Shown here one piece after another: positions 1 to 64,000 of a stretch of 64,000 nt of DNA. Made by a program: the position numbers and the translations under genes. The stretch is from Massilia sp. METH4. GTDB taxonomy: Bacteria; Pseudomonadota; Gammaproteobacteria; Burkholderiales; Burkholderiaceae_D. The notes under the pieces were generated by a model that was not told the DNA's origin, ran no database searches, and saw only the letters and a program-made list of their open reading frames with translations. How positions within the stretch are numbered: the first letter of the stretch is position 1; each line of letters begins with the position of its first letter. The DNA lies in assembly GCF_037094685.1 (NCBI RefSeq), contig NZ_CP146614.1, positions 1,364,001 through 1,428,000 of the forward strand, in the 5' to 3' direction.

Positions 1-341
1 GCGTACCCCGCCTTCGCCAGCCACAGCACGGCCGCGCCGACGCCGCCCCAGCACGCGGCGCCGCGGCAGCGCTCGAGCGCCGCGTGCAGCAGGGCGGGCG
101 GTGGCGGGGCTTGCTGCTCGTCCGCGACCAGCAGCGCCACATGGCATTCGGCGCCCGGATCGGCGGCGATCGCATCGAGGGTGCGGATGTCGAGCACGAA
201 CGCGTCGCCGAGCATGCGCTGCGCCAGCCGCAGCGGCTGGGCCAGGCCGGACCATGTCAGGCTCTCGGCATCGCCGGCATTCACGAGCAGCATGCGCAGC
301 GGCTGTTCGCGGCAGGGGCGGACGAGGTTAGCGAGCGACAT
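1..341 (-). CDS. GlxA-like transcriptional regulator, N-terminal part (cut by window edge)
   Basis: The reading frame starts at 341 and runs off the window at position 1, so only about 113 residues are visible. They begin MSLANLVRPCREQPLRMLLV and look like the alpha/beta N-terminal half of GlxA-type AraC regulators (DJ-1/PfpI fold). The segment CWGGVGAAVLWLAKAGY sits where those proteins have a G-x-C-x-G-A-x-x-L-A-x-A-G-L motif. The AraC helix-turn-helix half would lie outside the window, so the family call is an inference from the N-terminus alone. It is divergent from the marR-type gene, with about 97 bp between the two starts. Confidence 0.5.
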   Translation of the reverse strand, partial: MSLANLVRPCREQPLRMLLVNAGDAESLTWSGLAQPLRLAQRMLGDAFVLDIRTLDAIAADPGAECHVALLVADEQQAPPPPALLHAALERCRGAACWGGVGAAVLWLAKAGY

Positions 342-426
342 CGGACATGGCGTATCGGGGGCCGGGCGGACTGGGGACCGCTATGGTAACAGTTCGAAGC
401 GCCGCCGCGCCGGGCAGCCGCCCCGC

Positions 427-432
427 TATAAT
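427..432 (+). promoter_or_regulatory. -10 hexamer of the marR-type gene
   Basis: A perfect TATAAT ends 6 bp before the ATG at 439. The start point expected from this box falls on or next to the start codon, so the message may be leaderless. No convincing -35 box and no Shine-Dalgarno sequence were seen. Confidence 0.5.
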
Positions 433-438
433 CCGCCC

Positions 439-885
439 ATGGGTGAACGTTATCTGAAAAGTATCCGGTTGCTGGCGGAATGCATGCAAGCCTTCGAGCG
501 CCTGTCCGGCCGCCACGTGCGCGAGAATGGCCTGACGCACGCCCAGTTCGACATCATCGCGACGCTGGGCAATACGCCGGGCATGTCCTACAAGGAGCTC
601 GGCGAGCGCACGCTGATCACGAAAGGCACGCTGACGGGCGTGATCGAACGCCTGGAACAAAAGGGCCTCGTGACGCGCGAGCGCAGCACGCTCGACGCGC
701 GCAGCTGGTTCATCCGGCTCACCCCGCAGGGCGGAGACGTATTCCGTGACGTGTTCCCACGCGTAATCGCGCGTGGCAGCGCCGTCTTCTCCCATTACAC
801 CGAGGCCGATTACGTGGAGCTGGAACGGGCGCTGGCGCGCCTGAAAAGCGTGATCGATGCCTCGCCCGAACCCACCTCTTCCTGA
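439..885 (+). CDS. MarR-family transcriptional regulator
   Basis: A 148-residue winged-helix regulator, the usual length for MarR proteins. Residues about 30-95 form the DNA-binding core, with LTHAQFDIIATLG before the recognition region, then LITKGTLTGVIERLEQKGLV and the wing RSTLDARSWFIRLTPQG. That order is typical of MarR dimers that sense small phenolic or oxidant ligands. The ligand cannot be told from sequence. The ATG at 439 was chosen because it starts directly at the conserved N-terminal helix. A much longer in-frame extension upstream runs through the divergent promoter region and has no homology-like features. The next gene begins 7 bp after the stop. Confidence 0.85.
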   Translation: MGERYLKSIRLLAECMQAFERLSGRHVRENGLTHAQFDIIATLGNTPGMSYKELGERTLITKGTLTGVIERLEQKGLVTRERSTLDARSWFIRLTPQGGDVFRDVFPRVIARGSAVFSHYTEADYVELERALARLKSVIDASPEPTSS

Positions 886-892
886 CTAGACG

Positions 893-1180
893 ATGCTGAA
901 AACTACCCTGATCGCCGGCGTGAAGCCCGCCAAGTACGACAAAGACATCTCCGGCAACCTGCTGCTGGAAACCACCACCGAGGACGAAGTGCGCGCCCAG
1001 AAATTCCTGATCGGCGTGCGCAACGAGGATGGCGACATCTACCGCCTGATCGGCGCCACCAAGCACAACAGCTTCACCAATGCCGTCGAGGAGCTGGAAG
1101 ACCTGGAGCTCACCGACGAGCTGGCCGACATGGACGGCACCACGCACGAGGGTTGCGACGCCATCTTCCGGCAGGAGTGA
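893..1180 (+). CDS. Small acidic protein of unknown function
   Basis: A 95-residue soluble protein rich in Asp and Glu, beginning MLKTTLIAGVKPAKYDKDI. It has no signal peptide, membrane segment or motif I recognise. The C-terminal third (VEELEDLELTDELADMDGT) is strongly acidic. It starts 7 bp after the MarR gene and is probably cotranscribed with it. Codon use fits the neighbourhood, so it looks like a real gene, but I cannot name a family. Confidence 0.7.
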   Translation: MLKTTLIAGVKPAKYDKDISGNLLLETTTEDEVRAQKFLIGVRNEDGDIYRLIGATKHNSFTNAVEELEDLELTDELADMDGTTHEGCDAIFRQE

Positions 1181-1276
1181 GCCGCAGCGCGGCGAACGGC
1201 GCGCGCCCGCAGCGGCATCCGCGCAACATCACACCCCGGCCATCGATAAATTGTTTCCACGCGGCAATATTGTGGG

Positions 1277-1282
1277 TATAAT
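1277..1282 (+). promoter_or_regulatory. -10 hexamer of the HDOD gene
   Basis: A perfect TATAAT preceded by TGGG. The ATG of the next gene lies 6 bp downstream, exactly where transcription should begin, and no Shine-Dalgarno is present. This suggests a leaderless transcript. A TTGTTT at 1251 is 20 bp upstream, too far for a standard -35 box. Confidence 0.5.
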
Positions 1283-1288
1283 TTTTCG

Positions 1289-2125
1289 ATGGACAAATTT
1301 GAAGCCTTCAATACGATCGCGGCCCAGGCCGGCCGCGGCGAGCTCGCTTTTCCCGCCAGCGTGGAGGCTTCCATCAAGCTCCAGCAGGCCCTCGTCGATC
1401 CCGATTGCCACGTGGACCTCGCGGCGCGCCTGATCGGCGCCGACCCGCTGCTGGCCGCGCGCACCGTGGCCATCGCCAATTCCGTTGCCTTCAACCGGTC
1501 CGGCACGCCGATCTCCAGCGTGCGTGCCGCCGTGCAGCGCCTGGGCGTGCGCACGCTGCAATCACTGGTGGCCGCGCTGATCGTGCGCCAGCTCGGCGGC
1601 ACCCTGCCGCCCGGCGCGCGCGCCATGGCGGACCGGTTGTGGGCGCACACGGCCCACGTGGCCGCGCTGGCCCAGGTGATCGCGCGCCGCGTGACGCACG
1701 TGGACCCGGATACGGCGCTGTTCGCGGGCATCGTGCACGAGGTGGGCGCGTTCTACGCCCTGTCGCGCGCGGAAGAATTCCCCGGCCTGTTCGATGGCGA
1801 GCCGGACACCTGGATCGCGCATGGCGAGGCGGCGATCGGCCGCGGCGTGCTGGCCGCGCTGATGGTGCCCGAACCGGTGGTGCGCGCCGTCGAAGCGATG
1901 TGGACCGGCCTGCGCGCACTGCCGCCGGAAACGCTGGGCGACACGCTGCTGCTGGCGGACGACCTGGCTCCCGAACCTTCGCCCATGCACGTGCCGCCCG
2001 GCGCCACCACGGTGCTGGCGGCCCGCACGCTCGATTTCGCCGTGGGCGACGGCACGCTGCAGGCGATTCTCGACGAATCGCGCGACGAAGTGCGCTCGCT
2101 GCGCATCGCGCTGATGATGTCCTGA
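1289..2125 (+). CDS. HDOD domain signalling protein
   Basis: A 278-residue protein that is essentially one HDOD domain (residues about 20-215). HDOD domains are HD-superfamily relatives that mostly lack nucleotide-hydrolase residues and act as signalling scaffolds in regulation, chemotaxis or c-di-GMP circuits. Typical features are RLIGADPLLAARTVAIANS (about 48-66), the SSVRAAVQRLGVRTLQSLV segment, and an FAGIVHEVGAFYAL stretch where catalytic HD proteins carry HD. No GGDEF, EAL or receiver domain is attached, so the partner is unknown. The start is set by the -10 box directly upstream. Confidence 0.82.
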   Translation: MDKFEAFNTIAAQAGRGELAFPASVEASIKLQQALVDPDCHVDLAARLIGADPLLAARTVAIANSVAFNRSGTPISSVRAAVQRLGVRTLQSLVAALIVRQLGGTLPPGARAMADRLWAHTAHVAALAQVIARRVTHVDPDTALFAGIVHEVGAFYALSRAEEFPGLFDGEPDTWIAHGEAAIGRGVLAALMVPEPVVRAVEAMWTGLRALPPETLGDTLLLADDLAPEPSPMHVPPGATTVLAARTLDFAVGDGTLQAILDESRDEVRSLRIALMMS

Positions 2126-2184
2126 TGCCCTGACCCGCTGCCCGGCATTTCGGCGATAATCGGCTTTTTTGCCTCGCCGACAAC

Positions 2185-3141
2185 ATGAAGAACCTTCTCC
2201 GCGCCTGCGCCGTGGCGTGCTGCTTCGTGGCCGGCGGCGCGCAGGCCCAGGGCGCATCGATCGCGCTCGAGGGTGCGCCGTATGTGCTGGAAGGCACGGA
2301 GGTGCGCACCGTGCGTGCCCGCGAGCTGCAGCGCGATTACCAGATCTACGTGAGCCTGCCCGCCTCCTACGCCCGCTCCGGGCGCAGCTATCCGGTGGTG
2401 TTCGTCACCGATGCGCCGTATGCATTCCCGCTCGCGCGCGCGATCGCCAGCCGCGTGGGCCGCAAGGGCCGCACGATCGATGAATTCGTGCTCGTGGGCC
2501 TGGCGTATGCGAACGGCGACTCGCCCGAATACAGCCGCCGCCGCGACTACACGCCGGGGCAGCCCGGCGAGGGCGAGATCAAGTCCGACATGCCGGGCCG
2601 CGAACCGAAGTTCGGCGAGGCCGCCGATTTTGCCCGCTTCATCGCCAACGACGTGTTCCCGTTCGTGGCCAGGCACTACCGCGTGGACATGCACCGCAAG
2701 ACCTATATCGGCCATGCGTATGGCTCGCTGCTCGGGCTGGAAATGCTGCTGGGCGACCGGCCCATGTTCGAGAACTACGTGCTGGGCAGCCCCTCGCTGT
2801 GGTTCGGCCGGCGCATGATGTTCGAGCGCGAGAAAGCCGCGGCGGCGGTGCGCAAGGATATCCGCGCCAATGTGCTGCTGGCGGTGGGAGAGTTCGAGAC
2901 GATCAGGCCAGGCCCGCGCTACAACCGGCGCGAAGACCTGGTGCGCGACGTGCGCGCCTTCAAGGCGGCACTGAAGTCGCGCAACTACCCGAGCCTCAAA
3001 GTGATGGCGGACGTGATCCCCGAGGAAGACCACTTCACCGTGGGCCCCGCCGTCATCACGCGCGGGCTGCGCTGGGCGCTGCCGGGCAGCGAGGAGCCGC
3101 CAGGCCGCGCGCATCCAGGCGCAGGCGGCGGTAGCGATTGA
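2185..3141 (+). CDS. Exported esterase-like alpha/beta hydrolase (IroE/Fes-type fold), probably inactive
   Basis: A 318-residue protein with a signal peptide (about residues 1-22, cleavage after GGAQA). It has the alpha/beta-hydrolase fold of the putative esterase family that includes siderophore esterases and esterase D. VVFVTDAPYAFPLARAI and FVLVGLAYANGD match the early strands, and EEDHFTV supplies the catalytic histidine. The nucleophile elbow, normally G-H-S-x-G-G, reads G-H-A-Y-G-S: residue 178 is Ala where the catalytic Ser should be, and Ser181 lies three residues later. The protein may therefore be a binding protein or use a shifted serine. It probably acts in the periplasm. Confidence 0.75.
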   Translation: MKNLLRACAVACCFVAGGAQAQGASIALEGAPYVLEGTEVRTVRARELQRDYQIYVSLPASYARSGRSYPVVFVTDAPYAFPLARAIASRVGRKGRTIDEFVLVGLAYANGDSPEYSRRRDYTPGQPGEGEIKSDMPGREPKFGEAADFARFIANDVFPFVARHYRVDMHRKTYIGHAYGSLLGLEMLLGDRPMFENYVLGSPSLWFGRRMMFEREKAAAAVRKDIRANVLLAVGEFETIRPGPRYNRREDLVRDVRAFKAALKSRNYPSLKVMADVIPEEDHFTVGPAVITRGLRWALPGSEEPPGRAHPGAGGGSD

Positions 3142-3259
3142 ACAGCCGGTCGGGGCCGGCGCCATCGGCGTCGTCCCACGCAAACGGCACTCTCGGGCCG
3201 GGCTCGGCCTCTTTCGTGGACGGCGGCCGCCCCAGCAATATCTCGTACAGGTTCTCCAT
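3056..3259 (-). CDS. Small hypothetical protein
   Basis: A possible 67-residue protein starting MENLYEILLGRPPSTKEAE, with a GGAG element a few bases before the ATG at 3259. It contains a patch of charged and aromatic residues (VPFAWDDADGAG) and an Arg-rich, Ala/Pro-rich tail. It overlaps the 3' end of the convergent esterase gene by 86 bp, and the tail looks like the shadow of that gene. The N-terminal half is therefore more believable than the C-terminal half. No family recognised. Confidence 0.35.
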   Translation of the reverse strand: MENLYEILLGRPPSTKEAEPGPRVPFAWDDADGAGPDRLFNRYRRLRLDARGLAAPRCPAAPSAARA

Positions 3260-3291
3260 CAACGCTCCATCGAGGCGCCGATCGTACGGAC

Positions 3292-3317
3292 AAAAAAATG
3301 CCCGCTCGAAAGCGGGC
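3292..3317 (-). terminator. Rho-independent terminator downstream of the WYL regulator
   Basis: Read on the minus strand, GCCCGCT-TTCG-AGCGGGC is followed by A and seven T. The 7-bp GC stem with a T-run is a standard terminator. It lies about 150 bp after the stop of the WYL-domain regulator. Confidence 0.7.
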
Positions 3318-3465
3318 CAAGTCCAAAACTAGGGATGTCCTGAAAGAGACGGTTCCATAGTACTAGTCGGACATGCCGCACTCTGTGCGCCAGTTCACAT
3401 AAGATGCATATTCGTCAGTCTTGCCTTGACGCCATGATCGTAAGGGGCGGGCCTGACAGTTTCTG

Positions 3466-4158
3466 TCAGGAGTCGTCGCGAATGCCGTGCTCGGCGCGCC
3501 AGGCCCGGATCAGCACGTGCCGGGGTGTGGGATAGCGTTCCCCGATCGACTCGGCGGCGCGGATCCGGTCGATGCGGAAATGGCGCTGCGCCGCGCGCAG
3601 CTCGCACCACGCGGCCAGCAAGCGCTTGCCATCCAGGTAGGCCAGCGCGAACGGCCAGACGACGCGTTCCGACGCGCGCCCCTGCTCGTCGCTGTAGCAG
3701 ATGCGCAGCTTGTGCTGGTGGCGGATCGCCTCGCGCGCCGGGCGCACGAACACCTCCTGTTCGGGATGCGGCGGCGCGATCGGCACCCACAGGCTGGTTT
3801 CGGCCATCTCGTCGCGCAAGTCCTTCGGCGTGGCGGTGGCGATCTTGGCCAGCGCGCTGGCGGCAGCGGCCGATAGCGCCTCGTCCCCCTGGCGGCGCAC
3901 CCAGCGCGCGCCCAGCACGAGGGCTTCCAGCTCGTCGGCGGAGAACATCAGCGGCGGCAGGAAGAAGCCGCTTTTCAGCATGTAGCCAACGCCCGCGGAG
4001 CCTTGCACCGGCGCGCCCAGTTCGGCCAGCGCGGCGATGTCGCGGTAGATCGTGCGCTCGGAAACGCCCAGCCGGTCCGCCAGCGCGGCGGCCGTGACGG
4101 GATGACGGTTGCCGCGCAACGCGTCCATCAGCTGGAACAGGCGGCCGGTACGGCTCAT
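3466..4158 (-). CDS. HTH/WYL-domain transcriptional regulator (YafY type)
   Basis: A 230-residue regulator with an N-terminal DeoR-like helix-turn-helix (about 5-60: LFQLMDAL, then LADRLGVSERTIYRDIAALA). A WYL ligand-binding domain follows (about 135-210: LRICYSDEQGRASERVVWPF, then KRLLAAWCELRAAQRHFRIDRI). WYL proteins often respond to nucleotides or nucleic-acid ends and regulate stress or metabolism; the ligand here is unknown. It is divergent from the gntR-like gene with about 190 bp between starts. An 8-bp perfect hairpin (3452-3470) overlaps its stop codon. Confidence 0.85.
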   Translation of the reverse strand: MSRTGRLFQLMDALRGNRHPVTAAALADRLGVSERTIYRDIAALAELGAPVQGSAGVGYMLKSGFFLPPLMFSADELEALVLGARWVRRQGDEALSAAAASALAKIATATPKDLRDEMAETSLWVPIAPPHPEQEVFVRPAREAIRHQHKLRICYSDEQGRASERVVWPFALAYLDGKRLLAAWCELRAAQRHFRIDRIRAAESIGERYPTPRHVLIRAWRAEHGIRDDS

Positions 4159-4349
4159 GGGGCCTCCGATGGTAAAACGGCAAGCTTAGCACGAGGCTGC
4201 GGGCCTGTACCACCGGCCCCTTCGGTCATGCCGGCCAGGTATCGACAGCGCAGCTTTGATTGACACGCTCTCCCATTTGATGGATAAATCCAGCCCAACA
4301 ACACATAAACAAAGTACGATTCCAGGGGTTCCCCCAGCCCCGTCCAGAT

Positions 4350-5378
4350 ATGAGCAAATCCCCTTCTACCAAGAGCCGCGCCAGCGGAAGAGTCACGCTG
4401 AGCGACGTGGCGGCCCGCGCCGGCGTGGCGCCGATGACGGCATCGCGCGCGATCAACCAGCCCGACCTCGTGTCGTCGCTGCTGCGCCAGCGCGTGGAGC
4501 AGGCGGTGCAGGAACTCGGCTACGTGCCGAACCGCGCCGCCCGCGCCCTCGCCTCCGCCCAATCGAATGTCATCGTGGTGCTCGTGCCCTCGCTGTCGAA
4601 CACCGTGTTCACCGCAGTCCTTCAGGGGATCCAGGATGCGCTGGACGACGACAATTACCAGCTCCTGATCGGCAACACCCGCTATTCCGATGCCGAGGAA
4701 GAAAAGCTGCTGAACGTGTACATGCAGTCGAATCCGGACGGCATCCTGCTCTCCGGCCTCACCCACAGCACCCGCGTGCAGCAGATGCTGGAAACGTCGC
4801 GCGTGCCGGTGGTGTCGATGATGGACCTGTCGGCCGACCCGGAGACGCTGTGCGTCGGCTTCTCGCAAGTGGAAGCAGGTCAGGCGATGACGCGCTACCT
4901 GATCGGCAAGGGCAAGAAGCGCATCGGCTTCATCGGCGCCCAGCTCGACGAGCGCACGCTGCGCCGCGCCGAGGGCTACCGCAAGGCGATGGCGGACGCC
5001 GGCCTGGCCGACCCGCGCCTGGAACTGATGGTGCCCGATCCTTCCACCATCGCGCTGGGCGCCGAACTGCTGGGCCGCATGCTGGCCCAGGTGCCCGATT
5101 GCGACGCGATCTTCTGCTGCAACGACGACCTGGCGCATGGCGCCATCTACCAGTGCCAGCGCCGCGGCATTTCGGTACCGGAGCAGCTGGCCATCTGCGG
5201 CTTCAACGACCTGCCGGCCTCGGCGTGGATGAAGCCCGCGCTGACGACGGTCGGCACGCCGCGCTACAAGATCGGCTACGAGGCCGCCACGATGCTGCGC
5301 GCCGCCATCCGGGGCGAGCGGCCCGCGCAGCCGCACCTGGATCTCGGGTTCACGCTGATGGCGCGCGAAAGCGCTTGA
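4350..5378 (+). CDS. gntR: LacI-family repressor, GntR-like (gluconate/cellobionate regulator)
   Basis: A 342-residue LacI-family regulator. The helix-turn-helix spans about residues 16-40 (VTLSDVAARAGVAPMTASRA), followed by the hinge helix NRAARALAS that inserts into the minor groove. A periplasmic-binding-protein-like effector domain covers about 60-340 (VIVVLVPSLSNTVFTAVLQG; DAIFCCNDDLAHGA; LAICGFNDLPAS). It resembles the GntR/IdnR branch that binds gluconate-type effectors. It lies just upstream of gluconokinase, and a 14-bp LacI-type palindrome (TGTTAGCGCTATCA) recurs at 5529 and 10137. It most likely represses both the kinase and the transporter/phosphorylase operon. Confidence 0.82.
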   Translation: MSKSPSTKSRASGRVTLSDVAARAGVAPMTASRAINQPDLVSSLLRQRVEQAVQELGYVPNRAARALASAQSNVIVVLVPSLSNTVFTAVLQGIQDALDDDNYQLLIGNTRYSDAEEEKLLNVYMQSNPDGILLSGLTHSTRVQQMLETSRVPVVSMMDLSADPETLCVGFSQVEAGQAMTRYLIGKGKKRIGFIGAQLDERTLRRAEGYRKAMADAGLADPRLELMVPDPSTIALGAELLGRMLAQVPDCDAIFCCNDDLAHGAIYQCQRRGISVPEQLAICGFNDLPASAWMKPALTTVGTPRYKIGYEAATMLRAAIRGERPAQPHLDLGFTLMARESA

Positions 5379-5402
5379 GTGTGAAATCGTTGCCTAAAAA
5401 AG

Positions 5403-5480
5403 TTGCTCCAAAAATGGGGACGTACCCCATTTTCCCGGAAAGGTTGCCCTGAAAATGGGGTACGTCCCCATTTTTCGGGC
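5403..5480. repeat. REP-like inverted pair of palindromes
   Basis: Two 23-bp arms, at 5411-5433 and 5452-5474, are exact reverse complements separated by 18 bp. Each arm is itself nearly palindromic: AAAATGGGG, a 5-bp centre, then CCCCATTTT. Homology extends a few bases outward on both sides (TTGC-y-C on one side, a GG-rich end on the other). The arrangement resembles a BIME/REP doublet. It fills the gap between gntR and the gluconokinase promoter and could also fold as a bidirectional terminator. Confidence 0.75.
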
Positions 5481-5490
5481 AATGGTTGCC

Positions 5491-5519
5491 TTGAAATAGG
5501 CCACTTCGTGCAGTAGAAT
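5491..5519 (+). promoter_or_regulatory. Promoter of gluconokinase gene
   Basis: TTGAAA (5491-5496), a 17-bp spacer and TAGAAT (5514-5519) form a good sigma-70 promoter. The predicted start point near 5526 places the LacI-type operator at 5529 directly downstream of +1, where a bound repressor would block initiation. Confidence 0.65.
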
Positions 5520-5528
5520 GAAAAATTG

Positions 5529-5542
5529 TGTTAGCGCTATCA
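5529..5542. promoter_or_regulatory. LacI-type operator (GntR site 1)
   Basis: TGTTAGCGCTATCA is a near-perfect dyad around the CpG centre typical of LacI-family operators. It sits between the promoter and the ATG of gluconokinase. Exactly the same 14 bp, inverted, occur at 10137-10150. Confidence 0.75.
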
Positions 5543-5551
5543 GAGGGCGAG

Positions 5552-6058
5552 ATGACTAAACAGGATGCCCCGCGCTGGGTGGTAATGGGCGTGGCCGGAT
5601 GCGGCAAGAGTTCCGTGGGAGCGGCGCTGGCCGAGCGGCTCGGTGTGCGCTACGTGGAGGGCGACCGCTACCACTCGCCGGAAAACGTGGCCAAGATGAG
5701 CGCCGGCGTGCCGCTGACCGATGGCGACCGCCTGCACTGGCTGGCCAGCCTGCAGGGCGAAATCCGCGATGCTGCGCAGCGCGGCGAAGGAATCGTGGTG
5801 GGCTGTTCTGCCTTGAAGCGCCGCTATCGCGACCTGCTGCGTGAAGGCGTGCCGAACCTGCGCTTCGCCCACCTGGCGGGCTCGCGCGACCTGATCGCCG
5901 AGCGCATGGCCGCGCGTACGGGCCACTACATGCCGCTGTCGCTGCTGGACAGCCAGTTCGCCACGCTCGAACCGCTGCAGCCGGACGAAGCGGGCATCAC
6001 GCTCGATATCCGCGAAGACGTGGCCGCCCTGGTCGACCACATCACGACAGCCGGCTGA
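5552..6058 (+). CDS. gntK: Gluconokinase
   Basis: A 168-residue P-loop kinase of the shikimate-kinase fold, full length for GntK (about 170-175 residues). It phosphorylates D-gluconate to 6-phosphogluconate with ATP, feeding the Entner-Doudoroff and pentose-phosphate routes in the cytoplasm. The Walker A loop is GVAGCGKSSVG. YVEGDRYHSPENVAKMSAGVP is the substrate-binding region, and CSALKRRYRDLLRE and GHYMPLSLLDSQF are family hallmarks. The ATG at 5552 follows GAGGGCGAG. An upstream GTG at 5528 lies inside the operator and was rejected. The gene converges on the GH94 gene, leaving 20 bp between stops. Confidence 0.92.
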   Translation: MTKQDAPRWVVMGVAGCGKSSVGAALAERLGVRYVEGDRYHSPENVAKMSAGVPLTDGDRLHWLASLQGEIRDAAQRGEGIVVGCSALKRRYRDLLREGVPNLRFAHLAGSRDLIAERMAARTGHYMPLSLLDSQFATLEPLQPDEAGITLDIREDVAALVDHITTAG

Positions 6059-6078
6059 TCACGCCGGCCGCCGTGCCG

Positions 6079-8448
6079 TCATGCGGCAGGCACGGTCACC
6101 TCCAGCCGGTACGTGCGGCCGGCCTCGATGCCGGTCACGCGCGCTTCAGGCAACAGCTCGCCATCGCGGCGCACCTGGATCGCCGGCACGTCGCCACGCC
6201 GGATCGACACCTCGAAGGTCGCGCCGCGGAACGCGCGCACAGCCTTCATGCCTTGCCAGCTTGCCGGCAGCTGCGGCGCCACGCGCAGGCCTTCCGCATC
6301 GCCGACCAGGCCGCACAGGCCCTCGATCACGCTGCGATAGATCCACGACACCGTGCCCGTATTGAACAGGTGGCTCGACCGCCCCGCCGTGCGCGGATAC
6401 TCGCGCCACGCGCCGCGGTAGTAGTTCGGGATGAACACGGGCAGCTGGCCGCGCCGCAGGTAATCCGCCTCGTCCGGGCCGGGAATCATCCTGCGCATCA
6501 GGTCCCAGGCCCGTTCGCCGTCGGCGCCGTCATACAGGCTGTAGATGTAGAACGCGGCCGCGTGGTTGTACACGGCGCCGTTCTCCGCCGAGCCGGGATG
6601 CTTCTGGGTGACGCGGCCCACGTCCTCGCGCATCTTCGAGAACGGCGGCGCGAACATCTGCACGCCGTATGGCGTGTGCAGTTGCTGTTCCACCTCATGA
6701 ATCATCGAGGCGCGCTGCTCCGCGCTGGCCGCGCCGGACAGCATCGACCATGCCTGCGGGTTGAGCCAGATGCGCCCTTCCCTGTCGTCGGCCACGCCGA
6801 ATACCACGCCGTCGTCGGTGATGCCGCGCGCGAACCAGCGGCCATCCCACAGGTGTGCATTGGCCGCGTCGTTCAGCGCCTGTGCGCCGGCGCGGAAGTG
6901 CCGGGCACCTTCCTCGTCCTTGTGCTGCGCGCACATCTCCGCCCACAGCTTGAGCGCATACGCGGCGGCGACGGTCAGCCAGCCTGACACGCCCTTGCCC
7001 TTGTAGCCCACCATGTTCATCGGATCGCACCAGTCGCCCTGGGCGATGTAGGACAGGCCCCGCTCGTCGCGCTCCTTCAGCAGCCAGTCCATGGCCCGGC
7101 CGATGCGCTGCGCCACGGTGAGGCCATGGCCATCGCGGTCGAACACCAGTTCGTCGAGCAGCGCCCAATCCGCCGTCTCGTCCAGGTAGGCCTTCAGGCA
7201 CACGGGCAGCCACACGCAGTGGTCGGTGTGCGGCACCTGGTTGATGTACTTCAGCTCCGCGCCTTCGACGAGCAGGATCCCGTCCGGCATCGCGCCCGTC
7301 GGTTCCTGCTGCGACAGCGCATGCAGGAAGGCGCCGCGCGCCGTGGGCGGGTGCACGAAGCTCATGCCCATATTGTCCTGCAGGTAGTTGCGCGTCTGCG
7401 GGTCGGTCGTGAGGCGGTTCGAGCCGCCGTGGTAATACACCTGGCGCGGCAGCCAGTGGTTGATGAAGTTGTCGAATTCCGGGTCCGGCGTTTCCACCTT
7501 CACGCAGCCGGCGCCGGCGCCGATGTAGGCGGCATACGCCTCGCGGGCACGGGCAAACCCGGCGGCGGACAGGTAACGCTCGCGCAGCGCGGCGATCTCG
7601 GCGTCGTCGAACGCGGGTCCGAACAGGAAGCGGTACTCCTCGCTGCCGTCGCCCGGCAGCGCGAGCCGGTACTGCACGGCGGCCACCGGCGTTTCATAGC
7701 GCGCGTCGCCGCCCGCGAGCGTTTCCGCCCGCAGCGCGGATGGCGCATGCAGCCCGCCCTCGCCCTCGAACGCCTCCTGGGCCGCCTCCCATGCATCGGG
7801 GGCGCGCTCGCACAGGAAAAAGGTCTTGTCCTTGAAGTCCTTCTGCTTGAAGTAGTCGGCCACCTTCTGGTACGGCGCCACGCACGAAGCCACGATGCCC
7901 TGCAGGTCGGCGCGGTACTCGGCCGACTGGTTCATCCAGCTCATGTAGCCGATCGTGAAGTACGGCACCACCGACAGCCGGCGCGGCCGGCCGGACAGGT
8001 TGGTGACCTTCAGCGACCACAGCTCGGCCACGTCGTCCACCGGCAGGCCGAGCGCCAGCTCGATGCGGATGCCGAGCGCCTCGACCGTCCATGCCATATC
8101 GCTTTTTCCGGCCGAGAATTCGTAGCGGTCGGGCGCGGCGCGCACCGGTTCGTAGGGCGCGGAGAACAGCTCGCCCGTTTCCTCGTCCTTCACGTAGAAG
8201 AAGCGGCCCGGGTGGTGCGCGTAGTAGCCCTGCTCCGGCTGCATGAAGGTCTTCGCTTCCAGGTTCGGCGCATACGAATACTTGGCCGGTTCCGGCTGCA
8301 TGAACTGCGCGACCGCATAGCCGCGGCAGTTCACCTGGATCATCATCTTGCGGTTCCACAGGAAGCCGGCCGAGCGCGGCATGGCGGTGGGGGACAACAG
8401 TTCATAACGCTGGCCGTCAGCGGACGGGCGCAGGGTCGGGGAGTGCAT
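6079..8448 (-). CDS. GH94 glycoside phosphorylase, probable cellobionic acid phosphorylase
   Basis: A 789-residue GH94 enzyme: N-terminal beta-sandwich (about 1-270), linker helices, (alpha/alpha)6 barrel (about 320-710) and C-terminal beta domain. GH94 enzymes break beta-glucosides with inorganic phosphate, giving alpha-glucose-1-phosphate. The general-acid motif reads [12 protein letters not shown], with D472 at the catalytic position. The chain length and the W-C-D-P-M-N variant differ from cellobiose phosphorylases as I remember them. Neighbouring gluconokinase and a gluconate-type repressor point to cellobionate, yielding glucose-1-phosphate plus gluconate. That substrate is inferred from context; cellobiose or another glucoside remains possible. 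Translation starts inside the transporter gene (32-bp overlap), so the two are coupled. The ATG at 8448 is preceded by GGAG. Confidence 0.85.
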
Positions 8449-9832
8449 CGGGTTCGTCTCCGGAGTTGCGAATTTCAGGCTCGGCCGGCTTGCGCGCGGC
8501 GAGGTCGGACTGGATGGTGCGCAAGGTGGCGGCATCGAGGCGGTAGCAGCACATCACCCCCACCGCCAGCAGCGCGAAGGCGGCGGGGATCAGCGACATC
8601 AACCACACGATGCCGGCCGTGGAATCCGGGCTTTGCGCGGCGTTCGGCACGTAGCCCAGCGCGGTGAACAGCGCGCCGATGACGGCAACCGCCAGCGCCG
8701 TGCCGAGCTTTTGCGAGAACGTGGCGGCGGCGAACGTCATGGCCGTGGCGCGCCGGCCGGTGCGCCATTCGTTGTAGTCGGCCGTGTCGGCATACATGGA
8801 GAAGGCCAGCGGCGACTTCGGCCCCAGCACGAGGCCCAGGCAAGCCTGCAGGACGAACATCAGCCATACCTGGTCCTTTGGTACGAAGAAGTAGACGGCC
8901 GACAGCACGGCCGTGGCGCTCATCAGGATGATCATCAGCTTCTTCTTGTCGACGAAGCGCGTCATCAGCGGCGAGAGGGCGGCACCGACGGCGGCCGCGA
9001 ACATGTACACGGAAACGAAGGTGCCCATCAGCTCCGGCTGCCCGACCACGTACTTGAAGTAATACGCCGCCGTGGTGGTGCGCAGCGTGATCGTGACCAT
9101 GATGATCAGCGCCAGGAAGAACAGCACCACCCACGGGCCGTTGCGCGACAGGTCTTTCACGTCCTGCATCACATTGGTCTGTTGCTGCGGCGGCGGGGCG
9201 ATGCGCTCGCGCGTATTGAAGAAGGTGATCAGGAACATCACGCCGGCCGCCACCGCCCAGGCGGCCATCGTCAGCTGCCAGCCCCGCTCGTCATTGCCGT
9301 TGCCGAACGCCTTCACCATCGCCGGGGTGGCCGCCGTGACGAGCATGCTGCCGCCGAAGGCGCAGATGAAGCGCAGGCCGTTGATGGTGGAGCGTTCCTG
9401 CGGGTCGGCCGACATCACGCCGGAGAGCGCGTTGTACGGGATGTTGATCGCGGTGTAGCACACCATCATCAGCAGGTAAGTGCCATACGCCCATGCCAGG
9501 CGCGCATCGCCTTCCAGGTCGGGCGTGGTGTAGGTGAGCACGGCGGCGCAGCCCAGCGGCACGGCTACCCACACGAGGTAGGGGCGGAACTTGCCGTAGC
9601 GGGTCGTGGTGCGGTCGGCCACCGCGCCGATCATGGGATCGGTAAAGGCGTTGATCAGCTTGATGGCGAACATCATCGACGCGGCCGCGGCGGCCGAGAT
9701 GCCGAACACGTCGGTGTAGAAGATCAGGAGGAAGGTGGCGACATTGGTCCAATAGAAATTGAACCCCATGTCCGCGATGCCATAGCTGATTTTTTCGCGC
9801 CAGGACAGCCGGGTGCTCGGATGCTTGTTCAT
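8417..9832 (-). CDS. GPH-type sugar:cation symporter (MelB/XynP superfamily)
   Basis: A 471-residue transporter with about 12 membrane segments. It shows glycoside-pentoside-hexuronide family hallmarks: [20 protein letters not shown] in helix 1, then [29 protein letters not shown], where the Asp and Arg residues serve cation and sugar binding. [17 protein letters not shown] is also typical of this family. It would bring a disaccharide or sugar acid into the cytoplasm for the downstream phosphorylase, whose gene overlaps its 3' end. The upstream leader contains two operators, a short ORF and two terminator-like hairpins. The start codon itself has only a weak ribosome-binding site. Confidence 0.88.
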
Positions 9833-9860
9833 TCAGGAGCCCGCGCCTGGGAATTGGAGG

Positions 9861-9897
9861 AAAAAAACTGCGCGGGCGGAACCAATTGCCCACCCGC
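9861..9897 (-). terminator. Terminator-like hairpin just before the transporter start
   Basis: On the minus strand GCGGGTGG pairs with CCGCCCGC (one G-U) around a 10-nt loop, followed 4 nt later by seven T. It lies only about 30 bp before the transporter ATG, inside the leader, so it can act only on the operon's own leader transcript or on read-through of the hairpin at 9902-9932. Confidence 0.5.
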
Positions 9898-9901
9898 ACA
9901 G

Positions 9902-9945
9902 AAAAAACAGACCGGGAAAGTGTAACCCGGTCCGCCCATCGGACC
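9902..9945 (-). terminator. Attenuator-like terminator with competing hairpin
   Basis: On the minus strand GACCGGG (9932-9926) pairs with CCCGGTC (9916-9910) and is followed by TG and six T: a canonical terminator. A preceding GGTCC (9945-9941) can instead pair with GGACC (9933-9929), which overlaps the terminator's first arm. The two structures are mutually exclusive, as in transcription attenuators. The stop codon of the short ORF lies 6 bp upstream of the first arm. Confidence 0.5.
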
Positions 9946-9950
9946 TTTCT

Positions 9951-10022
9951 TCATGCTGCCCCTGGCGCGCGCGGCGCGGCGGCCGCAGCGGTGGTGTTGG
10001 CGGGTGGCTTGTTGTGCAGCAT
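9951..10022 (-). CDS. 23-residue leader peptide or small protein
   Basis: The ATG at 10022 is preceded by AGGAGGAG at ideal spacing, one of the strongest ribosome-binding sites in the window. The peptide starts MLHNKPPANTT and is otherwise Ala/Pro-rich, ending APGAA. It has no membrane segment. Its stop is followed directly by the competing hairpins at 9945-9902 and lies upstream of the transporter start. It could be an attenuation leader peptide for the transporter/phosphorylase operon or an independent small protein with its own terminator. The ribosome-binding site argues it is translated; the function is unknown. Confidence 0.5.
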   Translation of the reverse strand: MLHNKPPANTTAAAAAPRAPGAA

Positions 10023-10070
10023 GGTCGTCTCCTCCTGCAACTCGCTGCGCGTGCCTCTCGTGGGCATCGC

Positions 10071-10084
10071 TGGCAGCGCTAACA
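10071..10084. promoter_or_regulatory. LacI-type operator (GntR site 2, imperfect)
   Basis: TGGCAGCGCTAACA keeps the AGCGCT core and the right half-site of the sites at 5529 and 10137, with two changes in the left half. It is 66 bp from site 3, a spacing compatible with looping by a tetrameric or cooperative LacI protein. It lies at the 5' end of the expected transporter leader. Confidence 0.55.
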
Positions 10085-10136
10085 AAATTTTTTACTGTTC
10101 AACGCGCTTGTTTTTCGATGATTTCTCGTACTGCTC

Positions 10137-10150
10137 TGATAGCGCTAACA
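10137..10150. promoter_or_regulatory. LacI-type operator (GntR site 3)
   Basis: TGATAGCGCTAACA is the exact reverse complement of the operator in front of gluconokinase. It lies in the intergenic region upstream of the transporter/GH94 operon and links that operon to the same repressor. Confidence 0.72.
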
Positions 10151-10251
10151 GATGCAATCAGTGTAATCACGAGTTTTTGCGAAGTCAACAACTTCATGGG
10201 GGGCCGCCCGATTGCGGCCGCCACACTTTGACAAACTTTTTTCGATCTAAA

Positions 10252-10266
10252 TGAGTATCATTCTCA
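10252..10266. promoter_or_regulatory. Fur box upstream of the FepA-type receptor
   Basis: TGAGTATCATTCTCA closely matches the 7-1-7 Fur consensus (TGAGAATGATTCTCA type). A TTGACA at 10228-10233 lies just upstream and may be the -35 box, although no well-spaced -10 was found. Iron-bound Fur would repress the receptor gene, whose ATG is at 10340. Confidence 0.68.
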
Positions 10267-10339
10267 ATTGCAAGCGGCCGGGATACCGCTCATCGTTCAC
10301 GTTCGGCGGCCGTCAAAGACACAACAACAGGATCGAAAG

Positions 10340-12541
10340 ATGAATCACACTCTGCAACGCACCCCGCTCGCCGCCGCCCTGTGCCTGGCGTTCCTCTCCC
10401 CCGCCGCCCTTGCCCAGGTTGCCCCCGAACAGCGACTGGCCGAAGTGCAGGTCACCGCCACCGCCGAGGAGGAACTGAAGCAGGCGCCCGGCGTGTCGAC
10501 GATCACCGCCGTCGACATCGAGGCGCGCCCACCCGCCAACGACCTGTCGGAAATCATCCGCACGATGCCGGGCGTGAACCTCACGGGCAACAGCTCCACG
10601 GGCCAGTACGGCAACAACCGCCAGATCGACCTGCGCGGCATGGGCCCGGAGAACACCCTGATCCTGGTCGACGGTAAACCCGTCATGTCGCGCAACTCCG
10701 TGCGGATGGGCCGCAGCGGCGAACGCAATGCGCGCGGCGACACGAACTGGGTGCCGGCCGAGCTGGTCGAGCGCATCGAGGTGCTGCGCGGCCCGGCCGC
10801 GGCGCGCTACGGCTCGGGTGCCGCCGGTGGCGTCGTGAACATCATCACGAAGAAGCCGGGCAACAAACTGTCCGGCTCCGTGACGGCCTATGCGCTGGCG
10901 CCGGAGCACGGCGAGGAAAGCGCGACGAAGCGCCTGGGCTTCAACCTGTCCGGCCCGCTCGCCGGCCAGTTCTCGTTCCGCCTGTTCGGCAACGTGAACA
11001 AGACCGATGCGGACGGCCTGTCGATCAACGCCACGCCGGAAAACACGGCCGCCGGCGCGATCCCGCCCGCCGGACGCGAAGGCGTGCGCAATCGCGACGT
11101 GGGCGGCCTGCTGCGCTGGGACCTGGCACCGGGCCAGGTGCTGGAGCTGGAATCGGCCTTCTCGCGCCAGGGCAATATCTACGCGGGCGACCGCGCGGTA
11201 AACGCCACCGGCACGCCGCTGCTGGGCGAACTGGCCAATGCCGGCGCGGAAACGAACGTGATGATCCGCCGCACCGCGTCGCTGACGCATCGCGGCAAGT
11301 GGGACTTCGGCACCTCGAAGCTCTCCGTGCAATTCGAGAACACGGACAATACGCGCCTGAACGAGGGCCTGGCCGGCGGGCCGGAAGGCAGCATCTCGAA
11401 TGCCACGTCGTGGTCCACGTCCGAGCTGGAGAACTACGTCGTCAACGGTGAAGTCAATATGCCGGGCAAGCTGTTCGGCCGCTCGCAGATGCTTACCGTG
11501 GGCTTCGACCTGCGCAAGGAAAAGCTCGACGACCCGTACTCGATGACGCAGACGGCAACCGCGATTCCCGGCCTGGCCGTCACGAACCGCGATGGCAAGG
11601 CCGATGCGGAAACGTATGCCGTGTACGTGGAAGACAATATCGGCGTAACGAACGAGTTGATGCTGACGCCCGGTGTGCGCTTCGACAAGCACAGCCAGTT
11701 CGGCAGCAACTGGAGCCCGAGCCTGAACGCCTCCTACAGCCTGACGCCGACCGTCACCCTGAAAGGCGGCATCGCCCGCGCCTTCAAGGCGCCAAACCTG
11801 TACCAGTCGAACCCGAACTACCTGTACTACACGCGCGGCAACGGCTGCCCCGTCAACAACCCGAACCTGGGCGGCGGCTGCTACCTGCGCGGCAACGACA
11901 ACCTGGCAGCGGAAACATCGGTCAACAAGGAAATCGGCATCGGCTGGAGCGATGCGGGCTACAGCGCCAGCGCCACGTACTTCCATAACGATTACCGCAA
12001 CAAGATCGTGGGCGGCATGGACACGCTGCTGGGCAACACCTCGGCCAACGGCCGCCTGTTCCAGTGGGAGAACGCGCCGAAGGCCGTGGTGCAGGGTATC
12101 GAGGGCAACCTGACGATCCCGTTCGGTACCGGCGTGAAGTTCATCAACAACCTCACCTACATGATCGAGAACGAGAACAAGACCACGGGCGAGCCGCTGT
12201 CCGTGATTCCCGAGTTCACGCTGAACACCTCGCTCGACTGGCAGGTGAACGACAAGGTATCGCTGCTGTTCACCGGCACCTGGTATGGCAAGCAGGAGCC
12301 GCGCCGCCTGACCACGCAGGGCGCGCCGGCCACCGGGGACGCGCTGAACACGCTCGATCCTTACAGCGTGTGGGGCGTGAGCGCCGGCTATGCGTTCACT
12401 AGAAATGTGCGCCTGCGCGCCGGCATCAACAATCTGTTCGACGAGCGCCTGTTCCGCGAGAGCACCGGCTCCAGCGCGGGTGCGGCCACCTACAACGAGG
12501 CGGGGCGCTCGCTGTTCGTCAGCCTCACGTCGTCGTTCTGA
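10340..12541 (+). CDS. fepA: FepA/PfeA-family TonB-dependent catecholate siderophore receptor
   Basis: A 733-residue outer-membrane receptor with a signal peptide (cleavage near ALAQ, residue 24) and a TonB box region (LAEVQVTA). The plug domain spans about 45-165 and a 22-strand barrel ends in Phe (SLFVSLTSSF). The plug carries the FepA hallmark block: RNSVRMGRSGERNARGDTNW, then VERIEVLRGPAAARYGSGAA. The barrel contains NDNLAAETSVNKEIG, also typical of FepA/PfeA. The expected substrate is ferric enterobactin or a related catecholate, with energy from TonB-ExbBD, which are not in this window. The Fur box upstream and the iron-linked membrane genes downstream agree. Confidence 0.9.
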   Translation: MNHTLQRTPLAAALCLAFLSPAALAQVAPEQRLAEVQVTATAEEELKQAPGVSTITAVDIEARPPANDLSEIIRTMPGVNLTGNSSTGQYGNNRQIDLRGMGPENTLILVDGKPVMSRNSVRMGRSGERNARGDTNWVPAELVERIEVLRGPAAARYGSGAAGGVVNIITKKPGNKLSGSVTAYALAPEHGEESATKRLGFNLSGPLAGQFSFRLFGNVNKTDADGLSINATPENTAAGAIPPAGREGVRNRDVGGLLRWDLAPGQVLELESAFSRQGNIYAGDRAVNATGTPLLGELANAGAETNVMIRRTASLTHRGKWDFGTSKLSVQFENTDNTRLNEGLAGGPEGSISNATSWSTSELENYVVNGEVNMPGKLFGRSQMLTVGFDLRKEKLDDPYSMTQTATAIPGLAVTNRDGKADAETYAVYVEDNIGVTNELMLTPGVRFDKHSQFGSNWSPSLNASYSLTPTVTLKGGIARAFKAPNLYQSNPNYLYYTRGNGCPVNNPNLGGGCYLRGNDNLAAETSVNKEIGIGWSDAGYSASATYFHNDYRNKIVGGMDTLLGNTSANGRLFQWENAPKAVVQGIEGNLTIPFGTGVKFINNLTYMIENENKTTGEPLSVIPEFTLNTSLDWQVNDKVSLLFTGTWYGKQEPRRLTTQGAPATGDALNTLDPYSVWGVSAGYAFTRNVRLRAGINNLFDERLFRESTGSSAGAATYNEAGRSLFVSLTSSF

Positions 12542-12562
12542 TCGCGCCGACGCCTTGAACCT

Positions 12563-12590
12563 GGCCCGCGCTCGCGCGGGCCGTTCTTTT
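12563..12590 (+). terminator. Hairpin after the receptor gene, possible partial terminator
   Basis: GGCCCGCG-CTCG-CGCGGGCC is a perfect 8-bp stem followed by GTTCTTTT. The T-run is imperfect and the next gene begins 13 bp later, so it may only reduce read-through into the DUF3649 gene. Confidence 0.5.
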
Positions 12591-12602
12591 GAAGGAACTA
12601 CC

Positions 12603-12908
12603 GTGAGCAAGAACTCTCCACTCCCCGCCGCCTACCGGTGGCGGGTGGCCTCGCGCAGCGTGGCGGCCATCTTCGGCGGCTATGCGCTGGCCGCCGCGTG
12701 GGCGGCATGCATGAGCCTGTGGCTGCAGCAGACCGGCATGGCCCGCGTGGACGCCGTCACAACGGCCACGATGTCGTCGTTCCTGGTGCACCTGTGCGCC
12801 GCGATCTGGGTCTTCGCGGTGGCGGACACGCGGCGCGCATGGCTCGGCGTCGCCCTGCCCGCCGCCCTGCTGGCGGCAGGCACCTGGCTGGCGAAGGGGG
12901 TGGCATGA
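12603..12908 (+). CDS. DUF3649 membrane protein
   Basis: A 101-residue inner-membrane protein with three predicted helices (AAIFGGYALAAAWAACMSLW; SSFLVHLCAAIWVFAVA; AWLGVALPAALLAAGTWL). It matches DUF3649, a family that almost always precedes a PepSY membrane protein and DUF3325 in iron-uptake loci. The GTG start at 12603 follows AAGGAACTACC. Its stop overlaps the next start (ATGA), indicating translational coupling. The biochemical role is unknown; it is probably an accessory subunit for iron or siderophore handling at the inner membrane. Confidence 0.85.
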   Translation: MSKNSPLPAAYRWRVASRSVAAIFGGYALAAAWAACMSLWLQQTGMARVDAVTTATMSSFLVHLCAAIWVFAVADTRRAWLGVALPAALLAAGTWLAKGVA

Positions 12909-14563
12909 GACCGGACAACAAGCCCGAGGGCATCCGCCAGTCGATGTCGTGGCTGCACACCTGGACCGGCATCGCACTGGGCTGGCTGCTGTACGCCGTG
13001 TTCTTCACGGGCACGCTCAGCTACTTCCTCGACGAAGTGAACCTGTGGATGAAGCCGGAGCTGCATGCCTCGGTGCCCACCGGGGATGCGGCGCACACGG
13101 CCGCGATGGCGCTGGCCGCGATGCACAAGCTCGCCCCGAACGCGAACACGTGGACGCTGGAGCTGCCGAGCGAGCGGCAGACCACCGTGGCGGCCAGCTG
13201 GCGCGACCGGAATGCCCCGGCCGGCAGGGCCGGCACGAAGCGCGCCGAACTCGATGCCGCCACCGGCGAAAGGATCGAAGCGCGCGAGACGCGGGGCGGC
13301 AATTTCCTGTACCGCTTCCACTTCGAGCTGCATGCGATGGATCGCGTCACCGGCCGCTGGATCGTGGGCATCGCCACCATGTTCATGTTCGTGGCGATCA
13401 TCAGCGGCGTCATCACGCACAAGAAGATCTTCGCCGAATTCTTCACGTTCCGGCCGAAGAAGGGCCAGCGTTCCTGGCTCGACGCGCACAATGCCTCGGC
13501 CGTGCTGGCGCTGCCCTTCCATATCATGATCACGTTCTCCGGCCTGCTGCTCCTGATGGCGATGCTGATGCCCTGGGGCGCGGATGCCGCTTACGGCGGC
13601 GACCGGCAAGCCTACAACATGGAGCGGCGCGGCATGGTGCCCGGCAATGCGCAGCAGCAGCGCGAAGGTGGCGGACGGGAAGGCCGCGGCGGCCGCTCGC
13701 GCGAAGGCGGCGGCGAACAGGTCGACCTGGCGGCGGCGATCGGTCCCATGATGGCGCAGGCGCGGATCGAGTGGCCTGACCATGAGGTCGGCCGCATTAC
13801 CGTCAACCGCCCGAACAAGCCGGGAGCAACGGTCGAACTGCGCGCCCATGGCAGCGACAGCCTGACGACGCGTGGTGCCTCCGCGCGGCTCATCTTCGAT
13901 GCCGCTACCGGCAAGATCAAGGAGCGCCCGCCGCTGCCGACGCCATCGGCCGCCAGCGCGGTGAGCAACGTCTTCACCAGCGCCCACATGGGCCGGTTCG
14001 CCGGGCCGACGGTGCGCTGGCTGCTGTTCCTGTCCGGTGTGGTCGGCACCGCGATGGTGGCGACCGGCCTGGTGCTGTGGGTGGTCAAGCGAGCGCCGGA
14101 GCGCAAGAAGCTGGGCCGCACGCCATTCGGGCACCGGCTGGTGGAAGTGACCAATATCGGGGTCATCACGGGCCTGGCGCTGGCGACGGGCGCCTACTTC
14201 TGGCTGAACCGCCTGCTGCCGGTGGAGATGGCGGAACGGGCCGCGTGGGAAATCAACGGTTTCTTCCTCGTGTGGCTCGCTTCGCTCGCGCATGCGGGAT
14301 TGCGCCCGGCGCGCGCGGCATGGAAGGAACAGTGCGGCGCCGTCGCCCTGCTGTTCGTGCTGCTGCCCATCCTGAACCCGCTGACGGGCGGCCATGGCCT
14401 GTTCACCAGCGCCGCGCTGGGGCAGTGGGCCATCGTCGGCTTCGATTTCGCCATGCTGGCGATCGCGGCGCTGTTCGGCTGGACTGCCCGGCATTTGATC
14501 AGGAAGGACAGGCCGGTCGCGGTAGCCGCCGCACCCGCGGTCCTGAAGGAGGTGACGCCGTGA
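12905..14563 (+). CDS. PepSY-associated transmembrane protein (PiuB-like)
   Basis: A 552-residue inner-membrane protein of the PepSY_TM family, with about five to seven membrane helices. The first follows SMSWLHTWTGIALGWLLYAV. Two periplasmic PepSY-type regions follow at about residues 60-135 and 270-350. Related proteins are iron-regulated and are proposed to act in siderophore reduction or inner-membrane iron uptake. An unusual Gly/Arg/Glu-rich, low-complexity linker lies at about residues 246-275. It overlaps DUF3649 by ATGA and DUF3325 by GTGA, so the three genes form one coupled operon. Confidence 0.85.
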   Translation: MRPDNKPEGIRQSMSWLHTWTGIALGWLLYAVFFTGTLSYFLDEVNLWMKPELHASVPTGDAAHTAAMALAAMHKLAPNANTWTLELPSERQTTVAASWRDRNAPAGRAGTKRAELDAATGERIEARETRGGNFLYRFHFELHAMDRVTGRWIVGIATMFMFVAIISGVITHKKIFAEFFTFRPKKGQRSWLDAHNASAVLALPFHIMITFSGLLLLMAMLMPWGADAAYGGDRQAYNMERRGMVPGNAQQQREGGGREGRGGRSREGGGEQVDLAAAIGPMMAQARIEWPDHEVGRITVNRPNKPGATVELRAHGSDSLTTRGASARLIFDAATGKIKERPPLPTPSAASAVSNVFTSAHMGRFAGPTVRWLLFLSGVVGTAMVATGLVLWVVKRAPERKKLGRTPFGHRLVEVTNIGVITGLALATGAYFWLNRLLPVEMAERAAWEINGFFLVWLASLAHAGLRPARAAWKEQCGAVALLFVLLPILNPLTGGHGLFTSAALGQWAIVGFDFAMLAIAALFGWTARHLIRKDRPVAVAAAPAVLKEVTP

Positions 14564-14880
14564 ACGCGCTCGTCGTCTTAGCCCTGAGCTATGCGGCGAT
14601 GGCCGCCGTATCGCTGTCGATGGAACGGCACCAGGAGCAGGTGGCAGGCAAGGCCGTCCCGGCCATGCCGCTGCGGCTGGGCGGCTGGCTGCTGCTGGCG
14701 GTGGCGCTGGTGCCGGCGATCGCCGCCTGGGGCACGTCGGTCGGCATTCTCGCCTGGCTGGGCTTTCTCACCCTTGCCGCGCTGGCGGTGGGCTTGCAGA
14801 TGACCTATTCACCGCGGCCGGTACGGTGGACGGCGCCGGCGGCTGCGCTGCTCGGCACCGTCGCCTGGCTGGTGGCGTAA
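14560..14880 (+). CDS. DUF3325 membrane protein
   Basis: A 106-residue protein with three hydrophobic helices (VVLALSYAAMAAVSLSM; GGWLLLAVALVPAIAAW; ILAWLGFLTLAALAVGLQM). It has the conserved early S-M-E-R-H-Q segment seen in DUF3325 proteins. It starts with GTG at 14560 inside the PepSY gene's stop and closes the iron-linked operon. The function is not established; its constant association with PepSY/DUF3649 suggests a small inner-membrane subunit. Confidence 0.82.
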   Translation: MNALVVLALSYAAMAAVSLSMERHQEQVAGKAVPAMPLRLGGWLLLAVALVPAIAAWGTSVGILAWLGFLTLAALAVGLQMTYSPRPVRWTAPAAALLGTVAWLVA

Positions 14881-14882
14881 GA

Positions 14883-14979
14883 GCGCCTAACAAAACCCCC
14901 ATGGCTGCGTTGCAACGTCTCGCCCTACAGGTGTACTGTCTTCGACGCCGCGCCTTGCCCTGCGGGTTTTGTTAGGCGC
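14883..14979. repeat. 97-bp element with 16-bp terminal inverted repeats
   Basis: GCGCCTAACAAAACCC (14883-14898) and its exact reverse complement (14964-14979) flank 65 bp. The whole unit could fold into a long hairpin. Size, perfect ends and lack of coding potential resemble a MITE or an intergenic repeat. It starts 3 bp after the DUF3325 stop. No target-site duplication was clear. Confidence 0.7.
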
Positions 14980-15035
14980 GCTAAGCCTCGTCACGCATGG
15001 CAGGGGCACGGTTGCGCTGCTACAATAACGGTAAA

Positions 15036-15050
15036 TGAGAATCATTCGCA
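15036..15050. promoter_or_regulatory. Fur box upstream of the two-component system
   Basis: TGAGAATCATTCGCA matches the Fur consensus at most positions. TACAAT at 15021-15026 is a plausible -10 box, which would place the Fur box just downstream of the promoter. The response-regulator ATG is at 15061. Confidence 0.62.
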
Positions 15051-15060
15051 GAATTTACCG

Positions 15061-15795
15061 ATGAGCGCAGCCGATCACATCCTCGTCGTCGACGACCACC
15101 CCGATATCCGCGATTCCCTGGCCGCCTACTTGCGGCGGCAAGGGCTTGCGGTGTCGACCGCGGCCGATGCCGTTGAGGCGGGCGCGCTGTTGCGCAAGGA
15201 ACGCTTCGACCTGATCGTGCTGGACGTGATGATGCCGGGCGAGGACGGGTTGTCGCTGTGCCGGCGCGTGAGCGCCACGCTCGATACGCCGGTGATCCTG
15301 CTGACGGCCATGCACACGTCCGCCGACAAGGTGGCGGGCCTGGACAGCGGTGCCGACGATTACGTCGTCAAGCCGTTCGACCCGCCGGAGCTGGTGGCGC
15401 GCATCCGCACCGTGCTGCGGCGCTGGCGCCGGTCGTCCACGCCGGTGGCGGGCGGCTATGCTTTCAACGGCTGGTACCTCGATCTCGGCAAGCATGAGCT
15501 GTTCGATCCGGACGGCCAGCCGGCGGCCCTGTCCAGCGCCGAATACCGGTTGCTGCGAGTGCTGGTCGAGCACCCGGGAACCACGCTGTCGCGCGACCGG
15601 CTGATGGACCTGATCGGCGGCGGCGACGCGCTGGCATTCGACCGCAGCATCGACAGCCAGGTGAGCCGTCTGCGCAAGAAGCTCGAACCGGATTCCCGCC
15701 GCCCCAGCCTGCTCAAGACCGTGTGGGGCAACGGCTACCTGTTCGCCGCCACCGTGACGCCTTGCGCAGCCGCGCCACAGGCCGCCCTCCCGTGA
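15061..15795 (+). CDS. OmpR-family response regulator, PfeR-like
   Basis: A 244-residue response regulator. The receiver domain (about 5-118) has the acidic pair D11/D12, phospho-acceptor D55 in LIVLDVMMPG, T83 and K105 in DYVVKPFDPP. The C-terminal winged helix (about 135-232) ends SRLRKKLEPD and TVWGNGYLF, as in OmpR/PhoB proteins. It is Fur-boxed and lies downstream of a FepA/PfeA-type receptor, so a PfeR-like role in siderophore-responsive control of that receptor is likely. This is inferred from context. The stop overlaps the kinase start. Confidence 0.85.
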   Translation: MSAADHILVVDDHPDIRDSLAAYLRRQGLAVSTAADAVEAGALLRKERFDLIVLDVMMPGEDGLSLCRRVSATLDTPVILLTAMHTSADKVAGLDSGADDYVVKPFDPPELVARIRTVLRRWRRSSTPVAGGYAFNGWYLDLGKHELFDPDGQPAALSSAEYRLLRVLVEHPGTTLSRDRLMDLIGGGDALAFDRSIDSQVSRLRKKLEPDSRRPSLLKTVWGNGYLFAATVTPCAAAPQAALP

Positions 15796-17153
15796 AGTCA
15801 GTGCTTACTCGGCTGTTGCCGAAGACGATGGCCGGCCAGTTCGTCAGCCTGTTGATCTGCGGCCTGCTGGCGGCGCACCTGATCGCGCTGGTGGCTACCG
15901 CGTCGACCAGCGGCGGCGGCACCTTGCACCGGATGTCGCGGCGCTATGTGCTGGAAAACGTGGCATCGGCCTACCGGCTGGCGCTCGTGCAGCATGACGC
16001 CGACTCCGGCAACGCGCTGCTGGCCGCGCTGGATACGGAAACATCGCATCACCGCATCGGCGCGAGCAGCGCTGTCCCCGACACCGCATTGGACGAGGAA
16101 GAGCGCTCGCTGCAGGCCACGCTGCAGCACGAATTGCGGCTGCCGGCGGACGCGGTGCGGGTATCGCTCGCTTCCCCGGCGCGGGAGGACGGCCATCCGA
16201 CGCTTGCCGTGGCGCTGCGGCTGCCGCAGGGTTGGGTCAACAGCGTCCAGCAGCCGATCGCCAACACGCAATGGTGGTGGAAGCCGCTGCGCTTCTCGAT
16301 CCCCGTCAGCACGCTGCCGGTGCTGGTGATCGGCATCGTGTTCGTGCGGCGCATCCTGCGGCCCATCCAGGCGCTGTCGCAAGGCGCCGAGCGGGTAAGC
16401 CGCGGCGAGTACGAACCGTTGACCTTGAGCGGCCCGCGCGAGGCGCGCGAAGTGACGGCGTCGTTCAACATCATGCAGGCGCGGCTGACGCGCTACCTGG
16501 AAGACCACAAGCGCATGCTGGCCTCGATCAGCCACGACCTGCGCTCGATGGTCACCTCGCTGCGGCTGCGCGCGGAGCTGGTCGACGACGACGAGGTGCG
16601 CACCGGCATGCAGCGCACGCTGCGCGACATGGCCGCGATGATCGAGGAAACGCTGCGCTTTTCCAAAGACGACGCGCAGGACGAGCCAACCATCGAAACC
16701 GACCTCGGGGCGATGGCCGGCGAGATCGCGGCCGACCAGGCAGCGCAGGGGCGCGACGTCGCCCTGGCCGATGGCGGGGCCCTGTCCTCCCCGCCCACCC
16801 TGCCCTGCCGCTGCCGCCCGCTGGCGATCCGGCGCGCGCTGACGAACCTCGTCGATAACGCCGTGCGCTATGGGCGCAGCGCCCGGATCGGCGTGGCGGC
16901 CGCGCGCATCGACGGCGGCCGGGCCGCCGTGCGCATCACGATCGACGACGAAGGCCCCGGCATCCCGGCCGACCGGCTGGACGACGTCTTCAAGCCCTTC
17001 TACCGCCTCGACGCATCGCGCCAGCCCGAGCTGGGCGGCGTCGGCCTCGGCCTCGCCATCGCCCGCTCCTGCATCGAAGCCCACGGCGGCAAGGTCACCC
17101 TTTCCAACCGCGCGACCCGCGGCCTGCGCGCCACGATCCTCCTCCCCGCCTGA
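15792..17153 (+). CDS. Sensor histidine kinase, PfeS-like
   Basis: A 453-residue membrane kinase. Helix 1 is at about 14-36, a periplasmic sensor at about 37-168 and helix 2 at about 172-186. HAMP (RRILRPIQALSQGAERVSRG) covers about 186-238. The dimerisation box is SISHDLRSMVTSLRLRAE with H248 as phosphorylation site, and the ATPase domain has NLVDNAVRYG, DEGPGIP and GVGLGLAIA. The box reads R-S-M-V-T instead of the common R-T-P-L-T. The GTG at 15792 overlaps the regulator's stop. The signal is probably ferric siderophore or periplasmic iron status, judged only from the neighbourhood. Confidence 0.85.
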   Translation: MKSVLTRLLPKTMAGQFVSLLICGLLAAHLIALVATASTSGGGTLHRMSRRYVLENVASAYRLALVQHDADSGNALLAALDTETSHHRIGASSAVPDTALDEEERSLQATLQHELRLPADAVRVSLASPAREDGHPTLAVALRLPQGWVNSVQQPIANTQWWWKPLRFSIPVSTLPVLVIGIVFVRRILRPIQALSQGAERVSRGEYEPLTLSGPREAREVTASFNIMQARLTRYLEDHKRMLASISHDLRSMVTSLRLRAELVDDDEVRTGMQRTLRDMAAMIEETLRFSKDDAQDEPTIETDLGAMAGEIAADQAAQGRDVALADGGALSSPPTLPCRCRPLAIRRALTNLVDNAVRYGRSARIGVAAARIDGGRAAVRITIDDEGPGIPADRLDDVFKPFYRLDASRQPELGGVGLGLAIARSCIEAHGGKVTLSNRATRGLRATILLPA

Positions 17154-17180
17154 GTTGCAAAAACACCACGGGGACACCAC

Positions 17181-17265
17181 GGGGACTGTCCCCACGGTTT
17201 CAGATGGCAAAAACGCCACAAAAAGTGTTGTAAAAAATCGGGGACTGTCCCCAAACTTTTACAAC
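17181..17265. repeat. Two copies of a GGGGACTGTCCCC palindrome
   Basis: The 13-bp palindrome occurs at 17181-17193 and 17240-17252. The second copy sits inside a larger hairpin with 9-bp arms GTTGTAAAA / TTTTACAAC (17227-17265). The palindromic core resembles that of the REP-like pair near 5.4 kb (GGGGACGTACCCC) but differs in its centre. It lies between the kinase stop and the secF terminator. Confidence 0.6.
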
Positions 17266-17269
17266 AGGC

Positions 17270-17296
17270 GAAAAAAATGCCGCCCGAAGGCGGCAT
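17270..17296 (-). terminator. Rho-independent terminator of the secDF operon
   Basis: On the minus strand ATGCCGCC-TTCG-GGCGGCAT is followed by T(7). It lies 18 bp after the secF stop. Confidence 0.85.
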
Positions 17297-17314
17297 TGGC
17301 GGAGCGAGGCGGGA

Positions 17315-18337
17315 TCAGACGACCGCGCCGTCCGTTTCGTCCTTTTCCTTGACCGGCTTGATCAGGTCTTCGCGCTTGACGCCCAGCTTCATGGCGACGG
17401 CGGCGGCAACGAATACCGAGGAGTAGATGCCGAACAGGATGCCGATCGTCAGCGCCACGGCGAAATAGTGCAGCGTGGGGCCGCCGAAGAGCAGCATCGA
17501 CAGCACCATCATTTCCGTGCAGCCGTGGGTGATGATCGTGCGCGACATCGTGCTGGTGATCGCGTTGTCGATCACTTCCTGCACGCTCATCTTGCGCTGC
17601 TTGCGGAAGTTCTCGCGGATCCGGTCGAAGATCACGACCGATTCGTTGACCGAGTACCCCAGCACCGCCAGGATCGCCGCCAGCACCGTGAGCGAGAATT
17701 CCCACTGGAAGAAGGCGAAGAAGCCCATGATGATGACCACGTCGTGCAGGTTGGCGATAATCGCCGCCACCGCGTACTTCCACTCGAAGCGGATGGCCAG
17801 GTAGACCATCACGCCGATCACCACCATGATCAGCGCGTTGATGCCGTTCTGCGCCAGTTCCTCGCCCACCATCGGGCCGACGAATTCCACGCGCTGCAGC
17901 GAGATCACTTCCTTGCCGGCCGCGTCCACGCAGGCCGTGCGCGCGTGGTGGTCGCCCTGCGGCGATACCTGGTCGAACTGCTTCACGCTGCCCTGGTCGG
18001 CGCGGCACAGCGCGTCGAAGGCGCGTGCCGACGTGGTGTCGGAGCTGGAGCCTGGCGTGATCGGCAGGCGGATCAGCACGTCGCTGGCGGTGCCGAACGT
18101 GCTGGCTTCCGGATGCTCGAAGCCCGCGCCGCGCAGCGATTCGCGCATGCGCTCCAGGTTGGCCGCCTGCGGATACTTCACTTCCACCAGCGTGCCGCCC
18201 TTGAACTCGATGGACAGGTGCAGGCCCTTGGTGGCCAGGAAGAACACGGCCGCCACGAACGTCAGCGCCGACACGACGTTGAAGATCGTCGCGTAGCGCA
18301 TGAACGGGATGTCTCTATGAATGCGGAAAAATTCCAT
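17315..18337 (-). CDS. secF: Protein translocase subunit SecF
   Basis: A 340-residue inner-membrane protein with six helices, of normal SecF length. With SecD it uses the proton gradient to pull exported proteins through SecYEG. The N-terminal helix is followed by the SecF signature GLHLSIEFKGGTLVEV. The large periplasmic domain and the C-terminal block GYSVNESVVIFDRIRENFRK follow, along with the DNAITSTMSRTIITHG helix. It is the last gene of yajC-secD-secF, 26 bp after secD. Confidence 0.96.
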   Translation of the reverse strand: MEFFRIHRDIPFMRYATIFNVVSALTFVAAVFFLATKGLHLSIEFKGGTLVEVKYPQAANLERMRESLRGAGFEHPEASTFGTASDVLIRLPITPGSSSDTTSARAFDALCRADQGSVKQFDQVSPQGDHHARTACVDAAGKEVISLQRVEFVGPMVGEELAQNGINALIMVVIGVMVYLAIRFEWKYAVAAIIANLHDVVIIMGFFAFFQWEFSLTVLAAILAVLGYSVNESVVIFDRIRENFRKQRKMSVQEVIDNAITSTMSRTIITHGCTEMMVLSMLLFGGPTLHYFAVALTIGILFGIYSSVFVAAAVAMKLGVKREDLIKPVKEKDETDGAVV

Positions 18338-18363
18338 GAAATCCTCTTATTGAGCGATGGCCG

Positions 18364-20226
18364 TTACTGCGCCTGGCCCGGTTTCCACACCGTGCCGATC
18401 GACAGCGACTGCAGTTTCTTCTTGCGGCCGTACCACAGGTTGACCACGCCGCGCGACACGAAGACGGCGGAGAACATCGAGGTAAGGATGCCCAGGCCGT
18501 GCACGATGGCGAAGCCGCGGATCGCACCCGAACCGAACACCAGCAGCGCCAGCGCCACGATCAGGGTCGTCACGTTCGAGTCGAAGATGGTGGCCCAGGC
18601 GCGGTCGAAACCGGCCGAGATGGCGGCCTGCGGCGAGGCACCGCCGCGTAGCTCTTCGCGCACCCGCTCGTTGATCAGCACGTTGGCGTCGATCGCCATG
18701 CCCAGCGCCAGCGCGATAGCGGCGATACCCGGCAAGGTCAGCGTGATGCCCATCAGCGACAGGATCGCCACCAGCAGCAGCAGGTTCACGCCCAGCGCCA
18801 GCACGGAGAAGAAGCCGAACACCATGTAGTAGATGATCATGAAGACGGCGATCGCCAGGAAGCCGTACATCGTGGCGTTGAAGCCCTTCTTGATGTTCTC
18901 GGCGCCCAGTTGCGGGCCGACCAGGCGTTCCTCGATGACTTCCATCGGCGCGTACAGCGCGCCGGCGCGCAGCAGCAGCGCCAGTTCGGTGGAGTTCTCG
19001 ACGCTGCCCATGCCCGTGATGCGGAAGCGGCTGCCCAGTTCGTCCTGGATCGTGGCGACCGACAGCACCTCCGGCTTGCCTTTTTCGTACAGCACGATGG
19101 CCATGCCCTTGCCCACGTTGTCGCGGGTGGCTTCGCGCATGCGGCGGCCGCCGTCGCCGTTCAGGTCGATCGACACGGCCGGCTGCTGGTTCTCGTCGAA
19201 CGATGCGGTGGCCGACGAGATGTAGTCGCCGGAGATGATCACATCCTTCTTCAGCACGACCGGCACGTTCTTGCCGACGGTGAACAGCTCGGAATTGAAC
19301 GGGATCGCGGCCGTCAGCTCGGTGCCGCGCGGAACGGTCTGGTCGACCAGGCGCACTTCCAGCGTGGCGGTGCGGCCGATGATGGACTTGGCACGTGCCA
19401 CGTCCTGCACGCCCGGCAGCTGCACCACGATACGGTCGGCGCCCTGCTGCTGGATGATCGGTTCGGAGACGCCCAGTTCGTTGACGCGCTTGGACAGCGT
19501 GGCAATGTTCTGCTTCACGCCGTTATCCAGCGTAGCCTTCAGCGCGGCGGGCTTCATCGAGCCTGTCAGGGTCAGGTCGGTACCGTTGTTGCCGTCGGCG
19601 AACTGCAGGTCGGTCATGTCGCCCAGCGCGTTGCGCGCGGCCTGGCGGGTGGCTTCGTCGCGGAATTTCACGACGATGGAGTCGCCCACGCGCTCGATGC
19701 CGGCATGGCGCACGCTCTTGTCGCGCAGCTCGCCGCGAATGGCGGCCTGGAAGCCCTGGATGCGCTTGTTCAGCGCTGCCTTGGTATCCACCTGCATCAG
19801 GAAGTGCACGCCGCCGCGCAGGTCGAGGCCCAGGTACATCGGGTGGGCGCCGAGCTTCTGCATCCATGCCGGCGTATTGGCCATCAGGTTGCTGGTGACG
19901 ATATAGGCCGGGTCGGCCGGATCGGCGTTCAAGCCTTTTTCCAGCGCGAGCTTGGCCTTGAACTGCGCGTCGATGTCGACGAACCGGGCGCGCACGGAGG
20001 GACTGCTCGTTCCCGCGTCGAAGGTGACGCCGGTCGTGGCGACCTTCGCCTCGCCCAGGATCTGCTCGACGCGGGTGACGATATCGCTACCCACCTTCAC
20101 CGTGGACTTGCCGCTGGTGATCTGCAGGGCGGGCGATTCACCCATGTAGTTAGGTGCCGTGTACAGTGCCCCCAGCAGCACGACGACGGCAATGATGATG
20201 TATTTCCAGATGGGATAACGATTCAT
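18364..20226 (-). CDS. secD: Protein translocase subunit SecD
   Basis: A 620-residue SecD of normal length: one N-terminal helix (YIIIAVVVLLGALYTAPNYM), periplasmic P1 head and base, and five C-terminal helices. LGLDLRGGVHFLMQVD is the family signature, and GIAAIALALGMAIDANVLIN carries the D1-type proton-relay region. It works with SecF and YajC at SecYEG. A hairpin that could act as a partial terminator lies in the gap after yajC. Confidence 0.96.
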   Translation of the reverse strand: MNRYPIWKYIIIAVVVLLGALYTAPNYMGESPALQITSGKSTVKVGSDIVTRVEQILGEAKVATTGVTFDAGTSSPSVRARFVDIDAQFKAKLALEKGLNADPADPAYIVTSNLMANTPAWMQKLGAHPMYLGLDLRGGVHFLMQVDTKAALNKRIQGFQAAIRGELRDKSVRHAGIERVGDSIVVKFRDEATRQAARNALGDMTDLQFADGNNGTDLTLTGSMKPAALKATLDNGVKQNIATLSKRVNELGVSEPIIQQQGADRIVVQLPGVQDVARAKSIIGRTATLEVRLVDQTVPRGTELTAAIPFNSELFTVGKNVPVVLKKDVIISGDYISSATASFDENQQPAVSIDLNGDGGRRMREATRDNVGKGMAIVLYEKGKPEVLSVATIQDELGSRFRITGMGSVENSTELALLLRAGALYAPMEVIEERLVGPQLGAENIKKGFNATMYGFLAIAVFMIIYYMVFGFFSVLALGVNLLLLVAILSLMGITLTLPGIAAIALALGMAIDANVLINERVREELRGGASPQAAISAGFDRAWATIFDSNVTTLIVALALLVFGSGAIRGFAIVHGLGILTSMFSAVFVSRGVVNLWYGRKKKLQSLSIGTVWKPGQAQ

Positions 20227-20251
20227 GATCTTCAGCGTGGTTGGCCGATAA

Positions 20252-20278
20252 CAAAAGCGGGCGGTGATGCCGCCCGCT
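20252..20278 (-). terminator. Terminator-like hairpin between yajC and secD
   Basis: On the minus strand AGCGGGCGG pairs with CCGCCCGCT around a 5-nt loop, followed by TTTTGTT. The stem is strong but the T-run short, so it could lower secDF expression relative to yajC by partial read-through. Confidence 0.55.
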
Positions 20279-20292
20279 TCCTGTGCGAGGTC

Positions 20293-20625
20293 TTACAGCC
20301 CCTTGAGCGTACCCTTCGGCAGCAGCGTCGTCACCGACGGCTTCTGCACGACGATTTCCGTGTTCGGCGCGATTTCCAGCGTCACGTACGCATCGGTGAC
20401 CCTGGACACGCGGCCCAGGATGCCGCCGACCGTCACGACTTCGTCGCCCTTGGCGAGCGCGTCCATCATGGCCTTCTGTTCCTTGGCACGTTTCTGCTGC
20501 GGACGGATCATCAGGAAATACATGACCACGAACATCAGGATCAGCGGCACGAAGGTCGAGAGATTGCTCATCATCGACGCGTCGGCGGCGCCGGCGGTTT
20601 GAGCATATGCGTTGGAAATGAACAC
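20293..20625 (-). CDS. yajC: Preprotein translocase accessory subunit YajC
   Basis: A 110-residue membrane protein with one N-terminal helix (FVPLILMFVVMYFLMIRPQQ) and the conserved RPQQKRAKEQKAMMDALAKG segment. A beta-rich cytoplasmic domain follows (GDEVVTVGGILG). YajC associates with SecDF. The GTG at 20625 was chosen because GGAG sits 7 bp upstream; the frame extends a further four codons to a TTG that overlaps this ribosome-binding site. Confidence 0.95.
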   Translation of the reverse strand: MFISNAYAQTAGAADASMMSNLSTFVPLILMFVVMYFLMIRPQQKRAKEQKAMMDALAKGDEVVTVGGILGRVSRVTDAYVTLEIAPNTEIVVQKPSVTTLLPKGTLKGL

Positions 20626-20661
20626 GGGTGACTCCAATGTGATTAAAAAAAACAGCGCTGT

Positions 20662-20670
20662 ATTCTAGCA
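20662..20670 (-). promoter_or_regulatory. Extended -10 promoter upstream of yajC
   Basis: On the minus strand TGCTAGAAT combines a TGn extension with TAGAAT about 37 bp before the yajC start. No good -35 was seen, which is acceptable for an extended -10 promoter. Confidence 0.4.
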
Positions 20671-20741
20671 CTGGCCAAAGGCGCTTAGATCGGGCCTGTT
20701 TTACATTATTGCAAGACCCATTTCCCGCGCCTTCGTCCGCT

Positions 20742-21893
<1,152 letters not shown>

Positions 21894-21907
21894 TCAATGC
21901 CACGGGT

Positions 21908-22933
21908 CTAGGCCCGGTTAGGCGTGGTCAGCAACATGGCATCGCCATAGCTGAAGAAGCGGTATTCGTTGGCAATCGCGTGCGCATAGGCGGCGCGGAT
22001 TTCGTCGAAACCGGCGAAGGCCGAGACCAGCATCAAGAGCGTGGACTTCGGCAGGTGGAAATTGGTGATCAGGCGTGTCACCGTCTTGAACTGGTAGCCC
22101 GGCGTGATGAACAGCGCGGTATCGGCGCTGCCGGCCTCGATCGTGCCGGACTGCGACGCCGATTCGAGCGCGCGCAGGCTGGTGGTGCCGACGGCGATCA
22201 CGTCGCGGCCTGCCGCGCGCGTGGCTTTCACGGCGTCCACCGTTTCCTGCGGCATCGTGTACCACTCGGTGTGCATCTTGTGCTCGGCCAGGTTTTCCGT
22301 GCGCACGGGCTGGAACGTGCCGGCGCCCACGTGCAGCGTGACATAGGCGAAGTTGACGCCCTTGTCCTTCAGCTTTTGCAGCAGCGCTACGTCGAAGTGC
22401 AGGCCGGCCGTCGGTGCGGCCACCGCGCCCGGCACCTTGTTGAACACGGTCTGGTAACGCGTTTCGTCGACCTCGCCCGGCGCGTGCTCGATATAGGGCG
22501 GCAGCGGCAGGCGGCCGTATTGTTCGATCAGGTCGAACACGTCGGCGTCGAAACGCAGCGTGAAGAATTCGCCGGCGCGCTCGCCCACGGTCACGTCGAA
22601 AGCGTCGGCAAGGCGGATCTTCACGCCGGGGCCGGGCGACTTCGAGGCGCGCACCTGGGCCAGCACGGTGCGCGTGTCGAGCACGCGCTCGACCAGCACC
22701 TCGACCTTGCCGCCGGAATCCTTTACGCCGAAGAAGCGGGCCTTCAGCACGCGGGTATCGTTCATCACCAGCAGGTCGCCGGCTTGCAGCAGGTCGAGGA
22801 TATCGGTGAACTTGCGGTCGAACAGGCGGTCTCCATCCACGTGCAGCAGGCGGGAGGCGCTGCGGTCCGGCAGCGGAAACTGAGCAATGCGCTCGGGCGG
22901 CAAGTTAAAATCGAAATCGGAGAGCGAATACAT
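21908..22933 (-). CDS. queA: S-adenosylmethionine:tRNA ribosyltransferase-isomerase QueA
   Basis: A 341-residue enzyme that moves the ribosyl group of S-adenosylmethionine to preQ1-tRNA, forming epoxyqueuosine. It begins [20 protein letters not shown], the classic QueA N-terminus, so the ATG at 22933 was chosen over an in-frame extension to 23062. Other hallmarks are [28 protein letters not shown] and the C-terminal [19 protein letters not shown]. It is the first gene of the queA-tgt-yajC-secDF stretch and divergent from recG. Confidence 0.97.
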
Positions 22934-23017
22934 ATGTGTCTGGCGGCAGCGCATGCACCTGGCGCAATGCGCATAGTCCCGCTGAAAAACCGTTAGAAAA
23001 CCGTTAGGCAACCTTCT

Positions 23018-23044
23018 ATTGTACGCTACTCTCCGGGCAGTCAA
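23018..23044 (-). promoter_or_regulatory. Possible queA promoter
   Basis: On the minus strand TTGACT and TACAAT are separated by 15 bp, a short spacer. The start point would give a leader of about 75 nt before the queA ATG. It overlaps the region just upstream of the divergent recG start. Confidence 0.4.
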
Positions 23045-23064
23045 GAAAAACGCATCCAGCAACC

Positions 23065-25146
23065 ATGGCCGAAACGAAGCAAAGCAAGCCCCCCGTCAAG
23101 AAAGCCGCCGCCTCCCGGGCTGCAACCGCCGAAAGCAAGCTGGCCAAGCTCGGGCTGCGCACGGACATGGACCTGGTGCTGCACCTGCCCATGCGCTACG
23201 AGGATGAAACCGAGGTCATCGACATCCGCGCCGCCTGCCTGCGCGGCGGCCAGACGTCGCAGGTCGAAGGCATCGTCACGAAGAACGAGATCACGTACAA
23301 GCCGCGCAAGCAGATGATCGTGCACATCGCCGACGACACGGGCGAGCTGATGCTGCGTTTCATGAACTTCTACGGCAGCCAGGTACGCCAGCTCGCCGAG
23401 GGCACGCGGGTGCGTGCGCGTGGCGAGCTCAAACACGGCTTCTTTGGCGCCGAGATGGTGCACCCCACCTACAAGGTGGTCAACGAGGGCGCGCCGCTGC
23501 CCACGTCGCTGACGCCCGTCTACCCTTCCGGCGAAGGCCTGTCGCAGCACGTGCTGCGCCGCGCGATCATGGAAGCGATGCGCCGGGTGGACTGGACCGA
23601 CACGCTGCCGCCCCGTATTCTGGAAAAGCTGCACCTGCACGCGTTCGAGCCCGCGGTGAAGCTGCTGCACCATCCGCCGCAACACGTCGACGAGCATGCG
23701 CTGGCGGACCGCTCCCACCCGGCCTGGACCCGCATGAAGTTCGACGAACTGCTGGCCCAGCAACTGTCGCTGAAGCGGGCGCAGGACGCGCGGCGCCAGA
23801 AAGGCGCGGCGCCGCTGGAGGCGGTCGGTTCCCTGACCGCGGCCTTCCAGGCCACGCTGCCGTTCAGGCTGACGAACGCCCAGGCGCGCGTGCTGGAGGA
23901 GATCCGCACCGACCTGCGCCAGCCCTACCCCATGCAGCGGCTGCTGCAGGGCGACGTGGGCAGCGGCAAGACCGTGGTGGCCGCGCTGGCCGCCACCCAG
24001 GCAATCGACAGCGGCTTCCAGGCCGCGCTGATGGCTCCCACGGAAATCCTGGCCGAGCAGCACTTCCGCAAGATCGCCGCGTGGATGGAACCGCTGGGCG
24101 TGAAGGTGGCGTGGCTGACGGGGAGCCTGAAGAAAAAGGAGAAGGAAGCCGCGGGCGCCATGGCCGAATCGGGCGAGGCGCAGTTGGTGATCGGCACCCA
24201 CGCGCTGATCCAGGACACGGTGCAATTCGCCAGGCTGGGCCTCGTCATCGTCGACGAGCAGCACCGCTTCGGCGTGGGCCAGCGCCTCACGCTGCGCAAC
24301 AAGGGGGCCGACGGCCTGGTGCCCCACCAGCTGATGATGTCGGCCACGCCGATCCCCCGCACGCTGGCGATGACGTACTACGCCGACCTGGAAGTCTCGG
24401 TGATCGACGAATTGCCGCCGGGCCGCACGCCCATCGTCACGCGCGTGATCGACCAGAACCGGCGCGACGAGGTGATCGAGCGCGTGCACGCCGCCGCGCT
24501 CGATGGCCGCCAGGTGTACTGGGTCTGCCCGCTCATCGAGGAATCCGAAGCGCTGCAATTGCAGACGGCGACCGAGACCTACGAAACGCTGGCCGCCGCA
24601 CTGCCGGACCTGCGCGTGGGCCTGGTGCATGGCCGCCTGAAACCGGCCGAGAAACAGGAAGTGATGGATGCCTTCGCGGCCGGCCAGGTGCACGTGCTGG
24701 TGGCCACCACCGTGATCGAGGTGGGCGTGGACGTGCCGAATGCGTCGCTGATGGTGATCGAGCATGCCGAGCGCTTCGGCCTGTCGCAGCTGCACCAGTT
24801 GCGCGGCCGCGTGGGCCGCGGTTCGGCGGCCAGCGTGTGCCTGCTGCTGTACCAGAGCCCCCTGGGCCCCGTGGCCAAGCAGCGCCTTGCGACGATGCGG
24901 GAAACCACCGACGGCTTCGAGATCGCCCGGCGCGACCTGGAGATCCGCGGCCCAGGCGAATTCCTGGGCGCACGCCAGTCCGGCCAGGCAATGCTGCGCT
25001 TTGCCGACCTGGAAACGGATGGCTGGCTGGTCGACCAGGCGCGCGACGTGGCGCATGCGCTGCTGCACGATCCGGCCGGGCAGCCGGTGGTCGAGGCGCA
25101 CCTGGAGCGCTGGCTGGGCGGGCGCGAGGAATTCCTGAAAGTGTGA
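23065..25146 (+). CDS. recG: ATP-dependent DNA helicase RecG
   Basis: A 693-residue branch-migration helicase, normal length for RecG. The N-terminal wedge/OB domain (about 25-200) binds forked DNA. The helicase core has Walker A GDVGSGKT, Walker [19 protein letters not shown] (motif III) and HGRLKPAEK. Motifs V-VI are [13 protein letters not shown] and QLRGRVGRG. It reverses stalled forks and resolves recombination intermediates. It is monocistronic, divergent from queA. Confidence 0.97.
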
Positions 25147-25263
25147 TGCGGCCTCCCGTGGAACGGGCGCAACAGAACGACGATAGTCCTTGCAGGCTGC
25201 AATACGCGGCCTATGCTGATTGACGCAGTAACAAAAAAACCATTCCGGAACCGGGGGGGTGCC

Positions 25264-26094
25264 ATGCTTCGATCGCTACGCTCGTTGTTGCTGTCCCTTT
25301 GTCTGTCATGCGCCATGGGGGGCGCGTTCGCGGCGCCCGTGATGACGTTCACCGCCAATTCCGCCACCACCGGCATCGCCGGCGCCGTCGAGTCGCAATG
25401 GACCGACAGCACCTTCATCGAACACGGGGACCGGTACAACTTCGCCTACACGCTGCGCGACGAACTGGTCGTCGAGAACGGCGAGCATGTCCTCTACCAT
25501 TACCGCGACGTGTCCTACGACGTGGACGGGCACGTGCGCGACTGGATGCTGCTCAATGTCGACGGCACGGCAAGCGGGCCGCACACCGTGCAATTCAACG
25601 TCACCGCCACGCTCGACACGACGCAGACGGCCCGGCTCGTGGACAGCGGCGACCTGTCGTTCCAGGTGTTCCTGTCGCTCAATGGCGGCTACGATCCGGG
25701 CGCGGCCGGGCAACCGGGGGCGCCCGTGTTTTCGGACATATCGTCCGGCCTGCCCGTGGCGCTGACGACCGAACCGACGTGGTATCCGGAAGACCGGCAT
25801 TTCAACGCGAATGCGTCCGGCGTCTTCGCCGCGCCGCGCGACCTCGTCACGTACGAGTATGCCTACCTGATCGAAGCCGGCGCGGATCTGGTTTCCGAAC
25901 AGGCCGCCTTCATGATCCACGGCCCGGGTTATGACGCCGGCGTCCGCACGCTGAGCTACAGCGAGTTCCTGGGCTCGGAGGTGATTCCGGTGCCCGAACC
26001 GCGCACCTGGGCAATGCTGCTGGCTGGCGTGGCCGTGCTGGCGCTGGCGCGCCGCCCGCGCACGGCCGTCTTCAAATACGTCGCCGGCCCATAG
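25264..26094 (+). CDS. PEP-CTERM sorted exported protein (tandem paralogue 1)
   Basis: A 276-residue secreted protein with a signal peptide (MLRSLRSLLLSLCLSCAMGG, cleavage near AFA) and a C-terminal PEP-CTERM anchor (VPEPRTWAMLLAGVAVLALA, then RR). PEP-CTERM tails are recognised by exosortase at the inner membrane; no exosortase is in this window. The body starts PVMTFTANSATTGI and carries LRDELVVENGEHVLYHYRDV, shared with the next gene. The body fold is not recognised and is predicted to be beta-rich. The ATG at 25264 was preferred over one at 25213 because it starts directly at the signal peptide. Confidence 0.85.
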   Translation: MLRSLRSLLLSLCLSCAMGGAFAAPVMTFTANSATTGIAGAVESQWTDSTFIEHGDRYNFAYTLRDELVVENGEHVLYHYRDVSYDVDGHVRDWMLLNVDGTASGPHTVQFNVTATLDTTQTARLVDSGDLSFQVFLSLNGGYDPGAAGQPGAPVFSDISSGLPVALTTEPTWYPEDRHFNANASGVFAAPRDLVTYEYAYLIEAGADLVSEQAAFMIHGPGYDAGVRTLSYSEFLGSEVIPVPEPRTWAMLLAGVAVLALARRPRTAVFKYVAGP

Positions 26095-26118
26095 CAACCG
26101 GCTTCCCGGGAGAACACG

Positions 26119-26982
26119 ATGCCGAGAACCTTGCCTGGACTGCTGCGGCCGGCATTGCTTGCCGTCGCCCTGTCATCCGTTGCCACCGCCGCACTCGCCG
26201 GGCCGGTGATGACGTTCACTGCCGTCTTCGCCACCACGGGCATCGAGGACTCGAGCGAGTCGATCACCAGCAGCTCCTCGTTCCAGGAAGCTGGTGGGCG
26301 GTTCAATTTCGCGCAGACGCTGCGCGACGAAGTTGTCGTCGAGAACGGCATACGGACGACGTACCACTACCGCGATACCACGTACGACGTGGAGGGTTAC
26401 TGGCGCGATGCCGTGCATGTCGATCTCGACGTGGTGGCGGGCAGCGACCACACCGCGCAATTTCATGTCGTCGGCACGCTGGTCGCGGGACAGCAGTCGC
26501 GCCTGCTCCTGGGCGACCTCGGCTTCGAGGCCAGCCTGTCCCTGGCGGGCGCGTATCGCATCGGCGAAGTACCGGAATTCCCCGACCTTGCCCAGCCGCC
26601 GGCCCCGCCGGTATTTGCGAACATCTCGGCGGAGCCACCCGTTCCCCTGCCCGGCTCGCTTAGCTACGATCCGGAAAACAACGCTTTTTCCGCCACGGCG
26701 ACGGACGCGTTCAGCGCTTCGCGTTTCCTGCCGTACCACGAATATTCCTACCTGGCCTTTGCGAACGAAGACCTGCTGACGGACCGTATCGAGTTCACCT
26801 TGGCCGGCCCGGGATACGACCGGCAGATACGCAATCTGGGCTACTCGGAACTGCTGGGTACCGATGTCGCGCCCGTGCCTGAACCGGGCACCTGGATGAT
26901 GCTGCTCGCCGGCGTGGCCGTGCTGGTGCTCGCGCGCCGGTCCAGGGGGAATCGCGCGCGCACGACGCTCAAAAGCACATGA
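26119..26982 (+). CDS. PEP-CTERM sorted exported protein (tandem paralogue 2)
   Basis: A 287-residue homologue of the preceding gene, 24 bp downstream, clearly from tandem duplication. Shared blocks are PVMTFTA-x-x-ATTGI, TLRDEVVVENG, YHYRDTTYDVEGY, an AGPGYD segment and LGYSELLGTDV. The signal peptide ends near AALA, and the anchor is VPEPGTWMMLLAGVAVLVLA followed by RRSR. The middle region is Pro-rich (PDLAQPPAPP). The pair probably yields two surface or matrix proteins sorted by the same exosortase. The 3' end overlaps the convergent small membrane gene by 14 bp. Confidence 0.85.
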   Translation: MPRTLPGLLRPALLAVALSSVATAALAGPVMTFTAVFATTGIEDSSESITSSSSFQEAGGRFNFAQTLRDEVVVENGIRTTYHYRDTTYDVEGYWRDAVHVDLDVVAGSDHTAQFHVVGTLVAGQQSRLLLGDLGFEASLSLAGAYRIGEVPEFPDLAQPPAPPVFANISAEPPVPLPGSLSYDPENNAFSATATDAFSASRFLPYHEYSYLAFANEDLLTDRIEFTLAGPGYDRQIRNLGYSELLGTDVAPVPEPGTWMMLLAGVAVLVLARRSRGNRARTTLKST

Positions 26983-27100
26983 CGATGCGCGTCGCCATGT
27001 CGAACATGAAATCGGGCTGGAAGTAGGCGGCGAAGCACAGCCCCAGCACGATGGCGGCGAGGCACCACGCGAGCAGGCGCCGCCACTGCCACTTCATCAT
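26969..27100 (-). CDS. 43-residue single-helix membrane protein
   Basis: A small protein starting MMKWQWRRLLAWCLAAIVLG with one hydrophobic helix (about 9-26) and a short tail with paired acidic and aromatic residues. Its ATG overlaps the stop of the MFS transporter gene, so it is likely translationally coupled. Positive-inside topology (KWQWRR) puts the N-terminus in the cytoplasm. No family recognised. It could be an accessory subunit or stabiliser of the transporter. Confidence 0.55.
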   Translation of the reverse strand: MMKWQWRRLLAWCLAAIVLGLCFAAYFQPDFMFDMATRIVMCF

Positions 27101-28314
27101 GCCGCCTTCAGGCTCGGGCGCGACAGCGCGCGCTCGTCGATCGGCAGGTTGGCCAGGCCAGCCATGATGCCAAGGCCGATCGAGATCGTCCACACGAGGT
27201 CGTAGCTGCCCTGCAAGTCGAACACATAGCCGCCCAGCCACACACCGAGGAAGCTCCCGACCTGGTGTGAAAAGAACACGACCCCGGCCAGCATCGACAT
27301 GTGCGACAGCCCGAAGACGCCCGCGATGATGCCGTTGGTGAGCGGCACGGTGGACAGCCACAGCACGCCCATCGCCGCCGCGAACAGGTACACCGTGAGC
27401 GCGGATAGCGGCAGCGTCACGAACAGCGCGATGACGGCAGCACGGGCGAAGTAGATGAACGACAGCAGGTAGCGCTTCGGCAGCCTGCCACCCAGTTGCC
27501 CGGCCGCATAGGAACCGAAGATATTGAACAGGCCGATCAACGCCAGCGCCATGACGGCCACCTTCGGATCGGCCAGCCCCTGGTCCTTCAGGTAAGCGGG
27601 CATGTGCACGCCGATGAACACAAGCTGGAAGCCGCACACGAAATAGCCGGCCACCAGCAGCAGGAAGGAGCGGTTTCCGAGCGCCTCGCCGAGCGCTTCG
27701 CGGATGCTCTGCTGGTGGCCCGCGGCCTTGCGCACGGCCGGCTCGCGCAGCCGGAACGCCATCGGCACCATCAGGAACACCACGATGGCGGCCAGCAGGT
27801 ACAGCGCGTTCTGCCACCCCACCTGCGAAATCATCGTCTGCTCGATCGGCATCAAGAGGAACTGGCCGAACGAACTGGCCGCGCCGGAGATGCCGAAGGC
27901 CCAGGACCTTTTTTCGGGCGGCGCGGCCCGGCCGATGATGCCGCTGACGGCGCCGAACGCCGTGCAGGCCAGGCCCAGCCCGATCAGCACGCCCGAGCCG
28001 ATGATGAAGAGTGTGGGCTCGGCCACCGTGGCCATCCACACCAGGCCCGCCATGTAGGCGAATGCGCCGGCCAGCACCACGCGCATCGTGCCCCAGCGGT
28101 CCGCCACCATGCCGGCGAACGGGCCGAACGCGCCCCACAACAGGTTCTGCAGGGCCATCGCCAGCGAATACGTCTCCCGGCTCCAGCCATTGGCCTGGGA
28201 GATCGGCTGCATCCAGAAGCCGAAACCATGGCGCACGCCCATGGCGAGCGTGAGCACGACGCCGGTGGCCAGCAGGATGGTCTTGAGATCGAGGGAGCGC
28301 TGGCCGGCGGACAT
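27097..28314 (-). CDS. MFS transporter (oxalate/formate antiporter-like)
   Basis: A 405-residue, 12-helix major-facilitator protein. The N-terminal half has MGVRHGFGFWMQPISQANGW and GMVADRWGTMRVVLAGA, the A-motif between helices 2 and 3. A long cytoplasmic loop follows helix 6 (REPAVRKAAGHQQ). It resembles the OFA/YbfB-like clade with monocarboxylate or unknown substrates. The substrate cannot be deduced here. The ATG at 28314 follows GAGG; another ATG five codons upstream lacks a site. It is followed by the coupled 43-residue protein. Confidence 0.82.
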   Translation of the reverse strand: MSAGQRSLDLKTILLATGVVLTLAMGVRHGFGFWMQPISQANGWSRETYSLAMALQNLLWGAFGPFAGMVADRWGTMRVVLAGAFAYMAGLVWMATVAEPTLFIIGSGVLIGLGLACTAFGAVSGIIGRAAPPEKRSWAFGISGAASSFGQFLLMPIEQTMISQVGWQNALYLLAAIVVFLMVPMAFRLREPAVRKAAGHQQSIREALGEALGNRSFLLLVAGYFVCGFQLVFIGVHMPAYLKDQGLADPKVAVMALALIGLFNIFGSYAAGQLGGRLPKRYLLSFIYFARAAVIALFVTLPLSALTVYLFAAAMGVLWLSTVPLTNGIIAGVFGLSHMSMLAGVVFFSHQVGSFLGVWLGGYVFDLQGSYDLVWTISIGLGIMAGLANLPIDERALSRPSLKAA

Positions 28315-28463
28315 GGTAAAGCCTCGCATAAAGCGTTCAGTGTAACCCAGGCAGATGTTTCCCGCGTGGCAACGAGGTATATAAGCTTGTACCAATAAAT
28401 ACGTTGTCTTCTGTGCAGTGCAACATTAGAATTGTCGATCGTTTAATAACAATACGCAAAGAT

Positions 28464-28799
28464 ATGCAGAAATCCAAACAATATTTCTTCATAGCTACTA
28501 CGGCCCTGATGCTGGCCACCCCCTTCGCCAATACCGTTGCCGCGCCGGCCGTGGCTGCTACGGCCGCGATCTCGCAACCTGCCCTCGTCGCCGCTGCAAG
28601 CGGCGCTGCGGAAACGTCCCCGGCAGCGGACCAGTCCGCGGTAAAGTCCGCGTCTTCCCACGACAAGGGTGAGCGCACCGGGTCGCGCGCGGCTCAACTG
28701 TCCGACTGGTCCATGCTGCTGGTCGGCGCGGGCCTGCTGCTGCTGCCCCGCAGGCGCCGCCCCGCCGACACGTTCACCGATCAGCGGTCCGCGTCGTAG
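28464..28799 (+). CDS. Small exported protein with C-terminal membrane anchor
   Basis: A 111-residue protein with a signal peptide (YFFIATTALMLATPFANTVA), an Ala/Ser-rich low-complexity body, and a C-terminal hydrophobic stretch followed by arginines (WSMLLVGAGLLLLPRRRR). The tail has the layout of a PEP-CTERM or LPXTG-like sorting signal (helix then basic cluster) but lacks Pro-Glu-Pro. It could be a degenerate exosortase substrate or simply membrane-anchored. It overlaps the convergent oxidoreductase gene by 19 bp. Confidence 0.6.
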   Translation: MQKSKQYFFIATTALMLATPFANTVAAPAVAATAAISQPALVAAASGAAETSPAADQSAVKSASSHDKGERTGSRAAQLSDWSMLLVGAGLLLLPRRRRPADTFTDQRSAS

Positions 28800-29779
28800 A
28801 CCACGCCGATCTGCCGCCGCATCTCGTCCAGCACGCCCATCAAGGCGAGCGTTTCGTCGAGCGGCATCACGGGGCTTTCCGTCAGTCCCTCGCGCAGGCA
28901 GCGGTTCACTTCGATGATCTCGTGGGCATAGCCGTTGCCGATGCGTGGAATGCGCTGCGCGCGGCGGCTGCCGTCGCTCAGTTCCACCGTTAATTCTTCC
29001 GTGTTGTTGAAGCGGCCGTGCAGGCGCACGAACCCCTTGCTGCCGTAGACGGTGAATTCCACGGGCGTACGCACGGCCAGGCTGGACGTGCACGACGCCA
29101 GGGCGCCATTCTCGTGTTGCAGTGCAAACGCGCATTGCACGTCCACGCCGGTCGGGCCCAGCTGGCCGACCGCCTGGACCGCCTTGACGGGGCCGAGGAA
29201 ATACGCGGCGATCGACAATGGATAGATGCCCAGGTCCAGCAGCGACCCACCGCCGAGAGCCGGGTTGAACAGCCGGTGCTCCGGTTCCACGTCGGCATGA
29301 AAGCCGAAGTCACCCTGTACGGCGGCGACCGTGCCGATCTCGCCGCTGGCCGCGACGCGCTTCGCTTCGAGCACGGCAGGGTGGAAGCGCGTCCACATCG
29401 CCTCCATCACGAACAGTTTCTTCGCGCGTGCCAGCGTCACGACTTCTTCCGCCTCGCGGCGGTTGACCGTGAACGCCTTTTCGACCAGCACGTGCTTGCC
29501 TCCTTCCAGGCACATCAGCGCATTGTCGCGGTGCATCGGATGCGGCGTGGCGATGTAAATCGCGTCGACATCGGGATCGTCGGCCAGCGCCTGGTAGCTG
29601 CCGTGGCTTTTCGTCAACTCATGCGAACCGTGTTCGGTGGCGAACGCGGTAGCGCTATCAACACTCCTCGACGCAACGGCCGCGAGCACGGCGTCGGGCG
29701 TATCCTTCAGCGCGGCGGCGAAGGCCGTGGCGATCTTGCCGGTGCCGAGGATGCCCCAGCGGATGGTCCGTACTGTCAT
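28781..29779 (-). CDS. Gfo/Idh/MocA-family NAD(P)-dependent oxidoreductase
   Basis: A 332-residue dehydrogenase of the glucose-fructose oxidoreductase / inositol dehydrogenase type. The N-terminal Rossmann domain has IRWGILGTGKIATAFAAAL, and DAIYIATPHPMHRDNALMCL carries the nucleotide-pocket pattern. HVLVEKAFTVNRREAEE contains the conserved E-K-P-like motif, here E-K-A. The C-terminal alpha/beta domain holds GSLLDLGIYPLSIAAYFLG with the catalytic-site Asp and Tyr. The substrate is an unknown sugar, polyol or trans-dihydrodiol. It overlaps DUF3025 by ATGA and probably follows pyrC in one operon. Confidence 0.85.
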   Translation of the reverse strand: MTVRTIRWGILGTGKIATAFAAALKDTPDAVLAAVASRSVDSATAFATEHGSHELTKSHGSYQALADDPDVDAIYIATPHPMHRDNALMCLEGGKHVLVEKAFTVNRREAEEVVTLARAKKLFVMEAMWTRFHPAVLEAKRVAASGEIGTVAAVQGDFGFHADVEPEHRLFNPALGGGSLLDLGIYPLSIAAYFLGPVKAVQAVGQLGPTGVDVQCAFALQHENGALASCTSSLAVRTPVEFTVYGSKGFVRLHGRFNNTEELTVELSDGSRRAQRIPRIGNGYAHEIIEVNRCLREGLTESPVMPLDETLALMGVLDEMRRQIGVVYDADR

Positions 29780-30579
29780 GATTTCTCCAAGGTAGATGCG
29801 TTCCGTTTCGGACGGAACACGGTGGTGTCGTCATAAAACGCGTCGTCCTGCGCCGCCCACCAGCCGGGAATGCCCAGCACCGGCAGCGGCGTGAAGTCGG
29901 CCTTGCGCAAGCCCGCGGTACGCAGGCGTTCGGCCACGTGCGCGTCGATCCACGCTTGCTGCCGGGCGCGCTCCAGCGTGAAAAACTCCGCCGGCGCAGG
30001 CACGACCAGCGTATGCGCGGTGATGGCCTTGTAGGGCGCCATCAGCTTTTCCATCAGGGCGTGGCCGAACAGCCAGACCTGCGCTTCCCGGCCGAAGGAC
30101 CCGCCACGCTCGACGAAGGCTTCGCGCCAGCGGTGGTTGCGCAGCGCATCGGCCAGCGCATGGCCTTGCATATTATCCAACACCACGAGCAAGGCCGCAT
30201 TCTCGTCGAACAGCGTGGCCGCGTCGCGCGCCGCGCCCCGCTCGGCGCGGATGCCGTCGCGCGCGATCTGCGCCGCCTGCAAGGCGTTCAATTCGCGCTT
30301 GACCAGGGGGAAGCTGAGCCACACGAGGCCGTTGAAGAAATCGTGCAGGTTGTCGCGCGTGGGCACGCAGCCCGTGGCGCCGATGTGCTCTTCGTAGGCC
30401 GTGCCTTCGGGCAGCGCGGCCTGCGGCACGAAGCGCACCGGCAAGCCGGCGTGGTTGACGAGTCCCAGCGCCGCGGCACGGGCGCTGAACGTGCCGATGA
30501 CGTCGGCCGGATCGATCGTGTCCGCCGCCGGGCGCACGGCATCGAACCACGGCCGAGACCAGTCGACAGCAGGCAGCAT
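29776..30579 (-). CDS. DUF3025 domain protein
   Basis: A 267-residue cytoplasmic protein matching DUF3025. Recognisable segments are GCVPTRDNLHDFFNGLVWL, FDENAALLVVLDN, and VWLFGHALMEKLMAPYKAIT. It is often found downstream of pyrC in Burkholderiales, and here it follows pyrC by 4 bp and overlaps the oxidoreductase. No catalytic activity is established. The W-R-E-A-F-V-E-R-G region and conserved His residues (HDFFN, GHAL) hint at an enzyme, but that is speculation. Confidence 0.8.
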   Translation of the reverse strand: MLPAVDWSRPWFDAVRPAADTIDPADVIGTFSARAAALGLVNHAGLPVRFVPQAALPEGTAYEEHIGATGCVPTRDNLHDFFNGLVWLSFPLVKRELNALQAAQIARDGIRAERGAARDAATLFDENAALLVVLDNMQGHALADALRNHRWREAFVERGGSFGREAQVWLFGHALMEKLMAPYKAITAHTLVVPAPAEFFTLERARQQAWIDAHVAERLRTAGLRKADFTPLPVLGIPGWWAAQDDAFYDDTTVFRPKRNASTLEKS

Positions 30580-30583
30580 CAGG

Positions 30584-31636
30584 TCAGGCCATGCGCCAGT
30601 TGATGGTCTCGCCGGCGTTCAGCGGCACCACTTCCTGCTCGCCGAACGGCAGGGTCTGCGGCAGCGTCCACTGTTCGCGGTGCAGCGTGATCGTGCCCTC
30701 GTTCGGCGGCAGGCCGTAGAACGCCGGGCCGTTCAGGCTCGCGAAGGCTTCCAGCTTGTCCAGCGCGCCGGCGCGTTCGAACGCCTCGGCATACAGCTCC
30801 ATCGCGTGCAGGGCCGTGTAGCAGCCCGCGCAGCCGCAAGCGGCCTCCTTCGCACCTTGCGCGTGCGGGGCCGAATCGGTGCCCAGGAAGAACCGTTCGT
30901 CGCCGCTCGTGGCCGCCGTCACCAGCGCCAGGCGGTGTTCCTCGCGCTTGAGCACGGGCAGGCAGTAGTAGTGCGGGCGGATGCCGCCCTTGAAGATCTC
31001 GTTGCGGTTGTACAGCAGGTGGTGGGCGGTGATCGTGGCGGCGATCGGGCCTTCCGCCTCGGCCACGTACTGCGCCGCATCCTTGGTGGTGATGTGCTCG
31101 AACACCACGTTCAGCGCCGGGAAGTCCTTGCGCAGCGGGCGCATGATGCGCTCGATGAACACGGCTTCGCGGTCGAACAGGTCGATGTCCGGATCGGTCA
31201 CTTCGCCGTGCACCAGGAAGGGCAAGCCCGTTTCCTGCATCACTTCCAGTGCCTTGTAGCAGTTGGCCAGGTCGGTCACGCCGGCGTCGGAATTGGTGGT
31301 GGCGCCGGCCGGGTACAGTTTTACCGCATGCACGAAGTCCGACTCGGCGGCGCGGCGGATCTCGTCCGGCGACGTGTTGTTCGTCAGGTACAGGGTCATC
31401 AGGGGCTCGAACGACATCCCGGCGGGCAGCGCGGCCAGGATGCGGTCGCGGTAGGCCTCGGCCTGGGCAACGGTCGTCACGGGCGGCTTCAGGTTCGGCA
31501 TCACGATGGCACGGGCGAACTGGCGGGCGCTGTGCGGCAGCACGCTGGCCATCGTGGCGCCGTCGCGCAGGTGCAGGTGCCAGTCGTCGGGGCGGATGAT
31601 GGTGAGAGAGGATGGAGCGTCGAAGGTGGTGGACAT
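30584..31636 (-). CDS. pyrC: Dihydroorotase
   Basis: A 350-residue class II dihydroorotase, third step of pyrimidine biosynthesis (N-carbamoyl-aspartate to dihydroorotate). Zinc ligands are visible in [10 protein letters not shown], the carboxylated Lys in [18 protein letters not shown], His in FLVHGEV and FEHITT, and Asp in [10 protein letters not shown]. The ATG at 31636 gives the normal N-terminus [19 protein letters not shown]; the frame extends two codons to a TTG. It may be cotranscribed with DUF3025 downstream and lies 41 bp after gltK. Confidence 0.96.
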
Positions 31637-31677
31637 GGGCAAGTCTCTGGAAGCGCTGGAAAAACGGAAGTGCCATT

Positions 31678-32364
31678 TTACCTGCTAGCTTCCCTCGTAC
31701 GCTGCAATCGCCGTACCACGGCCGACAGGGCGCAGCACATCAGGAAGTAGACGACGGCCACGAAACTGTACATTTCCACCAGCCGCCCGTCGCGCTGGGC
31801 CACGCGCGCCGCCGCCCCCACGAAATCGGGTACCGACAGCACATAGACCAGCGACACGTCCTGGAACAGCACGATCGTTTGCGTGAGCAGCACGGGCAGC
31901 ATGTTGCGCAGCGCCTGCGGCAGCACCACATGGCCCATGCATTGCCAATAACGCATGCCCAGCGCCTGCGCGGCATCCAGCTGGCCACGCGGGATCGCCT
32001 GGATGCCGCCGCGCATGATCTCGGAGTAGTAGGCCGCCTGGAACAGGGTGAACGTGATCAGCGCCGACCAGAACGCGCCCACGCGCACCGGCTCCTGCGC
32101 GCCGATCGCCCAGGCAGCAACATAGGGCACGAGGAAATAGAACCAGAAGATCACCAGCACCAGCGGCACGGCGCGGATCAGGTTCACATAGGTGGCCGCC
32201 AGCAGCGCCAGCGGCCTGAAACCGGACAGCCGGGCCAGCGCCAGCAAGGTGCCCAGCGCCACGCCGCCCAGCATGGCCAGCGCCGTCAGCTTGATCGTGA
32301 AGGTCATGCCGGTCAGCAGCACGTCCGCCCACGAGCGCCGGATCACGTCGAAGTCGAAGTCCAT
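31678..32364 (-). CDS. gltK: Glutamate/aspartate ABC transporter permease GltK
   Basis: A 228-residue permease of the HisMQ-type amino-acid uptake family with about five helices. It begins [20 protein letters not shown], matching GltK. The EAA loop, which docks the ATPase, is [25 protein letters not shown] in part. It pairs with GltJ as a heterodimeric channel. The ATG at 32364 sits 11 bp after gltJ. Its stop lies just before the pyrC leader. Confidence 0.92.
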
Positions 32365-32374
32365 CGGCGGGCTC

Positions 32375-33106
32375 CTAGTATTTCCCCAGAGTGCCAGGCA
32401 GCGCCAGCCTGCGCTCGACGGCATGCATGCCGGCCGTAACGACCAGGTTGACCAGCACGTACAGCACGGTGGCCGCCGTGTAGGCCTCGAATACCTGGAA
32501 CGAGAATTCCTGGATCGCGCGGGCGCTGGCCGTCAGTTCCACCAGGCCGATCGTCAGCGCCACCGAGCTGTTCTTGATGATGTTGAGGAATTCGCTCGTC
32601 AACGGCGGCAGCACGATGCGCACCGCCAGCGGCAGCAGCACGTGCCGGTAAGCCTGCCCCCGCGTGAGCCCCAGCGCCAGCGCCGCCTGGGCCTGCCCGC
32701 CGGCCAGCGCATCGATGCCCGCCGCAACCTGCACCGCCACCCGCGCCGACGTGAAAAAGCCCAGGCACACGACGGCCGTGACGAACGGCGCCTGCGGCAA
32801 GGCCTTCAGCCAGTCGCCGGCCGCTCGCGGCAGCAGCTCGGGCACGACGAAGAACCACAGGAACATCTGCACCAGCAACGGCACGTTGCGGAACAGCTCC
32901 ACGTAGCCGCCGGCGACAAGGCGCAACCAGCGCTGCGGCAAGGTGCGGGCGACGCCCACCAGCGTCCCGAGCAGCAACGCCATCGCCCAGCCGGCCAGCG
33001 AGGTGGCCAGGGTCCAGCCCAGGCCGGACAGCAGCATCTGCCAATAGGTGTTGACACCGTCCGGCGACAGTTCGCCGAAGATGGCCCAGTTCCAGTTGTA
33101 ATCCAT
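32375..33106 (-). CDS. gltJ: Glutamate/aspartate ABC transporter permease GltJ
   Basis: A 243-residue permease starting MDYNWNWAIFGELSPDGVNT, typical of GltJ. GYVELFRNVPLLVQMFLWFF is the conserved helix-loop of polar amino-acid permeases. The EAA loop reads ALALGLTRGQAYRHVLLP, and TSEFLNIIKNSSVALTIG follows. It forms the membrane channel with GltK for L-glutamate and L-aspartate uptake. It starts 15 bp after gltI. Confidence 0.93.
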   Translation of the reverse strand: MDYNWNWAIFGELSPDGVNTYWQMLLSGLGWTLATSLAGWAMALLLGTLVGVARTLPQRWLRLVAGGYVELFRNVPLLVQMFLWFFVVPELLPRAAGDWLKALPQAPFVTAVVCLGFFTSARVAVQVAAGIDALAGGQAQAALALGLTRGQAYRHVLLPLAVRIVLPPLTSEFLNIIKNSSVALTIGLVELTASARAIQEFSFQVFEAYTAATVLYVLVNLVVTAGMHAVERRLALPGTLGKY

Positions 33107-33121
33107 GGCCTGCCCGGCCGC

Positions 33122-34024
33122 TCAACGGTAGGCGGCGGGGTCGGGCGAATCGGTGGGGTTGGCGACCACTTTCTGCAACTGCGGCGACATCGGCACGTTC
33201 AGGTTGATGCCCTTGGGCGGAATCGGGCTGGTGAACCATTTCGCGTACAGGCGCGGGAAGTCGGGCGAAGCGAAGGCCGCGCGAATGGCGGCATCGACCA
33301 CTTCCTTGAAGGCGGGGTCGCCGCGGCGCAGCATGATGCCGTAGGGCTCGAGCGAGAGCGCTTCGCTGCCGATCACGTAGTCGGCGGGCTGCTTCGAGCC
33401 GGCCACCTGGGCGGCCAGCAGGATATCGTCGTTCGCCTCGGCCGCCGCGCGGTTCGTTTCCAGCATCAGGAACGATTCGGGGTGGTCCTTGCCGATCACG
33501 ATGCGCATGCCCAGGTTGCGTTCCCGGTTCAGCGCCGTCATCTGCTTCAGCGTCGTCGTGCCCGCCGTGGCGACCAGGGTCTTGCCCTTCATGTCGGCCA
33601 GCGAGCGGATATTGGCCGTCTTGCGGGTCAGGAGCCGGTTGGCGATCACGAAGATCGTGGGCGAGAACGCCACCTGTCCCGCGCGATCGGCATTGTTCGT
33701 GGTGGAGCCGCATTCGAGGTCGATGGTGCCGTTCGCCATCAGCGGGATGCGGTTGCTGGCCGAGACAGGCGTCATGCGCACTTCGACCGGCTTGTTCAGG
33801 CGCTTCTTGACCTCGTCGACGATTTTCATGCACAGGTCGACCGAATAGCCGATGAAGCGCCCCTTGTCATCGAGGTAGGAGAACGGCACCGAGCCTTCGC
33901 GCACGCCCAGCGTGATGTAGCCGTCGCGCCCGATCTTGGCCAGCGTGCCGGGCGGCTGCTGCGCATGGATGGCGCCGGCGACCAGCGCGAGGGTCAGGAA
34001 TACGAACAGCCGGATCGATGCCAT
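33122..34024 (-). CDS. gltI: Glutamate/aspartate periplasmic binding protein GltI
   Basis: A 300-residue substrate-binding protein with a signal peptide (FVFLTLALVAGAIHA, about residues 6-20). The mature domain matches family 3 binding proteins: ITLGVREGSVPFSYLDDKGR, GYSVDLCMKIVDEV, TIDLECGSTTNNADR and PYGIMLRRGDPAF. These are the GltI pattern, with the Arg and Ser ligands for the amino-acid alpha groups. The ATG at 34024 has AGGAGGAAATC upstream. It lies between gltL (upstream) and gltJ. Confidence 0.93.
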   Translation of the reverse strand: MASIRLFVFLTLALVAGAIHAQQPPGTLAKIGRDGYITLGVREGSVPFSYLDDKGRFIGYSVDLCMKIVDEVKKRLNKPVEVRMTPVSASNRIPLMANGTIDLECGSTTNNADRAGQVAFSPTIFVIANRLLTRKTANIRSLADMKGKTLVATAGTTTLKQMTALNRERNLGMRIVIGKDHPESFLMLETNRAAAEANDDILLAAQVAGSKQPADYVIGSEALSLEPYGIMLRRGDPAFKEVVDAAIRAAFASPDFPRLYAKWFTSPIPPKGINLNVPMSPQLQKVVANPTDSPDPAAYR

Positions 34025-34080
34025 GATTTCCTCCTGGAGAAAAGCCACGTCGAAAAAAGCTGCTGCCGCGGTATTCCGGC

Positions 34081-34806
34081 TCAGTGAATGATCCTGGCCA
34101 GGAAATCGCGCGCGCGCTCCGACCGGGGCGCGCCAAAGAATTCATCCTTGCCGCAATCCTCGACGATGCGGCCCTTGTCCATGAAAACGACCCGGTTCGC
34201 CACGCGGCGCGCGAACCCCATTTCATGGGTGACGACCATCATCGTCATGCCATCCTGCGCCAGTCCCACCATCACGTCCAGCACTTCGTTGATCATTTCC
34301 GGATCGAGCGCCGATGTGGGTTCGTCGAACAACATCGCGATCGGGTCCATGGACAGCGCCCGGGCGATCGCCACGCGCTGCTGCTGGCCGCCGGAAAGCT
34401 GGTTCGGGTATTTGTCCTGCTGCGCCAGCAGGCCCACGCGATCGAGGTATTTCAGGCCCCGCTCATTGGCCTCGTCGCGCGAGCGCTTCAAGACCTTGAC
34501 CTGGCCGAGGGTAAGGTTTTCGCGCACCGACAGGTGGGGAAACAACTCGAAATTCTGGAACACCATGCCGATGCGCGCGCGCAACTGCGACAAGTTCGTG
34601 CCGGGCGCATTCACCGCGATGCCATCCACGACGATCTCGCCGCGCTGGATCGGTTCCAGCCCGTTGACGGCCTTGATCAGGGTGGATTTGCCGGAGCCGG
34701 AGGGCCCGCAGATCACCATCACGTCGCCCCGGTCCACTTGCGTGGTGCAATCGGTGAGTACCTGGAATTGCCCATACCACTTGCTGATGTTTTGTATGTC
34801 GATCAT
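34081..34806 (-). CDS. gltL: Glutamate/aspartate ABC transporter ATPase GltL
   Basis: A 241-residue ATPase with Walker A GPSGSGKS, Q-loop MVFQNFELFPH, signature LSGGQQQRVAIARAL, Walker B AMLFDEPTSALDPE and switch His in VVTHEMG. The start MIDIQNISKWYGQFQVLTDC (34806) matches the known GltL N-terminus and length; ATG 34812 and GTG 34824 are alternatives. The gene is first in the operon (gltL-I-J-K) rather than last as in enterobacteria. It is divergent from the DAACS symporter with about 160 bp between the starts. Confidence 0.92.
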   Translation of the reverse strand: MIDIQNISKWYGQFQVLTDCTTQVDRGDVMVICGPSGSGKSTLIKAVNGLEPIQRGEIVVDGIAVNAPGTNLSQLRARIGMVFQNFELFPHLSVRENLTLGQVKVLKRSRDEANERGLKYLDRVGLLAQQDKYPNQLSGGQQQRVAIARALSMDPIAMLFDEPTSALDPEMINEVLDVMVGLAQDGMTMMVVTHEMGFARRVANRVVFMDKGRIVEDCGKDEFFGAPRSERARDFLARIIH

Positions 34807-34965
34807 CGCCATTCGTGCGCTCACAGCCTGCTTGACAGTGTCGGAAGCCCCAAGGATACTGCGCGAAACTTTTCAAACAAATGCCTGATAATTAATCATA
34901 TTACGGCAACCACGGCCCCGGCGCGCAATCCGCCGCCGCGCGCCCAGCATGGAGATACAAAGCTC

Positions 34966-36231
34966 ATGGAGAAAAAGAACCGCCTGACCACCTGGATCCT
35001 GGTGGCACTGGCACTGGGGATCGTGGCCGGTTACATCCTGAACAGCACGATGACAACGCCGACGACCTATTCGGACGCGATGTCGCTGATCACGACGATG
35101 TTCCTCCGCCTGATCAAGATGATCATCGCGCCCCTGGTGTTCTCCACGCTGGTGGTCGGTATCGCGCGCATGGGCGATGCCGGCGAAGTGGGCCGCGTGG
35201 GCGTGAAGACGCTGGCCTGGTTCTTCGTCGCCTCGGTGCTGTCGCTGGCGCTGGGCCTCGTGCTGGTCAACCTCTTCCGCCCCGGCGACGCGCTGGCCGG
35301 CACGCTGGCCGCCACCGGCCCCGCAGCCAACCTCGCCACCAGCAGCCTGACGCTGAAGGACTTCATCACCCACCTGATCCCGACCTCGATCGTCGATGGC
35401 ATGGCAAAGAACGAGATCCTGCAGATCGTGGTGTTCTCGCTGTTCTTCGGCCTGGCCGCCGCCGCCGTCGGCAAGAAGGCCGATCCGCTGATCGAATCGA
35501 TCGACGGCATCGCCCACATCATGCTGAAGGTCACCCACTACGTGATGCAGTTCGCGCCGATCGCCGTGTTCGCGGCCGTTTCCGGCATCATCGCCAAGGA
35601 AGGCCTCGTCGTGCTGAAGACCTATGGCGTGTTCATGGCCGAGTTCTACTTCGGCATCGCCGTACTGTGGGGCCTGTTGATCGGCGCCGGCTTCCTGTTC
35701 CTGGGCAAGCGCATCTTCGAACTGCTGACGGAAGTGCGCGGTCCGACGATCCTCGCGTTCTCCACCGCCTCCTCGGAAGCGGCCTTCCCGAAAACGCTGG
35801 AAGGCCTGGAGCGCTTCGGCGTGCGCAACCGCATTGCCGCCTTCGTGCTGCCGATCGGCTATTCGTTCAACCTCGACGGCTCGATGATGTATTGCACGTT
35901 CGCGGCGGTGTTCATCGCCCAGGCCTACGGCATCGAACTGTCGCTGGGCACGCAGATGACGATGATGGCCGTGCTGATGCTGACCTCGAAGGGCATGGCC
36001 GGCGTGCCGCGCGCCTCGCTGGTGGTGATTGCCGCCACGCTGTCGCAGTTCAATATCCCCGAAGCGGGCCTGGTGCTGCTGCTCTCCATCGACCACTTCC
36101 TGGACATGGCCCGTTCCGCCACGAACGTGATCGGCAACAGCATCGCCACTGCCGTGGTGGCCAAGTGGGAGGGCGAACTCGTCCAGCCCACCGACAAGGA
36201 CAAGGACCTGGCGACCGAACCGCTGCCCTGA
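34966..36231 (+). CDS. Dicarboxylate/glutamate:cation symporter (DAACS, GltP/DctA family)
   Basis: A 421-residue secondary transporter with eight helices and two re-entrant hairpins. Hallmarks are LRLIKMIIAPLVFSTLVVGI in helix 3, the Ser-rich hairpin ILAFSTASSEAAFPKTLE (HP1), IGYSFNLDGSMMY (helix 7), SKGMAGVPRASLVV (HP2) and DMARSATNVIGNSIAT (helix 8). The conserved D and R residues of helix 8 bind the substrate amino group and the side-chain carboxylate of glutamate or aspartate. It may equally carry C4-dicarboxylates. It sits divergently next to the glt ABC importer for the same class of substrates. A terminator follows. Confidence 0.88.
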   Translation: MEKKNRLTTWILVALALGIVAGYILNSTMTTPTTYSDAMSLITTMFLRLIKMIIAPLVFSTLVVGIARMGDAGEVGRVGVKTLAWFFVASVLSLALGLVLVNLFRPGDALAGTLAATGPAANLATSSLTLKDFITHLIPTSIVDGMAKNEILQIVVFSLFFGLAAAAVGKKADPLIESIDGIAHIMLKVTHYVMQFAPIAVFAAVSGIIAKEGLVVLKTYGVFMAEFYFGIAVLWGLLIGAGFLFLGKRIFELLTEVRGPTILAFSTASSEAAFPKTLEGLERFGVRNRIAAFVLPIGYSFNLDGSMMYCTFAAVFIAQAYGIELSLGTQMTMMAVLMLTSKGMAGVPRASLVVIAATLSQFNIPEAGLVLLLSIDHFLDMARSATNVIGNSIATAVVAKWEGELVQPTDKDKDLATEPLP

Positions 36232-36248
36232 GCGGCGTGCCATCCAGA

Positions 36249-36274
36249 AGCCGGGCTGAGCCCGGCTTTTTTTT
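36249..36274 (+). terminator. Rho-independent terminator of the symporter gene
   Basis: AGCCGGG-CTGAG-CCCGGCT is followed by eight T, 18 bp after the symporter stop. Confidence 0.88.
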
Positions 36275-37020
36275 CACGAACGATACGGCGTCAGGACATA
36301 ATCGGTCAGCACCGGCCCGGCCGAATCAAGGCTGTGGTTCCAGCTCGACATGGCTGCCGCCGATGCCTGCGATTCCGCATGCACGCTGTTGAGCCGGAAC
36401 CCCGACAGCGAGTCGCCCGGCATCAGGTGATTCGGATACGGCCGCAGGTAATCGACGGCGCGCCAGAACACATAGCTCCTGCCGTCCGTCTCGCCGCGCC
36501 AGCCCGGCGGCGTGCCGGTGATCATCACGGGCGCGGAAATCATCAGCGCCAGCGACGACACATACAGCCCGGAATCGGCCGGCTCGTCGTTGTGCAGCGT
36601 ATAGCGCCAGGTATTCTGCGCGAGCACCGTGGTGACATGCGCATGCAGCGCGCCGGTGAGCCCTGGCGTGGCGGCAGGAATCCGCACATAGCGGTTCAGC
36701 TGCACGCCCTGGGTGGCGCCGCCGCAGGCATGGCTGACCGTGAGCGTGAGGAGGTAGCGCCGCCCCACGCCCAGGGCGCCGGCCGAGAAGCGCACGGCGA
36801 AGCTGGCCGCGCTGCGCCCTTCCAGCATGCCCAGCACGACGGGGAAGGCGGACGGACTGAGGCGCGCCGCGCCGCCCAGCTTGACGGCGCGCACCTCCAG
36901 CCCGGACAGCGGCACTTCGCCCAGGTTCACCACGGGCACCAGCAGGTGGATCTGCCCGTCCACGTTCTCGATGCCGGGCACGCCGAGTCCGGCGCGCGCA
37001 TCGGTTGTCAAACCGCTCAT
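36274..37020 (-). CDS. Unknown beta-rich protein paired with a PEP-CTERM gene
   Basis: A 248-residue protein without signal peptide, starting MSGLTTDARAGLGVPGIENV. Segments such as IHLLVPVVNLGEVPLSGLEV and RYLLTLTVSHACGG look like an immunoglobulin-like or CARDB-type fold. The C-terminal part has WRGETDGRSYVFWRAVDYLR. No enzyme motif is visible. Its ATG overlaps the stop of the small PEP-CTERM gene upstream (ATGA), so the two are translationally coupled. I do not recognise a family. It may bind or shield the PEP-CTERM partner. Confidence 0.6.
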   Translation of the reverse strand: MSGLTTDARAGLGVPGIENVDGQIHLLVPVVNLGEVPLSGLEVRAVKLGGAARLSPSAFPVVLGMLEGRSAASFAVRFSAGALGVGRRYLLTLTVSHACGGATQGVQLNRYVRIPAATPGLTGALHAHVTTVLAQNTWRYTLHNDEPADSGLYVSSLALMISAPVMITGTPPGWRGETDGRSYVFWRAVDYLRPYPNHLMPGDSLSGFRLNSVHAESQASAAAMSSWNHSLDSAGPVLTDYVLTPYRS

Positions 37021-37427
37021 GGGAGCCTCCGTTGCAACAGGGATTCACTATCGCCCAGCCGCGACCAGCGCGCGGCCCAGGCACCGGGTACCATCAACAG
37101 CAGGCCGCACGCCAGCATGAACACTGAAACCGGCTCCGGCACAGGCGTGACCACGGACACGGCTATCGGCGCCGCGAGGGGCCCTGGTACGGCCGCAGGC
37201 GGGCTGTCCAGCAAGGCCGTGGCCGGGATCTCGCTTCGCTCGAGCTTGAAGAAGTCATCCGCCGGATAGGCGGGAGGATGGATCGAGGGGTGAGTGAAGT
37301 AGTCGGGCGGATGAGCGGACCGAGGCGCGGACAGGCGCGCGCCATCTTGCAGTTCGATCAACTCCACCGCCCGCGCCGGCAGGCAGGCCAGCAATGCCGC
37401 CAGCACAACGACAGGTGTGGATCTCAC
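37017..37427 (-). CDS. Small PEP-CTERM protein
   Basis: A 136-residue exported protein starting with GTG at 37427 after AGGAGGCTACC. The signal peptide is about STPVVVLAALLACLPARA. The mid part is Pro/His/Tyr-rich (RSAHPPDYFTHPSIHPPAYP). The C-terminus is VPEPVSVFMLACGLLLMVPG followed by a basic tail (ARWSR), a PEP-CTERM sorting signal. The short Pro-rich body suggests a surface or matrix linker protein. It is the first gene of a two-gene operon with the unknown protein at 36274-37020. Confidence 0.75.
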   Translation of the reverse strand: MRSTPVVVLAALLACLPARAVELIELQDGARLSAPRSAHPPDYFTHPSIHPPAYPADDFFKLERSEIPATALLDSPPAAVPGPLAAPIAVSVVTPVPEPVSVFMLACGLLLMVPGAWAARWSRLGDSESLLQRRLP

Positions 37428-37573
37428 GGTAGCCTCCTGGCAACGGGCTGCATGCAGTGCAACCCCCACTCCTGCCGAGGCAAGTTGCGGGCCAAGAGAT
37501 ATTTGGCCTAGGAATCAGGCACTTACTGCGCAGTCAACAGCGAGCACAGCGATGCTGTCAACCGCGCCGACAG

Positions 37574-39436
37574 TCACGCGGCGGTATCGACCGTGGAATC
37601 GGCCGCGGTATCGACTCCATCGCCGGCAGGGGAATCGGCGCGCGCTTGTTGCCGTGCCCACATTTGCGCATACAGGCCGCCAGCGGCCAGCAGCGCATGG
37701 TGGGTCCCGCGCTCGACGATGCGGCCATGGTCGAGCACGAGGATCTGGTGCGCGTCGGCCACCGTGGACAGCCGGTGGGCGATCACCATCGTCGTGCGGT
37801 TCTTCGCGATTTCCTTCAATTGCGCCTGGATCGCCTGCTCGGATTTCGAATCCAAGGCGGACGTGGCTTCGTCGAAGATCAGGATGGCCGGGTTCTTCAA
37901 CAAGGTGCGGGCGATGGCGACGCGCTGCTTTTCGCCGCCGGACAGCTTCAGGCCGCGCTCGCCCACCATCGTCCGGTAGCCGTCCGGCAGGCTTTCGATG
38001 AAGTCGTGGATCGAGGCCGCCCGGGCCGCGGCCACGATTTCATCGTGCGTGGCGCCCGGCTTGCCGTAGGCGATGTTGTATTCGATCGTGTCGTTGAACA
38101 GCACCGTATCCTGCGGCACGATGCCGATCGCGTGGCGCAGCGAATCCTGCGTGACGTGCCGCAGGTCCTGGCCGTCGATCGTGATCGCGCCGCCGCCGAC
38201 TTCATAGAAGCGGAACAACAGGCGCGACAGCGTGGACTTGCCCGAACCGCTGTGGCCGACGACAGCGGTGGTGGTGCCGGCCGGGATGGTGAAGTCCACA
38301 TCGAACAGGATTTGCCGCTTCGGGTCGTAGCTGAAATCGACATGGGAGAACTTCACCTGCGCGCCGTGCGTGACGAGCGGCTTCGCACCGGGCGAATCGG
38401 CCACTTCCCGGTTTTCGTCGAGCAGCGAGAACAGGCGCTCCATGTCCGCCAGGCTTTGCTTGATCTCGCGGTAGATCACGCCCAGGAAGTTCAGCGGAAT
38501 GTACAGCTGGATCATGAAGGAATTGACGAGCACCAGGTCGCCCAGCGTCATCGTGCCGTTCACCACGCCGACCGTCGCGCGCCACATGATCAGCGTGACG
38601 GCGGTGGCGATGATCGCCGACTGGCCCGTGTTCAGCAGCGACAGCGAAGTCTGCGAGCGCACCGCCGCCGACTCGTAGTGCTTCAAGCCTTCGTCATAGC
38701 GCTTCGTCTCGTATTCCTCGTTGCCGAAATACTTGACGGTCTCGTAGTTCAGCAGCGAGTCGATGGCCTTGGTATTGGCTTTCGAATCGAGCTCGTTCAT
38801 CGTGCGGCGGAAATGCGTGCGCCAGTTGGTGACGACCACCGTGAAAGTGATGTACAGCACCAGCGCGCTGAACGTGATCACGGAGAACCACACATCGTAG
38901 TGTGTGACGAGGTAGGCCAGCACCAGCGTGATCTCGACCAGCGTGGGCAGGATGTTGAACAGCGTGTACGAGATCAGCGAGCCCACGCCGCGCGTGCCCC
39001 GCTCGATGTCGCGCGTCATGCCGCCGGTCTGCCGGTTCAGGTGGAAGCGCAGCGACAGTGCGTGCAGGTGCCGGAATACCTTCAGCGCGATGGTGCGCAC
39101 GGCGCGCTGCGTGACGCGGGCGAACAGGAATTCGCGCAGCTCCGTGAACACGGTGGTGGACAGCCGCAAGGCGCCATAGACCAGCAGCAGGCCGACCGGC
39201 AGCACGAGCAGCGCGCGCGGATCGCCCGGCTTGATCGTCATGGCGTCGACCAGGTGCTTCATCACGACCGGCACGCCCACGTTGGCGAGCTTGGCGCCCA
39301 CCAGCGCAAGCAAGGCCAGGGCGACGCGCCACTTGTACACCCACAGGTAGGGCAGCAGGGTTTTCAGGGTGGCAAGATCGCTGCGGCCGGGGCGGCCCGG
39401 CGGAGGCGGTTCGGAGGAATAGGCGGAGCGACGCAT
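37574..39436 (-). CDS. ABC exporter, Atm1/heavy-metal-tolerance type
   Basis: A 620-residue fused ABC exporter: six-helix membrane domain (about 30-330), then ATPase domain (about 365-590). Walker A is VGHSGSGKS, signature [16 protein letters not shown], Walker [13 protein letters not shown] and switch His VIAHRLSTV. The membrane part has [20 protein letters not shown] and [15 protein letters not shown], both characteristic of Atm1/HMT1-type transporters that move glutathione or Fe-S related compounds. The substrate is unproven. It is divergent from the yciA-like gene. Confidence 0.88.
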
Positions 39437-39500
39437 GACGGGCAGATTGGCTGGCGTGGTTTAAAATCCGGGGTCTAATTGTATCCCCCAACGAGTTTTC

Positions 39501-39962
39501 ATGATGACCACGCCCGACGACGTCAAACCCGGCACGCCCGCCACGCCCTCTTCCGCCCCGAACCGCCTTCCTCAAGGAAAGATGCCGGAACTGCGCGTGA
39601 TGCCCGCTCCCGCCGACGCCAACGTCTATGGGGATGTGTTCGGCGGCTGGATCATGGCCCAGGTGGACATTGCCGGCTCCCTGCCGGCCACTCGCCGCGC
39701 GAATGGCCGCGTGGCAACCATCGCCGTCAATTCCTTCGTGTTCAAGAATCCCGTGTTCGTGGGCGACCTGCTGTCGTTCTACGCCGATATCGTGCGCGTC
39801 GGCACCACGTCGATCACGGTCAATGTCGAGGTCTACGCGGAGCGCAACCGCCTGCAGGCCGACATCGTCAAGGTAACGGAAGCCACGCTGACCTATGTGG
39901 CGACCGGCTCGGACCGCAAGCCGCGCGCCGTGCCGCCGATCGAATCGCTGATGCATAAATAA
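39501..39962 (+). CDS. YciA-type acyl-CoA thioesterase
   Basis: A 153-residue hotdog-fold thioesterase. The core NVYGDVFGGWIMAQVDIAGS carries the conserved Gly-Gly-Trp segment and active-site Asp. Also typical are VATIAVNSFVFKNPVFVGDL and TEATLTYVATG. YciA enzymes hydrolyse a broad range of acyl-CoAs in the cytoplasm. The N-terminus has a 25-residue Pro-rich extension, so ATG 39504 or a later start are possible. The PhoD-like gene starts 2 bp after the stop, implying an operon. Confidence 0.88.
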   Translation: MMTTPDDVKPGTPATPSSAPNRLPQGKMPELRVMPAPADANVYGDVFGGWIMAQVDIAGSLPATRRANGRVATIAVNSFVFKNPVFVGDLLSFYADIVRVGTTSITVNVEVYAERNRLQADIVKVTEATLTYVATGSDRKPRAVPPIESLMHK

Positions 39963-39964
39963 GC

Positions 39965-41542
39965 ATGGACGGCGGCCGCCGGCAGTTGCTGCTGACGGGA
40001 GCGCGGGTGGCCTGCCTGGCCGGCCTGGCCGCCCTCGGCCCTTCGCTCGCGCGCGCGGCCGCTCCCCGCAACGGCCGCTATCCGTTCACGCTGGGCGTGG
40101 CTTCCGGGGCGCCCTTGCCGGACAGCGTGGTGCTGTGGACGCGCATTCTGTTCGATCCGCTCGATGCCCGCGCCACGCCGCCCGTCGCGTTCGCGGTGCG
40201 CTGGGAAATCGCCGAGGACGAGGGCTTCCGCCGCATTGCCGCCAGCGGCACGGCCACCGCCAATCCCGCTCTCGCGCACAGCGTGCACGTGGATGTGAAA
40301 GGCTTGCGGCCGGACCGCTGGTACTGGTACCGCTTCATGCTGGGCGATGCCGTGAGCCCCGTCGCCCGCACCCGTACGGCACCGGCGCCCGGCACCCTGC
40401 CCCGGTCATTGAAACTGGCCGTGGCCTCGTGCCAGCATTGGGAATTCGGCCACTACGCGGCGCAGCGGCACATCGCCGCGGCCGCGCCCGACCTGGTGGC
40501 CTTCCTCGGCGACTACATCTACGAGTGGGGCGCCTACAGCCTCGAACACCCGCAGCGCGCGGTGCGGCGCGACGAAAGCTACACGCTGGAGCAGTATCGC
40601 GCCCGCTACGCGCAATACAAGAGCGACCGCGACCTGCAGGCGGCGCACCACGCGGCGCCGTGGATCATGACGTGGGACGACCATGAAGTGGCCAACGACT
40701 ACGGCGGCCTGCGCGACGAATTGCTGACGCCCGATTTCGCGGCGCGCCGCGCCGCCGCCTACCAGGCCTATTGCGAGCACCAGCCGCTGCGCTTCACGGC
40801 GAACGGTTTCCGCGACGTGCGCATGTACCAGCGCTACGACTGGGGCACGCTGGCCCGTTTCCACGTGCTGGACAACCGCCAGTACCGCTCGCCGCAGGCC
40901 TGCTCCCGGCCGAGCCGCGGCGGCTCCAACTCCGTCTACCGCAACGCCTGCGCGATGCTGGCCGATGGCCGCCGTACCATGCTGGGCTCCGCGCAGGAGG
41001 CATGGCTCCGCGAAGGCCTGGGGGATTCAAAGGCGCGCTGGAACGTGCTGGCGCAACAGACCCTGATGGCGCAGTCGTCGCAGGTGGAAATCCGCCGCGC
41101 CAGCGACGGCCGCTTCTGGACCGATGGGTGGGACGGCTACCCGGCCGCGCGCCAGCGGCTGCTGGACGCGCTGCGCACCAACGGCGCAGCCAATCCCCTC
41201 GTGCTGTCCGGCGACGTGCACACCTTCTACGCGGCCGAACTGCGGCGCGACCCGACCCGCCCGCGCGCGACGGGCAATCCGGTGGTGGCGACGGAATTCT
41301 GCGGCACCTCGATCACGTCGAGCTCACGGCCGCAGGAACGCACGGCACAGTACGTAGCCATGAACCCGCACATCAGGTACGGGCGGAGCGACCGGCGCGG
41401 GTTCATGCTGATGGAAGTCACGCCGGAGCGCACTTCCGTGCTCTTCCAGGGACTGGACGATGTGCGGGACAAGGCCAGCGGGGTGAAGACGCTGGCCAGG
41501 TTCGCGGTGGAGGATGGGAAGCCAGGGGTGATGGAAGGCTAG
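39965..41542 (+). CDS. phoD: PhoD-type alkaline phosphatase
   Basis: A 525-residue exported phosphodiesterase/phosphomonoesterase of the PhoD family. The N-terminus GRRQLLLTG followed by a hydrophobic stretch is a Tat signal, so it is exported folded with its metals. The N-terminal beta domain (about 38-135) is followed by the metallophosphatase domain: ASCQHWEFGHYAAQRHIA, FLGDYIYEWGAY, MTWDDHEVANDYGG, and VLSGDVHTFYAAEL. The expected cofactors are Ca2+ and Fe3+. It starts 2 bp after the thioesterase gene. No Pho box was identified. Confidence 0.88.
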   Translation: MDGGRRQLLLTGARVACLAGLAALGPSLARAAAPRNGRYPFTLGVASGAPLPDSVVLWTRILFDPLDARATPPVAFAVRWEIAEDEGFRRIAASGTATANPALAHSVHVDVKGLRPDRWYWYRFMLGDAVSPVARTRTAPAPGTLPRSLKLAVASCQHWEFGHYAAQRHIAAAAPDLVAFLGDYIYEWGAYSLEHPQRAVRRDESYTLEQYRARYAQYKSDRDLQAAHHAAPWIMTWDDHEVANDYGGLRDELLTPDFAARRAAAYQAYCEHQPLRFTANGFRDVRMYQRYDWGTLARFHVLDNRQYRSPQACSRPSRGGSNSVYRNACAMLADGRRTMLGSAQEAWLREGLGDSKARWNVLAQQTLMAQSSQVEIRRASDGRFWTDGWDGYPAARQRLLDALRTNGAANPLVLSGDVHTFYAAELRRDPTRPRATGNPVVATEFCGTSITSSSRPQERTAQYVAMNPHIRYGRSDRRGFMLMEVTPERTSVLFQGLDDVRDKASGVKTLARFAVEDGKPGVMEG

Positions 41543-41548
41543 GGGCCT

Positions 41549-43219
41549 TCAGGCGGCTTTCTTCTCGTCGCGCAACTGCCGCCGCAGGATCTTGCCCACA
41601 TTCGTCTTCGGCAAGTCATCACGGAACTCGATGTACTTCGGCTTCTTGTACGCCGTCAGCTCGGTCTTGCAGAAGTCCATCAGCGTCTCGGCCGTCAGGT
41701 TCGGGTCCTTGCGCACCACGAACAGTTTCACGGCTTCGCCGGAGTTCTTGTCCGGCACGCCGATGCACGCGCATTCGAGCACGCCCGGGTGGGCGGCCAC
41801 CACCCCTTCGACTTCGTTCGGGTACACATTGAAGCCCGAGACGATGATCATGTCCTTCTTGCGGTCGACTATCTTGGTGTAGCCCCGCTCGTCCATGATG
41901 CCCACGTCGCCGGTCTTGAAGAAGCCGTCGGGCGTCATCGACCGGGCCGTCTCGTCGGGCCGCTGCCAGTAGCCTGCCATCACCTGCGGGCCACGGATGG
42001 CGATCTCGCCGGCGGTGCCGAGGGGCACGGGATTGCCGTCGTCATCCAGGATCGCCACTTCGGTGGACGGGATCGGCAAGCCGATGGTGCCCGTGAATTC
42101 GCGGATGTCCACGCGGTTCGCGGTGGCGACCGGCGACGTTTCCGACAAGCCGTAACCCTCGATGATCGGCGTGCCCGTGACCTTCAGCCACTTGTCGGCC
42201 ACGGCCTGCTGCACGGCCATGCCGCCGCCGTTGCACACCTTGTAGCTGGAGAAGTCGAGCTTGGCGAAGTCCGGGTTGTTCAGCAGCGCGTTGTACAGCG
42301 TGTTCACGGCCGGGAACACGGTGACGCGGTATTTCGCCAGTTCCTTGACGAAGCCGGGAATGTCGCGCGGGTTCGGAATCAGCACGTTCAGGCCGCCCAG
42401 GCGCATGCCCATGAAGGCGCTGATCGTGAGCGAATAGATGTGGTACAGCGGCAGCGCGCACACGAATACCACCTGCTCCTGCTGCGGCGCCATGTGCAGC
42501 CAGGCTTCGTTCTGCAACACGTTGGCGACCACGTTACGGTGCAGCAGCACGGCGCCCTTCGACACGCCCGTGGTGCCGCCCGTGTACTGCAGGAAGGCGA
42601 TGTCGTCGTGGCCGATTTTCACCGGCTGCAAGGTCATGCGGCCGCCTTCGGCCAGCACCTGATTGAACGACACGGCGCGCGGCAGCGAGTAGGCCGGCAC
42701 CATCTTTTTCACGTGGCGCACCACGAGATTGACGATCGCACCCTTCACGGTGCCCAGCAGGTCGCCCATCGTGGCGACGATCACGTGCTCGACCGGCGAT
42801 TCGTGCAGCACTTCCTGCACCGTGGTCGCGAAGTTTTCCAGCACCACGATGGCCTGCGCGCCGGAATCCTTCAACTGGTGCGCCAGCTCGCGCGGCGTGT
42901 ACAGCGGGTTCACGTTGACCACCGTGTAGCCGGCACGCAGGATGCCGGCCATCGCCACCGGGTATTGCAGCACGTTCGGCAGCATGATCGCCACGCGGGC
43001 GCCCTTCTGCAGGCCTTTGTTCTGCAGCCAGGCACCGAACTTGCGGGACATCTGGTCGACCTGCGCATAGGTGAGGAACTTGTCCATGCACACGTATGCC
43101 TTCTCGTCGGCATACTTGCTAAACGATTCCTCCAGCAGATGCGTCACCGAGGTGTACTGCGAGACGTCGATCTCGGCGGGTACGCCTTCGGGGTAGGATT
43201 TCAACCAGATTTTTTCCAT
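41549..43219 (-). CDS. fadD: Long-chain fatty-acid-CoA ligase (tandem copy 1)
   Basis: A 556-residue acyl-adenylate enzyme that activates fatty acids with ATP and CoA. Motifs are QYTGGTTGVSKGAVLLHRN (P-loop), EGYGLSETSPV, GDVGIMDERGYTKIVDRKKD and SGFNVYPNEVE. The C-terminal catalytic Lys lies in LPKTNVGKILRRQL. It is the downstream copy of a tandem pair, 44 bp after the other; they share most motifs (IWLKSYPEGVP versus IWLKSYPPGVP). It converges on phoD with a gap of only 6 bp. Confidence 0.92.
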   Translation of the reverse strand: MEKIWLKSYPEGVPAEIDVSQYTSVTHLLEESFSKYADEKAYVCMDKFLTYAQVDQMSRKFGAWLQNKGLQKGARVAIMLPNVLQYPVAMAGILRAGYTVVNVNPLYTPRELAHQLKDSGAQAIVVLENFATTVQEVLHESPVEHVIVATMGDLLGTVKGAIVNLVVRHVKKMVPAYSLPRAVSFNQVLAEGGRMTLQPVKIGHDDIAFLQYTGGTTGVSKGAVLLHRNVVANVLQNEAWLHMAPQQEQVVFVCALPLYHIYSLTISAFMGMRLGGLNVLIPNPRDIPGFVKELAKYRVTVFPAVNTLYNALLNNPDFAKLDFSSYKVCNGGGMAVQQAVADKWLKVTGTPIIEGYGLSETSPVATANRVDIREFTGTIGLPIPSTEVAILDDDGNPVPLGTAGEIAIRGPQVMAGYWQRPDETARSMTPDGFFKTGDVGIMDERGYTKIVDRKKDMIIVSGFNVYPNEVEGVVAAHPGVLECACIGVPDKNSGEAVKLFVVRKDPNLTAETLMDFCKTELTAYKKPKYIEFRDDLPKTNVGKILRRQLRDEKKAA

Positions 43220-43263
43220 GCAGTGCCTCTTCTTTCGTTATCTGTACGTCCCTTGTGGGGACG

Positions 43264-44961
43264 TCATGCAGCTTCCTTGCTGCCGGCCGTGACTTCGTCG
43301 CGCAGCACACGCCGCAGGATCTTGCCGACATTCGTTTTCGGGAGTTCGTCGCGGAACTCGATGTATTTCGGCTTCTTGTAACCGGTCAGGTTTTCCTTGC
43401 AATAGGCCATCAGCGCATCGACCGTCAGGTTCGGATCCTTGCGCACCACGTACAGCTTCACCGCTTCGCCGGAATGCGCATCCGGCACGCCGATGCAGGC
43501 CACTTCCAGCACGCCCGGATGGGCAGCCACCACTGCTTCGAGCTCGTTAGGATAAACGTTGAAGCCGGAGACGAGGATCATGTCCTTCTTGCGATCGACG
43601 ATTTTGACATAGCCGCGTTCATCCATGACGCCCACGTCGCCCGTCTTGAAGTAGCCGTCGGGGGTCATCACCTTGGCCGTTTCCTCCGGCCGGTTCCAGT
43701 AGCCGGCCATCACCTGCGGGCCGCGGATGGCGATCTCGCCGGCCTGGCCCAGCGGCACCTCGTTGCCGTCGTCGTCCAGGATGGTCACCTCGGTCGACGG
43801 GATCGGCAGGCCGATCGTGCCCGAGAACGCCGTGCTGTCGGAACGGTTGCAGGTGGCGACGGGTGCCGTTTCGGAGAGGCCGTAGCCTTCGATGACCGCC
43901 ACGCCCGTCGCCTTCAGCCATTTGTCGTTGACGGCCTGCTGCACGGCCATGCCGCCGCCGAGGGCGAGCCTCAGGCTGGAAAAATCGAGATGGTGGAAGT
44001 CGGGGTGGTTCACCAGCGCGTTGTACAGCGTGTTCACGGCCGGCAGCGTGTTGAACTTGTACTTGGCCAGCTCCTTGATGAAGCCGCCGATATCGCGCGG
44101 GTTGGGAATCAGGATGTTCAGCGCGCCCATGCGCATGCCCCACATGGCGCACGCCGTGAGCGCGAAGATGTGGTAGAGCGGCAGCGCGCACACGATCGTC
44201 AGTTCTTCCGGGCGTGGTTCCTTCTCCAGGCCCGGCTGCGACCATGCTTCCACCTGCAGCACGTTGGCGATCACGTTCTTGTGCGTGAGCGAGGCCCCTT
44301 TCGAGACACCGGTGGTGCCGCCCGTGTATTGCAGGAAGGCGATGTCGTCGTGGTTCGATTCCACCGGCACCAGCTTCATGCCGGATGCGTGCGACAGCGC
44401 TTCCTTGAAGCGCACCGCGTTCGGCAACGAATACGGCGGCACCAGTTTCTTGACGTTGCGCACGACGAAGTCGACGAGCATGCCCTTGGCCATGCCCAGC
44501 ATCTCGCCCATGCTGGCCACGATGATGTGCTTGACCGCAGTGCGGTCCAGCACCTGCTCGAGCGTACGGGCGAAGTTTTCCAGGATGACGATCGCCTCGG
44601 CGCCGGAGTCGGTGAGCTGGTGCTCCAGCTCGCGCGGCGTGTACAGCGGATTGACATTGACGACCGTATAGCCGGCGCGCAGCACGGCGGCCAGCGCGAT
44701 CGGATACTGGAGCACGTTCGGCATCATCAGCGCCACCCGGGCGCCGGGCTTCATGCCGCGGCTTTGCAGCCATGCGCCGATGCGCTTCGAATAGGTGTCG
44801 AGCTCGCCGTAGGTGATGGACTTGTCCATGCACACGAACGCACGGCGCCGCGCATACTTCTGGAACGATTCTTCCAGCAGGTGCACCAGGCTGCCGTATT
44901 GGCCGGGATCGATATCAAAGGGAACGCCGGGCGGGTACGACTTCAACCAGATCTTGTCCAT
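43264..44961 (-). CDS. fadD: Long-chain fatty-acid-CoA ligase (tandem copy 2)
   Basis: A 565-residue acyl-CoA synthetase nearly collinear with copy 1: QYTGGTTGVSKGASLTHKN, EGYGLSETAPV, GDVGVMDERGYVKIVDRKKD, SGFNVYPNELE and LPKTNVGKILRRVL. It is the first gene of the pair. The two probably differ in chain-length or expression preference. A TetR-type operator candidate (ACGAACGCTCGT) lies 111 bp upstream, as expected for fatty-acid-degradation control. Confidence 0.92.
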   Translation of the reverse strand: MDKIWLKSYPPGVPFDIDPGQYGSLVHLLEESFQKYARRRAFVCMDKSITYGELDTYSKRIGAWLQSRGMKPGARVALMMPNVLQYPIALAAVLRAGYTVVNVNPLYTPRELEHQLTDSGAEAIVILENFARTLEQVLDRTAVKHIIVASMGEMLGMAKGMLVDFVVRNVKKLVPPYSLPNAVRFKEALSHASGMKLVPVESNHDDIAFLQYTGGTTGVSKGASLTHKNVIANVLQVEAWSQPGLEKEPRPEELTIVCALPLYHIFALTACAMWGMRMGALNILIPNPRDIGGFIKELAKYKFNTLPAVNTLYNALVNHPDFHHLDFSSLRLALGGGMAVQQAVNDKWLKATGVAVIEGYGLSETAPVATCNRSDSTAFSGTIGLPIPSTEVTILDDDGNEVPLGQAGEIAIRGPQVMAGYWNRPEETAKVMTPDGYFKTGDVGVMDERGYVKIVDRKKDMILVSGFNVYPNELEAVVAAHPGVLEVACIGVPDAHSGEAVKLYVVRKDPNLTVDALMAYCKENLTGYKKPKYIEFRDELPKTNVGKILRRVLRDEVTAGSKEAA

Positions 44962-45071
44962 GCTGTGCCTCTTGTCTCCGTTTTATTGCAGGGCGATCGG
45001 ACTCGCCCCGCTGTCATGGGCCGCCGGCTGCACAGGGCCGGCGGGCTGTCGCGGTGTCGACTTCCAGAAAA

Positions 45072-45083
45072 ACGAACGCTCGT
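45072..45083. promoter_or_regulatory. Possible TetR-type operator upstream of the fadD pair
   Basis: ACGAACGCTCGT is an inverted repeat (ACGA and TCGT arms) resembling sites of TetR-family fatty-acid regulators. It lies in the 265-bp gap upstream of fadD copy 2. No regulator gene is nearby, and the rest of this gap shows no gene. Confidence 0.35.
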
Positions 45084-45226
45084 ACTATCTGCAAGATAAG
45101 ATGCTATCGACAGGCAGGGCCGCGTGCAAGCGCTTTTTGCGGCCTGCCCCGGCATCCGTGGGCGTTCGAACAGCCGCGGTCCAGTGAAGCGGCCTGCGGC
45201 AGTGCAGCATCCCTCTGGATGCCGGG

Positions 45227-46393
45227 TCAGTGGCCACCGGCTGTTTCAGCCTGCTTTCCTGCCGGGCTTGTTCCCAAATTCGCCGCCGGATTCTCCGCCA
45301 TCGCAGTCACGGTGGCGGGCGCCGCGGAGCGTGCGAGCTCCGCCAGCCTTTCGGCGCGCTCGACGGATGGCAGATTGCTCATCCGCTGCACTGCGGCATA
45401 GAAGCGCGGGAAGGTCTTCTCCTGGGCCAGCAATGCCTTGAAGCCGGGCAGAAGATCATTATAGGTGGCCACGGCGGCCAGGTGGGCATTCGTCAGCTTT
45501 TCGGCGAAGAATCGGTCATAGCCGGCGTAACCGCCCCAGCTCGCCTTCAGCACTTCATATTCCTTGTGCAGGGAGGCGAAGATGCGGGCCTTCCCCTCGC
45601 GCTTCTTCTTCACGCTGGCCTTGCTGGCATACAGGTCGGAGAGCATCTGGCGATGCTTGACCAGCAGCGCGAGGAAGTCCTTGCGGCGCATGCTGTAGCG
45701 GGCGTATGCCTCGCGCATCGCCTCGTTGCCGTACAACTCGAGCCAGCGGTCGACACCCGCTTCTTCCACGGCCGAGGCGAACGCCTCGTTGAAGCGCGAA
45801 TCGCCGGGAATGTAGACGACCTGGTGCGCCAGCTCGTGGAACACCATGCGCGCCAGTTCGGCGTCGGAGTAATTGATGAAGGTCGACAGCAGCGGATCGC
45901 TGAACCAGCCCAGCGTGGAATAGGCGGGTACGCCGCCGACCTGCACGTCGTCGCCCTCCTGGCGCAGTTCCTCGGCGTACGCCATCGCGTCCTCCTTGCT
46001 GTAGTAGCCGCGGTAGGCCACGCAGCCGGCAATCGGGAAGCACCATTGGATCGAACGCAGCGACAGTTCGGGCGTGGCCACCACGTTCCACAGCACGAAC
46101 GGGCGGTTCAGGGCGGCGTACTGCTTGTAGCTCGAATTATCGGGGAGACCAAGTTCGCGCACGGCGAACTTGCGGATCGTGACCGCCTTTTCCAGGCGCG
46201 CACGCAGCTTCGGTTCGGTGTTGGGATCGCCCAGCCAGTCATCGATGGGCCGCGAATCGGACCACAGCGAATACTGGCCCTGGGCCGCCTGGAAGTAGTA
46301 CTTGACCTGCGCGCAACCCGCAAGCAGGGCCGCGCAAGAAAGCCCTGCCAGGAGGTACCGGGCACGGATTTTTAAACGGGCAATCTTGCGCAT
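45227..46393 (-). CDS. Lipoprotein aminopeptidase-like protein with HExxH motif
   Basis: A 388-residue protein with a lipoprotein signal: LLAGLSCAALLAGC, cleaved before Cys at about residue 27. A gluzincin-type metallopeptidase motif FHELAHQ appears at about residue 186, followed by FNEAFASAVEEAGVDRW, which supplies the third zinc ligand (Glu). It matches the predicted aminopeptidase family COG4324. It is probably anchored to the outer membrane, facing the periplasm. The substrate is unknown. It lies 9 bp after the molybdopterin oxidoreductase gene. Confidence 0.82.
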   Translation of the reverse strand: MRKIARLKIRARYLLAGLSCAALLAGCAQVKYYFQAAQGQYSLWSDSRPIDDWLGDPNTEPKLRARLEKAVTIRKFAVRELGLPDNSSYKQYAALNRPFVLWNVVATPELSLRSIQWCFPIAGCVAYRGYYSKEDAMAYAEELRQEGDDVQVGGVPAYSTLGWFSDPLLSTFINYSDAELARMVFHELAHQVVYIPGDSRFNEAFASAVEEAGVDRWLELYGNEAMREAYARYSMRRKDFLALLVKHRQMLSDLYASKASVKKKREGKARIFASLHKEYEVLKASWGGYAGYDRFFAEKLTNAHLAAVATYNDLLPGFKALLAQEKTFPRFYAAVQRMSNLPSVERAERLAELARSAAPATVTAMAENPAANLGTSPAGKQAETAGGH

Positions 46394-46402
46394 GCTTCCT
46401 AC

Positions 46403-48478
46403 TCATGAGACACGTTCGACTTGAACCAGTGTATCGTAAAAAGTCGGCGCGCGGCCCATGTCGGTCAGGCGCTGGCTGGTCACCTCGTTGGCATTCTTGC
46501 CATCGCGCGCGAGCTTCTTCCACCAGATCGACAGGCCCACCACGAGGCCCTTCCGCGCCTTTTCCGTTACACGTGCCTTGCACACGAACGAGCCACGATC
46601 GTTGAAGATGCGCACCATATCGCCGTGATTGATGCCACGTGTTGTTGCATCGTCAGGATGCATGTCGAGGTGCGGCTCGCCCTCCGTGGCGCGCAGGCTT
46701 TGCACATTGACAAAGGTGGAGTTCAGGAAGTTGCGCGCCGGCGGAGATATCATCGCAAGCGGGTATTTTGCCGCGAGATCGGGGGTAGATGCCACAGATT
46801 CATAGTTTTCGATGTAGGCCGGAAGGGGGTCCAGGCCATCCGCCTGCATCGCTTCGGAAAAGAACTCACATTTTCCCGAAGGTGTGGGGAATTTGCCATA
46901 GGCAAATGGCGCGGCGGGCATGTTCAGCTTTTCCCAGCCCTTCTTCTTCAATGAATCCCAGTCAAAATGAATAGATCTTGCGTCATCTTTTCGAAACGCC
47001 TGCGCTGCCAGTTCGTCATCGGTCTCCGCGAAGCACGGGTCCGTGAAGCCCATGCGCTCTGCCAGCAGCCGGAAGATCTCGGTGTTCGGCTTGGCTTCGC
47101 CGAGGGGCGCGATGGCCGGGTTATTGGCCATCATGTACAGGTGGCCGTAGGCCAGGTGCGCGTCCGTGTGTTCGAGCTGCGTGGTGGCCGGCAGCACGAT
47201 GTCCGCGTAATCGACGGTATCGGTCTGGAAGTGTTCCAGGACCACCGTGAACAGGTCTTCGCGCGCGAATCCCGCCTGCACCCTCGACGAATCCGGCGCC
47301 ACCGCCAACGGATTCGAGTTGTAGACGACGACGGCGTCGATGCGCGGGCCGAATGACGGTGACGCGGGGCGCAGCAGGTCGTCGCCGATCGTCGTCATGT
47401 TGATCGTGCGGGGCAGCTTTTTCAACAGGTCGGGCCGCTGCAGCGCCGGTTTGTTGGTGGGGAAGGAGCCGGACGTCGACAACTGGATGCCGCCGGCGGC
47501 GTGGCGCCATGCGCCCACCAGCGCCGGCAGGCAGGCGATATTGCGCACCGCCATGCCGCCGCCGCGCACGCGCTGCACGCCATAGTTGACACGGATCGCA
47601 ACCGGTTCGCCATCGCGCGCCGTCTTGCCATAGAGCCGCGCCAGTTCCAGCACCTGTTCTTCGGGGATGCCGCAGGTGGCGGCCGTGCGGGCCGGCGTCC
47701 ACTCGGCCACGCGCTCCTTCAGTTGCTCGTAGCCCCGCGTGTATTGCGCGATATAGTCGGCGTCCACGAGGTTCTCGGCGATCAGCACGTGCATCATGCC
47801 CAGCGCCAGCGCCGCATCGGTGCCCGGCATCGGCGCGATGTGCAGGTGGCATTTCTCGGCCGTCAGCGAGCGGTAGGGATCGATCGCCACCAGCGTGGCG
47901 CCGCGGCGCTTCGCTTCCTGCGCGCGCATCCAGAAGTGCAGGTTCGAGGCGATGGGATTGCCGCCCCAGATCAGGATCAGCTTCGCGTTCTGAAACTCCT
48001 CCAGGTCGGTGCCGATCGAGCCGCCGACCGTGTACTTGTAGCCCGTGGCCCCGGCCATCGCGCAGATCGTGCGGTCCAGCAGCGAGGCGCCCAGCTGGTT
48101 GAAGAAGCGCGACGACATCGATTCACCCTGCAGCAGGCCCATGGTGCCGCAATAGCTGTAGGGCAGGATCGCTTCCGGCGCCGTTTCCGCCAGCGGTTTC
48201 AGCCGCGCGGCGATCTCGTCCAGCGCCTCGTCCCAGCTGATGCGCTCGAACTTGCCTTCGCCCTTCCTGCCGACGCGGCGCATGGGGTACAGCAGCCGGT
48301 CCGGCGAATAGGTGCGCTCGGCGTAGCGCGACACTTTCGTGCACAGCACGCCGGCCGTGGTGGGATGGTCGGGATCGCCCTTGATCTCGGTGGCAACGCC
48401 GTTTTCGACGGTGACGAGGATGGCGCAGGTATCGGGGCAGTCGTGCGGGCAGGCCGCGCGCACTTGGGTAGCGGTCAT
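46403..48478 (-). CDS. Molybdopterin-dependent oxidoreductase (BisC/formate dehydrogenase-like)
   Basis: A 691-residue oxidoreductase of the DMSO-reductase superfamily. The N-terminal [4Fe-4S] motif is CPHDCPDTC with a further Cys in GVLCTKVSRY. Molybdopterin-binding segments are SWDEALDEIAARLKPL, LILIWGGNPIASNLHF, VAIDPYRSLTAEKCHLHIAP and the C-terminal LDMHPDDATTRGINHGDMV. No signal peptide is present, so it is cytoplasmic. It resembles an uncharacterised group without partner subunits. The substrate is unknown. Confidence 0.86.
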   Translation of the reverse strand: MTATQVRAACPHDCPDTCAILVTVENGVATEIKGDPDHPTTAGVLCTKVSRYAERTYSPDRLLYPMRRVGRKGEGKFERISWDEALDEIAARLKPLAETAPEAILPYSYCGTMGLLQGESMSSRFFNQLGASLLDRTICAMAGATGYKYTVGGSIGTDLEEFQNAKLILIWGGNPIASNLHFWMRAQEAKRRGATLVAIDPYRSLTAEKCHLHIAPMPGTDAALALGMMHVLIAENLVDADYIAQYTRGYEQLKERVAEWTPARTAATCGIPEEQVLELARLYGKTARDGEPVAIRVNYGVQRVRGGGMAVRNIACLPALVGAWRHAAGGIQLSTSGSFPTNKPALQRPDLLKKLPRTINMTTIGDDLLRPASPSFGPRIDAVVVYNSNPLAVAPDSSRVQAGFAREDLFTVVLEHFQTDTVDYADIVLPATTQLEHTDAHLAYGHLYMMANNPAIAPLGEAKPNTEIFRLLAERMGFTDPCFAETDDELAAQAFRKDDARSIHFDWDSLKKKGWEKLNMPAAPFAYGKFPTPSGKCEFFSEAMQADGLDPLPAYIENYESVASTPDLAAKYPLAMISPPARNFLNSTFVNVQSLRATEGEPHLDMHPDDATTRGINHGDMVRIFNDRGSFVCKARVTEKARKGLVVGLSIWWKKLARDGKNANEVTSQRLTDMGRAPTFYDTLVQVERVS

Positions 48479-48656
48479 GGGATACGGTAAGACGAGAAGG
48501 ACAATCCGCTATCGTAGCCTATCTGGCAGGCAGCCGCGCGGGGTGGCTTCGACGGCGTTACAAAGGCTACAATGTTCCTTCGCTTACCAGCGCTGACCGA
48601 CGTTTGTGGCGCCTGCGCTCCGAACCGGAGCCGCAACAGAACAACTGGAGAGCCAG

Positions 48657-49850
48657 ATGAAACTTGTAGAACCGATCATTGCCTTCCAATCCGAGCTGCG
48701 GGACATTCGCCGCGACCTGCATGCGCACCCGGAACTCTCCTACGAGGAAGTGCGCACGTCCGACGCCGTGGCCGCGAAACTGACCGAGTGGGGGATTCCC
48801 GTCGTGCGCGGCCTGGGCGTGACGGGCCTCGTGGGCATCATCAAGAATGGCACGTCCGACCGGGCGATCGGCCTGCGCGCCGACATGGATGCGCTGCCGA
48901 TGCAGGAAGTAAATACCTTCCCGCACGCTTCGCGGCACCCCGGCAAGATGCATGCTTGCGGCCATGACGGGCACACGGCGATGCTGCTGGGCGCGGCCTA
49001 TCACCTGGCGCGGCAGCGCGATTTCGACGGTACCGTGTACCTGGTGTTCCAGCCGGCCGAGGAAGGCGGCGCCGGAGCCCGCAAGATGATCGAGGATGGC
49101 CTGTTCGAGCGCTTCCCGATGGAAGCCATCTACGGCATGCACAATTGGCCCGGCTACGCGGCGGGCACGATGAACGTGTGCACGGGGCCGATGATGGCGT
49201 CGTCCAACGAATTCCACGTGACGGTGCGCGGCAAGGGCGCGCACGCCGCGCAGCCGCACAAGGGCATCGACCCCGTGATGATCGCGGTACAGATCGCCCA
49301 GGCCTGGCAGACCATCATTACCCGCAACAAGAGCCCGCTCGATACGGCCGTGCTGTCGATCACGCAAATCCACGCCGGCAGCGCCACCAATGTGATTCCC
49401 GACACGGCGCAGCTGGTGGGCACGGTGCGCACCTTCACCACGCCGGTGCTGGACCTGGTCGAGCGCCGCATGCGCGAGCTGGCCGAGGGCATCGCCGCCG
49501 CTTTCGAAGCGGAAGTCGACTTCGAGTTCAAGCGCAACTACCCGCCGCTGGTGAACCACGAGAAGGAAACCGCCTTCGCCGTCGAGGTGATGAAGGCCGT
49601 GGTGGGCGAGCAGAACGTTGATGCCAATGCCGAGCCCACGATGGGCGCCGAGGACTTTGCCTTCTTCCTGCAGGAAAAGCCCGGTTGCTATATCTTCATC
49701 GGCAACGGCGATGGCGACCACCGCGAAGGCGGCCATGGCCTGGGGCCATGCGTGCTGCACAACGGCAGCTACGATTTCAACGACAACCTGCTGCCGGTCG
49801 GCGCCAGCTTCTGGGTCAGACTTGTCGAGACCGCCCTACCGCTACGTTAG
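48657..49850 (+). CDS. M20-family amidohydrolase (hippurate/N-acyl-amino-acid hydrolase type)
   Basis: A 397-residue metallo-amidohydrolase: DLHAHPELSYEE at the N-terminus, metal ligands in HACGHDGHTAMLLG, QPAEEGGAGARKMIEDG, GMHNWPG and NAEPTMGAEDFAFF. The dimerisation domain is about 185-300. The family splits N-acyl amino acids or amide substrates. The last 14 codons (FWVRLVETALPLR plus stop) are repeated twice more downstream in non-coding copies. The ATG at 48657 was chosen because it begins the conserved domain; upstream in-frame sequence looks non-coding. Confidence 0.9.
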   Translation: MKLVEPIIAFQSELRDIRRDLHAHPELSYEEVRTSDAVAAKLTEWGIPVVRGLGVTGLVGIIKNGTSDRAIGLRADMDALPMQEVNTFPHASRHPGKMHACGHDGHTAMLLGAAYHLARQRDFDGTVYLVFQPAEEGGAGARKMIEDGLFERFPMEAIYGMHNWPGYAAGTMNVCTGPMMASSNEFHVTVRGKGAHAAQPHKGIDPVMIAVQIAQAWQTIITRNKSPLDTAVLSITQIHAGSATNVIPDTAQLVGTVRTFTTPVLDLVERRMRELAEGIAAAFEAEVDFEFKRNYPPLVNHEKETAFAVEVMKAVVGEQNVDANAEPTMGAEDFAFFLQEKPGCYIFIGNGDGDHREGGHGLGPCVLHNGSYDFNDNLLPVGASFWVRLVETALPLR

Positions 49851-50034
49851 CGAGGCCGGGGGCGCCCGGCACTAACCCACTGCCATGATGGACGATTGCT
49901 TCTGGGTGCGGCTTGTCGAGACCGCCCTACCGCTACGTTAGCAGGGCCGCGGGCGCCCGGCACTCCCGCCTGCCATAAGGGACGATTGCTTCGGGGTGCA
50001 GCGCGTGGAAACCGCCGTGCCGCTACGGTAACTG
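49808..50034. repeat. Tandem 90-91 bp repeat of the amidohydrolase 3' end (2.5 copies)
   Basis: Copies start at 49808, 49899 and 49989, with periods of 91 and 90 bp. Each begins with CTTC(T/G)GGGT. The first two contain the identical stretch CTTGTCGAGACCGCCCTACC and end GCTACGTTAGC. The first copy is the real gene end including its stop. The second is nearly identical. The third is partial and more diverged (GTGGAAACCGCCGTG) and runs into the last codons of the convergent dehydrogenase gene. Because 91 is not a multiple of three, the copies are not an in-frame protein repeat. Confidence 0.85.
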
Positions 50035-50925
50035 GTCCGGCGCGTCGCCCACGCGCTGGCCGGAGTTGAGCTTTTCCAGCGCCAGCAGCGCGGCCGAGTG
50101 ATCGGCTTGCGGATACACATCCTGGATCGATTCGTAGCGCTCCGTCACCAGGCTGGTGACCGGCAGCGCGATGCCGGCCGCCGCCGCCGCGGCCAGGATG
50201 TTGTGCTGGTCCTTCAATTGCGTCGTCACCTGCCCGCCCGGCAGGAAATTCCTGTCCAGCATACGCTGGCCGTGGACGTCGAGGATGCGGCTCTCGGCAA
50301 AACCGCCGCGTATCGCCGCGCGCACGGCGGCCGGATCGGCGCCCGCGGCCTGGGCCAGCAGCAGCGCTTCCGCCACGATATTGAGGGTGCCACCGACGAT
50401 CAGCTGATTGCACAGCTTCGACACCTGCCCGGCACCCGCCGGCCCGACGCGGGTGACACGCCCCATCGCTTCGAACACGGGGCGGGCATGCTCGACATCG
50501 GCCTCGGCACCACCGGCCATGATTGCCAGCGTTCCCGCCTGCGCGCCGCCCACGCCGCCCGACACGGGGGCGTCCACGAAGCGGCAGCCTGCAGCCTGCA
50601 GGCGGGCGTGGAATTCCTGGGCTTCGGACTGGCGCGTGGAACTCATGTCGATCCACAGGGCGCCCGGCTTCAGGGCCGGCAATGCCGCCTCGATGACCTG
50701 GCCCACCACGGGGCCCGCTTCCAGCATCGAGATGACAATGTCCGCATCGCGCACGGCATCCGCCAGATCCGGCACCGCCACGGCTCCGTCCGGTGCGAGG
50801 CGTTCGGCCTTGCTGAAGGTACGATTCCACGCGTGCACCGGCAGGCCGGCCTGCAACAGGCGGCGCACCATCGGCTCTCCCATCAAGCCGATACCGAGAA
50901 AGGCAATTTTCGTCAAGAATCCCAC
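50023..50925 (-). CDS. 3-hydroxyisobutyrate dehydrogenase-family oxidoreductase
   Basis: A 300-residue beta-hydroxyacid dehydrogenase. The Rossmann motif is KIAFLGIGLMGEPMVRRLL. The substrate-binding motif FVDAPVSGGVGGAQAGTLAI, the catalytic Lys in GAGQVSKLCNQLIVGGT, and KDQHNILAAAAAAGIALPV are typical of HIBADH, tartronate-semialdehyde reductase and related enzymes. It oxidises or reduces a short hydroxyacid with NAD(P). GTG at 50925 is the likely start (MGFLTKIAFLG). Its 3' end overlaps the third copy of the tandem repeat. Confidence 0.85.
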   Translation of the reverse strand: MGFLTKIAFLGIGLMGEPMVRRLLQAGLPVHAWNRTFSKAERLAPDGAVAVPDLADAVRDADIVISMLEAGPVVGQVIEAALPALKPGALWIDMSSTRQSEAQEFHARLQAAGCRFVDAPVSGGVGGAQAGTLAIMAGGAEADVEHARPVFEAMGRVTRVGPAGAGQVSKLCNQLIVGGTLNIVAEALLLAQAAGADPAAVRAAIRGGFAESRILDVHGQRMLDRNFLPGGQVTTQLKDQHNILAAAAAAGIALPVTSLVTERYESIQDVYPQADHSAALLALEKLNSGQRVGDAPDQLP

Positions 50926-51065
50926 TTTTTCGTGCTCCGTAATAATTTTATTGCCGGGATTTTAATCCTTTAGGCGGTCTTCAGCTTAAATCCGCAGAGA
51001 TCGCTACAATAACCGGATTGCCGTATCGCTACGGATACAGCATGTCACTTGAGAGAAGAGTCAAC

Positions 51066-51614
51066 ATGAAAAAAATGATCGCGGCCGTGGCCGCATTGCT
51101 GGCGGCGCAGGCCGCATTCGCGGCCGAGGGCCAATTCCTGGATGGTGTCTACGGCGAAGCCGCCACCGCGTCGAAAATCCGCATGGCGCGCGTGGGCGTC
51201 ACGAAGGACTGGAACCCGAACTGGAGCTGGTTTGATTCCGGCAATACGCACCTGACCGGCTACTGGGATGCAAGCGTGGGCTATTGGCAAGGCCGCATGC
51301 ACAACAATGTGCCCGGCGAAAAGCAGCACATCGGCGACATCGGCTTCACGCCCGTGTTCCGCTTCGAAAACAAGAACAAGCTGGGCTTCTATGCCGAGAT
51401 CGGCATCGGCGCGCACTTGATGTCCGAAACCTATAACAACAACGACGATCGCCTGTCGACCGCCTTCCAGTTCGGTGACCACATCGGCATCGGCTATGTG
51501 TTCAACAAGAACTGGGAAGTGGCGGTCAAGATGCAGCACTTCTCGAACGGCAGCATCAAGAAGCCGAACAGCGGTGTCGATTACGGCGTGGTCAAGCTGG
51601 CTTACCGGTTCTGA
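51066..51614 (+). CDS. pagL: Lipid A 3-O-deacylase PagL-like acyloxyacyl hydrolase
   Basis: A 182-residue outer-membrane beta-barrel with a signal peptide (MIAAVAALLAAQAAFA) and a C-terminal Phe (KLAYRF). The active-site pattern MQHFSNGSI supplies the His-Ser pair; the acidic partner follows nearby in the family. PagL removes the 3-position acyl chain of lipid A at the outer leaflet. TACAAT at 51005-51010 could be its -10 box. A terminator follows the gene. Confidence 0.86.
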   Translation: MKKMIAAVAALLAAQAAFAAEGQFLDGVYGEAATASKIRMARVGVTKDWNPNWSWFDSGNTHLTGYWDASVGYWQGRMHNNVPGEKQHIGDIGFTPVFRFENKNKLGFYAEIGIGAHLMSETYNNNDDRLSTAFQFGDHIGIGYVFNKNWEVAVKMQHFSNGSIKKPNSGVDYGVVKLAYRF

Positions 51615-51639
51615 TCCAGTCCGCTCATGCCGAACATGG

Positions 51640-51666
51640 AGCCCGCCGCGTGCGGGCTTTATTTTC
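51640..51666 (+). terminator. Terminator after pagL
   Basis: AGCCCGC-CGCGT-GCGGGCT is followed by TTATTTT. It overlaps the last bases of the convergent SDR gene. Confidence 0.75.
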
Positions 51667-52390
51667 GGCGCAGCCCGCGCAGCGACCGGGGCAGCAGGTT
51701 GAACAGCCGCACCTGCAGGTGCAACTGCCAGGGAAACACGCAGCGCTCCGCGCGCCGTTCGATGGCCTGCGCGATGCGCCGCACCGCCTGCGCTTCGGTT
51801 TGCAGAAAAGGCTTCCGGCTCGCATCGCCGCCGTTCAGCTCGCGCAGCCGGGCCGTGTCGACATAGCCCGGCACAATGACGGTAACGGCGATCCCGAACG
51901 GTTCCAGCGCTTTGCGGAACGTATCGCAAATGGCAATGGCGGCGCGCTTGCTGGCACTGTACAGCGAGGCGCCTGGATAGTCTCTCAGCAGCCCGGCGAT
52001 CGACGCGACCGCGACAAGGTGGCCGGGCCCCTGCCGCCGCATGTGGCCGGCGGCGATGTCGAAGGCGTCGTACAGGCCGCCGACGTTGGTGCGCAGCACC
52101 GGAAGCGTGGCCTCCGGCTGCGCCGCGATGGCGGCGGCATCGGTGTACTGCCCGGCGGTGACGATCAACAGGTCGATGGGCGCGAACGCGTCCATCGCGC
52201 GCCGCAGCGCCGCCCGGTCGGTGATGTCGGCCTCTTCGACCGAGACTCGCGGGTGGCTGGCCAATGGATGCCCGGCCAGACGCGCGGCATCGCGCCCGCA
52301 CACCGCCAGCGTGGCGCCCTGCCCGGCATAGTGTTCGGCCAGCGCGAGGCCGATGCCGCGCGTGCCGCCGATGATCATGATCCTTTTCAT
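51659..52390 (-). CDS. Short-chain dehydrogenase/reductase
   Basis: A 243-residue SDR: nucleotide motif IMIIGGTRGIGLALAEHYAG, with TAGQYTDAAA in place of the usual N-N-A-G. Catalytic residues are Ser in VASIAGLL and Tyr-x-x-x-Lys in LYSASKRAAIA. It resembles ketoreductases that act on lipid intermediates. The C-terminus (QVRLFNLLPRSLRGLRRK) is hydrophobic then basic, so it may touch the membrane. It overlaps the patatin gene by ATGA and probably belongs to the lipid island. Confidence 0.87.
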   Translation of the reverse strand: MKRIMIIGGTRGIGLALAEHYAGQGATLAVCGRDAARLAGHPLASHPRVSVEEADITDRAALRRAMDAFAPIDLLIVTAGQYTDAAAIAAQPEATLPVLRTNVGGLYDAFDIAAGHMRRQGPGHLVAVASIAGLLRDYPGASLYSASKRAAIAICDTFRKALEPFGIAVTVIVPGYVDTARLRELNGGDASRKPFLQTEAQAVRRIAQAIERRAERCVFPWQLHLQVRLFNLLPRSLRGLRRK

Positions 52391-53436
52391 GTACTCCCAC
52401 TTCGTGTGAAGGCGGCCAGTCCCTTCCGGTAGCCGTATTGCCACTGCGCTTCGACCTGGGTACGGTACGCCGCGTAGGCGGGGGCGACGAGGCGCATGCG
52501 GTTCTGCCGCCAGCGGATTTCCTTCTTGAGGCCGTGGCCACGCAGCGCCTGCGCCATGTCCGCCGTATCGATCCACACGTCGGCATGCTGCCCATGGACC
52601 GCGCGCCAGCGCGCATCGCCATCGATGCCGAGCACCGCACGCCAGGCGGGCGACACCAGCCAGGGATTGAGCCGCCCCTTGCGCTCCATCGCCACGCTGG
52701 CGGCCAGGCGCCGCGCCAGCTCGATCGGGAACAGGTCGATCACGCCGCCCGTGTAATGGCAGCCCGCGTGCGCGTGGCAACGGAAATAGAACATGTCGGC
52801 CACCGAAGTGCGCACCGCGTCCTCGAGGGGCATCGCGCCGTCGACGTGCAGGCCGGGAGCGATGGCGCCACCGCTCCAGCGCGGGTCGGCAGCGGGCGCG
52901 GTCATCCCGTCCAGCAGGCCGGCCACGCGCGCATCGGCGAACACGGTTTCCGCGAACAGCGCGCGGCCGCCGCGCGGCCGCCCCACGTCTTCGCGGCCGA
53001 ACAGCAGCTTGCCGCCGACGATCGCCACCGCCGGTCCGTCGGCACCCGACGGCGGGGGCAGCGGCACGCGGGCCGGCAGGTCGAACAGGTAATCGTCGAA
53101 CAGGTCGGGAACGACCGGGACCTGTGCGCGGTGCAGCCAGCGCCGCGCGACGCCGGCCAGCATCGGCCATGGCGCCGCGCGCGCGGTCGACTGCACGCCG
53201 GCGAAGAAGCCGTACACCTCCGGAGAGGCCAGCCACGCCTTGCGCGCCTGCGCATCGGGCAGGCGGGCGATCGCCGCCGCCGCCACGGCGCCACCGCAGC
53301 TGGCCAGCAGGATATCCGGCGCGTGGCCGGTTTCCTCGGCCGCCGCATGGATGCCGAGGTAATAGCCGAAGCGAAAGCCGCCACCGGCCAGCACCAGGCA
53401 ACGCGCGTATTGATGCGGTTTCTGCATGCCCTGCAT
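52387..53436 (-). CDS. Patatin-like phospholipase
   Basis: A 349-residue patatin-domain protein. The oxyanion motif is LVLAGGGFRFGYYLG (about 14-28). The nucleophile Ser46 sits in LLASCGGA, a variant of G-x-S-x-G with Leu at the first Gly position. The partner Asp199 lies in HVDGAMP (D-G-A motif). It would release fatty acids from phospholipids. The start at ATG 53436 is uncertain; ATG 53427 is also possible. It is divergent from the PAP2/DSP gene with only 9 bp between the starts, and coupled to the SDR downstream. Confidence 0.82.
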   Translation of the reverse strand: MQGMQKPHQYARCLVLAGGGFRFGYYLGIHAAAEETGHAPDILLASCGGAVAAAAIARLPDAQARKAWLASPEVYGFFAGVQSTARAAPWPMLAGVARRWLHRAQVPVVPDLFDDYLFDLPARVPLPPPSGADGPAVAIVGGKLLFGREDVGRPRGGRALFAETVFADARVAGLLDGMTAPAADPRWSGGAIAPGLHVDGAMPLEDAVRTSVADMFYFRCHAHAGCHYTGGVIDLFPIELARRLAASVAMERKGRLNPWLVSPAWRAVLGIDGDARWRAVHGQHADVWIDTADMAQALRGHGLKKEIRWRQNRMRLVAPAYAAYRTQVEAQWQYGYRKGLAAFTRSGST

Positions 53437-53445
53437 AATGCCCAA

Positions 53446-54663
53446 ATGCGATTTCAATCACAAGGCAAGCTGCCATCGATCCGAGTGCGCGCCGGCCACC
53501 TGCTGTTCAACTGGCTCGTGTTCGGCCTGTGCTACCCGCTCAGCCAGGTCATCGCCGCGCACGCGCCGCTGCGGCACAGCGTGGCCCTGCCGTTCGAGGC
53601 CGGCATGCCGTTCTGGCCGTGGATGATCGTTCCCTATGCCACGTCCGCCCTCTTCTTCACCCTCGTGTTCATGGTGGTGCCCACCGCCGAGCAGTTGCGC
53701 GTGACCGGCCGGCGCATGGCGTCGGCGACCGTGATCGCGGCGCTGGTCTTCGCCATCTTCCCGGCCCGCTTCACGCTGGCCCGCCCGGCGCTCGACGATC
53801 CGCTGCTGGCGGCGGCCTACGGCTTCCTTGAAATGGTCGACCAGCCATACAACCAGCTGCCGTCGCTGCACGTGGCGTACTGCCTGCTGTTCTGGCTCGC
53901 ATTGCGCCCACTGGTGCGGGGGTGGCGGCGCCTCGCGCTGGCCGCATGGCTGGTGCTGGTGGCGGCCAGCACGCTGTTCACGTGGCAGCACCACGTCGCC
54001 GACGTGGTCGCGGGGCTGGCCCTCGGTGCCGCCGTGGCACGGCTCGTGCGGCCGGGCTCCACGCGACGCTCGACGGTGGCATTCCATTACACGATCGCCG
54101 CCGGCATCACGCTGCACGCCGGCTGGTTCGTGCTGGGCAGCTGGGTGGCGCTGTATGCCGCTGCCTGCCTGCTGCTGGTGGCGCTCGCGTACGCGCGGCG
54201 CGACAGCAATTTCCTGCGCAAGCGCGCCGGGCGCCACTCGATGGTGGCATGGCTGCTGTACTGGCCCTACCTGGCCGGCTACCTGTTGACTTGGGCGCTG
54301 GTGCGCCTGCGCGAACGGGGCGGCGCGGCGTTCACCCAGCAGGCGCCGGGGCTGTTCGTGGGCCGGCGCCTGTCCCCCGTGGAGGCGCGGCGCCTGCCGA
54401 ACGATTGCTGCGTGATCGACCTGTCGCCGGAACTGCCGGAAGTGCGGGCGCTGCGTGGCATCCATTACCGGCATGCGCCGCTGCTCGACCTGCATGCGCC
54501 GCGGCCGTCGGAGGTACGTGCGGTGCTGGCGCTGGTCGCGGAGCAGCACGCGCAGGGCCGCCCTGTTTTCCTCCACTGCGCAATGGGTTACAGTCGCAGC
54601 CGTTTCATCGCCCGTCTCCATGCAAGGAAAACCCAACGATGCCTTTCTCGATCTACCAGCTGA
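53446..54663 (+). CDS. ynbD: PAP2 / dual-specificity phosphatase fusion (YnbD-like), truncated C-terminus
   Basis: A 405-residue membrane protein with about eight helices. The PAP2 lipid-phosphatase domain has NQLPSLHVAYC (C2) and TWQHHVADVVAG (C3). Further helices and a C-terminal cysteine phosphatase domain (about 305-405) follow, with VFLHCAMGYSRS and catalytic C378/R384 in the C-x5-R loop. The protein ends only about 20 residues after this loop, with a basic non-hydrophobic tail. The last helices of the DSP fold appear to be missing. Its 3' end overlaps the ynbA-like start by 25 bp. It probably dephosphorylates a lipid phosphate. Confidence 0.78.
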   Translation: MRFQSQGKLPSIRVRAGHLLFNWLVFGLCYPLSQVIAAHAPLRHSVALPFEAGMPFWPWMIVPYATSALFFTLVFMVVPTAEQLRVTGRRMASATVIAALVFAIFPARFTLARPALDDPLLAAAYGFLEMVDQPYNQLPSLHVAYCLLFWLALRPLVRGWRRLALAAWLVLVAASTLFTWQHHVADVVAGLALGAAVARLVRPGSTRRSTVAFHYTIAAGITLHAGWFVLGSWVALYAAACLLLVALAYARRDSNFLRKRAGRHSMVAWLLYWPYLAGYLLTWALVRLRERGGAAFTQQAPGLFVGRRLSPVEARRLPNDCCVIDLSPELPEVRALRGIHYRHAPLLDLHAPRPSEVRAVLALVAEQHAQGRPVFLHCAMGYSRSRFIARLHARKTQRCLSRSTS

Positions 54664-55256
54664 AACCACGCTTCCAGCAGTTGCTGCGCCCCGCCCTGCT
54701 CTCCTTCGCCCGCGCGGGCGCCACGCCGAACCAGGTGACGCTGGCAGCCATGTTCCTGTCCTGCGCCTATGGGGTGGCGCTTGCGCTCCATCCCGGCAAC
54801 GCGGCCCTCTGGTACGGCCTGCCGGCCTTCCTGCTGCTGCGCATGGCGTTGAACGCGATCGACGGCATGCTCGCCACCGCAACCGGAAACAAGACGAATC
54901 TGGGCGCGCTGCTCAACGAGATGGGCGACCAGGTTTCCGATGCGGCGCTGTACCTGCCGTTCGCGCTGGCGGCCGGCATTTCCGCGCCGTTGGTCACGGT
55001 GCTGGTCGTGGTGGCGCTGCTGGCCGAATTCGCCGGCGTGCTCGCCCATGGCGTGGGTGTCGAGCGCCGCTTCGATGGGCCGATGGGCAAGAGCGACCGC
55101 GCGTTTGCGTTCGGCGTGATCGCCCTGCTGATCGGCTCGGGCGTTGCCCCCTTGTGGAGCAACGGCTTGCTGTGCGTGGTGCTGCTGCTGGCCGTGCTGA
55201 CGGTGTTCAACCGGCTGCGCCAGGCGCTGCGGCTTTCCGTGCCACCGACACGGTGA
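54639..55256 (+). CDS. ynbA: CDP-alcohol phosphatidyltransferase family protein (YnbA-like)
   Basis: A 205-residue membrane enzyme with about six helices. It should transfer a phosphatidyl group from CDP-diacylglycerol to an alcohol. The family motif is present but atypical: ALNAIDGMLATATGNKTNLG continues to NEMGDQVSD. Against D-x2-D-G-x2-A-R-x8-G-x3-D-x3-D, residue 72 is Asn, residue 80 Thr and residue 93 Asn, while D75, G76, G89 and D97 are kept. The acceptor alcohol is unknown. It overlaps the YnbD-like gene (25 bp) and converges with the YnbC-like gene (50-bp overlap). Confidence 0.78.
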   Translation: MPFSIYQLKPRFQQLLRPALLSFARAGATPNQVTLAAMFLSCAYGVALALHPGNAALWYGLPAFLLLRMALNAIDGMLATATGNKTNLGALLNEMGDQVSDAALYLPFALAAGISAPLVTVLVVVALLAEFAGVLAHGVGVERRFDGPMGKSDRAFAFGVIALLIGSGVAPLWSNGLLCVVLLLAVLTVFNRLRQALRLSVPPTR

Positions 55257-57012
55257 AGATGCCGTCCACGCCGATCAGCGTGCCACGCTTTTCCGCACCG
55301 GCCACGCTCACCAGCGCATCCATCTCGGCCTGCGGACGGGGGCGCATGCGCCACGGTTCCCCGCGGTGGTTGGTCAGCGTGCCGGCGATCATCTCCAGCT
55401 GCGGGTGCCACGGCTGGGCGGTGTAGATGAGGTAGCCGCCGGGCCTCAGGCTGGCCACCACGCCCCGCAGGGAGCGCAGCACCATCGCATTGTCGCTGAA
55501 CAGCTCATACAGGCCGGACACCACGGCGATATCGTACTTGCCCTCCTCCCCGCCGTAGCTGGTGCTGTCGAATGCGTCGCGCTGGCGGCAATCGACCATG
55601 GCGTGCAGCCCCAGGCTTGCCGCCAGTTCCCGTGCGCGGTCCACGTTGTGCTGTTCGTAGTCGCACAGGGTTACTTCGATATGGCGGTCCTGGAAGCGCT
55701 TGACCGTTTCCAGCACATAGCGCGCGGAACCGGCGGCGATGTCCAGGATGCGCAGCGGTTCATCGGCGGAATGCGCAGCGGGATGGGCCGCGATGCGCTG
55801 TGCGAGCAGTTGCTGCAGTTGCGTCTTGCGCACGCGGATGCCGCGCCAACCGACGGCATCGAGGTAGCCGCGGTCCATCACCGCGCCGAACAGCAGCTTG
55901 CCGCCGGCCTGGTTGCGGTAGACGTAGTCGAGCGATGCGCCGGAGTCGAATCCGTGCCGCAAGCCGATGCGCATACCGTTGCTCAGCCAGCCGAGCATCG
56001 ACAGCATCTTGCGCTGCACCGCATAGGATGCCCGCGTGGCGGCACTGCCGTAGTCGTCGCGCTGCAGCGCCGCGTAGGTGCGGGCACTGGCGCTCGTGCT
56101 GTCCGCCTGCACATAGTGGACGGGTGACAGCGGCGCCGTGGAAAAGCAGTCGGCGATGAAGGCACGGCTGGCCTCCAGGGCAGCCGCCATGTCGCGCTCG
56201 TAGAGGACGGCATGATAGCAGTCGCTCAGCCTGACATAGCGCTTGAGCGGCGACGACAGGCGCTCGAAGAAGGTTTTTTGCGGCGCTTCATGGACCACAT
56301 AATCCTTGTCGGCCACCAGCATCAGGACCGGAACGTCGATCGCCGCGGCATCCATGACGATGCGCTTCGCCGTGTCCGCGAGCTCCAGCAGGATTTGCGC
56401 GGAAATGCTCTTGGCGATCAATGGGTCTGCCGCGTAGGCCGTCGCTTCCTGGGGCGAATGCGTCAGCATGCCTGGGCGGATATAGCTGGTCACGAACAGG
56501 TCCGGCTTGAAACGCCGCGCAAAACGCAGCGCCGGTTTCGCCAGCGGCACGTACAGCTTGATCTGGAATGCGGCCGCCGCCATGATGAGGCCACGGATGC
56601 GCGGTGCATAGTCATGTACCCAGGTGGCCGCCACGACGGCACCGACGCTGTTCGCCACCACCAGCATGTTCTCCCGCGCGATGCCGTGGCGTTGCGCGAT
56701 GTGCGCCACGAAGTCGTCCAGGTCCCGAACCAGCGTGGCAAAGTCCGGCGCGGCACCGCGCTCGCCCGGCGAATGGCCATGGCCGCGCGCGTCGTATGCG
56801 AACGCCCAGTCCTGCTGGCAGCCAAAGCTCTCGACCAGTTGCGCGATACGGCCCGAGTGCTCGTGGCCACGGTGCAGGAACACGAGGGCGCGCTGCGCGC
56901 CATCGCTGCGCGCTGCCTTCGGTTGCCATGCGCGGTAGAAGAGCCGGGTACCGTCGGCGGCGTCGAAGCCGGATTCCGATGTCACCCAAGCTGCGGGATG
57001 TTCGCTTTTCAT
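55207..57012 (-). CDS. ynbC: Alpha/beta hydrolase - methyltransferase fusion (YnbC-like)
   Basis: A 601-residue two-domain protein. Residues about 1-305 are an alpha/beta hydrolase: RALVFLHRGHEHSGR, the nucleophile elbow VVANSVGAVV, and LMLVADKDYVVHE with the acidic residue. Residues about 310-595 are a class I methyltransferase: LRILDIAAGSARYVLETVKR (motif I), VTLCDYEQHNVDRA (motif II) and RPGGYLIYTAQP. The fusion matches E. coli YnbC. The ATG at 57012 overlaps the CdsA-like gene's stop by 4 bp. It probably hydrolyses and methylates a lipid head group or acyl intermediate. Confidence 0.82.
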   Translation of the reverse strand: MKSEHPAAWVTSESGFDAADGTRLFYRAWQPKAARSDGAQRALVFLHRGHEHSGRIAQLVESFGCQQDWAFAYDARGHGHSPGERGAAPDFATLVRDLDDFVAHIAQRHGIARENMLVVANSVGAVVAATWVHDYAPRIRGLIMAAAAFQIKLYVPLAKPALRFARRFKPDLFVTSYIRPGMLTHSPQEATAYAADPLIAKSISAQILLELADTAKRIVMDAAAIDVPVLMLVADKDYVVHEAPQKTFFERLSSPLKRYVRLSDCYHAVLYERDMAAALEASRAFIADCFSTAPLSPVHYVQADSTSASARTYAALQRDDYGSAATRASYAVQRKMLSMLGWLSNGMRIGLRHGFDSGASLDYVYRNQAGGKLLFGAVMDRGYLDAVGWRGIRVRKTQLQQLLAQRIAAHPAAHSADEPLRILDIAAGSARYVLETVKRFQDRHIEVTLCDYEQHNVDRARELAASLGLHAMVDCRQRDAFDSTSYGGEEGKYDIAVVSGLYELFSDNAMVLRSLRGVVASLRPGGYLIYTAQPWHPQLEMIAGTLTNHRGEPWRMRPRPQAEMDALVSVAGAEKRGTLIGVDGIFTVSVARKAAAPGAAG

Positions 57013-57908
57013 GAGGTTGCACCTTCCAATGTGATGAGCAGGACGTACAGCAGCGGCGCGGTGACCACGAGACTGTCGATACGGTCGAGGATGCCGCCGT
57101 GGCCGGGAATCAGCTGCGAGAAGTCCTTGATGCCGAGGCAGCGCTTCGCGGCCGAAAACATCAGGTCGCCGAAGAAGCCGCCGACCGAGAGCAGCAGCGC
57201 GTAGATGGCCAATCTGCCAGGTGTACCGAGTTGCAGGTGGGTGCCCAGAGCGAGCGTGACGAGTTGCGAGACAACGAGACCGCCGAGCAGGCCCTGCCAT
57301 GTCTTGTTCGGGCTGATCGTCGGCGCGATCTTGCGGTTCCCGAACAACCTGCCGGCAACGAACTGGCCAATATCGTTGAGCGCCGTGACGATGAAGAGGT
57401 AGAACAGCCATGCCAGGCTTGCGTCCTGGCCGAGCGGCAGGTGAATGAACTGCACGAGCGTCCATGCCGTGGCTATCGTCAGCCAGAGCAGCAAGTACAC
57501 GAGGTGCGACGTGCACCGCTCGATCTGGAACAGCAGGAGCTGCGCAACGATGAGCACGGGCAGCAACACCGGTAACACGGCAGGCGACAGCCATTGCACG
57601 ATACCGACGATGACGACGGCCAGGGCAGCGTTGTGGCGGAAGCGCGGCGCTGCTTCCTCACCATACGGCGCCAGTTCTCGGATGGCCAGCAGGCAGATCA
57701 GCCCAGCCAGTGCCCACAGGCCAAAGGGGTACAGCAAGAGGGCGAGCGTTACGATCGGAAAAATCCGCCACCAGGCATTCACCTGGGAACGCAAACTGCC
57801 GGTCGGTGCCGCAACCCGCTGTACCACAAGAGACGTAATGCCGAGCAAGCCATAGAGTGCCGTCATGGCAATACCGATCTGTGATCCGGAAGAGATAAAC
57901 GGCAGCAT
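57009..57908 (-). CDS. ynbB: CdsA-like phosphatidate cytidylyltransferase (YnbB-like)
   Basis: A 299-residue membrane protein with about eight helices. The C-terminal signature SAAKRCLGIKDFSQLIPGHG plus GILDRIDSLV is the CdsA motif, so it should make CDP-diacylglycerol from phosphatidate and CTP. FGNRKIAPTISPNKTWQG is also conserved. The ATG at 57908 was preferred over one at 57938, which overlaps the TATAAT box at 57937-57942. It is the first gene of the minus-strand pair with the YnbC-like gene. Confidence 0.84.
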   Translation of the reverse strand: MLPFISSGSQIGIAMTALYGLLGITSLVVQRVAAPTGSLRSQVNAWWRIFPIVTLALLLYPFGLWALAGLICLLAIRELAPYGEEAAPRFRHNAALAVVIVGIVQWLSPAVLPVLLPVLIVAQLLLFQIERCTSHLVYLLLWLTIATAWTLVQFIHLPLGQDASLAWLFYLFIVTALNDIGQFVAGRLFGNRKIAPTISPNKTWQGLLGGLVVSQLVTLALGTHLQLGTPGRLAIYALLLSVGGFFGDLMFSAAKRCLGIKDFSQLIPGHGGILDRIDSLVVTAPLLYVLLITLEGATS

Positions 57909-57936
57909 GGAGGTCTGGTGATGTTGACAACCCGTC

Positions 57937-57942
57937 ATTATA
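57937..57942 (-). promoter_or_regulatory. -10 box upstream of the CdsA-like gene
   Basis: On the minus strand a perfect TATAAT gives an expected start near 57930 and a leader of about 22 nt before ATG 57908. The -35 region is weak. Confidence 0.45.
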
Positions 57943-58061
57943 GTAAGCGCAGTGGCTGGCGTGGAGACGGGAAATCGGCAGATTCGAATAGAGGCTGTTC
58001 TCGATTTTCAATGTTCGAAACGGGCCCTGCCAAGCATATTATCAAAGGTGAAGGAAGGAAT

Positions 58062-58223
58062 ATGAACGCCGCTGCTATTACGCAACGTTTTTTTTCAGCA
58101 AGGCTGGGGAGTTCGGCCGAACAGACGTGGGCCTGGACAGCCAGCGATTCCATAAGGTCGGGCAGGGCCCGGCCGAACGATCGGCGCATTCGACGGCTCG
58201 GAGCGGAGGTTACGCACGGATGA
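58062..58223 (+). CDS. Doubtful 53-residue ORF in the ynbB-rRNA gap
   Basis: The 375-bp gap 57909-58283 holds the ynbB promoter, the rRNA terminator and this frame. It starts MNAAAITQRFFSARLGSSAE with a strong GGAAGGA site just upstream and ends in an Arg-rich tail. No homology-like feature is visible. It may be a remnant or chance ORF. Confidence 0.2.
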   Translation: MNAAAITQRFFSARLGSSAEQTWAWTASDSIRSGRARPNDRRIRRLGAEVTHG

Positions 58224-58238
58224 GGCGACGCAAAAATG

Positions 58239-58270
58239 AAAAAAGCCCGCAGCGATCACGCTACGGGCTT
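58239..58270 (-). terminator. Terminator of the rRNA operon
   Basis: On the minus strand AGCCCG and CGGGCT arms enclose a 14-nt loop and are followed by five T. It lies 14 bp after the 5S gene. Confidence 0.75.
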
Positions 58271-58283
58271 TTCTCGGAATAAC

Positions 58284-58399
58284 AGCCTGACGATAACCTA
58301 CTTTCACACTGGTTGCAGCACTATCATCGGCGCAAAGTCGTTTCACGGTCCTGTTCGGGATGGGAAGGGGTGGGACCGACTTGCTATGGTCATCAGGCA
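58284..58399 (-). rRNA. rrf: 5S ribosomal RNA
   Basis: On the minus strand the gene begins TGCCTGATGACCATAGCAAG and ends near GTCAGGC, giving the closing helix of 5S. The conserved CCCATCCCGAACAGG block lies in the middle. Length is about 116 nt; the ends are set by base pairing and may be off by one or two bases. Confidence 0.95.
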
Positions 58400-58507
58400 T
58401 GACTTGTACGGTGCGTTGCTCTCAGTGGAGCAGCAACGAACCTCAATCTGGATTCAGTAAAGTTAGGGTACTCATCAAGAGTAAATGCAGATATAACCGT
58501 CAAGGTT

Positions 58508-61387
<2,880 letters not shown>

Positions 61388-61515
61388 AACCTTGACGGCT
61401 ATAGCTTCAAATGCATTTACTACTGTGTTTGATGAGTTTTTGTATGCGTTCTTTCGAACACTACCCTAAGTGTGAATCTTTCGATCCACGCTTAATAAAA
61501 CTTTACTTCATCCAG

Positions 61516-61531
61516 ATTGTTAAAGAACGAA
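61516..61531 (-). promoter_or_regulatory. boxA antitermination site before 23S
   Basis: On the minus strand TTCTTTAACAAT matches the boxA element bound by NusB/NusE. It repeats the site in front of 16S. Confidence 0.6.
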
Positions 61532-61601
61532 ACAGCTTAGATCTCTAAAAGATCAAACCTAAACATCTTGTGCTTACGTTTGATATCTTACGCAGATGCG
61601 T

Positions 61602-61677
61602 TGGTGGAGGATGACGGGATCGAACCGACGACCCCCTGCTTGCAAAGCAGGTGCTCTCCCAGCTGAGCTAATCCCCC
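61602..61677 (-). tRNA. tRNA-Ala (TGC anticodon)
   Basis: A 76-nt cloverleaf in the 16S-23S spacer, starting GGGGGATTAGCTCAGCTGGG. The anticodon loop is CTTTGCAAG (TGC), the T-arm GGTTCGATCC, and an encoded CCA is present. Confidence 0.97.
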
Positions 61678-61697
61678 AAGGATTTCTGTGCAATACG

Positions 61698-61774
61698 TGG
61701 TGGGTCTGGTTGGGCTCGAACCAACGACCCCCGCGTTATCAACACGGTGCTCTAACCAGCTGAGCTACAGACCC
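61698..61774 (-). tRNA. tRNA-Ile (GAT anticodon)
   Basis: A 77-nt cloverleaf in the 16S-23S spacer, starting GGGTCTGTAGCTCAGCTGG. The anticodon loop is TTGATAA (GAT), the T-arm GGTTCGAGCC, and an encoded CCA is present. It is transcribed before tRNA-Ala. Confidence 0.97.
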
Positions 61775-61811
61775 GCATGATCTTGCGGTGCTACTGTTTC
61801 TTCTTCATTCG

Positions 61812-61838
61812 ACAGTCGATAAGTGTGAGCGTTTGATG
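61812..61838 (-). other. 16S processing stem, 3' arm (5' arm at 63538-63564)
   Basis: A 27-bp inverted repeat with two mismatches flanks 16S (arm core CAGTCGATAAGTGTG). It is the expected RNase III stem of the 16S precursor. Confidence 0.7.
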
Positions 61839-61864
61839 CACGACCTTGCGGTCAGTGCCTACTC

Positions 61865-63398
<1,534 letters not shown>

Positions 63399-63565
63399 AA
63401 TCTCTGTTGTCTCGGCATTGCTGCCGAGGGTCATTCACTCAAAATACTGACGAATCATCCGAAGATGATTACGTTTATTTTGCGTGAACGTTTGATGCTA
63501 TATATTTTGAGCTTCGGGACCGAAGTCCCGGGCACATCATCAAACGCCCACACTTATCGACTGTT

Positions 63566-63579
63566 GATTGTTAAAGAAT
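63566..63579 (-). promoter_or_regulatory. boxA in the rRNA leader
   Basis: On the minus strand ATTCTTTAACAAT lies in the leader upstream of 16S, as expected for rRNA antitermination. It directly follows the 5' arm of the 16S processing stem on the transcript's upstream side. Confidence 0.6.
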
Positions 63580-63776
63580 TCTGCCCTTGAAGGCTTGCTA
63601 CCGAACCGCTTGAGCTCGTCGACAAATCGTTGTGTTTGTCAGCAGCAGAGAGATGAGATTATGCGGTGTTTCGTGCAGCTCGTCAACCCCTCGGTTTGTA
63701 TCGCAATGTTGCTCAAGCGATTCAAACATCCTGTCGCATCGTTTCGTTTTCACGGCTGCGTTGCGGCAGGGACAGA

Positions 63777-63805
63777 ACTATAGCAAATGGCGAATGCCTG
63801 CGCAA
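63777..63805 (-). promoter_or_regulatory. rRNA operon promoter
   Basis: On the minus strand TTGCGC (63805-63800), a 17-bp spacer and TATAGT (63782-63777) form the best promoter in the 460-bp leader. The leader before 16S is about 370 nt. A second promoter closer to 16S was not found with confidence. Confidence 0.55.
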
Positions 63806-63864
63806 GTCCGGCGGCATAATTTTAGCCATCGCGGTATAGTCTTGACACTATTGCGAGCTCATCC

Positions 63865-64000
63865 ATGCGACCTCCCTCCTTATTACACATTGCCGCCGCT
63901 ATCGGCGCGGCCTACTCCGCCTGCGCTGGTGCTGCGGAACCATTTGCCGATGTAGTCGTCATCACGGCCAGCCGTATCGAACACAGCAGCTTTGAGCTGC
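63865..64000 (+). CDS. TonB-dependent receptor, N-terminus only (BtuB-like)
   Basis: The frame opens at ATG 63865 and runs off the window after 45 codons. It has a signal peptide (IAAAIGAAYSACAGAAE) and then the TonB-box/plug start FADVVVITASRIE. The V-V-I-T-A-S-R pattern is common in BtuB-like cobalamin receptors and related outer-membrane transporters. The substrate cannot be fixed from this piece. It is divergent from the rRNA operon; TATAGT at 63835 could be its -10 box. Confidence 0.7.
   Translation, partial: MRPPSLLHIAAAIGAAYSACAGAAEPFADVVVITASRIEHSSFEL

Follow-up and report, generated by a model that had tools for sequence, protein, structure and literature searches.

A probable cellobionate-utilisation locus behind GntR-type operators in Massilia sp. 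METH4

Organisation of the locus

In this study we examined the gene families, conserved residues, conserved neighbourhood and shared operator sequence of a locus of Massilia sp. METH4 (contig NZ_CP146614.1, positions 1,364,001 to 1,428,000; this whole stretch of 64,000 nucleotides is hereafter called the window), in which genes for a repressor, a gluconokinase, a GH94 protein and a GPH-family transporter lie together (Table 1). The open reading frames and the family assignments agree with the first-pass annotation, which had named these four genes at the same positions. The regulator scored 542.9 bits against the profile NF052440 ('HTH-type transcriptional regulator GntR', cut-off 400) and is the sole match above the cut-off among 18 in the genome, while the gluconokinase reached 195.2 bits against TIGR01313 (cut-off 113.75) and the transporter 390.2 bits against TIGR00792, the GPH symporter profile (cut-off 231.35). 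The gntK reading frame opens at a GTG codon at 5528 (5528-6058, +), the ATG at 5552 being the preferred start, and the transporter gene overlaps the start of the GH94 gene by 32 nt.

Table 1. Genes and predicted regulatory features of the locus (window positions).
Feature	Position	Strand	Basis
gntR, LacI-family repressor of Pseudomonas GntR type, 342 aa	4350..5378	+	NF052440 match
Predicted GntR-type operator TGTTAGCGCTATCA, directly upstream of gluconokinase	5529..5542	+	exact match
gntK, gluconokinase, 168 aa from ATG	5552..6058	+	TIGR01313 match
Cellobionic acid phosphorylase (CBAP), GH94, 789 aa	6079..8448	-	scores, residues
GPH-family symporter, predicted cellobionate importer, 471 aa	8417..9832	-	TIGR00792 match
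Leader element with the small hairpin GUCC-GAU-GGGC plus a tandem pair of terminator-like hairpins, T run after each	9861..9945	-	
Possible leader peptide ORF MLHNKPPANTTAAAAAPRAPGAA behind GGAGGAG	9951..10022	-	6/11 genomes
Second, weaker operator-like site TGTTAGCGCTGCCA	10071..10084	-	2 mismatches
Predicted GntR-type operator TGTTAGCGCTATCA, 9 nt downstream of the -10 element at the transporter-CBAP promoter	10137..10150	-	exact match
Sigma-70-like promoter TTGACT-17-TACACT of the transporter-CBAP unit	10160..10188	-	9/12 matches

The GH94 protein and its conserved neighbourhood

Cellobionic acid phosphorylases of GH94 are listed, in the extract of the source available, from Saccharophagus degradans (Sde_0906, PDB 4ZLE), X. 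campestris (XCC4077) and N. crassa (NCU09425) (PMC8950772). Our comparison used the S. degradans enzyme (SdCBAP), and the other two were left out of the alignment. The protein encoded at the locus carries the Pfam domains PF17167 (198.9 bits, residues 316-713) and PF06165 (95.0 bits, residues 77-277), which are common to GH94 enzymes with other activities; it might therefore act mainly on cellobiose, chitobiose or beta-1,2-glucan, with the gluconate genes as chance neighbours. However, a wide score gap separates it from the other solved GH94 enzymes: among PDB sequences it matched SdCBAP with 1251.7 bits, over query residues 10-788, the next match being a chitobiose phosphorylase with 183.6 bits, and its catalytic half alone gave 681.3 bits against SdCBAP and 137.4 bits against the next.

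The carboxylate-recognising residues of SdCBAP, which we take to be Q190, R609 and K613 and which reportedly were described by Nam et al. in 2015, align with Q194, R612 and K616. This Q/R/K site is kept in 80/80 of the relatives compared (the best 80 of 519) but is absent from the paralogues looked at, since the two other strong GH94 matches of this genome and the second GH94 protein of the related locus L098 have A/Y/Y at these positions, and the partial GH94 protein of L093, cut by the locus end, has Y/Y at the last two. The motif GDWCDPMN, with an aspartate at 472, is present as had been pointed out, but not D472 itself is preferred here as the general acid: by analogy with the Trp622/Asp624 pair of cellodextrin phosphorylase and the W758/D760 pair of LpSOGP, which have the same spacing between tryptophan and general acid in the source extracts, this role should fall to D475, two residues after W473 in GDWCD.

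Searches at the protein level passed 2489 proteins (120 of the 2489 listed) and, for the transporter, 4835 (120 of the 4835 listed), the latter set playing no part in the comparisons below. Neighbourhoods were compared in the loci of the best 80 of 519 relatives (1.67 Mb in total), a neighbour being counted when its tblastn match reached 80 bits. A transporter match was found in 77/80 of these loci, a GntR-like match in 68/80 and a gluconokinase match in 51/80, and all four genes occurred together in 49/80, so that the association goes beyond chance; in 68/80 the transporter gene lies on the same strand as the CBAP gene and ends at most 400 nt from its start. GntR-like matches were absent from 12/80 and gluconokinase matches from 29/80 of these stretches, some of which end at contig ends. 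Together with the score gap to all other solved GH94 proteins matched, the Q/R/K residues and the operator common to the gluconokinase gene and the transporter-CBAP unit (see below), this neighbourhood supports the original proposal that the GH94 protein is a cellobionic acid phosphorylase, and a main activity on cellobiose, chitobiose or beta-1,2-glucan appears very improbable.

Operators, promoter and RNA leader

Identical copies of TGTTAGCGCTATCA, two exact matches in the window, precede the gluconokinase gene and the transporter-CBAP unit, and no operator-like site was found in the window before gntR itself. The sequence resembles footprinted Pseudomonas GntR sites, given in the extracts of the respective sources as AG-N2-AGCGCT-N-TCT for P. 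plecoglossicida (PMC12195362) and AC-N-AAG-N-TAGCGCT for P. aeruginosa, in which gluconate and 6-phosphogluconate are the effectors (PMC5902321). Allowing two mismatches, the genome (6.88 Mb) holds 29 + 30 strand matches, whereas the reversed pattern gave 9 + 10; with at most one mismatch nine places remain, of which four belong to the two gluconate loci. The other five lie near other genes, and since LacI-type regulators are many in this genome (18 matches), other regulators may read similar sites. In the loci of the best 80 of 519 relatives (1.67 Mb), the four palindrome variants of this sequence had 43 sites without mismatch, 51 with one and 55 with two, compared with 0, 0 and 6 for reversed control patterns. 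One of the variants is present exactly in 22/51 gntK upstream regions of these relatives; sites with up to two mismatches are absent from 37/77 of their transporter and 29/68 of their gntR upstream regions, and some transporter genes may lack an operator because they are located inside a longer operon.

The sigma-70-like promoter pattern was found once vs 0.2 expected, and a scan recovered it in 10 of the 11 genomes that bear the RNA leader described below; in the eleventh (L177) the scanned stretch was too short, and L136, from the same genome, shows the promoter. The weaker operator-like site recurs in 6/11 of these genomes.

A second locus of the genome contains a gluconokinase (genome positions 4630018-4630485), a TonB receptor (4626770-4629910) and a GntP permease, with two more operator-like sites, and a TonB receptor adjoins gluconate or CBAP genes in L029 and in 11/80 related loci (best 80 of 519). 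The FepA-type TonB receptor encoded beside the transporter (10340-12541) was rejected as a part of the system because of its siderophore-receptor score (NF010048, 1062.5 bits, cut-off 493), a Fur-box-like sequence upstream, recognised by eye, and its occurrence in only 1/80 related loci (best 80 of 519). The second gluconokinase and the permease would agree with a CBAP acting mainly on another beta-glucosyl acid, e.g. glucosyl-glucuronate, the gluconokinase of the locus serving free gluconate only, and SdCBAP accepts glucuronate as acceptor, which fits such a substrate. We nevertheless regard this as very unlikely, since a gluconokinase gene behind the same operator and the clustering of the genes imply gluconate as the product.

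The leader element was found in 11/74 same-genus genomes by a scan whose stricter filter loses weak matches, always upstream of this GPH transporter gene. In a set of 60 genomes examined, 35 had the transporter at E <= 1e-150 and 30 loci were obtained; the leader is present in 8/30 of their transporter upstream regions and absent from 22/30. Eight of the 11 leader-bearing genomes supplied the model alignment A1, which comprises 9 leaders selected by the word GTCCGATGGGC; of the remaining three, L183 carries a leader identical to that of L044, an A1 member, and L181 and L168 are new. The 5' mini-hairpin GUCCGAUGGGC is invariant. As a repeat the element was rejected, its only full match in the genome being itself and the others extending over 14-19 nt. 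Its only match in Rfam was L20_leader, with 17.7 bits vs a curated 58.7, and a literature search with tandem-terminator terms returned a match on Arabidopsis only. The possible leader peptide ORF, whose stop is located 7 nt before TCCGATGGGC, is absent from 5/11 leader-bearing genomes, which weakens the peptide as an essential switch.

We tentatively interpret the leader as a transcription attenuator. It lies between operator and start codon in 11/11 genomes, GTCCGATGGGC, the word that defined A1, is invariant among them, and both terminator-like stems show compensatory changes; in A1 alone, 46/500 shuffles reach as many pairs with both partners changed. Against this stand the confinement of the element to one clade, the transporter upstream regions devoid of it, the ordinary stability of its single-sequence fold (z -1.21, 26/200 shuffles equally stable) and the presence of the leader ORF in 6/11 genomes only. 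Non-regulatory hairpins, whether ordinary terminators or RNA-stabilising structures, have a slightly better than even chance of being the right explanation.

Proposed pathway and comparison with known systems

We consider it highly probable that the locus serves cellobionate utilisation and is controlled by a repressor responsive to gluconate, its substrates, effector and induction being predicted. The GPH symporter, the predicted importer, would bring cellobionate into the cytoplasm; since GPH symporters carry many glycosides, its substrate is deduced from the gene context. CBAP, judging from its family and residues, would phosphorolyse cellobionate to glucose 1-phosphate and gluconate, and the gluconokinase, as expected for its family, would convert gluconate to 6-phosphogluconate. 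GntR would repress gntK and the transporter-CBAP unit from the identical operators and, by analogy with Pseudomonas GntR, may be released by gluconate or 6-phosphogluconate, in which case the pathway would induce itself. The second locus with like operators would handle free gluconate and possibly entry through the outer membrane.

A more far-reaching, and rather doubtful, joint reading for the Pseudoduganella clade would place the operon first under GntR and then under an undescribed attenuator, formed by two tandem terminators behind the invariant GUCCGAUGGGC mini-hairpin, with a leader peptide ending just before it in part of the clade; instead or in addition, a small RNA might derive from the leader, and the TonB receptor behind like operators would carry acids of the aldonic or aldobionic type across the outer membrane.

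As for the source of cellobionate, a link to oxidised cellulose through LPMOs of the bacterium itself was not borne out for the AA10 family (PF03067), which had no match in this genome in a search that covered this family only and matched 1/14 control genomes. Membrane PQQ dehydrogenases may oxidise cellobiose, and the genome encodes one (954 bits, cut-off 832.65) as well as a single GH9 protein scoring 297.8 bits (cut-off 27.7), which suggests sources other than its own LPMOs.

Little is known about how bacteria take up oxidised cellulose fragments as a carbon source, and the operator and neighbourhood data point to candidates for both an inner-membrane importer and an outer-membrane receptor. 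Furthermore, these data define a testable regulon in many genomes, and with the leader, attenuation of an operon for sugar acids could be tested on a compact element.

The enzyme type and the pathway are already known. Our literature search found no paper joining Massilia with cellobionic acid, and the original CBAP papers may describe such gene clusters. With the S. degradans enzyme the protein has in common an alignment over query residues 10-788, the catalytic motif and the carboxylate-site residues, and we found no difference that bears on the reaction; its host, to judge from named relatives, falls within the Pseudoduganella/Massilia group. Yeast consumes cellobionate when import, CBAP and gluconokinase are provided together, and this N. 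crassa pathway (CBT-1, CAP and gluconokinase) comprises, in the extract of the source, the same import, phosphorolysis and gluconate phosphorylation (PMC4537572), whereas here the importer would be a bacterial GPH symporter and the genes are clustered behind like operators. Bacterial growth on cellobionate is shared with E. coli, which grows through AscB by a proposed phospho-beta-glucosidase route and whose cellobionate importer is stated to be unidentified in the extract of that source (PMC4403981); the present locus instead combines a phosphorylase with a candidate importer. The Pseudomonas GntR regulon (gntR, gntK/gnuK and gntP), as described in the extracts, shares a regulator above the NCBI cut-off and the AGCGCT operator core, but here the predicted regulon reaches the cellobionate transporter and phosphorylase genes and, in the second locus, a TonB receptor. 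Gram-negative bacteria have TonB-receptor carbohydrate utilisation loci, which the arrangement of a receptor next to gluconate or CBAP genes (L029 and 11/80 of the best 80 of 519) resembles, the putative substrate in this case being gluconate or an aldobionic acid.

The GH94 enzyme and its gene neighbourhood

The locus very probably constitutes a cellobionate-utilisation unit, and its GH94 enzyme is of a known kind. In a search of solved-structure sequences, residues 10-788 of the 789-aa GH94 protein scored 1251.7 bits against PDB 4ZLE, which the available part of a review table (PMC8950772) gives as the cellobionic acid phosphorylase (CBAP) of Saccharophagus degradans (SdCBAP), with a chitobiose phosphorylase as runner-up (183.6 bits) and cellobiose phosphorylases at 126 to 136.4 bits. 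The catalytic half alone scored 681.3 bits versus 137.4 for the next match. According to the SdCBAP structure study, recognition of the carboxylate reportedly involves R609 and K613 together with Q190 of the partner subunit. Aligned with 4ZLE, these sites correspond to R612, K616 and Q194, all kept in 80/80 relatives (the best 80 of 519); together with the 4ZLE score gap, this conservation backs the CBAP identity proposed in the first-pass annotation. METH4 has two other strong GH94 matches, L002 and L003, whose open frames span 1276 and 1290 codons; they have A, Y and Y at the carboxylate positions and are, at a guess, of the cyclic-glucan-synthase type. A, Y and Y likewise occupy these positions in a second GH94 protein of one relative's locus (L098), as do Y and Y the last two in a partial GH94 protein of another (L093). 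The first-pass annotation named D472, but the general acid should be D475, since W473 and D475 are separated by two positions, as are the platform Trp622 and acid Asp624 of cellodextrin phosphorylase and W758 and D760 of LpSOGP (available parts of PMC5667895 and PMC5309861).

All four genes were found among the open reading frames of the window where they had first been placed. Those for the GntR repressor and gluconokinase lie on the plus strand and those for the GPH transporter (the predicted cellobionate importer) and GH94 protein, overlapping by 32 nt, are consecutive on the minus strand, so that the two units are convergent. By eye, two palindromic stretches, possibly repeats or terminators, are visible in the gntR-gntK gap, centred roughly on GGGGACGTACCCC and GGGGTACGTCCCC. 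A Fur-box-like AATGAGTATCATTCTCAATT, also seen by eye, lies upstream of a FepA-type siderophore receptor gene, which is followed by one for a PepSY-type protein.

Coordinates of the features (window positions unless marked genome)
Feature	Position	Strand	Remark
gntR	4350-5378	+	
Palindromic stretches	5395-5475		
Operator, exact	5529-5542		immediately upstream of gntK
gntK	5552 (ATG) to 6058	+	
GH94 gene	8448-6079	-	
GPH transporter	9832-8417	-	
Leader element	9861-9945	-	
Operator, weaker copy	10084-10071		
Operator, exact	10150-10137		transporter-unit promoter
Fur-box-like site	10250-10269		
FepA-type receptor	10340-12541		
Operator-like, fourth place	29647-29660		<=3 mismatches
Second locus L029	genome 4624500-4637000		gluconokinase 2, TonB receptor, GntP permease in a run behind two GntR-type operators
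Operators upstream of gluconokinase 2	genome 4630566, 4630703		
Five further operator places	genome 4287195, 524612, 3670361, 5696109, 6515525		

Neighbourhoods were compared in the best 80 of 519 stretches encoding a CBAP relative (isolates and MAGs), counting a neighbour when its tblastn match reached at least 80 bits, with some stretches stopping at contig ends. The transporter was matched in 77/80, ending less than 400 nt from the CBAP start on the shared strand in 68; a GntR-like regulator was matched in 68, gluconokinase in 51 and all four genes in 49. The sole relative's regulator also scored against NCBIfam, that of L045, gave 530.8 bits. L045 (a Rugamonas MAG) and L064 (Massilia) share one gene order: gntR, gntK, TonB receptor, GPH, CBAP, GH3. 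Relatives of this L045 GH3 protein come next in 21 of the 80 loci, so that life without a beta-glucosidase is not general in these bacteria.

An operator shared by both units

The palindrome TGTTAGCGCTATCA occurs exactly before both units, in the transporter unit 9 nt past the -10 hexamer of its promoter (TTGACT-17-TACACT). At <=3 mismatches, the window gave eight matches in four places, the palindrome being scored on both strands so that one place may give two matches (shuffled mean 2.85; 0/100 shuffles reach 8); no such site was found upstream of gntR in the window. Genome-wide, <=2 mismatches gave 29 + 30 strand matches, and the pattern read backwards 9 + 10. Nine places have <=1 mismatch: the two exact window sites, the two before gluconokinase 2, and five further palindromes that are probably read by other LacI-type regulators, one close to a DUF5597 protein weakly similar to GH35/GH42, one to a GH1 gene, one to a pectinesterase and TonB receptor, one to another TonB receptor and one to genes without an assignment.

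Four variants (TGWTAGCGCTAWCA) were scored across the same 80 loci (1.67 Mb). Upstream of gntK (n=51), 22 regions held an exact variant, 16 one with one mismatch, nine one with two, and four none; the corresponding counts were 19, 10, 11 and 37 for the transporter (n=77) and 0, 27, 12 and 29 for gntR (n=68). CBAP upstream regions, usually operon-internal, held none in 79/80, the one exact site belonging to L046, a locus without a transporter match. Overall, 43 sites were exact, 51 had one mismatch and 55 had two, versus 0, 0 and 6 for reversed patterns.

A leader element before the transporter

Between operator and transporter start codon, the transcript would contain a small GUCC-GAU-GGGC hairpin together with a pair of terminator-like hairpins that both lead into a T run; a pattern scan gave only the second of this pair on the minus strand, the 9-nt loop of the first, recognised by eye and folding, exceeding its limits. 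The single METH4 fold is not unusually stable (z -1.21), and the element occurs once in this genome. A covariance model built from nine leaders matched 11/74 genomes of the genus, in single copy; eight are in the model by construction, a ninth is identical in sequence to the L044 leader, and L181 and L168 are the two new ones. It also matched 2/145 genomes drawn from the family, both among the 11, and 3/80 CBAP loci (best 80 of 519), with one weak antisense match in L044. In 11/11 the leader lies 98-145 nt upstream of the transporter and is itself preceded by an exact variant of the operator; most transporter upstream regions of the genus (22/30) are without it.

In the 11 aligned leaders, 98.0 % of cells pair. 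Seven pairs changed on both sides (2/500 shuffles reach 7), as did 19 cells (shuffled mean 7.5; 0/500 reach 19), and slid controls gave <=5 such cells, a comparison favouring the structure because it was derived from the same sequences. Further pair types were not above shuffles (270/500). In these 11 of 74 genomes, the tandem terminator-like hairpins with their compensatory changes always precede this transporter. In 6/11, a GGAG motif is followed by a short ORF whose stop lies 3-9 nt before TCCGATGGGC; the other five are without this ORF. Attenuation is a tentative reading of the element, possible and somewhat less than an even bet.

Second gluconate locus, substrate source and known systems

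In L029, gluconokinase 2 scored 188.4 bits and the GntP permease 457.0 bits against TIGR00791 (cut-off 292.75). Its 1046-aa TonB receptor matched PF00593 (99.8 bits) and no NCBIfam family over cut-off. Receptor relatives (60-71 % identity) occur in 11/80 CBAP loci (best 80 of 519). Nine adjoin CBAP, divergent from gntR (eight Roseateles/Pelomonas, one Burkholderiales MAG), with GATAGCGCTATC upstream of the divergent receptor in 6/9; in two Massilia loci (L068 and L072) the receptor lies between gntK and GntP. At the outer membrane, this receptor type is a candidate for the uptake of gluconate or aldobionic acids.

An LPMO origin of cellobionate had been envisaged, but no AA10 LPMO was found in the METH4 genome, AA10 being the family searched. 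The genome has a membrane PQQ dehydrogenase and one GH9 protein. The cell may itself oxidise cellobiose to cellobionate, or other organisms may supply it.

No account of an operator linking both units or of the conserved leader was found in the literature searched, which did not cover the original CBAP papers; each is open to direct test. The AGCGCT core of the operator is shared with the GntR sites of Pseudomonas plecoglossicida and P. aeruginosa, as given in the available parts of PMC12195362 and PMC5902321, respectively.
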